From the IMG/VR virus record IMGVR_UViG_3300037882_001092, positions 1 to 27,386 of that record: a stretch of DNA of 27,386 bases, one strand, 5' to 3'. The position numbers and the translations under genes are program-made. The notes beneath the pieces are model-generated. The model was not told the origin of the DNA. It did not search any database and saw only the letters and a list, made by a program, of their open reading frames with translations. This DNA comes from a virus. This document shows, piece by piece, positions 1 to 27,386 of the stretch. The stretch's first letter is position 1, and the number at the start of each line of letters is the position of its first letter.

Positions 1-77
1 GTATGGTGTACTACTATCTGAGTTTTTAAAGTCTTTTCTTTAAAGTATTGGTCGCTGTTTAATATTTTTTCAATCAT
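1..77 (-). CDS. Probable N-acetylmuramoyl-L-alanine amidase (endolysin), N-terminal fragment cut by window edge
   Basis: An ATG at 77-75 opens a frame that stays open to the window edge (25 complete codons plus a partial one). The visible protein begins MIEKILNSDQYFK and ends KTQIVVHHT. The hydrophobic strand followed by a double His is the usual first zinc-binding motif of amidase_2-type phage lysins (established for the family); the second ligand region lies outside the window. It would cleave the amide bond between muramic acid and the stem peptide at the end of infection. Its start sits 2 nt after the stop of the upstream Cys-rich gene, so it belongs to the same operon, and the small membrane proteins upstream fit a lysis cassette. 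Only the motif and the context support the call. Confidence 0.6.
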   Translation of the reverse strand, partial: MIEKILNSDQYFKEKTLKTQIVVHH

Positions 78-79
78 AT

Positions 80-274
80 CTACCAATTTTTTATATTAAA
101 TAATTTTTCTTTTTTAGGTTTATTAATTGTACATGAATCATCACAGCATTTTAATTTACCTACATTAAAAAAGAATAGATTATACTTTCTAAGCATTGAT
201 GAACCGCACTCACACATTGCATCTTGCGAATTACATAAGAATAAGTTTTTAGGGGGTTGTATTAAGTCTTTCAT
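80..274 (-). CDS. Small Cys-rich protein of unknown function (64 aa)
   Basis: I do not recognise this protein. It has six cysteines: C14, the C21-E-C23 pair, the adjacent C43 and C44, and C48. The spacing resembles a small zinc ribbon, but no exact known pattern is met. The C-terminus is basic (KPKKEK). It has no signal peptide and no membrane segment. It starts 3 nt after the stop of the 87-aa membrane-anchored gene and ends 2 nt before the amidase start, so it is co-transcribed with the lysis genes. A metal-binding accessory protein is an inference only. Confidence 0.6.
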   Translation of the reverse strand: MKDLIQPPKNLFLCNSQDAMCECGSSMLRKYNLFFFNVGKLKCCDDSCTINKPKKEKLFNIKNW

Positions 275-277
275 TAC

Positions 278-541
278 TTAAATTTTAAAATGTTCAATTA
301 TAAAAGCTCCTATGTATTTTATAAATAATACTATACCAGCACCAATACCACCATATACAGCTGTGCGTGTTTTTTTAATAAGCTCAGTATCTTCATACTT
401 TCTTTTGAAGTCGTTAAAATCATAACTCAACTGTTTAACTTCAGCAATTAAGCCTTTGTTACCAGTTCCTTCATCATTGTGCAAATAGAACAATATCTTA
501 TCTACACTACGCTTTAATATTTCTACGTCCTTATCGCTCAT
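278..541 (-). CDS. C-terminally membrane-anchored small protein, lysis-cassette candidate (87 aa)
   Basis: The protein has a charged helical N-terminal part (residues 1-60, likely coiled coil, including DFNDFKRKYED) followed by one hydrophobic segment at about 63-83 (AVYGGIGAGIVLFIKYIGAF). This one-anchor layout is like XhlA-type holin partners and some spanin-like proteins, but sequence identity with those families is not claimed. Its start overlaps the end of the 110-aa membrane protein by 11 nt, and it is followed at once by the Cys-rich gene and the amidase. Position and topology make a holin or holin partner the best guess. Confidence 0.65.
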   Translation of the reverse strand: MSDKDVEILKRSVDKILFYLHNDEGTGNKGLIAEVKQLSYDFNDFKRKYEDTELIKKTRTAVYGGIGAGIVLFIKYIGAFIIEHFKI

Positions 542-863
542 TTAAATACTTGTAGTATGTTGTTGTATATATTAAAATCATCATAAATATATCGTTGTAA
601 GTAAAATAATTAATATCAAAAAATATCCTATCAACACAATTCGCAATTGAAAAACCAACGCCAATAGATAGGATAAATTTCAAATATTTATCGTTTTCAT
701 CCACACTTAGATTAGCAATTTTGAATGAAAGCATTATAATTACATTGTAAATATTTTGCTTTAATCCCCACCATTTGTTTATGTCGTCAGGATAAACCAA
801 ACAACATATCTCATAATTTGAGATAAACAGTAAAATCGCTAATATGCTAAGTGTTATTCTCAA
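531..863 (-). CDS. Multi-span membrane protein, holin candidate (110 aa)
   Basis: The start is a TTG at 863-861 that overlaps the TGA stop of the upstream 53-aa gene in the form TTGA. No ATG lies upstream in frame, and the next Met would remove the first hydrophobic helix, so the TTG is preferred. Hydrophobic stretches lie at about residues 3-24, 38-50, 62-76 and 88-104, giving three or four possible membrane passes. Small multi-span proteins just ahead of a lysin are usually holins (established pattern), but this protein has no motif that proves it. The alternative is a generic phage membrane protein. Confidence 0.6.
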   Translation of the reverse strand: MRITLSILAILLFISNYEICCLVYPDDINKWWGLKQNIYNVIIMLSFKIANLSVDENDKYLKFILSIGVGFSIANCVDRIFFDINYFTYNDIFMMILIYTTTYYKYLNER

Positions 864-1021
864 CCTCTTACAATAGGATGGTTAGGTTTGTCGGGATTAA
901 GAACATTAAGTACTACTATTGTTTCATCAATAGCTACATTAATTTGTTTATCCGTTAAATTACCCTCACTTGGCACTGTTAAACCATCTGCGATTGCTTG
1001 TATTAATTCTGCTTTTGTCAT
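860..1021 (-). CDS. Small conserved-looking phage protein (53 aa)
   Basis: An ATG at 1021-1019 opens a 53-codon frame ending in TGA at 862-860. The translation begins MTKAELIQAIADGLTVPSEG and ends HPIVRG. It is acidic, probably helical, with no membrane segment and no cysteines. It fits neatly between its neighbours: 13 nt after the stop of the 117-aa gene, and its stop is embedded in the TTG start of the next gene, which suggests translational coupling. A reading frame in the opposite direction over this stretch is a shadow. Function unknown. Confidence 0.6.
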   Translation of the reverse strand: MTKAELIQAIADGLTVPSEGNLTDKQINVAIDETIVVLNVLNPDKPNHPIVRG

Positions 1022-1034
1022 TGTTTTATTGTTT

Positions 1035-1388
1035 TTATTGTTCGTTCTTACTTGCTTTTGTTACATGGTCTTTGTCTACCGCGTCTAATGTGTGAGCTAC
1101 AAAATATCCAAAGTCTGTTAATGTTTCTGAAACATAATTAACACCAGTAACATGGCTAATTGTTTCATCTGGATTTCCATATAATTTAGGCGCATTTTTT
1201 TTTAATAATAAATCATTTGCCATTGGTGCTATCATAACGTTTCCTAGTTGGTCTATTCCAAAAGCTAAGTTATGAAAGTATTGAAATAACCCGCCTTTAA
1301 ATGTTAATTTAATTATAGCATATAACATTGTTATTGGCGCCAATACTAAATACATTAATTTCGCTACTATATATAAAATTATTCCCAT
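1035..1388 (-). CDS. Membrane-anchored protein of unknown function (117 aa)
   Basis: The N-terminus (about residues 2-30) is one or two closely spaced hydrophobic helices, followed by a soluble tail with GNPDETISHVTG and a C-terminal stretch around DAVDKDHVTKA. I recognise the general look from Bacteroidetes phage tail/lysis borders but know no function. The start overlaps the stop of the 133-aa gene by one base (TAATG), so it is translated with the tail-end genes. It may take part in lysis or act as a membrane protein late in infection; this is inference from position. Confidence 0.6.
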   Translation of the reverse strand: MGIILYIVAKLMYLVLAPITMLYAIIKLTFKGGLFQYFHNLAFGIDQLGNVMIAPMANDLLLKKNAPKLYGNPDETISHVTGVNYVSETLTDFGYFVAHTLDAVDKDHVTKASKNEQ

Positions 1389-1789
1389 TATAAACCTAAA
1401 TGATTGTTACACATTAATATATATTTATCTTTTCTTTCCTGAGTAAATATTGCATCTATTTCGGCTACTGATAATAAATACTTCACTGTTTTAATATCGC
1501 CAACTTCTGCAAGTGCCTTTATTGACTGCATCTTTTGTAGCAAAGCACCTGAAATACTTGGATTAAATGCAATAGGACTTTCTCTATTATCTATTAAAAA
1601 AATATCCATTAACTTAACACCAAACTCTTTATCTTTAGAATATTGCAAGGCTTGTGTAGATGTGTTAATGTTTATGTATCCCTGTTTAATTTCTCCATTA
1701 ATACCATCTAAACTATGAAATTCTTTTAAACCATCACTATAATAGATGTTATACTTTTCGCCCTCTTTTTTAATTTCGTATGTTTTCAT
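1388..1789 (-). CDS. Hypothetical protein downstream of tail fibre (133 aa)
   Basis: This is a soluble protein. The first ~60 residues look like beta strands (TYEIKKEGEKYNIYYSDG), and the second half is helical (ALLQKMQSIKALAEVGD, then a stretch ending FTQERKDKYI). It has no signal peptide or membrane segment. Both ends overlap its neighbours by one base (TAATG), tying it to the tail-fibre-like gene before it. Its place directly after a fibre gene is where phages often keep a fibre assembly chaperone, but no chaperone family is recognised, so the role is open. Confidence 0.6.
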   Translation of the reverse strand: MKTYEIKKEGEKYNIYYSDGLKEFHSLDGINGEIKQGYININTSTQALQYSKDKEFGVKLMDIFLIDNRESPIAFNPSISGALLQKMQSIKALAEVGDIKTVKYLLSVAEIDAIFTQERKDKYILMCNNHLGL

Positions 1790-2784
1790 TACTCAATAAT
1801 ATAATCTACGTGAATATAAGTACTTGTTGGATTAGTTGCGAATACTGGCGTTTGTACCATAGTAGTACAACTATCTCCAATTGTAACAGGTATATTTAAA
1901 CCAGTTAACACTTGGTCAAATGCGCTAGTTAATGCATCTCTAAATAATATTGTGCCTAATAAATAATTAGTATTTGTAGTATGATTTCTTAAATAAATAT
2001 TAGAAGTTTCGGCGCTTGTAGTAGTTGAATTTGATACAAATAAACTAACCACAACTTTTTTTATAACACCTGTTTTACTTATACCTTTACTTCTAATTTG
2101 TGGGGCAAGTAAATTACCACTAGTAGTACTCCCTAGTGTTTCTTGACCAAATATGTAAATAGTACTATCTGCTAAATTGGCTGCTGCTGAAGATACGTGG
2201 GTGTAACTAGTTCCTAATTGTGTTTTAAGAGCTATATCGCTTTCTGCTAATGTTCCACTTTTTAAATTACTACTTGCGTCAAATACAGCTATTTGATTTG
2301 CTGATTCTTGTGGGAAATTATTGTTAGGTGCATTAAATGTATTCTTAATATCATGCGTTAAAATTATTTCACTTACTTTAACTCTAACATCATTATCTGC
2401 AAATCCTAAAGCACTTTCATTATCACTTCCATAAAGCCAAGCCTTAGCAAAACCTGAATCATCATTTGTTAACTGAAACTCATCCCCATTTGAACCAAAG
2501 TTAAAATCACTTGGATTAGTTACCTTAGAACTTTTAATTGAATCTGCGTTTGTTATTATGATATTCTCTCCAGAGGTTGTATTTCCAACTCCCAAAACAG
2601 TTGATAGGTCTTTAGAATATTGAATAAAAGGCAAAGCAATTAAAGCTGTTACACCATCCCCTTTTTTAAATTTTCCGCTATCATCTTTTAGCCAAGCTAT
2701 TTGACCATCGCCTAAAACAAATGTAGGATTAGCATCAAATTGAGCTTGTGTTAAATGTCCTTGTAATATTATTGCATCTGCCAT
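1789..2784 (-). CDS. Tail-fibre-like protein, possible receptor-binding protein (331 aa)
   Basis: Residues ~8-55 (LTQAQFDANPTFVLGDGQIA, then KFKKGDGVTALIALPF) match the short beta-rich virion-attachment segment at the N-terminus of many phage tail fibres and tropism proteins, where GDG-T-W/L-LP is the recurring signature. The rest is rich in Ser, Thr, Asn and Gly with low-complexity beta-strand patterns, ending in a probable beta-sandwich tip (HTTNTNYLLGTILF to HVDYIIE). It is the last large gene of the tail module, and its start overlaps the 1108-aa gene by one base. It probably sits at the tail tip and contacts the cell surface; the receptor is unknown. Confidence 0.6.
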   Translation of the reverse strand: MADAIILQGHLTQAQFDANPTFVLGDGQIAWLKDDSGKFKKGDGVTALIALPFIQYSKDLSTVLGVGNTTSGENIIITNADSIKSSKVTNPSDFNFGSNGDEFQLTNDDSGFAKAWLYGSDNESALGFADNDVRVKVSEIILTHDIKNTFNAPNNNFPQESANQIAVFDASSNLKSGTLAESDIALKTQLGTSYTHVSSAAANLADSTIYIFGQETLGSTTSGNLLAPQIRSKGISKTGVIKKVVVSLFVSNSTTTSAETSNIYLRNHTTNTNYLLGTILFRDALTSAFDQVLTGLNIPVTIGDSCTTMVQTPVFATNPTSTYIHVDYIIE

Positions 2785-5700
2785 TAACTTCTAAATTTTG
2801 CTAAATTACTAAATTCTTGTTTAAATTTCAAATTTATTGGTGCTAATTTTGATTTTAATGGATAAAATTTAGGTTCGTAATTTCCATTGTTTTTTACTCT
2901 TTTTTTGTAGTAATTGTCAAAATTTTTGTTATTATAATCAGTAATATATTTCTCATTAGACATTATAATATCGGTACGTAAAATGTCATGTTTAAAGGCT
3001 GGTATATTTTTTAACTCTAAAATATATTCCGCATCCTGTGAATGCTCAACTGTTACCAATTGCCCGTTATCATATTGTATATTGTCTTCTGTATAAGCCG
3101 AATTAGTGTATCTAAATACACCATCAAACCTATGTTGGTTATACCAATTTAAATCTGTAAAATCTCTTAGTTTGTCGTCAAATTGATTGTTACCAATTAA
3201 ACCACTAATATTGTATTCAATCCTAACTGTTCCGTTTGCTCTAGCTTCTGTATATTGTTTTAAACAGAATGATTTAGAAGTTTGAGTATAAGAACCTCCA
3301 AAAATAGTAGTTGTATAGCATTTAACATAATAAACACCTTCACCTAATGAGTCTATTATTTTATTCCATTCTACCAAATAACCAACTGCATTTTCATTAT
3401 AACCATTTGTTTTAAAACCATAGTTATAAGGAGTTCCAAATGAAGTTTCGCTAGTTAAATCTATTTCTGAATTATCTGGTAATACTAATTTTAAAATAGC
3501 TGTATCAATTACATCTTTATTAAAGAACCAAATAAAACTAGTTTTGTCGTTTTTTAATTCATCAGTAGAATCAACATCAGCTAATACACGCCAAACATAA
3601 TCACTACAACAATCCATCTCAACTGGAGTAATTACAGTTGGTGTAGTTGGTATTGGGTCTGTTGGTATTAATTTAACAACTGTAGAACCTAAATAATTTT
3701 GTCCATAAAATACGTCACCATGTGTAATACTTGCATTATTTCCGTAAATACGAGCCGTTAATTTCCATTTTGATTTACCTAAATTAAGAGTAGTAAAATC
3801 AATTAACGCTTCAGCTTTACAAATAGTATTAGATGCAAAAAAAGTTAATTTTGTTTTTGTTTCTGCTGGTAATGGCACAAAGTAAGTATCTGAATCACTA
3901 GCATACTTAGAACTCATACGACCTTTACCATTTACACCTCCCTCTTCAAAAACTTCTAAACCTATAACCACTACAGTTGTAGCTGGGTCGAATGTATCAA
4001 CTGTATTTTCAAATATTGCTGCAACTAATGTATCTTTGTAACCCAAAATGTAGTAATCAGTACCATCAGTTAAAAGCGCTAAAGTATCTTTATCTTGAGT
4101 TAATATTTGGCACGTTGTATTTTCGCTAGCTTCATTCCTATTTAATGCAAAAAATCTTTTTGTAGTATTATATAGTGCTGGCACACCGTTTATTTTAGTA
4201 GATAATTCTAATTCATACTCCAATAACCAATTATTATCATGATAACGATACCAATCATGGTTAATACCATTATTAGGTTCAGTAACATCAAAGAAATCAG
4301 AATGTCCATACAATAAAGCCTCCCAATATTCCCAACGTACTAAAAAAGGATACGCAAACTCATATAAATTTGTTTCAACAACTCCAGTTCGGTTTCGTGA
4401 TACAATTGATTTGCGTATCTCGGTACTAGGTACTCTAATAGGTTTATTTGTAACAATATTAAATTGTTGATAACCTAAATATACTGGCGTTGGTGGTAAT
4501 AATACCGTTTTACTTTCTAATATAAACTTTTCTCCTGTTATCCTTTGAACTGCCCACAATTTATGAGTAGCACGTAACAACTCTATACTTGTAACTAAAG
4601 GGTCTGAACCGACATCACAAACGTTATACGCTACTAATTCATCCTCTGCGAATTTATCCCTAGCATCTATATAAGTACTATAATAATCGGGCGCGTCATG
4701 TGGAACTAATTTAGTTGAAAAAGTGATTAAGTCAGGGAACTCTGTTTTATAATAAAAATTAGCTGAATCAATAAGTATATTTGCCCTATCTGATACCGTT
4801 CCGTTTAGTGAATGTTTTTTTATAGCAATCCAAAATATATATCTTGGTTCATCACTTTCTTCAAAAACGGCTATTGAATCGGCATGAAATTTAAATTTTC
4901 CAGTTACATTAACAGTAGAACTATTTACAAATGTAGCTTTTAAAGTAGCTAATGAACGTAAAGTTGTATCTGCATAATTATTACCATCAACTGCAATAGG
5001 TATTGAATCAACTCTTAACTCTGCTTGTTCCCAAACGAAATTATGTCTTAAATCCCTAGTATTTAAAGTGTATTCAGCTTCATCATTTGGAACTTTAGCA
5101 AAGTTAATAATTAACTTAGTAGAACCAGCGACAAAAGGTGTATCAATAGTATTTCTTATTGTAAATGAAAAGTCTATATTATCAACATTTAATCTACACT
5201 TAGGTAATACATCACTTGTTAATGTATCCACATAAGACAAACTATTTACACTATATTTTGTTGATGCTGTGTTAAAATTTTCACCAAACCAACCAGCGTT
5301 ACCTAGAACGTCATCTTTAAGTAATTTCTGTGTTTTATTTGGGTCGGTTAAATTATAACGAGCTTCAATGTTAGCAATATCTTTTAATGAGCTTGTATTA
5401 AATAAATAAGTCGGTGCAATACCAGCTTGTAAATCATCCCATTGACTAGCTAAAATAAAAGGTGTTACATAAGTTGTATGCCTTATTTTAAAGTTACTCG
5501 TATAAATTGGACTTGTAACTAAAGAAACTTCATCAACTACTATACTACCTATTTGACTTGGTGGTGTTCCAACAAATGACATAGGTAAATTAGTGCGAGC
5601 TAAAGATGCGTTTAATCCACTTATATTAGCTAAATGAATTGTATTGTCAATCTTTGAAAAGAAGTTTGTTGCCTCATCATTTTCAATAAAGTTCCAATTA

Positions 5701-6110
5701 TAACTAAGTGCCGTAATAGGCATTACTAAAGATATAGCTAATTGCGTTTCTGGTCTATTAATACCCCATCCAAATGGATTAGCTGAAATTCTTATCTCAG
5801 TATCACTTAATTTTTCAACTATTGTAACATTATGAATAGCACCAACTGATACATAGTTATTCATTTGTATTAGGTCCCCAACGTTAAATTTACTAAAGTC
5901 ACCTCCAGTAATCCAAGCAGTTGAGCCTATTATAACATAACCATCATTATTGTTTACAATCCATTCACTAGAAGTAGAACTTAACACGTATTCCTTTACA
6001 GAAATATCATATTCAATTACTATTTTATCACCAACATTTGCAAGTAAGAAATTAACAGACGTGCTATCAATTTCATTAGTTATTGTTTTGCTATTTAAAT
6101 AAACTGCCAT
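2784..6110 (-). CDS. Large tail/baseplate protein (1108 aa)
   Basis: This is the longest gene in the window. It is beta-rich throughout with no membrane segment or enzyme motif that I recognise. Near the N-terminus, residues ~55-115 (VIIGSTAWITGGDFSKFNVG, then HNVTIVEKLSDTEIRIS) look like a small barrel or knob domain. The central part reads as repeated beta-sandwich modules. The C-terminus is basic and charged (YYKKRVKNNGNYEPKFYPLK). Its position after the tape measure and the hydrophobic 618-aa protein, and before the fibre-like gene, points to a distal tail or baseplate component. A role as central tail-tip fibre is equally possible. Confidence 0.6.
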   Translation of the reverse strand: MAVYLNSKTITNEIDSTSVNFLLANVGDKIVIEYDISVKEYVLSSTSSEWIVNNNDGYVIIGSTAWITGGDFSKFNVGDLIQMNNYVSVGAIHNVTIVEKLSDTEIRISANPFGWGINRPETQLAISLVMPITALSYNWNFIENDEATNFFSKIDNTIHLANISGLNASLARTNLPMSFVGTPPSQIGSIVVDEVSLVTSPIYTSNFKIRHTTYVTPFILASQWDDLQAGIAPTYLFNTSSLKDIANIEARYNLTDPNKTQKLLKDDVLGNAGWFGENFNTASTKYSVNSLSYVDTLTSDVLPKCRLNVDNIDFSFTIRNTIDTPFVAGSTKLIINFAKVPNDEAEYTLNTRDLRHNFVWEQAELRVDSIPIAVDGNNYADTTLRSLATLKATFVNSSTVNVTGKFKFHADSIAVFEESDEPRYIFWIAIKKHSLNGTVSDRANILIDSANFYYKTEFPDLITFSTKLVPHDAPDYYSTYIDARDKFAEDELVAYNVCDVGSDPLVTSIELLRATHKLWAVQRITGEKFILESKTVLLPPTPVYLGYQQFNIVTNKPIRVPSTEIRKSIVSRNRTGVVETNLYEFAYPFLVRWEYWEALLYGHSDFFDVTEPNNGINHDWYRYHDNNWLLEYELELSTKINGVPALYNTTKRFFALNRNEASENTTCQILTQDKDTLALLTDGTDYYILGYKDTLVAAIFENTVDTFDPATTVVVIGLEVFEEGGVNGKGRMSSKYASDSDTYFVPLPAETKTKLTFFASNTICKAEALIDFTTLNLGKSKWKLTARIYGNNASITHGDVFYGQNYLGSTVVKLIPTDPIPTTPTVITPVEMDCCSDYVWRVLADVDSTDELKNDKTSFIWFFNKDVIDTAILKLVLPDNSEIDLTSETSFGTPYNYGFKTNGYNENAVGYLVEWNKIIDSLGEGVYYVKCYTTTIFGGSYTQTSKSFCLKQYTEARANGTVRIEYNISGLIGNNQFDDKLRDFTDLNWYNQHRFDGVFRYTNSAYTEDNIQYDNGQLVTVEHSQDAEYILELKNIPAFKHDILRTDIIMSNEKYITDYNNKNFDNYYKKRVKNNGNYEPKFYPLKSKLAPINLKFKQEFSNLAKFRS

Positions 6111-6332
6111 TTATATTCCAAATTCTTTTTTTAATTCAGAGTTAATTTTATTAAAGTCCTTTAATTTATCTGAAATATTAGCGTTTTGCATTGATTTGCT
6201 AAATTCAATAGCTTGTTCAGTAGTCATATTTTGTTTAATACCATTTAAAGTAGAATCTAAAGCTTTAACCATGCCATTTAATCCAGACATCATTGAATCT
6301 AAACTATTTTTTAAATCGTTATTATTTTCCAT
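6111..6332 (-). CDS. Small helical tail-module protein (73 aa)
   Basis: The protein is almost wholly helical, with heptad-like spacing of Leu, Met and Ile (DSMMSGLNGMVKALDSTLNG) and many Asn, Ser and Lys. It has no cysteines and no membrane segment. It overlaps the end of the 618-aa gene by 11 nt and abuts the start of the 1108-aa gene, so it is part of the tail operon. A coiled-coil trimer or a small baseplate linker is plausible. I do not recognise the family. Confidence 0.55.
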   Translation of the reverse strand: MENNNDLKNSLDSMMSGLNGMVKALDSTLNGIKQNMTTEQAIEFSKSMQNANISDKLKDFNKINSELKKEFGI

Positions 6333-8178
6333 CTGGTTCTAAATAAGTAGCTTTTAAATTATTAGTGTATAACTCATTAATTCTAAACTCAACATCTGCT
6401 GTTTGCCTAAAGATATTCCATTTAATAACATCATAATTAGCCTCTTTCCCATCGCTTGTAAATATACTACTATTTTCCTTTATTTTTTCATAATCATCAA
6501 AAGAAAATGGTACATTGTCAAAGTTTTTTATTAAATATTGGTTTCCGTTTGGAAATTCATCGCTTGGCATAAATGAATCGATATAATAGAAATTATCATA
6601 TAAATATTTTGCACTAAAATAAGTATCGTTAAGCTCATGTATTTTGTTGTACTTAGCAGAACTTCCTTTAGTCATTATAAATATTTTTTGCAATCCTGTA
6701 TTATCGTTTTCAATCTTTAACATTCCTTTTCTATTCTCAAATATGGTAGAGAATTTAGGCATTGATACAGTAGGAATTGAAGGTAAAACAAACTTAACTT
6801 TTATGCCTATTGTAGATAATTTTTTAAGAATATCATTTACAACTGCAATAATTTTATTTAAAACAGTTATAACTGCATTAATTACTTTTACTAATGCTCC
6901 AGCTATAACATCGAATACTTTTAAAAATTCATTTAGTATATTTTCAGGAACTGTTAAATCGTTTTTTCGTTTAGCTAATGCAAAGTTAATTGATATTTCA
7001 TTTAACCCGCTCATTAAAGAGTTTTGTGCATCTAGTACTCTATTAGGCTCTAAAATTAATTGATATGAAGTGCCTTTAAACTCCTGAATTGTATTTTTAT
7101 CTAAGGTATCAACTTGAAATTTAATGTAAGTATTAGCATTAAATTCATTGGTATTATAGCTATAATAAGGCTGGTAAACTGGCGGTAAAACGTATGTACT
7201 TGAAGGATTTTTATAATCTCTTCTAACAAATTTTAGTACGCCATTTCTAACTACAATTTTTGCATTGTAAATAGCTTTCATATCCCTTAAAAATTCACCA
7301 AATGTACCTTTGTGAAATCCTTCCTGTTCGTTTGATGGTTCGGTAAAGCCGAACAACTCTTTATCCTTTGAATTTATTTTATTATAATATTTAGCTGGTA
7401 AAATATAAGCGTCTTTATAAGGTGCTGAATCAAATATATCACTTTCAAATGTTAATCCTAATTGTTCACAACCCTTTTCAAAATGCTTTTTAACACTCAT
7501 ACAAGCATGGTATTTAACGGGCTGAATGATTAGCATTATAACCTGTTTAACTAACTTAATTAAGGCTATAATTAAAGCAATTAAGTATACAATGTAAAGG
7601 ATTAGTTTAACATAAGTAGAAAATACGTAATAAACGGGTAATTCTGCAACAAACTCAATTATTCTTTGTATGGCTTGTTTAATTTCTCTAACCATAACAT
7701 ACACTGCCAAAATACTTAAAGCACTTTCTGTATAATTTGGCACTGAATTTAAAATGTATGGTATACTATCAAAATCAGATGAATTAATAATTCCTTTATC
7801 CTTTAAATAAGCAAATGTAAAAGCATCTGCTTTGTCATTAACAAAATCAATACTATCACGCTCAATAGCTTTTACTTCAATCCTATTTTTAGAAAATTTA
7901 CTAGTTTGCTTTAAATCTACATAGCCGTTAAATACCTTTTCTGTAACTCCTAGCCTTTCAATTTCAATCCTTAATGGTATACCCTCAAAAATTAAATTAT
8001 CTTTAACCCATTGATTAATAATATCGGCGTTTTCTAATACAAATTCAAAATCCGTTAAAGTTACGGCTTGTCCTATATTATCTGGAGTTCTATTTAATTC
8101 AATACCAAATTCTTGCCAGTTCTTAGGTGGATTAACTTTTTTATCCGCTAAATAGAAATTTAATTTTGTTACTAGCAT
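6322..8178 (-). CDS. Tape-measure-adjacent tail protein with large hydrophobic insertions (618 aa)
   Basis: Residues 1-150 look like a tail-hub or distal-tail domain (FNGYVDLKQTSKFSKNRIEV is typical of hub barrels). Two strongly hydrophobic blocks follow: ~153-219 (including VYYVFSTYVKLILYIVYLIA and ALIIALIKLVKQVIMLI) and ~418-465 (VFDVIAGALVKVINAVITVL). The parts between and after are soluble and beta-rich. Such hydrophobic blocks are unusual for a structural baseplate protein and suggest insertion into a host membrane during DNA entry. The start overlaps the tape measure stop by one base (TAATG). By position it is the gene that normally encodes the distal tail protein or hub; the exact homologue is not identified. 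Confidence 0.65.
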   Translation of the reverse strand: MLVTKLNFYLADKKVNPPKNWQEFGIELNRTPDNIGQAVTLTDFEFVLENADIINQWVKDNLIFEGIPLRIEIERLGVTEKVFNGYVDLKQTSKFSKNRIEVKAIERDSIDFVNDKADAFTFAYLKDKGIINSSDFDSIPYILNSVPNYTESALSILAVYVMVREIKQAIQRIIEFVAELPVYYVFSTYVKLILYIVYLIALIIALIKLVKQVIMLIIQPVKYHACMSVKKHFEKGCEQLGLTFESDIFDSAPYKDAYILPAKYYNKINSKDKELFGFTEPSNEQEGFHKGTFGEFLRDMKAIYNAKIVVRNGVLKFVRRDYKNPSSTYVLPPVYQPYYSYNTNEFNANTYIKFQVDTLDKNTIQEFKGTSYQLILEPNRVLDAQNSLMSGLNEISINFALAKRKNDLTVPENILNEFLKVFDVIAGALVKVINAVITVLNKIIAVVNDILKKLSTIGIKVKFVLPSIPTVSMPKFSTIFENRKGMLKIENDNTGLQKIFIMTKGSSAKYNKIHELNDTYFSAKYLYDNFYYIDSFMPSDEFPNGNQYLIKNFDNVPFSFDDYEKIKENSSIFTSDGKEANYDVIKWNIFRQTADVEFRINELYTNNLKATYLEPDGK

Positions 8179-10970
8179 TAAATACGTGGTTTAGGCTGTT
8201 TAAATCTTGTTCTTTTGTTTATTCCGTTTTCAATGCTTTCTTTTATGAAGTCACCATATTTATCAAAAGTCCAATTTGATACTGGTCTATTTTTAATCAC
8301 TTCTTTTATATCGCTTATTTCATTTCTTAAAGCTATTGTATGCATTAATAAAGCACTTTCTGAAACTTTTTTAGCAAAGTTATCCGTTTGTGTTACTCCA
8401 ATTTTTGCGGTGCTTAAAAGTCCGTTATTGTAGTCATATGCTAAATTTGCTAATTCAGTATTACTTAAATTACCAACCTTTTTATTTTGTTCTCCAGTCA
8501 TTACACGCTCACTACCATCAACAGCTACAATATAACCATCTTTACCGTTATGAATTTTATTACCTTTCAAATCACTTTCTACGTGTTCAGTTCCAGTAAA
8601 GAATGAGCCAGCAACCGCATCCGCTAAAGCTACACTTGAACCAGCTTTAGCAAGTGCTTCTAATGCACTATCGCCTTTGTCTAAAAATCCTATATAAGCT
8701 TTAAAAAATGCTAATGCTTTTTGGCGTTTTATCTCCTTTTCCTTTTCATCTTCCTTTTGTTTTTCTAATTGAATTTTACGTGCTTCTTCTTCTGCTAGTG
8801 TGTTAGCTAGACCACGTTGTGCTAAGTTTCTTTGAATTTTAATATTCTTTTCGGTATCGTTAATCTCTTTTTGGAAGGCGTCTTGTCTTAACTTTGATTT
8901 TTCAGCTTCAGCTTTTGCAATTGCATCAATAATTTTATTACTTAATTCAATAGTGTTTTTTAAATCCTGTTCTGCTTTTTTCTTATCTTCTTCAGCATCT
9001 TTTTTTCTATTTTCAGCTCTTAATTTTTTAATGTCAATATCAGCTTTATTTTGAATAGCTACTTTTTCAGCATCTGTTTTATTCTCCTTTTCTTCATCAG
9101 CTTTTGATTGAATAATTAATTCTTTTTTAGCTAATATTAATTTTTCTAAACGTTCTAATTCAACCTCACTTGCTTTTTTACCTTTTGCCTTTTCATCATT
9201 AAATTGTTGTTCTAAATTATATAACTCAAAATCTCTATTATCTTCAATTACTTTATGAGTAGCTTTTATATTCCTATCGTAAATCTCATTTTGTTTATCA
9301 AATTTTTCGTTAATTAAATCAATCTCTTTATTAGCATAATCTTCTTCAATTTTTATTAAATTATTTATAGTATCTTGACGTATTGCAAGTATCAATAATT
9401 GTTTCTGCTTATATGTTGCATTAATTCTTTCAACTTCTTTAATAGCTAAACGTTGCTCAAATTCAGCTAACTTAATTGCTCTTTCCTTAGTATCTGTTTC
9501 ATTTTCTAAGTTTTGCTTTATGATTCTATCTGTTAAATCTTCTAAATCTTTTATTTTAGCATCTTTAGCTTTTTTAGATTCTTTTCTTTTTTCTTCCTCA
9601 CTAATTTTGTTTTTTTCTAGTTCAGAATTTAAGAATACACCTAAATCCCTAAGCTCTCTTTCGTATTGAATATTATTTTGTTTTAATAAGTCATCAACTA
9701 TTTTTTCATTTCTGCTTAAACTTTCTTTACCGAAAAACGTTTGCTTTGCCCTTACTTTATCGTACCTTTCACTTAATACAACTATTTCATCTTCACTTTG
9801 TTTTGCAACAATATCAAGTGCAGCGTTTTTTCTACGTTCTTCAATTTCTAATGTTTTTTTTGCGTATGCATCATAAGCTTTTAAGTTCTTAGATTCAAAG
9901 TCTGAAAGTTTTTTTGTTTGCTCTAATATTTCAATATTATTATTAGCAGTTGCATCAGCTAAATCATTTTGTCCTTTTATAGATGCATCTAGTGCTTTCT
10001 TTTGTTCTTTTAAAGCCTCTGCATTAGCTTCTAAAGCTTCATTTTGACTTAATACTTCGCCAATTAATTTAACTATTTTACCGCCAAATAAAGTTAATAA
10101 AGTAACACCTAAAGATAATAAGCTACCAAATGAAAATATAGCCTTTCCAACTTTACTTAATGCGCTTTCTATTGGTTGTCCTTGACTTATTAAAATCTCA
10201 TTTTCTCTATTTATTTTTTGTAATTGGTCAAAGAAAATAGGTAAATTGTTTGATATTGCTAAAAATCCAGTGTTAGCTGAAACGGCAAACGCTGGTAATT
10301 CTCTAGTTAATTGATTAACTGAATTCCCTAAACTATCAAAACCACTTGCATAATTACCTACTTGACGTCCAAAACGTCCAACCCCTTGTTCAACATCTGT
10401 TATAGTAGCGTATAACTTTTTTTGTTCCTCTGCGACTAAACGTGCGGTTCTTGCTCTACTTTTACCACTTTCCGTATCAGCTAAAGCATTTTGTTTTATT
10501 CTAAACGTGTTTAATTCAACTCTATCACTAAGCTCTTTTAATTGTTTTTTAGCTTCGGTTAATTCATTTGTTTTTCGCCTTGTTGCATCACTACTTTTCT
10601 GTAATTCTTTAGTTTCATTCGCTAAAGCTTTTTCAAATGCTTGTTCCGTTTGTATTTGAGTTTTTAAAGCTCTTTCACTTGCGTTTAATAGGTTTTGTTT
10701 AGCTATTTCAGTTTTAATGCGTTGTTGCTCTAGTACCTCAAGTTTTTTTAATTCATTTGATATATTAGCAGTAGCTTGAGCTTGACCATTTAACGCTGAA
10801 CTTCCTGTGCCTTTCCAAGTACTTAAATACTCCTTACTAGTTTCTAAGTTTCTTTTAATACCTGTTTCAAGTTCAATTATTTTACCCAAAAAAACATCGG
10901 CTTGCTTAACAGCATCGTTAAACATTCCACTTTCTATAATATCTGAACTCCTAATCGGTTGCTCTGCCAT
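8178..10970 (-). CDS. Tape measure protein (930 aa)
   Basis: This is a long helical protein with extended coiled coil (about residues 90-190 and 340-760), dense in Lys, Glu, Ala and Gln. A hydrophobic segment near residues 270-305 (FGSLLSLGVTLLTLFGGKIV) is followed by IGEVL. The C-terminal part has the glycine-rich motif around TGTEHVESDLKGNKIHNGKD and GSERVMTGEQN, a stretch I associate with tape measure C-termini of Bacteroidetes phages. Tape measure proteins set tail length and help DNA pass through the host envelope; at about 0.15 nm per residue, 930 residues imply a tail near 140 nm (rule of thumb). The start overlaps the upstream chaperone-like gene by 20 nt. The length and the absence of sheath genes support a siphovirus. 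Confidence 0.85.
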   Translation of the reverse strand: MAEQPIRSSDIIESGMFNDAVKQADVFLGKIIELETGIKRNLETSKEYLSTWKGTGSSALNGQAQATANISNELKKLEVLEQQRIKTEIAKQNLLNASERALKTQIQTEQAFEKALANETKELQKSSDATRRKTNELTEAKKQLKELSDRVELNTFRIKQNALADTESGKSRARTARLVAEEQKKLYATITDVEQGVGRFGRQVGNYASGFDSLGNSVNQLTRELPAFAVSANTGFLAISNNLPIFFDQLQKINRENEILISQGQPIESALSKVGKAIFSFGSLLSLGVTLLTLFGGKIVKLIGEVLSQNEALEANAEALKEQKKALDASIKGQNDLADATANNNIEILEQTKKLSDFESKNLKAYDAYAKKTLEIEERRKNAALDIVAKQSEDEIVVLSERYDKVRAKQTFFGKESLSRNEKIVDDLLKQNNIQYERELRDLGVFLNSELEKNKISEEEKRKESKKAKDAKIKDLEDLTDRIIKQNLENETDTKERAIKLAEFEQRLAIKEVERINATYKQKQLLILAIRQDTINNLIKIEEDYANKEIDLINEKFDKQNEIYDRNIKATHKVIEDNRDFELYNLEQQFNDEKAKGKKASEVELERLEKLILAKKELIIQSKADEEKENKTDAEKVAIQNKADIDIKKLRAENRKKDAEEDKKKAEQDLKNTIELSNKIIDAIAKAEAEKSKLRQDAFQKEINDTEKNIKIQRNLAQRGLANTLAEEEARKIQLEKQKEDEKEKEIKRQKALAFFKAYIGFLDKGDSALEALAKAGSSVALADAVAGSFFTGTEHVESDLKGNKIHNGKDGYIVAVDGSERVMTGEQNKKVGNLSNTELANLAYDYNNGLLSTAKIGVTQTDNFAKKVSESALLMHTIALRNEISDIKEVIKNRPVSNWTFDKYGDFIKESIENGINKRTRFKQPKPRI

Positions 10971-11394
10971 TTTCTTTTAATGCTTCTAAATATTCATAAT
11001 ACTCTTTTACGCTAACTTCTTTTTCATTAATTCTAAATCCTAAAAACTTTTCAATTTCAACTTTATAAGTCTTTGTTTTTTCAGTCTTAACATTAATCAA
11101 CTCATCTAATTCAATTTGCTTTAATTCAATAAAAGTTTGCAAGCTGTTATTTTCAGTTAGTACTTTATCAATTTTTAATATAGTAATTTCGTTTTGCAAT
11201 TCAATAACTTGTTTTAAACTTTCATTTATTCCAAAGGTATCTAAAAACTCATTGTATAAATTTGAGAAACACTCCTTGCATTTTTCTAAATCAATAGCAT
11301 TTTTATCAATAGCACAATATGAATAGTCTTTTAAATCTATACATTTAAACCAATTATACACTGGCATTTCTTCTATCGAATTGTATAGTTTCAT
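10951..11394 (-). CDS. Probable tail assembly chaperone-like protein (147 aa)
   Basis: This soluble protein begins MKLYNSIEEMPVYNWFKCID, a Tyr/Trp-rich start seen in proteins encoded just before tape measure genes. Four cysteines lie in the first half (C18, C27, C39, C42), and the middle is helical (ESLKQVIELQNEITILKID). It sits directly upstream of and overlaps the tape measure gene by 20 nt, the classic place for the tail assembly chaperone that coats the tape measure during tube growth. The usual second, frameshifted product is not evident here. Assignment is mainly positional. Confidence 0.6.
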   Translation of the reverse strand: MKLYNSIEEMPVYNWFKCIDLKDYSYCAIDKNAIDLEKCKECFSNLYNEFLDTFGINESLKQVIELQNEITILKIDKVLTENNSLQTFIELKQIELDELINVKTEKTKTYKVEIEKFLGFRINEKEVSVKEYYEYLEALKENGRATD

Positions 11395-11396
11395 GC

Positions 11397-11891
11397 CTAG
11401 TAATCTGTTTCTATATAAATTTTATTTATTCCAATTGTAGCATTACCAGCCACCGTATTAGCGCCATTACTCATGCATGCATGGCAAATTAAAGCGGTTG
11501 TATTAATTGGTAAGTCTGTATTTATTGAGCTATCAATTAAAATCGTATTAGTATTTAAATAGTCTAACCTAAAATAAACAGTGTTATCATTAGGCTTACA
11601 AAATATATAGAAGGCGTATGCGTTATTTGTGGCTAATGCTGGCTGTCCTGCAATAGTTTCTTTTTTCCCAGTTCCAACACCATCATTATGTAAAAAAGTT
11701 ATAGCAGTTTCTCCAGCGTCTATACAAAAACCTAATGTATTTAATAAAGTAGATGGATTAACTGTAACCATCGTAGTTGTAGCAGTTCCGAATCCTACAA
11801 ACAGTCTATTTCCAGCAGTCCATGTATTAAATGTAACTCTAGCCGTAAAAAAGAAACCGCCTAACCCTGCAATATTACTGCGATAAAACAT
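11397..11891 (-). CDS. Fibre-like protein, C-terminal part, in a different frame from its N-terminal part
   Basis: This frame begins at an internal ATG (11891-11889), but the same frame is open further upstream to about 11951 and there reads LTTLNQQVGTRTEA directly into MFYRSNIAGLGGFFFTARVT. That reads as the natural continuation of the protein that ends at 11930 one frame away. The fragment is a beta-rich tip domain (GNRLFVGFG, then NTLGFCIDAGETAITFLHND, ending in IGINKIYIETDY), of a type I associate with virion fibre or appendage tips. Together the two parts would make one protein of about 442 residues. It may be expressed by reinitiation or frameshifting, or the phage may carry a real single-base lesion or a sequencing error. 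Confidence 0.6.
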   Translation of the reverse strand: MFYRSNIAGLGGFFFTARVTFNTWTAGNRLFVGFGTATTTMVTVNPSTLLNTLGFCIDAGETAITFLHNDGVGTGKKETIAGQPALATNNAYAFYIFCKPNDNTVYFRLDYLNTNTILIDSSINTDLPINTTALICHACMSNGANTVAGNATIGINKIYIETDY

Positions 11892-11929
11892 AGCCTCAGT
11901 TCTAGTGCCTACTTGTTGATTTAAAGTAG

Positions 11930-12727
11930 TTAAACACTCGCAAAGGTGCTACGTCTTAACATAGTTCCTACATTTGTTAATGTTGGTAAAGCTATACCAG
12001 CAGTACCTAAATTAGCTCCTACAGTACCTTTCCAAATACCAGCTGAAACCTGTGGCGTGAACATAACCATATTGTTTTGCCAAATAGCATTTTGCAAAGG
12101 GGTATCTAATCCGCTTTGTCCTACTTGTTTAATCATGTATTTACCACTTATAGACTTTGCATAAAGTCTCAAGATACCACTACTTGGCGTTGGCTCTGTG
12201 GTTATGCCTTGTAAATCAATTCCTGTATTCGTACCTAATAGCCTTAAACTTTTTGTTGATGGGTCAAATTGGAAATCGTTTGAACCTACTAAGTTTGTCG
12301 CATCGTTGTAAACTATTTGCTTATCTGTGCTTACTACAGTAGAACCACCTCCGCCTCCTCCACCACTTGCTCCTGTATTAGATTTAATTAAACCTTTTGA
12401 ATCATAAACCGTAAAATTAAGCCCTGAGTATTCAAAACTTTCATTTATTGCTAATTCAATTTTTTTTATTAATGTACTATTTAATTTAAATGAAACGGTA
12501 TGTGTTACAGTATCTCTATTAAACACATTTAAATAAACCAATTCAGTTGGCCTGTTATCCATTACTGGAGGTGTTAATACATCAATTGCATTTGTGCCGT
12601 TTGTATTAAATTCTTTAGGCTCATTAACACCGTTAATTTTTACTATTGAGTAACAGTCAAGTTGATTAGTAGTAATTGCACTACTTAATTCAATGGTTAA
12701 ATTATCGGTTATTTTATTTAATATCAT
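11930..12727 (-). CDS. Fibre-like virion protein, N-terminal part (265 aa), ends early by frameshift
   Basis: Residues 1-115 are a beta-rich base domain. A run of seven glycines (about 121-127) acts as a flexible hinge. Then comes a fibre-like segment (TDKQIVYNDATNLVGSNDFQ and FDPSTKSLRLLGTNTGIDLQ), a motif common in phage tail fibres. The frame ends in RRSTFASV then TAA, while the -1 frame continues into a matching tip domain. The gene starts in a 4-base ATGA overlap with the upstream 147-aa gene. Its place between neck/tail genes and the chaperone suggests a tail-associated decoration or side fibre rather than the main tip fibre. Function is inferred from layout only. Confidence 0.6.
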   Translation of the reverse strand: MILNKITDNLTIELSSAITTNQLDCYSIVKINGVNEPKEFNTNGTNAIDVLTPPVMDNRPTELVYLNVFNRDTVTHTVSFKLNSTLIKKIELAINESFEYSGLNFTVYDSKGLIKSNTGASGGGGGGGSTVVSTDKQIVYNDATNLVGSNDFQFDPSTKSLRLLGTNTGIDLQGITTEPTPSSGILRLYAKSISGKYMIKQVGQSGLDTPLQNAIWQNNMVMFTPQVSAGIWKGTVGANLGTAGIALPTLTNVGTMLRRSTFASV

Positions 12728-13167
12728 CTTTGCAAAATTAACGATTTTATGTAAGGAATTAAAATGTTTTTAGCCTTTTCACGTAATAAATTTAAACTTT
12801 CTTGGTTTAATCCTAGTATTTCGGCACCGTATTTATAAATTAAATCGTCTGTATCTTTAATTGTATTGGCGCTAATTACAAAATCAGTACCACTTAAAAA
12901 AACACTAAATGACTTGTAAAATTCGCCAGTATCCAATAGCGTTACATGGTCGCTTATTTGTCCTTTAGAATCCTTTATTTGTTTTGTTTTTGCTGAATAT
13001 GAACCAATGCGAATACCATCAGACCCTACACCTTTATCATATAATTGTTTTTTTGTATTTAATTCAATTATAAAATCTGTAAATTCCTTATGAGTACTCA
13101 GTTCATAAATACAATCATTTACATTAAGATTTTTTACTCTTAACGCTAGGCTTTTCAATGCTTTCAT
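12724..13167 (-). CDS. Tail/neck protein of the HK97 gp10-like position (147 aa)
   Basis: This is a soluble alpha/beta protein containing the stretch LYDKGVGSDGIRIGSYSAKT followed by HVTLLDTGEFYKSFSV. The LxDTGxFYxSF pattern recurs in Bacteroidetes phage neck and tail-completion genes and resembles the minor tail/connector group that includes HK97 gp10 in general plan. Identity with that family is inference. It lies between the small gene after the major tail protein and the split fibre-like gene, overlapping the former by 44 nt and the latter by 4 nt. It may help join tail to head. Confidence 0.55.
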   Translation of the reverse strand: MKALKSLALRVKNLNVNDCIYELSTHKEFTDFIIELNTKKQLYDKGVGSDGIRIGSYSAKTKQIKDSKGQISDHVTLLDTGEFYKSFSVFLSGTDFVISANTIKDTDDLIYKYGAEILGLNQESLNLLREKAKNILIPYIKSLILQR

Positions 13168-13306
13168 AAGTTCCGTTTAATTTAGTTAATTCTAAATAAA
13201 ATGTATCAAAATCAACATCTAATTTTCCTTTTAATTGTTCGTAAACTTGCTCTTTAGTCATTGACTTTGAGGCTTCAATATTTATAATTCCTTTGAAATA
13301 TTCCAT
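13124..13306 (-). CDS. Small tail-module protein (60 aa)
   Basis: This short, mostly helical protein begins MEYFKGIINIEASKS and has a basic tail (KPSVKSKKS). It is the first gene after the terminator that follows the major tail protein. Its 3' end overlaps the next gene by 44 nt. No cysteines or membrane segments. An A-run near its end (AGTAAAAAATCT) looks like a slippery site, but the downstream frame is +1 relative to it, so a -1 shift would not join the two. Function unknown. Confidence 0.5.
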   Translation of the reverse strand: MEYFKGIINIEASKSMTKEQVYEQLKGKLDVDFDTFYLELTKLNGTYESIEKPSVKSKKS

Positions 13307-13320
13307 AATTATTTTTATTA

Positions 13321-13357
13321 AAAAAAGCCTACCTAAATGTATTAGATAGGCTTTTTT
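13321..13357 (-). terminator. Rho-independent terminator after the major tail protein gene
   Basis: The 16-nt arms 13321-13336 and 13342-13357 pair around a 5-nt loop (core GCCTA/TAGGC) and the hairpin ends in a run of six T. Read on the minus strand the one imperfect position is a U-G pair, while on the plus strand it would be a C-A clash, so the minus-strand transcript is the one served. It lies right after the stop of the major tail protein, whose mRNA usually needs to be most abundant, and may trim read-through into the lower-expressed tail genes. Confidence 0.85.
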
Positions 13358-13379
13358 GATTATTAATTTATTTAATTTA

Positions 13380-14309
13380 CTATACTACTACGCTAGTTGT
13401 TGCAATAACATTTGTAAAATCAAATCCTGTTAATGTAGGAGTTAATCTAATAACGTCTGAAACAGTTTGAGATGCATAAGTTAAAGTGTAAGTTCCTGGA
13501 GTTACCGTACTTTCTACAGCCGTTAAAATAGTTACAGCTAAACTATCAGTTACATTATACAATGCAAATGAACCAGCTAATAAACCTGTAATAGGTACTG
13601 GAGTAGCAACCGAACCACTAACAGCGAATAATTTAACTACCATAGCAGTTGCACCTGTTGAAGTGTAAGCTACTTTAGCGTCAATTAAACCATCTAAGTT
13701 AAGCAAGTTTACACTTACCATATCTGCTGAATCAATTTTAGCTACATATTCATCTTTTTGGTCTGTATCAAACTCAAAAGAGTATTCGATATTAGAACCA
13801 GTTGTATCAGTAGCCCACTTCATAATAGCATCAATCGTATTTGCATTTAAAGCAAATGGATATAATACATTTTCTTCACCGTTTGTATAACCAACTAAAG
13901 CACCAGCTTTATCAACTATATAAACAGCCATGTCTGTACAACGTCCGCTTTTTAAGATACTTAAAAAAGATGGTTGTTTACCAGCATATGTACATTTGAA
14001 TGAGCTTACACCTTCATGTATAAATTTCTTAGAACCATCGTTAAAAGTTTCATATACACTAGCTTCTTTAGCAACTTCTGCATTAACGTGCTTCGGTAAT
14101 GGATACCAACGAACTGAACGGTCAACATTGTTTACTTTTCCGCTAAAAAAAGTATTATCTAAAGTTGTTGGAAGTGTTACTTTGTTAAGTAATCCAGCAT
14201 CTGTATATTTTGGCACCATAATCAATTTACGTGATGCTAAAATTAATGCACCGATACAGCTCGGTGTTCCTGTGTTTGCGTACTTTGATGTACATGAGCA
14301 GTCTGCCAT
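13380..14309 (-). CDS. Major tail (tube) protein (309 aa)
   Basis: This beta-rich protein is of the size expected for a tail tube subunit. The N-terminus is Cys-rich (MADCSCTSKYANTGTPSC). The central part, residues ~45-200, would form the tube barrel (SVRWYPLPKHVNAEVA to SNIEYSFEFDTDQKDEYVAK). Residues ~215-309 (from VAYTSTGATAMVVKLFAV, with TPGTYTLTYASQTVSDVIRL) look like an added Ig-like surface domain, as seen on several siphovirus tube proteins. The gene is followed by a strong terminator and sits between the connector genes and the tape measure, both as expected. Cysteine clusters at the start are unusual for a tube protein. Confidence 0.75.
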   Translation of the reverse strand: MADCSCTSKYANTGTPSCIGALILASRKLIMVPKYTDAGLLNKVTLPTTLDNTFFSGKVNNVDRSVRWYPLPKHVNAEVAKEASVYETFNDGSKKFIHEGVSSFKCTYAGKQPSFLSILKSGRCTDMAVYIVDKAGALVGYTNGEENVLYPFALNANTIDAIMKWATDTTGSNIEYSFEFDTDQKDEYVAKIDSADMVSVNLLNLDGLIDAKVAYTSTGATAMVVKLFAVSGSVATPVPITGLLAGSFALYNVTDSLAVTILTAVESTVTPGTYTLTYASQTVSDVIRLTPTLTGFDFTNVIATTSVVV

Positions 14310-14332
14310 TGTTTTATTTGTTTTTTATTGGT

Positions 14333-15283
14333 TTATATTATTGGGTCTATTATTGTTGTTGTATTTGAAAAAATTGTATCTCTAATCACTGTTAACTGTT
14401 CAACTTCATATTCTCCACCACTTGCAATAGTTGTAATCGTTGCACCTGTATTAATATCTTTTATCGTAACTGGTAAACAAGTCCCACCACCTATAGATAT
14501 ATAAATTTCATTACTATAAAGTATAGCTAAAATATTTCCTAATGTATCATATACATAAGCTGGAGCTGGTCTGTTATCTAAAGTTCCATTTTCACAGCAA
14601 TCACAATCACGCAAAAATGATATTGATATACGTAATTGTACACCGCTTAAGTATTCGTTAAATATATTTTTAATTACACCATTGTCATCAAAGTTCCCAA
14701 AACGGTTATAATTCCTAATCGTTCCAACTCCTGTTAATTCAGTAACATATTGACTAACTGATAAAGATTTAATAAACTCCTTAACAGCGTTACGCATTGG
14801 ATTAACCGCTTTTAAATCGCTTTCATTAATAGTCCAATTTGAAAAATCAGAATCTATTAAAAAATATAATTTAACATCTACATCATTATCAACCGCATCT
14901 AATACATCTAAGTGTATTTTGTCCTCAGTAATATCATGTAAAAATAATAACGGTAACCTATCAGTATAGTTTGGTAATTGGTTTAATTCACTTGCAACGG
15001 CTTTAATAGTACCATGTTTAAATTTAAACGGATAAATATCAAATGTTAATTGAGTTGGTAACACTGAACCGCTTAATTTAATCCATTCGTTACAACTAAA
15101 CTCAGTAACTAAGTAAGTGTTTAATCCAATAGTTACGCTAAATCCTGTAGTAATCCATTTAGTATCGTTACAAGCCATTGTGTAAGTACCATCTAAATTA
15201 TCTGTTACACTTTGGCATATAATAGATTTATCCATTGCATTAACAATAGGCTCTAATCTTTTATATAACTGTTTAGATGTCAT
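14333..15283 (-). CDS. Neck/tail-junction structural protein (316 aa)
   Basis: This is a soluble protein of unknown family. Features that can be seen: a helical start (TSKQLYKRLEPIVNAMDKS), a beta-rich middle, the helical segment AVNPMRNAVKEFIKSLS, a DCDCC cluster in the stretch SFLRDCDCCENGTLDNRP, and a beta-rich C-terminal domain (YDTLGNILAILYSNEIYISI, then VTIKDINTGATITTIASGG) that may be a late-added Ig-like fold. It begins in a one-base TAATG overlap with the 170-aa connector gene and precedes the major tail protein, which is where tail-terminator or neck proteins are encoded. Role by position only. Confidence 0.55.
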   Translation of the reverse strand: MTSKQLYKRLEPIVNAMDKSIICQSVTDNLDGTYTMACNDTKWITTGFSVTIGLNTYLVTEFSCNEWIKLSGSVLPTQLTFDIYPFKFKHGTIKAVASELNQLPNYTDRLPLLFLHDITEDKIHLDVLDAVDNDVDVKLYFLIDSDFSNWTINESDLKAVNPMRNAVKEFIKSLSVSQYVTELTGVGTIRNYNRFGNFDDNGVIKNIFNEYLSGVQLRISISFLRDCDCCENGTLDNRPAPAYVYDTLGNILAILYSNEIYISIGGGTCLPVTIKDINTGATITTIASGGEYEVEQLTVIRDTIFSNTTTIIDPII

Positions 15284-15795
15284 TAAATAAACTCACTTGT
15301 ATAACCTTTACAAACTCCATTAAACGTGCTATAGTTAGCCTCATTTAATGATATATGATATTGAATTGATTTGTAACTATCAATAGCTTTATTGTAGTTG
15401 ATATAAATATTTGTTTCACCCCAACTTGCCATGGTACTTACTTCATTTTGAGCATTTACATTTCCAGTAATTGTATTTTGTATTTTCTGAAAACGTGTAT
15501 ATTCAAAGTAAATAAATCCAACTAACATTTCTTTTATACCATCGCTTATAATTTGGGTACTTTCATAATCATAAGCCAATGGATTAAATATTGCTAAATA
15601 GTCAGTATTTGTTGGTGCTGTAAATGGTGTTGTAATATCAGTTAATAAATCCGTTGATAATGTTATACCTAATAAATCTCTTAAGTATTTAACCTCGTAT
15701 GTATTAATAAAATTTTGTAAGTGAGCACCACTAAAACTATTCATAGTAATAGAGTAATCCCCTTTAAAATCTGATATTTGAACTATTTTAGCCAT
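15283..15795 (-). CDS. Head-tail connector-like protein (170 aa)
   Basis: This mostly helical protein of about the size of gp6-type adaptors is encoded shortly after the capsid gene. Visible stretches are FINTYEVKYLRDLLGI, the aromatic MLVGFIYFEYTRFQKIQNTI, and TGNVNAQNEVSTMASWG. The last two are of a type I have seen in connector-position proteins of Bacteroidetes phages. It would cap the portal and form the ring between head and tail. It follows the tRNA gene and overlaps the 316-aa gene by one base. The family is not proven from motif alone. Confidence 0.6.
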   Translation of the reverse strand: MAKIVQISDFKGDYSITMNSFSGAHLQNFINTYEVKYLRDLLGITLSTDLLTDITTPFTAPTNTDYLAIFNPLAYDYESTQIISDGIKEMLVGFIYFEYTRFQKIQNTITGNVNAQNEVSTMASWGETNIYINYNKAIDSYKSIQYHISLNEANYSTFNGVCKGYTSEFI

Positions 15796-15807
15796 TTAAT
15801 TTTTTAG

Positions 15808-15880
15808 TAGCGAGAGGTGGATTCGAACCACCGACTTTGAGGTAATGAACCTCACGAGCTAACCACTGCTCTATCTCACA
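15808..15880 (-). tRNA. tRNA with CAU anticodon (Met, or Ile2 reading AUA)
   Basis: A full cloverleaf can be drawn on the minus strand. The acceptor is TGTGAGA/TCTCGCT; the D arm is GAGC/GCTC with loop AGTGGTTA; the anticodon arm is TGAGG/CCTCA with loop TTCATTA; the variable loop is AAGTC; the T arm is GGTGG/CCACC with loop TTCGAAT. The anticodon is CAU. Oddities: position 37 is U where nearly all tRNAs have a purine; the 1:72 pair is U-U; CCA is not encoded. It lacks the three stacked G-C pairs of an initiator tRNA in the anticodon stem (29:41 is A-U). It sits between two structural genes, transcribed with them. A CAU tRNA could be elongator Met or, after lysidine modification, Ile2 for the many AUA codons of this AT-rich genome. 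Confidence 0.88.
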
Positions 15881-15887
15881 ATATGTT

Positions 15888-16052
15888 TTATTTTTTAAGC
15901 TCTGCAACTCCTTTGTTTATAAGGATATTTGCAATGTTTCCGCTAACTTCATACTCACCACCTTCAAAAATAATGGTAAAAATATCCGTTTCGTTTAACT
16001 CACTTAATACTTTAACTTCTTTAACTTCTTTAATTTCTTTTTCCTTTGCCAT
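15888..16052 (-). CDS. Small acidic head-module protein (54 aa)
   Basis: The ATG at 16052-16050 is chosen. A longer frame could begin at a GTG at 16079, but that start lies inside the terminator hairpin downstream of the capsid gene. The protein begins MAKEKEIKEVKEVKVLSELN, where a nine-base unit is repeated (KEVKEVK), then has a small domain with FTIIFEGGEYEVSGNIANIL. It is next to the capsid gene and just before the tRNA. Small proteins here are often head-completion or decoration subunits; no family recognised. Confidence 0.55.
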   Translation of the reverse strand: MAKEKEIKEVKEVKVLSELNETDIFTIIFEGGEYEVSGNIANILINKGVAELKK

Positions 16053-16070
16053 AATTATTTTTTTTAAATA

Positions 16071-16094
16071 AGCCCCCACAATTAAGTGAGGGCT
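16071..16094 (-). terminator. Hairpin after the major capsid protein gene, probable terminator
   Basis: The arms 16071-16079 and 16086-16094 (AGCCCTCAC with GTGGGGGCT on the minus strand) form nine pairs around a 6-nt loop, including one U-G pair that works only on the minus strand. The stop of the capsid gene is a few bases upstream. The following tract is T-rich for only a few bases, so termination may be partial. That would let some transcription continue to the tRNA and connector genes while protecting the capsid mRNA 3' end. Confidence 0.7.
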
Positions 16095-16103
16095 ATATTA
16101 TTA

Positions 16104-17387
16104 CTACGCTGTTTCTAAAGCCGCTTTATCAGTAGCAAAAGTACCTTTAACAAAAGCAGTACGGTCATTGTTCTTAACAACTAAAGCCCCGCGCCACTCT
16201 GCTAATACAGTACGCATATTTTTAGTAAAGTCATTACCATCTAATCCCATTTGAATTGAGATACCACCTTTAGTATATAAAGTTGCCAGCGGGAAATAAC
16301 CTACTAAATAAGTACCAGCAGTAACTAAAGTAGTTGCTATAATAGGAACACCATCTACTGTTAATTGACCAGCAATTAATTGTAATCTATCAATGTAACG
16401 TTTATCGGTTGCAGAAACTTTAGCAACTTTTAATTTAGTTACATCTGTTGGATGCATTAAAATTGCATTTGGCGCTTCTTGTTCAGCTATAGCGATTTGG
16501 TTCATAGCTACAACTAACACATCTACTTCGTTTGCGTTATCAATCGCTAAAGCGAATGAACCAGCAGAAAAAGCAGTTGCTACAGTTGAAATGCCACGTA
16601 AGTTAGGAGCTGTACCATTTCCAGAGTAAGCTGTTAACTCAACATCTTTTAATAGTTCACGCATTAACTCATTTTTAATTTCAGATTCGATAAAATCGAT
16701 ATCATCAATCATTTCAGTTGAAACTTTGATAAATGCTGTACGTTTAACTACGCTTTCAGAAGCAACTACTAAATCAAAATCAATTTTGTTTTTAGTTGCA
16801 CCTTCTAATGTACCACCAGTAGCACCATCTTTGTTAGCTTGGTAAACCCATGAAATAATATTTGAAGTAGCAGAACCACTAGCAAATAAATCCATTAAGC
16901 GAACTCTACGAGATGCAATAATGTTTAATCCAGCAATGCGTTGTTCAACTGGAACATTACCACCACTTACATTAGTGCTTAACATCATGTCAGCAGAGGC
17001 TTTTACAGTGAACTCACCAGCTTTAGCCGTTGCAATATCATCTGATTTTAAGCTTTGTAATTTAGCTCTGTTAGCTTCTAATTCTTTACGTAATTCACCT
17101 AAAGTAGGAGTATTTGCTTTTTCTTCAGCAGTTAAACGTTTAATAGCTAAACCTTGAGTTTTTAAAACCTCGTTTAAAGATTTTAATTGCTCGTTTTGAT
17201 TTTCTACTAAAGATTGTTTTAATGCTTCAATATCTTCTTTAGATGCTTTAGCTTCAATTGATTTAGCTAATTCTATTCTTTGCGCTTCGTTGTATTCGTT
17301 ATACAAGTTAGCCATTTCTTCAGCAGATTTAGTTGCAAAATCAGCATCAGAAATCCCTTTTGTTTGTAAGAAATCTTTAAATTTCAT
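16104..17387 (-). CDS. Major capsid protein, HK97 fold (427 aa)
   Basis: Residues 1-~115 are a charged coiled-coil delta/scaffold region (from AQRIELAKSIEAKAS to NRAKLQSLKS), as in HK97-type capsid precursors that lack a separate scaffold. The mature shell part begins near residue 125-145 (GEFTVKAS, then NVSGGNVPVEQR). Characteristic stretches follow: ISWVYQANKDGATGGTLEG, KVSTEMIDDIDFIESEI, the NAILMHPTDVTKL motif, and the closing MRTVLAEWRGALVVKNNDRT and FVKG. The length is as expected. The upstream gene is the matching protease, 6 nt away, which would remove the delta region. A terminator-like hairpin follows. Confidence 0.92.
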   Translation of the reverse strand: MKFKDFLQTKGISDADFATKSAEEMANLYNEYNEAQRIELAKSIEAKASKEDIEALKQSLVENQNEQLKSLNEVLKTQGLAIKRLTAEEKANTPTLGELRKELEANRAKLQSLKSDDIATAKAGEFTVKASADMMLSTNVSGGNVPVEQRIAGLNIIASRRVRLMDLFASGSATSNIISWVYQANKDGATGGTLEGATKNKIDFDLVVASESVVKRTAFIKVSTEMIDDIDFIESEIKNELMRELLKDVELTAYSGNGTAPNLRGISTVATAFSAGSFALAIDNANEVDVLVVAMNQIAIAEQEAPNAILMHPTDVTKLKVAKVSATDKRYIDRLQLIAGQLTVDGVPIIATTLVTAGTYLVGYFPLATLYTKGGISIQMGLDGNDFTKNMRTVLAEWRGALVVKNNDRTAFVKGTFATDKAALETA

Positions 17388-17392
17388 TGTTT

Positions 17393-18187
17393 TTAGTTTT
17401 TAAGTTGATTAATAAAAAATTGTTTGTTGTTATTTGTTTGAGTGTTTTGCAACGGCTCGGTTTTTGAAGTGTTATCAACGGCTTCAATATTTTTTACGGA
17501 TAATGTAGGAGTAGCATAATTAGAACCTTTTACAACTGCTGAACCTTCAACTATTTTAGCTTCTGTTACAGCCCAGAAATAACCATTAGCAATAGCATCT
17601 TCTTTATTAGATACTTCATTAATGTATTTATCCCAGTTTTCCTTTTCCTCTCTATAATATTTTTCTTCGCTATTAATACAAAGAAATAACTGTACATATT
17701 GCATCCCAATCGAATGGTTTTGAACATATCCTTTTAAATATTGCTCAAACATATATTCGTTACGGTCGCTATCAATTTCACAATCAAATATTAATGCTTG
17801 GGTATTACCTTTTAATTCAGGATATCCAAGTTCTTTAAATGATAGTGTTTTTACAGATGCTTTAATTTTATCAGTAATAATTTTATCAAAACACATTTGA
17901 TGTTCTTGTAACAAATAAACACGTTTTAATTCTTTTAAAGATTTATTCCAAATATTAGGAATGTGAACATCGCCATGTGAATCTAAGATATTAGTTGTAT
18001 TAATAACAACTGTAGCTTTGATAGTCTCAATATCAGCAGACATATCGGTTACATCAGATTTAATTGTATTACCTGATTTATCCGATAAAGGCACACCATA
18101 GCTAATTGAATCGGCTTGCTTTACTTTAAATTTCTTTTCAGCTATTAAAGCATCTTTGTTATCTTTTAAGTGTTTAAAAATATCCAT
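17393..18187 (-). CDS. Prohead maturation serine protease (264 aa)
   Basis: The layout is of the HK97/U35 prohead protease group. The early strand around residues 55-75 has ATVVINTTNILDSHGDVHIP. The catalytic His is likely H96 in LLQEHQMCFDKII, and the catalytic Ser is S159 in the motif QNHSIGMQY. The family-typical end of the domain is seen at VTEAKIVEGSAVVKGSNYAT (E209 being a possible third residue). The C-terminal ~35 residues are Asn/Gln-rich and probably disordered. It cuts scaffold or delta peptides inside the prohead. The gene lies between portal and capsid genes as expected, and its ATG overlaps the stop of the 44-aa gene by one base. Confidence 0.85.
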   Translation of the reverse strand: MDIFKHLKDNKDALIAEKKFKVKQADSISYGVPLSDKSGNTIKSDVTDMSADIETIKATVVINTTNILDSHGDVHIPNIWNKSLKELKRVYLLQEHQMCFDKIITDKIKASVKTLSFKELGYPELKGNTQALIFDCEIDSDRNEYMFEQYLKGYVQNHSIGMQYVQLFLCINSEEKYYREEKENWDKYINEVSNKEDAIANGYFWAVTEAKIVEGSAVVKGSNYATPTLSVKNIEAVDNTSKTEPLQNTQTNNNKQFFINQLKN

Positions 18188-18321
18188 TACTTTTTTACAA
18201 TAGCATTAGTTTGAGTTGCTAATTGTTTTTCACGAATAGATTTTTTTAACTTAAACACGTTAAGCCCACTAGCGCTAGGCAGTGAGCTATCATTTACGAT
18301 ATTTTTATTTTTTATTTCCAT
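18187..18321 (-). CDS. Small head-operon protein (44 aa)
   Basis: An ATG at 18321-18319 opens 44 codons ending at a TAA that overlaps the protease ATG by one base (TAATG). The translation begins MEIKNKNIVNDSSLPSASGL and ends ATQTNAIVKK. The protein is basic and probably unstructured, with no Cys or membrane segment. It is the first gene after a TATATTTG promoter element at 18356-18363. Its coding status is supported by the coupling to the protease start and by filling an otherwise empty gap after the portal gene. It could work mainly as a translated leader for the protease. Confidence 0.55.
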   Translation of the reverse strand: MEIKNKNIVNDSSLPSASGLNVFKLKKSIREKQLATQTNAIVKK

Positions 18322-18355
18322 TTGTGATAGGTACTTATCCTATAAACAATTTATG

Positions 18356-18363
18356 CAAATATA
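18356..18363 (-). promoter_or_regulatory. TATATTTG promoter element for the protease/capsid genes
   Basis: The minus strand reads TATATTTG, a full match to the Bacteroidetes TAnnTTTG -7 element, just after the portal stop codon. No clear TTTG -33 element is seen at 19-21 bp, so strength is uncertain. The expected start of transcription is near 18351, giving a ~30-nt leader with an imperfect palindrome (GATA-GGTACT-TATC, 18326-18339) that could be an operator or a small hairpin (18327-18343). It would give extra transcription of the highly needed capsid genes. Confidence 0.55.
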
Positions 18364-18368
18364 ACTAT

Positions 18369-19619
18369 TTAATTAATAGGTTGTATATTATTGGTATTAT
18401 TTTTTATTCTTAACAAATCAGCTTCTGGACTTGAATGTTTTGGGTCTCCTAATTTCTCCCTAGCTTCGTTAGGTGTTATAATTCCGCTATCAACTTGTTT
18501 AGTTAGTATTTCTGTTTTATCCTTTTTATTTTCTTGTAAAACTTCTACACTACTAAAATCTTGACGCATCCTAACTGTTTTATCTGGAAAGTGATTTTTG
18601 CAAATAAAGTTAGTTAAAGCCTCACTTAGCTTATCGCTTAATGGAATTATAGCATTAGTATATAAACTCTTTTCTGCTTCAGTACGGTTACTATAAGTCT
18701 TATTATCAGGGTCGTTAAATAAGGAACTATCAACTCCAAATACATTGCAAATTGCACGTAGATTAACAACACCACTTTCAATTAACTTTAAATCAGTTGG
18801 TGACATAGCCATACTAATATAACTCAAATCTTTGTTAGATACTGAAATTCTACCAAATTTACCAACTCCGCTAGTATTCCTATCAAATGTTTTTTGAGCT
18901 TTTATCATTTCATCCTCAGTCATTGGACGTTGTGATTTATCGGTAATCATACCAATAGCACCCCTATTTTGTAATAATGTAGCAGATGCATCCCATCTAT
19001 CATTACCAACTTGTACCACTTGACTAGCTACCTGAATTATAGATAAGCCGTAATGAGATTCCCATACCGAGTTGTAAGATGGGTTAAAAAACTTAATATG
19101 CTGTAAATCCTCTTTAGTAAAAACCCTTTGACTATTACCTAAAGCAAATCGATATTTAATATTAGGATTAAAGAAACTTTCATCTGATTCAATATTTACA
19201 AATGGCGGTGGTAATACATCTAATTCAGCAATACCATTCATTCCTAAAGGCTTTTCACCAACTAAATAAACATTACCTGAAACAAGTAAATAAGTTAAAA
19301 TTTGTTCTTCAATATCATTCCAAGTATAGCCTTTAACTGCATTAGGCTCATTCATTAAGTCGTGTATAGTTGTATTACTTAACTCCTTCCACTTTCCAGA
19401 GGCTTGTTTTTGTTCTACAATCCAATCGTGTGATTTAGTAATATCAATTATTTTTTTAATAACAGAGTAAACATCAACATTTTTTTCAAATGAGTTTTTA
19501 ATTAATCCTGTTCCGCGTGGGTCAAATTGATTAGAACCAAACGAACCAAACATACGCCAAATACTGGTGCTATCATTATTTGATAGACTGAAATTAAATA
19601 AATTACTTAAAAATCCCAT
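18369..19619 (-). CDS. Portal protein, HK97-type (416 aa)
   Basis: The length and layout are those of HK97-type phage portals. Visible stretches include VDVYSVIKKIIDITKSHDWI (N-terminal helices), the aromatic/Gly pattern LTYLLVSGNVYLVGEKP, ELDVLPPPFVNIESD, the HIKFFNPSYNSVWESHYGLS segment, and late motifs including MAMSPTDLKLIESGVVNLRA, ICNVFGVDSSLFND and TEAEKSLYTNAIIPL, which are typical of the family. Twelve copies form the ring at the packaging vertex. It follows the large terminase (35 nt gap containing a promoter element) and precedes the head maturation genes, the standard order. Confidence 0.92.
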   Translation of the reverse strand: MGFLSNLFNFSLSNNDSTSIWRMFGSFGSNQFDPRGTGLIKNSFEKNVDVYSVIKKIIDITKSHDWIVEQKQASGKWKELSNTTIHDLMNEPNAVKGYTWNDIEEQILTYLLVSGNVYLVGEKPLGMNGIAELDVLPPPFVNIESDESFFNPNIKYRFALGNSQRVFTKEDLQHIKFFNPSYNSVWESHYGLSIIQVASQVVQVGNDRWDASATLLQNRGAIGMITDKSQRPMTEDEMIKAQKTFDRNTSGVGKFGRISVSNKDLSYISMAMSPTDLKLIESGVVNLRAICNVFGVDSSLFNDPDNKTYSNRTEAEKSLYTNAIIPLSDKLSEALTNFICKNHFPDKTVRMRQDFSSVEVLQENKKDKTEILTKQVDSGIITPNEAREKLGDPKHSSPEADLLRIKNNTNNIQPIN

Positions 19620-19636
19620 TTATAATACTTTTTTTG

Positions 19637-19644
19637 CAAATATA
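19637..19644 (-). promoter_or_regulatory. TATATTTG promoter element upstream of portal
   Basis: The minus strand reads TATATTTG within the gap between the large terminase stop and the portal ATG, 17 nt before the ATG. A TTTG lies 15 bp upstream (19660-19663 as CAAA on the plus strand), closer than the usual 19-21 bp. The expected transcription start is about 13 nt before the ATG. It would allow portal and head genes to be expressed apart from terminase. Confidence 0.55.
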
Positions 19645-19654
19645 CAACTTTATT

Positions 19655-20875
19655 TTAAACAAAACAGAAACTATTACCTTTAGTTAATTCAGCATGAGCA
19701 TATCGAAGAGCATCAATTAAGTGGTTATAATTATCAATTGGTATATTTGACTTTTTATCATTCCATACATAGTTGCTTAATTCTCTTTTTAAATTATAAC
19801 TTTCACTTGTAACAACTAATTTGAATTCTAAAAGGTCGGTTAATGTTTGTTGAACTGAATTAGGATATTTTTCGCATGGTATAATATTTATTCCAGTATA
19901 AGCTAAATCTCCAATTAATCTAGGTTCTGCACTATCTGCTACTATTTTAGTTTTAATATTAATTAATGATTTTAAACGTGCCTCTATTTCATTAGTGCTT
20001 AATCCTTTATCATACATTAATTCATGTACGTAAACAATTCTCTTATCTAAATCAACAGCTACTTTAACTAATGTAGTTGGGTCGGTTACATATCCAAAAT
20101 CCATACCATAAATAAATGGTAGTGATTCATCAAAATTACCCTCTTCCCAATTATCAATAATAACACCTTCAGCTTTATCTAACCAACCTCCCAAAATAAC
20201 ATGCTTATACTTTTCAGGATTATTTTTTTTAATTAGTTCAATTTGTCTTAAATAATCGGCTGGTATATTTTCAATATTATCTAGGTAGGTAGTATGTATA
20301 TGACATACTTCGGGGTGTGTGCTAACTGGTATTTTATAACCATCAATATCAATATATTTATGTGAATTTTCAAACCATCTTTTCCAAATCCAATGCTCCT
20401 TAGTGGTTGGATTAAGCACCTGTATAACTCTATTTTGTTGTTTTTTTGAACGAATAGACAAATCTATTTTATCAAATTCAGCTTCGTTCACCATTTCTTC
20501 AGCTTCATCTAGTACCCATGTAGTCATATCATGCAAAGATTTTAAATTTGCTGTTTGATTTCCTGAGCTTGTTTTAATTCCACTAAACATAATTTTACTA
20601 TCCGTTAATACATTAGTAATTTCATTTTGAGTAATATAAAAAGCATCCTTACACTGTAACGCTTCAATTTTATCTGTTAGCTCAGGTATAATAGACTTAC
20701 CAGCACTAGACATTGTGTATCTAGTAAATAAAATATTTTGATTTTGCTCAAAAGTTAGTAATGTTTGAAATGTTGAAATTTCATAACTCTTACCAGAATT
20801 ACGACCTCCTGTAATTAAAAAATATCTCTTATCTGAATTATAGAGTGGTAAATATTTAGGATTCTTTACTACCAT
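19655..20875 (-). CDS. terL: Large terminase subunit, ATPase and nuclease (406 aa)
   Basis: The ATPase domain has Walker A GGRNSGKS at residues 23-30, an adenine-side motif around FTRYTMSSAGKS, and Walker B TTWVLDEAEEM with D123 and E124; a coupling-type motif is present near QVLNPTTKEHW. The RNase H-like nuclease domain has acidic residues at D259 (YGMDFGYVTDP), D314 (VADSAEP) and D388 (NHLIDALRYA), the standard triad of terminase_3/6-type nucleases. It pumps genomic DNA through the portal and cuts it to length. It overlaps the small subunit gene by 20 nt. All key residues are intact and the length is usual. Confidence 0.95.
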   Translation of the reverse strand: MVVKNPKYLPLYNSDKRYFLITGGRNSGKSYEISTFQTLLTFEQNQNILFTRYTMSSAGKSIIPELTDKIEALQCKDAFYITQNEITNVLTDSKIMFSGIKTSSGNQTANLKSLHDMTTWVLDEAEEMVNEAEFDKIDLSIRSKKQQNRVIQVLNPTTKEHWIWKRWFENSHKYIDIDGYKIPVSTHPEVCHIHTTYLDNIENIPADYLRQIELIKKNNPEKYKHVILGGWLDKAEGVIIDNWEEGNFDESLPFIYGMDFGYVTDPTTLVKVAVDLDKRIVYVHELMYDKGLSTNEIEARLKSLINIKTKIVADSAEPRLIGDLAYTGINIIPCEKYPNSVQQTLTDLLEFKLVVTSESYNLKRELSNYVWNDKKSNIPIDNYNHLIDALRYAHAELTKGNSFCFV

Positions 20876-21140
20876 CTTTGTTAGCCCAAGTAGTTACAGG
20901 TATGTTCATTTTTTCGCCATCGCTAGTAACATCTATTTTTTTAGGCAAAACAAAGTCCATTAATTTAACCATTATTTTAGCCCATTCTTTTGGCTCATCT
21001 TGTTGTAAAGTTCCCATAACCTTATTAAAATTCACTGACTGTTCGTCAATAGCATTCATTATAAGTTCCTTAGCCTTCATAGTTGTTCCTGTAACTGCTC
21101 CCTTTGGTTTATAACCTTTATGTCCTTTTGGTGGTGCCAT
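20856..21140 (-). CDS. terS: Small terminase subunit-like protein (94 aa)
   Basis: The protein has a basic Gly/Lys/Pro-rich start (MAPPKGHKGYKPKGAVTGTT) followed by a helical part (KAKELIMNAIDEQSVNF) and the LQQDEPKEWAKIMVKLMDFV segment, then VLPKK. The last stretch is a recurring signature of short Bacteroidetes-phage terminase small subunits. It lies directly upstream of, and overlaps by 20 nt, the large terminase gene. It would recognise the packaging site and hand DNA to the large subunit. It is shorter than classical TerS proteins and its DNA-binding fold cannot be assigned by eye. Confidence 0.7.
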   Translation of the reverse strand: MAPPKGHKGYKPKGAVTGTTMKAKELIMNAIDEQSVNFNKVMGTLQQDEPKEWAKIMVKLMDFVLPKKIDVTSDGEKMNIPVTTWANKDGSKES

Positions 21141-21163
21141 ATATAATAAAATATAACTTATAT

Positions 21164-21493
21164 TTAAAAAGTACTTAGTTGAAAACTTAGCGTATTAAGC
21201 GTATTAACACACTTTACACCAATTTGTTTAGTAATTCCTTTGTACGTTACCTTTAAATTTAAACTATCGTTAGAACTCTTTATATTGTTTTTTATTGATA
21301 GTATGGATTGTTCATTTGTAACCTCAAAAGATGTTGAGTAATTCTTAGTTAGAATAGTTTGCATTTTATCAGCGTTAATAGTAGCATTACCAGACTTACA
21401 ATAGCATTCAAAGTAAGCTACTTCAACTGGCTTAGTAGTTTGTTTTTTACAACTAAATAAAGCAAACAATAATATAATAACTAAATATTTCAT
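21164..21493 (-). CDS. Small lipoprotein with own promoter (109 aa)
   Basis: The start is the ATG at 21493. A longer frame beginning with TTG at 21508 overlaps the promoter and is rejected. The N-terminus is a clear lipoprotein signal: MKYLVIILLFALFSCKK, with the lipobox cysteine at residue 15. After the Cys the sequence is KKQTTKP, with no acidic surface-export signal, so it probably faces the periplasm. The mature ~94 residues have three further cysteines (in ECYCK and VKCVN) and a beta-rich character. It has a well-spaced promoter and an ATG 4 nt after the TTTG, and lies outside the replication and packaging modules. This is moron-like, and superinfection exclusion or host-surface change is a reasonable guess. 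Confidence 0.75.
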   Translation of the reverse strand: MKYLVIILLFALFSCKKQTTKPVEVAYFECYCKSGNATINADKMQTILTKNYSTSFEVTNEQSILSIKNNIKSSNDSLNLKVTYKGITKQIGVKCVNTLNTLSFQLSTF

Positions 21494-21497
21494 AACG

Positions 21498-21527
21498 CAA
21501 ATATACAACTAATTACAATAAATCAAA
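21498..21527 (-). promoter_or_regulatory. Bacteroidetes-type promoter of the lipoprotein gene, leaderless layout
   Basis: The minus strand has TTTG (21527-21524), an 18-bp spacer, and TATATTTG (21505-21498), then CGTT and the ATG at 21493. With the -7 element in its usual place, transcription would begin at or within a base of the ATG, so the mRNA would be leaderless or nearly so. Confidence 0.75.
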
Positions 21528-21591
21528 AATATCCAGTTATTAATTGTAACTTTTTGGCATACTGGAGCTATTTAGAGTATTTCAAAAGATT

Positions 21592-21741
21592 TCATTTATC
21601 AAAATTTATTATTAAAGTATGCTTATGCCACGTTTGCCAGTGTTTATGTTTAGTAACTAGATAACGATTATTTTGTGCATCGTAGATTAATCTAAAACGG
21701 TTTAACTTAGCTTTTTTGAATGCGGTTATGAATGAGTGCAT
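21592..21741 (-). CDS. Tiny basic protein (49 aa)
   Basis: An ATG at 21741-21739 lies inside the end of the nuclease gene and opens a 49-codon frame ending in TGA. The translation begins MHSFITAFKKAKLNRFRLIY and ends TLIINFDK; the middle, LVTKHKHWQTWHKH, is rich in His and Trp. The frame fills most of a stretch that would otherwise be empty and overlaps the nuclease by 16 nt, as other genes here do. No family is recognised; the His/Trp pattern suggests a small nucleic-acid or metal-binding protein but that is speculative. Confidence 0.5.
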   Translation of the reverse strand: MHSFITAFKKAKLNRFRLIYDAQNNRYLVTKHKHWQTWHKHTLIINFDK

Positions 21742-22088
21742 AGTTTCTTAAATATATTTTTAAAATCTTCAAATGTATAAATTAAATAGTATTCAAATCC
21801 TAAATCCTTAACTATTTTTTCAAAGTCAATCTGTTCATCTGATTGAAATCCTTTACCAAATTTCAGTTCAAAGAATACGCATTTACCATTTGGGAATAAA
21901 GCAATTAAATCTGAAACTCCTGAGCGTAGACCAGTTGATTTTAAAGTCATGGCTTCTAATTTATTTCTAGTTCCACCATTTGGGACTGAAAAAATAGTTA
22001 ATCTAGGTTTGTGATGTTTTAAGCAATAAGTGTTATTTGCCCATTTAAAACATTCAGCTTGTAATTTGTTTTCGTTTGTTTTTCTCAT
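21726..22088 (-). CDS. VRR-NUC domain nuclease (120 aa)
   Basis: The ATG at 22088 is chosen over a TTG at 22103. The whole protein is one VRR-NUC-type PD-(D/E)XK domain. Visible are the first helix (ENKLQAECFKWANNTY) with the usual E and Q; FSVPNGGTR; the motif GLRSGVSDLIALFPNGK with the catalytic D (D60); then VFFELKFGKG with E74-x-K76, and the conserved Gln (Q86) in SDEQIDFEK. Stand-alone VRR-NUC proteins in phages are structure-specific nucleases thought to act in replication or recombination intermediates, such as junction resolution. The repeat cluster upstream of it may be the origin. All catalytic residues are present. Confidence 0.88.
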   Translation of the reverse strand: MRKTNENKLQAECFKWANNTYCLKHHKPRLTIFSVPNGGTRNKLEAMTLKSTGLRSGVSDLIALFPNGKCVFFELKFGKGFQSDEQIDFEKIVKDLGFEYYLIYTFEDFKNIFKKLCTHS

Positions 22089-22106
22089 GTTGTTGTTTTT
22101 CAATTA

Positions 22107-22294
22107 GTTAACCTGTTAACCTATATTTTTTAATCAAAGACTTTTAAGAATATTAAATAAAATATTTTTTTTATAATTTTTAATAATAATATAAATAAAG
22201 ATTTTATATATATATTAGGTTAATAGGTTAACTTGTTTATTATCAATATTTTAACAGGTTACTTTTCAGGTTACCTTCAGGTTACCTAGGTTAC
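22107..22294. repeat. Iteron-like repeat cluster with AT-rich core, candidate replication origin
   Basis: Eight copies of a 7-8 bp unit occur in 188 bp. Two perfect tandem copies of GTTAACCT are at 22107-22114 and 22115-22122. Two inverted tandem copies, AGGTTAAT and AGGTTAAC, are at 22217-22224 and 22225-22232. Four copies of AGGTTAC begin at 22256, 22268, 22279 and 22288, spaced 12, 11 and 9 bp. The stretch between the two tandem pairs (22123-22216) is almost only A and T. The 22107-22122 block and the 22217-22232 block form a 16-bp inverted repeat with one mismatch. The last copy ends at the primase-helicase stop codon. Binding-site array plus AT-rich unwinding region next to primase and nuclease genes is the layout of an iteron origin; a regulatory operator array is the alternative. 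Confidence 0.6.
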
Positions 22295-24505
22295 CTAAAA
22301 CGGTTCAGATTCGTTTATAATTTCATTTATCCCTTCAGTTGACCATAAAGCTATACCTTTTTTAAAAGTGTTGTTACGTTTGTATAATTTATAATCAAGC
22401 TTATTTTTTATTAATACTTCCTTTAATTCATACTTAGTTGGTTTTAAAATTGATTTTAAATTTAAGTGTTCTAAAATTTCACCTTGATTCCAAACTTTTT
22501 CAAAATTATGTTCAGGTGTATGTTGAATGGAAAAATGTTTCCAAAATATTTCTTCAATTGGTAAAACAGTCTCATTTTGTGTTGAATTTTTTTGTATATA
22601 GTCCATGTCATCTTGAGTACGAACAATCCATTCAAAACCACTTTGTAATAAATTATAAGCCTCTATTATTAAAGATGTTTTATCTATTTCTAAAACTCTA
22701 TTGTAATCAATTTTTTCAACATTAATCGGTAAAATACGTCTATTACCAGTAACATCTTTTAAAATATCAACTTCATTAGAAGTACCACATAAAATAGCTC
22801 TGCGTTTAAAAGTCTTAGCCTCACGCTCGTACGGTCTACGCTGTGTGATTATATTCATATCACTAATAGCCTTATATTCTTTAACATCTTTAAACGCTTT
22901 ACCTCCAAATTCATCATCTAAAACTAAAAGACTATTACATAAAGTGTACATACTATCTTTATCATGTCCATTTATTTTTGATTCAACAATATATTTACTT
23001 AATTCTTTTGGCATTATATTACGTAAAAATGATGTTTTCCCAGTACCATGTTGCTGGCCAGTAAGAACTAATGTAAGAGGACAAACTAATTTTTCATTAT
23101 GCGAACTAGTCCAATTGTGTAGCGCTCCAACTAACCATTTTTTTATCGCCCATACATTGTAATCTGATTGGGGAAAAATACATTTAGCATACTGTTCAAT
23201 TATTCCAGTAGGATTTGATTTATTAGCTTCTAAAAAATCTGTTAAAATATTAATACGTTTTACTTTATTAGAATTAATAATTGAACGAATATCATTGATA
23301 GGCACATTAAAATCAAATATTTTTTTTGCACTTAAATACATATCATTCACTTCGGTATCTGTTAATATTATATCATTTAATAAATAAGTTGTATTAGTAA
23401 TAGCATCAAGTCTTGGCTCGTATGTATCTAAAATGAAATTTTCAAGCTGTTCAATTTCTGTAACATCACTATTAACCTCTTTTGAATAATCAATTTTACT
23501 TTCAATTAATTCTTTTATAAGGTCAATATCTTCATCATTAACAGTAATTTCATTAACAGTTAATAGATTTTTAGATACACTTTCTATTGTTGGATTACCT
23601 TGAGACTTTGAAATTTTAACACGATTAATTATATTTTTAGTTTTTTCGCTATAAATATTAATTCCTGCATCTTTACAATAATAATAAAAAGTGCCTATTT
23701 TAACTTTTCCTTGAGCTGTTTTACAAATGTTAGCCCATTTTTTAGAGGCATCCTCTCGCTTATATTTATTACCAAATTGACAAATAAAATGAAATGTTTC
23801 TTCGCCACTACTACCAAATTTATCAAATAAAGCAAGTCCAATATTAAAGTATCGTTGGTAATTTTCTTGACATAAATCAATTTGGCGTTCTTTAATTTGC
23901 TCTAAAATATTATCAAAATCTGATTTAGTATAAATAAAATTTGTATTTTTTGGAGCCTCAAAACGTTTAACATCTTTGGCTATAAATTTTAAAGACTTTT
24001 CATTTACATAAATATCAGGGTCATAGCTAATATATCTTAAACGGCTAGGATTTTTACATGATGGGTCAATTGTTATATTATAATTTTCTAAATAATATTG
24101 AGCAAGTCCATTAAAACTATCTAAAAATTTATCAGGATTTATTCTAACAAAAATAGCCATACCATCACCGCCAAAAGAACGGTGCACTATTGCTGAATAT
24201 TTATCATTTTTTAAATCCTCATTTACTTGGCCATCAATATCAATAACTATAAATCCGTTAAACTCTTTAATGTTGTTATCTGAACGACTACCATCTTTCA
24301 TAATAGCTGAACCAGTAATAGCTTGAGCTTTTGACTTAATTTTTTTATAATTATCTAAGTCTCCACTTTGTTTAGAAGCACGTGCTTTTAATACTAAATC
24401 TTGCCATGCACCATGCTTAATCATGCCACAATAATTTTCTAAATCAATTTCTTTTTTATCCTTTGTAAAGGCATTTTCGTAATAACTAACCTGTGATTTT
24501 TTCAT
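22295..24505 (-). CDS. Primase-helicase: BT4734-like N-terminal domain plus VirE-type P-loop ATPase (736 aa)
   Basis: Domain order: residues ~1-180 are a BT4734/VirE_N-type primase-like domain with the acidic motif FIVIDIDG (D89, D91), SFGGDGMAIFVRI at ~110, and DPSCKNPSRLRYISYDPD at ~148-164. Residues ~190-285 resemble a PriCT-2 domain (from QRYFNIGLALFDKFG to TFYYYCKDAGI). A linker follows, then from ~430 a VirE-type superfamily 3-like ATPase: Walker A GQQHGTGKTS at 483-492, Walker B LLVLDDEF at 526-533, and a sensor/arginine-finger region CGTSNEVDILKD then TGNRR (R589, R590). It is expected to unwind DNA and prime replication. The gene begins 2 nt after the homing endonuclease stop and ends at the repeat cluster. 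Confidence 0.88.
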   Translation of the reverse strand: MKKSQVSYYENAFTKDKKEIDLENYCGMIKHGAWQDLVLKARASKQSGDLDNYKKIKSKAQAITGSAIMKDGSRSDNNIKEFNGFIVIDIDGQVNEDLKNDKYSAIVHRSFGGDGMAIFVRINPDKFLDSFNGLAQYYLENYNITIDPSCKNPSRLRYISYDPDIYVNEKSLKFIAKDVKRFEAPKNTNFIYTKSDFDNILEQIKERQIDLCQENYQRYFNIGLALFDKFGSSGEETFHFICQFGNKYKREDASKKWANICKTAQGKVKIGTFYYYCKDAGINIYSEKTKNIINRVKISKSQGNPTIESVSKNLLTVNEITVNDEDIDLIKELIESKIDYSKEVNSDVTEIEQLENFILDTYEPRLDAITNTTYLLNDIILTDTEVNDMYLSAKKIFDFNVPINDIRSIINSNKVKRINILTDFLEANKSNPTGIIEQYAKCIFPQSDYNVWAIKKWLVGALHNWTSSHNEKLVCPLTLVLTGQQHGTGKTSFLRNIMPKELSKYIVESKINGHDKDSMYTLCNSLLVLDDEFGGKAFKDVKEYKAISDMNIITQRRPYEREAKTFKRRAILCGTSNEVDILKDVTGNRRILPINVEKIDYNRVLEIDKTSLIIEAYNLLQSGFEWIVRTQDDMDYIQKNSTQNETVLPIEEIFWKHFSIQHTPEHNFEKVWNQGEILEHLNLKSILKPTKYELKEVLIKNKLDYKLYKRNNTFKKGIALWSTEGINEIINESEPF

Positions 24506-24507
24506 AA

Positions 24508-25167
24508 TTATGCGTATTTAAATTGTGTATTATTTTTTAAATTATTTCTCATTTTATATAAAATTGTCGACCTTGAAAAGCCATAAATATCGCATAAATC
24601 TCTTGCATTGTTATAAAAAACGCCTGTATTTATATCTATAATTGGATAACTCTGAGTTAACGCAGATTTTAATCTACTTTCTTTTGGCATATTTTTTAAT
24701 TTATAAATAGTTTTATTTTTATGTTCAAGAGTTATTTTTTTATTTTTAGCTGAGTTAGACATTTTAATTCTCATTTCTTCACTTCTAATAAAATTTTCTT
24801 TTTTTAAATGATTATTATTTCTTTTTTTACCAATATTTCCAATAGATATATTTTTTTTATGTACCTCTGAAAGTTTACCACTTTTATCGTTTGTTTTAGT
24901 TAATAAAGAATTTAAGCCATTTTCACTTATAACATCATAAAAATCTTGAAAATATCGTTCTCTTTCGTTTAATAACTCAATAGCACATTCTTCAATTATT
25001 TCAAAAATATGATTATCTATACCGTATTTTATTAAAGAATTATATAATTTAGGCTGTTTTTTTATAGAATTGATTTTTCTGTAATCATTAAATCTTCTAT
25101 AAATATCAATACTTTGACCAATATAAACTCTATTATTTGGAGAAGTAATTTTATAAATTCCTATCAT
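24508..25167 (-). CDS. GIY-YIG homing endonuclease, free-standing (219 aa)
   Basis: The GIY-YIG nuclease domain (residues ~1-85) has GIY at 3-5, VYIG at 14-17, the conserved Arg (R24 or R25 in IYRRF), HIFEIIEEC at 53-61 and the catalytic Glu (probably E70) in LNERERYFQDFY. Two NUMOD3-like DNA-contact segments follow (SEVHKKNISIGNIGKK and SEEMRIKMSNSAKNKK), then a C-terminal NUMOD1/IENR-like DNA-binding helix-turn-helix (FYNNARDLCDIYGFSRSTIL). It would cut a specific site in phages lacking the gene so that repair copies it in. Both flanking genes are intact, so it is intergenic, not in an intron. Its leader is the pseudoknot element at 25181-25273. The gene is more Lys/Asn-rich and AT-rich than its neighbours, in keeping with a mobile origin. 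Confidence 0.92.
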   Translation of the reverse strand: MIGIYKITSPNNRVYIGQSIDIYRRFNDYRKINSIKKQPKLYNSLIKYGIDNHIFEIIEECAIELLNERERYFQDFYDVISENGLNSLLTKTNDKSGKLSEVHKKNISIGNIGKKRNNNHLKKENFIRSEEMRIKMSNSAKNKKITLEHKNKTIYKLKNMPKESRLKSALTQSYPIIDINTGVFYNNARDLCDIYGFSRSTILYKMRNNLKNNTQFKYA

Positions 25168-25180
25168 TTAAATTAAAATA

Positions 25181-25273
25181 CCCACTAAATACAAAGGCTT
25201 ATCCGACTGCTAAGTATTAGCAAATGGCATTGTAAATAGTGGGGTTTAATTAATTTTTTCATGTCGAATAAGC
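25181..25273 (-). ncRNA. Structured leader RNA with pseudoknot topology upstream of the homing endonuclease
   Basis: Minus-strand RNA. P1 is GCUUAUUCGAC (25273-25263) with GUCGGAUAAGC (25207-25197), 11 pairs, one a U-G. P2 is CCCACUAUUUACA (25243-25231) with UGUAUUUAGUGGG (25193-25181), 11 of 13 pairs. P3 is a hairpin, UGCUAA-UAC-UUAGCA (25222-25208), directly next to P1's 3' strand. The order is P1, P2, P3, P1', P2', so P1 and P2 interleave as a pseudoknot. The 5' end of P1 falls at the transcription start predicted from the TATATTTG element. The start codon of the endonuclease is 13 nt beyond P2. It may control translation or termination of the endonuclease message; function is unproven. 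Confidence 0.6.
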
Positions 25274-25277
25274 GTTA

Positions 25278-25285
25278 CAAATATA
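25278..25285 (-). promoter_or_regulatory. TATATTTG promoter element of the homing endonuclease leader
   Basis: The minus strand reads TATATTTG immediately after the helicase stop codon, followed by four bases and then the first G of the P1 helix at 25273, the expected start of transcription. No clear -33 TTTG is seen at 19-21 bp. It implies that the endonuclease is transcribed on its own, with the structured RNA as its exact 5' leader. Confidence 0.6.
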
Positions 25286-26941
25286 CTAAATATTATAATA
25301 TGAATCTAATTTTTCATAAACTTTATTATATAAATAATTTAAAGTTCTGTGAACTCCGCTTTTTAAATCATGTTTTGATTTTAATGGAAAATAATTTTGT
25401 TGTATCATTTTCTCTATTTTTTTTTGTAATCTACCATTTGATTTATTTGACAAATATTGCTCTTTACTTATTCTATAATATCTAAAAAGGTCGCATACCT
25501 GGTTTATAAGAATCCTAAATGCAAAATTTAAATCTTCATTTTGTGAAAGGGTATAAAGATATATTTTTTCAGCATTTGGAGGTGGAATTGAACGTATTGG
25601 TTTACTAACAATTTCATCTTCTTGTTTTTCTTTTTTTTGTTTTTGTTCAATTTCAAATTTACATTCAGGACAAATATCAATAGATTTAGACATTAAATAA
25701 CCACAACTTGGGCACATTTGCACATCTTCAATATTTTCACGTTTAGCCTTTGGTTTTTCTTTACCTTCAAAAAATAAACGTTTCCAATCTCTAGTATTAT
25801 CACTCCATTCATTATGCCTATCTATATTACCACCACCATCTATTACTAAAAAGTTATCTTTATAAATTAAATTTGATGAGCGTCCACCACGCCCAACCAT
25901 TTGTAAAAATAAACTAAGACTATTTGTAGGTCTATTTAAAATAATCGCTTGTACGGTTGTGTCATCAAATCCAGTTGTAAATACGCCAACATTGCAAAGT
26001 ATTGCATTTTGTGTGTTTTTAAACCATTCTACTACTTGTTTACGTGGTTCGCACTCATTTATGCTATCAAACATTTTAATATTATTATATCCGCTAGATA
26101 AAAATTTTTCATAAATTAACTTATTTGATTTTGATGTTGAATTGAAAATAATTGTTTTCTTACCTTCACATATTTCTTTATAATTAAGCACAACATTAAA
26201 TAAAGCATTTTCATCATTATAAACTTCATTCATTGAAGTATCAGAATAATCGCCAGTTTTATTGTCAATTTTTAATTTAGAATTATCTGTATAATTCTTA
26301 ACAAAAGAAATATCTTGAACTAATTTACCATCATTAATTAAATCTTGAATTGATGCACCGATAACTATATCATTATAAATTTCACTTAATGTAAATGGCT
26401 TTGTCCACTCCATAACCTCATCATTACAACAATTAGTTAATTTATCATAATTAGTTTTACAATGTTGACATTTAAAAAATGTTATTTTTTTTAGTAATAC
26501 TGGAGTTGCTGTACACCCTAATATTTTACTAAAATCAAAATGTTTAAATATTTTATCAAATACTAAAATATGACATTCATCACATATAATTAAATCAACA
26601 TCTTTAAAAAAACTATCATTATCTTTTAATCTATTGTTAGCTGTTTCAATCATTGCAACATAAACATTACTTTTATGGTTTAATCTTCTTACTTTACTAG
26701 TAATAGATTCACATGTTAAACCTATTTTTTGTAAAGATGCAATAGTTTGATTTACAAGTTCTATTCTGTGGCAAAGAATCAAAACTTTTTTATTTGTTTT
26801 TTCAATCCAATGCTTTGCTAAAAAACTAAACACAATAGTTTTACCGCCTCCAGTTGGTAATTGATATAATATTCTTTGATTAGTTTGAAATTTCTGCAAT
26901 ATTTCATTTACAGATTTTTGTTGATGTTCGTATAGTTGCAT
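25286..26941 (-). CDS. Superfamily II DEAD/DEAH-box-type DNA helicase with zinc-binding segments (551 aa)
   Basis: The ATG at 26941 is chosen. The longer frame from 26968 begins inside a leader hairpin. Motif I is LPTGGGKT (about 28-35), motif II DECH at 121-124 inside LIICDECHILVFD, motif III GCTATP at 142-147, and motif VI QMVGRGGRSS at 347-356. Motifs IV-V regions are IIFNSTSKSNKL and TTGFDDTTVQA. A Cys-rich insertion after motif III (FKCQHCKTNYDK then NCC) and a C-terminal zinc ribbon (CPSCGYLM...CPEC, Cys 410, 413, 424, 427) are extra. The start MQLYEHQQKSVNEIL is the typical Q/helix I region of UvsW/RecQ-like phage helicases. It probably remodels replication or recombination intermediates with the primase and the VRR-NUC nuclease. 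Confidence 0.9.
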   Translation of the reverse strand: MQLYEHQQKSVNEILQKFQTNQRILYQLPTGGGKTIVFSFLAKHWIEKTNKKVLILCHRIELVNQTIASLQKIGLTCESITSKVRRLNHKSNVYVAMIETANNRLKDNDSFFKDVDLIICDECHILVFDKIFKHFDFSKILGCTATPVLLKKITFFKCQHCKTNYDKLTNCCNDEVMEWTKPFTLSEIYNDIVIGASIQDLINDGKLVQDISFVKNYTDNSKLKIDNKTGDYSDTSMNEVYNDENALFNVVLNYKEICEGKKTIIFNSTSKSNKLIYEKFLSSGYNNIKMFDSINECEPRKQVVEWFKNTQNAILCNVGVFTTGFDDTTVQAIILNRPTNSLSLFLQMVGRGGRSSNLIYKDNFLVIDGGGNIDRHNEWSDNTRDWKRLFFEGKEKPKAKRENIEDVQMCPSCGYLMSKSIDICPECKFEIEQKQKKEKQEDEIVSKPIRSIPPPNAEKIYLYTLSQNEDLNFAFRILINQVCDLFRYYRISKEQYLSNKSNGRLQKKIEKMIQQNYFPLKSKHDLKSGVHRTLNYLYNKVYEKLDSYYNI

Positions 26942-26954
26942 TGTTATTAATGAA

Positions 26955-27030
26955 AAACCCTTTCTCATTGAGGTGGAAGGCTCGCAGAAAAAGGGTTTAT
27001 CGAATAAATATTTTTATTAGTCGCTTCCAC
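26955..27030 (-). ncRNA. Structured leader with pseudoknot topology upstream of the helicase gene
   Basis: Minus-strand RNA. P1 is GUGGAAG (27030-27024) with CUUCCAC (26979-26973), 7 pairs. P2 is AAACCCUUUUUC (26998-26987) with GAGAAAGGGUUU (26966-26955), 12 pairs including one U-G that exists only on this strand. P1's 3' strand lies in the P2 loop, so the order is P1, P2, P1', P2'. Between P1 and P2 a small hairpin is possible (AAUAAA with UUUAUU, within 27022-27000). P2 is followed by UUUU-rich sequence, so on its own it also looks like a terminator or attenuator. The helicase ATG is 13 nt beyond P2. The topology is the same as in the leader at 25181-25273 but the sequence differs. Confidence 0.55.
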
Positions 27031-27040
27031 ACAACTTTTG

Positions 27041-27072
27041 CAAAGTTAATTAATTACTTTTTAATATCCAAA
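27041..27072 (-). promoter_or_regulatory. Strong Bacteroidetes-type promoter for the helicase/replication operon
   Basis: The minus strand has TTTG (27072-27069), a 20-bp spacer and TAACTTTG (27048-27041), matching the -33/-7 Bacteroidetes consensus with ideal spacing. The expected start of transcription is near 27036, about 95 nt before the helicase ATG; the leader holds the structured element described at 26955-27030. Confidence 0.75.
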
Positions 27073-27082
27073 TTTTATTTTA

Positions 27083-27090
27083 TATATTTG
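27083..27090 (+). promoter_or_regulatory. TATATTTG promoter element firing rightward
   Basis: The plus strand reads TATATTTG, a full -7 match, about 10 bp from the -33 element of the opposing helicase promoter, so the two promoters overlap back to back. No TTTG is found at 19-21 bp upstream, so it may depend on an activator or be weak. The expected transcription start is near 27095. Confidence 0.5.
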
Positions 27091-27094
27091 CATT

Positions 27095-27221
27095 AACAGT
27101 ACCTATGTCGCTTCCTGAATACAGCGCACCACTTTAAGTCTTTTCTCGATACAAGGGAATACATAACCTATAATCGAACCCCGAAGCTCTGATAAAATAG
27201 CTACTTATTAACTTCGGTTTT
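27095..27221 (+). ncRNA. Possible small RNA between divergent promoters
   Basis: The stretch starts at the predicted start of a TATATTTG promoter, has no long reading frame, and ends in a CCGAAG/CTTCGG hairpin followed by TTTT. Local folding signs are CGCT/AGCG (27110-27125) and TCGAT/ATCGA (27147-27176). It contains GTCGCTTCC (27107-27115), a perfect 9-nt complement to the opposing helicase leader RNA. A 10-codon frame (ATG TCG CTT ... CTT TAA, 27105-27137) could instead make it a leader peptide with attenuator. Evidence is from sequence pattern only. Confidence 0.35.
27181..27221 (+). terminator. Terminator-like hairpin, rightward
   Basis: CCGAAG (27181-27186) pairs with CTTCGG (27212-27217) and is followed by TTTT; AA/TT pairs can extend the base past a two-C bulge. 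The loop is 25 nt, longer than usual, with possible inner pairing. On the minus strand there is no T-run after the stem, so it serves the plus strand. Confidence 0.5.
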
Positions 27222-27272
27222 AAATTAATCTCATTGAAAATTAAGCAGTTAGTAAAATATTGTAAAATAAAT

Positions 27273-27303
27273 TTTGCGGTTGTATATATCTTATATATAT
27301 TTG
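27273..27303 (+). promoter_or_regulatory. Bacteroidetes-type promoter with leaderless layout for the rightward gene
   Basis: TTTG (27273-27276), a 19-bp spacer, and TATATTTG (27296-27303), then CAGT and the ATG at 27308. The spacing to the ATG is the same as in the lipoprotein gene, placing the transcription start at or beside the A of the ATG. Confidence 0.7.
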
Positions 27304-27307
27304 CAGT

Positions 27308-27386
27308 ATGAAAAGAAAACGTAAATTAATAGACTTAAGTCCAGAGTGTGTTGAAAGGTTATCAATACAAGCAATTAAAAAGAAAA
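27308..27386 (+). CDS. Start of a small basic protein, possible ribbon-helix-helix regulator (partial)
   Basis: An ATG directly after a well-formed promoter opens a frame that stays open to the window end (26 codons). The visible protein begins MKRKRKLIDLSPECVERLSI and continues QAIKKK. A basic N-terminus, one beta-strand-like stretch (KLIDLS), and a helix with Leu/Ile spacing fit the start of an Arc/MetJ-type ribbon-helix-helix DNA-binding protein (pattern recognition; the second helix is outside the window). It is the only gene in the window on the plus strand. It points away from the replication operon, which would suit a regulator of the divergent region. Confidence 0.5.
   Translation, partial: MKRKRKLIDLSPECVERLSIQAIKKK

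Follow-up and report, generated by a model that had tools for sequence, protein, structure and literature searches.

A class of promoter-linked pseudoknot and kissing-loop RNA leaders precedes homing endonuclease and replication genes in Bacteroidota phages

The DNA analysed here, i.e. the window (27,386 nucleotides of the IMG/VR virus record IMGVR_UViG_3300037882_001092), carries on its minus strand two structured RNA leaders, one before a GIY-YIG homing endonuclease gene and one before the adjacent helicase gene. Both belong to a class of leaders that is apparently undescribed and apparently widespread among phages. The members of this class share a promoter-linked, covarying structure that is specific for the sense strand and has a terminator-like ending, and they are used by genes unrelated to each other. 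We interpret them as promoter-proximal RNA attenuators at the start of many Bacteroidota phage transcripts, carried or shared by homing endonuclease cassettes, and we give this interpretation about even credence.

The endonuclease gene (24508..25167, minus strand, 219 amino acids) matches PF01541 (5.5e-06), TIGR01453 (1.4e-20) and phrog_314 (5.8e-30). Its leader is preceded by the sequence TATATTTG (25278..25285, minus strand), a Bacteroidetes -7 promoter element, the consensus of which is TAnnTTTG (PMC7366714). The stop codon of the helicase gene (25288-25286, minus strand) directly abuts this promoter-like element. Four nucleotides past the element begins the 5' strand of the helix P1, GCUUAUUCGAC (25263..25273), which is followed on the same minus strand by the 5' strand of P2, CCCACUAUUUACAA (25230..25243), an extra 6-bp hairpin UGCUAAUACUUAGCA (25208..25222), the 3' strand of P1, GUCGGAUAAGC (25197..25207), and the 3' strand of P2, UUGUAUUUAGUGGG (25181..25194). 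GCUUAUUCGAC and GUCGGAUAAGC form 11 pairs, including one U-G, and CCCACUAUUUACAA and UUGUAUUUAGUGGG form 12 of 14. P2 is followed by UAUUUUAAUUU, where an A interrupts the U's (5 in 8 nt), and the ATG begins at 25167. An earlier reading made from the sequence alone (the sequence-only reading) had listed the promoter, the four bases, the 11-pair P1, P2 and the hairpin ahead of the endonuclease start, and all are present; for P2 we count 12 of 14 pairs, where it had given 11 of 13.

A 25-codon ORF, MKKLIKPHYLQCHLLILSSRISLCI, lies inside this leader (25262-25185, minus strand), with its ATG at 25262 and its stop in the 3' strand of P2. A leader peptide encoded by it was discarded as a conserved feature, since it is absent from the other leaders inspected. 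A pistol-like ribozyme, suggested by the topology (a hairpin loop pairing back, an A-rich linker), was likewise dropped, as there is no Rfam match.

The stability of the fold was scored as that of the most stable pair of crossing stems. The endonuclease leader reaches -36.8, the mean of dinucleotide shuffles being -15.7 (sd 6.2), and none of 3000 shuffles matches it; it is also the top crossing fold when both strands of the whole window are scanned. The fold thus exceeds chance. The minus strand outscores the plus strand (-32.6) at this site, in agreement with an RNA that has the same strand as the gene, as had been proposed from the wobble pair in P1. RNAfold, which does not consider pseudoknots, retains P2 and the hairpin (z = -3.5). 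Within the window the crossing fold follows 2 of 61 TAnnTTTG sites versus 0 of 98 control-motif sites.

An equivalent leader, overlooked in the sequence-only reading, precedes the adjacent helicase gene (27040-26955, minus strand). Its promoter element, TAACTTTG, is at 27041..27048, and the leader itself (26955..27040) is seen with the covariance model R1, the pseudoknot scan and RNA folding. It consists of a hairpin P0 (AGUUGU/GCGACU), P1 (GUGGAAG, 27030-27024, with CUUCCAC, 26979-26973), P2 (26998-26987 with 26966-26955) and P3 (GAG/CUC), followed by U5. This is the second-best separate crossing fold of the window (-31.2, 0 of 3000 shuffles), and RNAfold yields the P0 and P2-P3 hairpins unaided, with GUGGAAG and CUUCCAC in their loops. 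Model R1, built from endonuclease and other leaders of other phages, gives it 25 bits, i.e. it was found independently of the crossing-fold scan. The SF2 helicase ORF (25286..26941, minus strand) probably starts at ATG 26941 (MQLYEHQQ) and not at 26968 as given by the ORF caller, because the latter position falls inside the leader. The helicase of a relative, the locus L194, begins at the residue matching 26941. The helicase P1, GUGGAAG:CUUCCAC in the window, reads GUCGAAG:CUUCGAC in L194, which is a compensated swap.

A two-sequence comparison with Flavobacterium phage FL-1 provided the conserved features through which 80 IMG/VR loci containing GIY-YIG relatives were obtained. With the window added, 84 upstream regions were considered, and in about 26 of them no more than 1 of 60 shuffles equalled the crossing fold. 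The regions with such a fold have wholly different sequences and one shared order of parts, i.e. promoter element, 5' strand of P1, A-rich linker, 5' strand of P2, 3' strand of P1, 3' strand of P2, U-rich stretch and ATG. A pattern describing one subclass led to 51 contigs, part of them already known, in which the leaders precede GIY-YIG, NUMOD4-HNH, HNH, T5orf172 and other genes as well as small ORFs. In leader-bearing contigs (window included), which were partly selected for having a leader, 172 of 453 TATATTTG sites are followed by the fold, where 3.5 are expected from shuffles. Of the matches in the preceding scan, however, 51 belong to types for which the promoter-plus-loop pattern had not selected; one of the control motifs of that scan, TGTATATT, overlaps with the promoter and cannot count as clean. 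Leaders of the class are carried by cultured Flavobacterium phages (mumin, mymlan and relatives; PMC7077304).

No leaders turned up in Cellulophaga phage phi46:1 and Nonlabens phage P12024S, and model R1, at low sensitivity and with no positive control, had no matches in the chromosomes of 296 Bacteroidota genomes. A similarity search with the leader DNA among phages and plasmids returned no meaningful matches, the exact pattern of the endonuclease leader had none in IMG/VR, and single-protein IMG/VR searches with the endonuclease and the helicase gave no relatives, the patterns being too specific. The comparison with Rfam proposed in the sequence-only reading left the leader without a family: at gathering score the window matches only tRNA (release 15, 4227 models), the region of the endonuclease leader has only chance-level matches up to E=10, and 20 homologous loci gave tRNA only. 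A tRNA-Met gene (anticodon CAT) lies in the structural-gene region of the window (15807-15880, minus strand). In the open-access literature we found no description of such a leader class.

Leaders were assigned to the class by a promoter element, crossing P1 and P2 helices and an ATG about 24-42 nt past the 3' strand of P1; in the window this distance is 29 nt for the endonuclease leader and 31 nt for the helicase leader. The common form consists of promoter, hairpin P0, hairpin P2-P3, a 7-bp loop-loop helix P1, U-tract and ATG. In other words, it is a symmetric intramolecular kissing loop between two hairpins, each loop having an unpaired A plus 7 nt. The kissing (K) subtype was defined by P0 and P3 stems enclosing 8-nt loops and a 7-bp P1, features that the helicase leader of the window shows. 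An automatic rule placed 149 of 172 leaders in the K type and 13 in the H type, which has no P0 and usually a longer P1 (8-13 bp), usually at offset +4. The endonuclease leader of the window, with no P0, no P3, an 11-bp P1 and the +4 offset common to other leaders of this subtype, is of the H type, as are those of L116, L139, L142, L162 and L201; its 6-bp hairpin is not conserved across the class. The class model gives it only 14.7 bits and it has no sequence ortholog, so that it is assigned to the class by its position, topology and ending.

A recurrent variety, with GGUCAG/CUGACC as P1, occurs in L112, L133, L138, L144, L147, L163, L171, L179, L182, L196, L235 and L241, where it precedes small conserved phage ORFs (METQTDWRKYRKSTHLA, METLLKILQEKMLLIEQLE, MKTLFDNLKEEHKE and others). 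Where a phage has several leaders (G317, G322, G302, G307, G299 and others; L299-L327), their P1 helices were different in all the cases inspected.

The sequence-only reading had suggested looking for compensating changes in P1 and P2 upstream of other GIY-YIG genes, and such changes are plentiful in the leader class. In an alignment of 35 subclass-A leaders, with P1 treated as a pseudoknot, 99.0% of the cells pair, and 10 of the 17 pairs of P0, P1 and P2 have changes on both sides. Double-change cells number 83, against 21.6 in shuffles and at most 7 on sliding, and the covariation score is 0.417 versus 0.113. A wider pattern, in which the promoter was fixed and three P1 positions were left free, selected 95 unique sites; all three free positions are complementary in 93 of them, the chance being 1 in 32 per site. 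P0, the outer pairs of which are unconstrained by the pattern, has 4 of 4 pairs in 105 of 111 sites, and P3, which surrounds the 3' strand of P1 and is likewise no part of the pattern, has at least 3 bp in 111 of 111 (58 with permuted partners). The non-Watson-Crick pairs that interrupt P2 are G-U in 24 cases, A-C in none and of other kinds in 15. This asymmetry between G-U and A-C means that selection acts on the sense RNA, and it generalises to the class the strand argument that had been drawn from a single wobble. Note that the covariation is demonstrated for the leader class, not for the endonuclease copy of the window. With relatives that show such strong compensatory change, the description of the element as a promoter-linked structured RNA that leads the endonuclease gene is upheld.

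Besides the fold, a GC-footed stem followed by a U-tract is conserved beside the start codon. At least 5 U within the 8 nt past the last G-C pair are present in 103 of 111 leaders and in 160 of the 172 that follow TATATTTG sites, i.e. a terminator-like U-tract ends about 93% of the leaders. Likewise, 93 of 105 leaders have a U-run of at least 5 no farther than 22 nt from the ATG, as compared with 107 of 612 control ORFs. The endonuclease copy, with 5 U of 8, is marginal in this respect, and the U-tract is poor in six leaders that precede replication-type or other genes, their stem being followed by AUUAACUUUUU. No mutually exclusive antiterminator pairing was seen on reading the leaders and the RNA folds.

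From this ending we infer that P2 would act as a terminator on most transcripts. According to the attenuator interpretation, the RNA would start a few bases past TATATTTG, and the hairpin P0 would form first, its place being taken by a bare 5' end in the H-subtype endonuclease copy. Then 7-11 nt of the P0 loop (or of the 5' end) would pair with the loop that the following hairpin encloses, to give P1. The outer stem P2 would close as a GC-footed hairpin followed by the U-tract just before the start codon. The loop contact between P0 and P1 would pre-nucleate or gate this terminator, and a phage or host signal would alter read-through, so that nucleases would be kept low and replication genes timed.

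The main competitor is a translational gate, in which the fold beside the start codon would block or admit ribosomes in full-length mRNA while termination would be weak or incidental. Such a gate agrees with the distance from the 3' strand of P1 to the ATG, tightly kept in nearly all gene families (about 24-42 nt), with the fact that replication-type leaders with a poor U-tract retain the fold, and with the start-region structure used by T4 endonuclease and lysozyme mRNAs (PMC3014915). A gate needs no U-tract, however, and one is found past the GC foot in about 93% of the leaders, far above other ORFs; in many copies, moreover, a long A/U-rich stretch separates P2 from the ATG. We consider the gate unlikely.

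The sequence-only reading had pointed in the same direction when it referred to the T4 homing endonuclease genes, whose start is hidden by RNA structure. The T4-type leaders (I-TevI, I-TevII, I-TevIII, segB and Aeh1 mobE) have structured RNA before the start codon, and a late promoter cuts the hairpin out of late transcripts (PMC3014915). The likeness is that a structured RNA lies immediately before the start of a phage endonuclease and that low expression is expected. The hiding of the start codon in the T4 manner does not fit the present leaders, in which the promoter lies wholly upstream of the fold (upstream of P0 or P1 in the leaders examined, not inside the structure) and a terminator-like stem with U-tract adjoins the start codon. 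They also differ in having a pseudoknot or kissing loop and in being common to replication genes. In ColIb-type plasmids a pseudoknot controls the translation of repZ, and there too a hairpin loop pairs with a downstream segment near the start of a replication gene; the present leaders differ in their terminator-like end and phage setting, and no antisense RNA has been identified for them.

Another explanation is that the fold is an operator for a phage protein, e.g. a single-strand binding protein or a replication factor, that would coordinate replication genes. The model for this is gp32 autoregulation at the T4 gene 32 leader, which is likewise a 5' pseudoknot before a replication gene with A/U-rich RNA up to the start (PMC3014915), and the many copies per phage ahead of replication genes are in its favour. 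But P1, P2 and P3 vary almost freely in sequence, only the loop A's and, in one leader subclass, GAUAAAGAC/CUUUUGAU look conserved, and the U-tract is not explained. The gene 32 leader, moreover, belongs to a single gene of one phage group and has no terminator, whereas here we see many unrelated genes, variable sequences and paired hairpin loops. An operator of this kind is in our view distinctly unlikely.

P1 or P0 begins only 4-12 nt past the promoter element, and a structure at the extreme 5' end could shield the mRNA from 5'-end-dependent decay. A simple hairpin would suffice for this, however, and the loop-loop pairing and terminator-like end would be left unexplained, which makes a stabilising role improbable. 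It is very improbable that the leader is a gene for a trans-acting small RNA of about 95 nt, with its own promoter and terminator and with the downstream gene expressed by read-through. This arrangement (promoter, structured RNA, intrinsic terminator, ORF) is known from AbiF with its RNA RCd22 and from type III toxin-antitoxin systems (PMC12373285), where the RNA serves as antidote to a single toxin family; the genes behind the present leaders belong to unrelated families, and the ATG spacing is fixed. That no two leaders of the same phage share their P1 (0 of 22 pairs identical) would be in its favour, but the difference is not significant (permutation P = 0.12). The put RNA of HK022 is a processive antitermination element that loads onto RNA polymerase, and the leaders resemble it in having two hairpins right where transcripts begin and many copies per phage; the leader itself, however, has a terminator-like end, and we regard this role as highly improbable. 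A chance fold, or a structure acting in single-stranded DNA as was raised for the STAXI motif (PMC2864571), can practically be dismissed in view of the 3000 shuffles, the covariation and the 24 G-U versus 0 A-C pairs, which fit sense RNA. STAXI is also a candidate pseudoknot RNA near DNA-handling genes of mobile elements, yet it occurs as 2-3 tandem copies and is listed for Enterobacteriales, whereas the present leaders have one unit each and no Rfam match.

The genes that follow the leaders are diverse. Behind 115 unique leaders about half of the genes are endonucleases (GIY-YIG, HNH and T5orf172), and the others encode VapE/BT4734-type primases, helicases of the window family, DUF6291/DUF7833 proteins, HTH replication-type proteins and small ORFs. 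That the leader would be particular to homing endonucleases is thus not supported, since in the same phages helicase, primase and replication genes and small ORFs, the window's own helicase among them, have it too. It is found before the helicase gene, with differing sequences, in L194, L146, L171, L208, L223 and L251, and in Flavobacterium phage mymlan6-1 before a small gene preceding the helicase. A 79-aa protein (MNTISVQGFKIDINHF...) with no Pfam match recurs behind leaders in L108, L110, L111, L114, L118, L126, L128, L137, L144, L150, L155 and L201.

In the window, the presumed inserted cassette of leader and endonuclease (24506..25285, minus strand, edges approximate) lies between the helicase gene and that of a BT4734-like/VapE primase-helicase (22295..24505, minus strand), which follows the endonuclease directly. 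In L194 the helicase and the primase are 54.6% and 60.3% identical to those of the window, and the two orthologous ORFs overlap (matches end at 7796 and start at 7780; region 7690-7900), with neither endonuclease nor leader at the junction. Since the ORFs overlap where the insert is missing, leader and endonuclease look like one inserted cassette and, judged from this comparison, seem to have entered together. The earlier idea that the RNA is carried with the mobile gene is therefore partly right, the junction being empty in the closest relative found; in L027 an endonuclease lies at the same site downstream of the helicase without such a leader, so the leader is not obligatory. Because the primase-helicase gene comes immediately after the endonuclease gene, the inserted leader may govern it as well. 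The cassette would bring a leader of the host-operon type and keep the downstream primase under similar control.

Simple terminator hairpins with a U-tract were also noted directly or shortly before the ATG of other GIY-YIG genes (just before the match start in L058, L068, L076, L082 and L084; at 2940-3000 in L004), some of them behind a promoter-like element, which suggests that a terminator before the ATG is a wider theme for GIY-YIG nucleases.

A broader extension of the attenuator interpretation, which we put forward tentatively, is that one RNA-level system governs a large share of the transcripts in a group of Bacteroidota phages. Its kissing-loop terminator leaders, each with its own loop pair, would be opened together in infection by a phage or host factor or RNA, and endonucleases would have adopted the leader so that their insertion spares the timing of the replication operon.

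What began as one odd pseudoknot has led to a class of phage leader RNAs that is apparently undescribed and very common, covaries strongly and has a clear strand. The class is a concrete candidate for timing replication genes and restraining mobile nucleases in the little-studied phages of Bacteroidota, and it suggests that a selfish gene brings along the regulatory leader used by the phages that it invades. The cultured Flavobacterium phages that carry the leader (PMC7077304) make the class directly testable.
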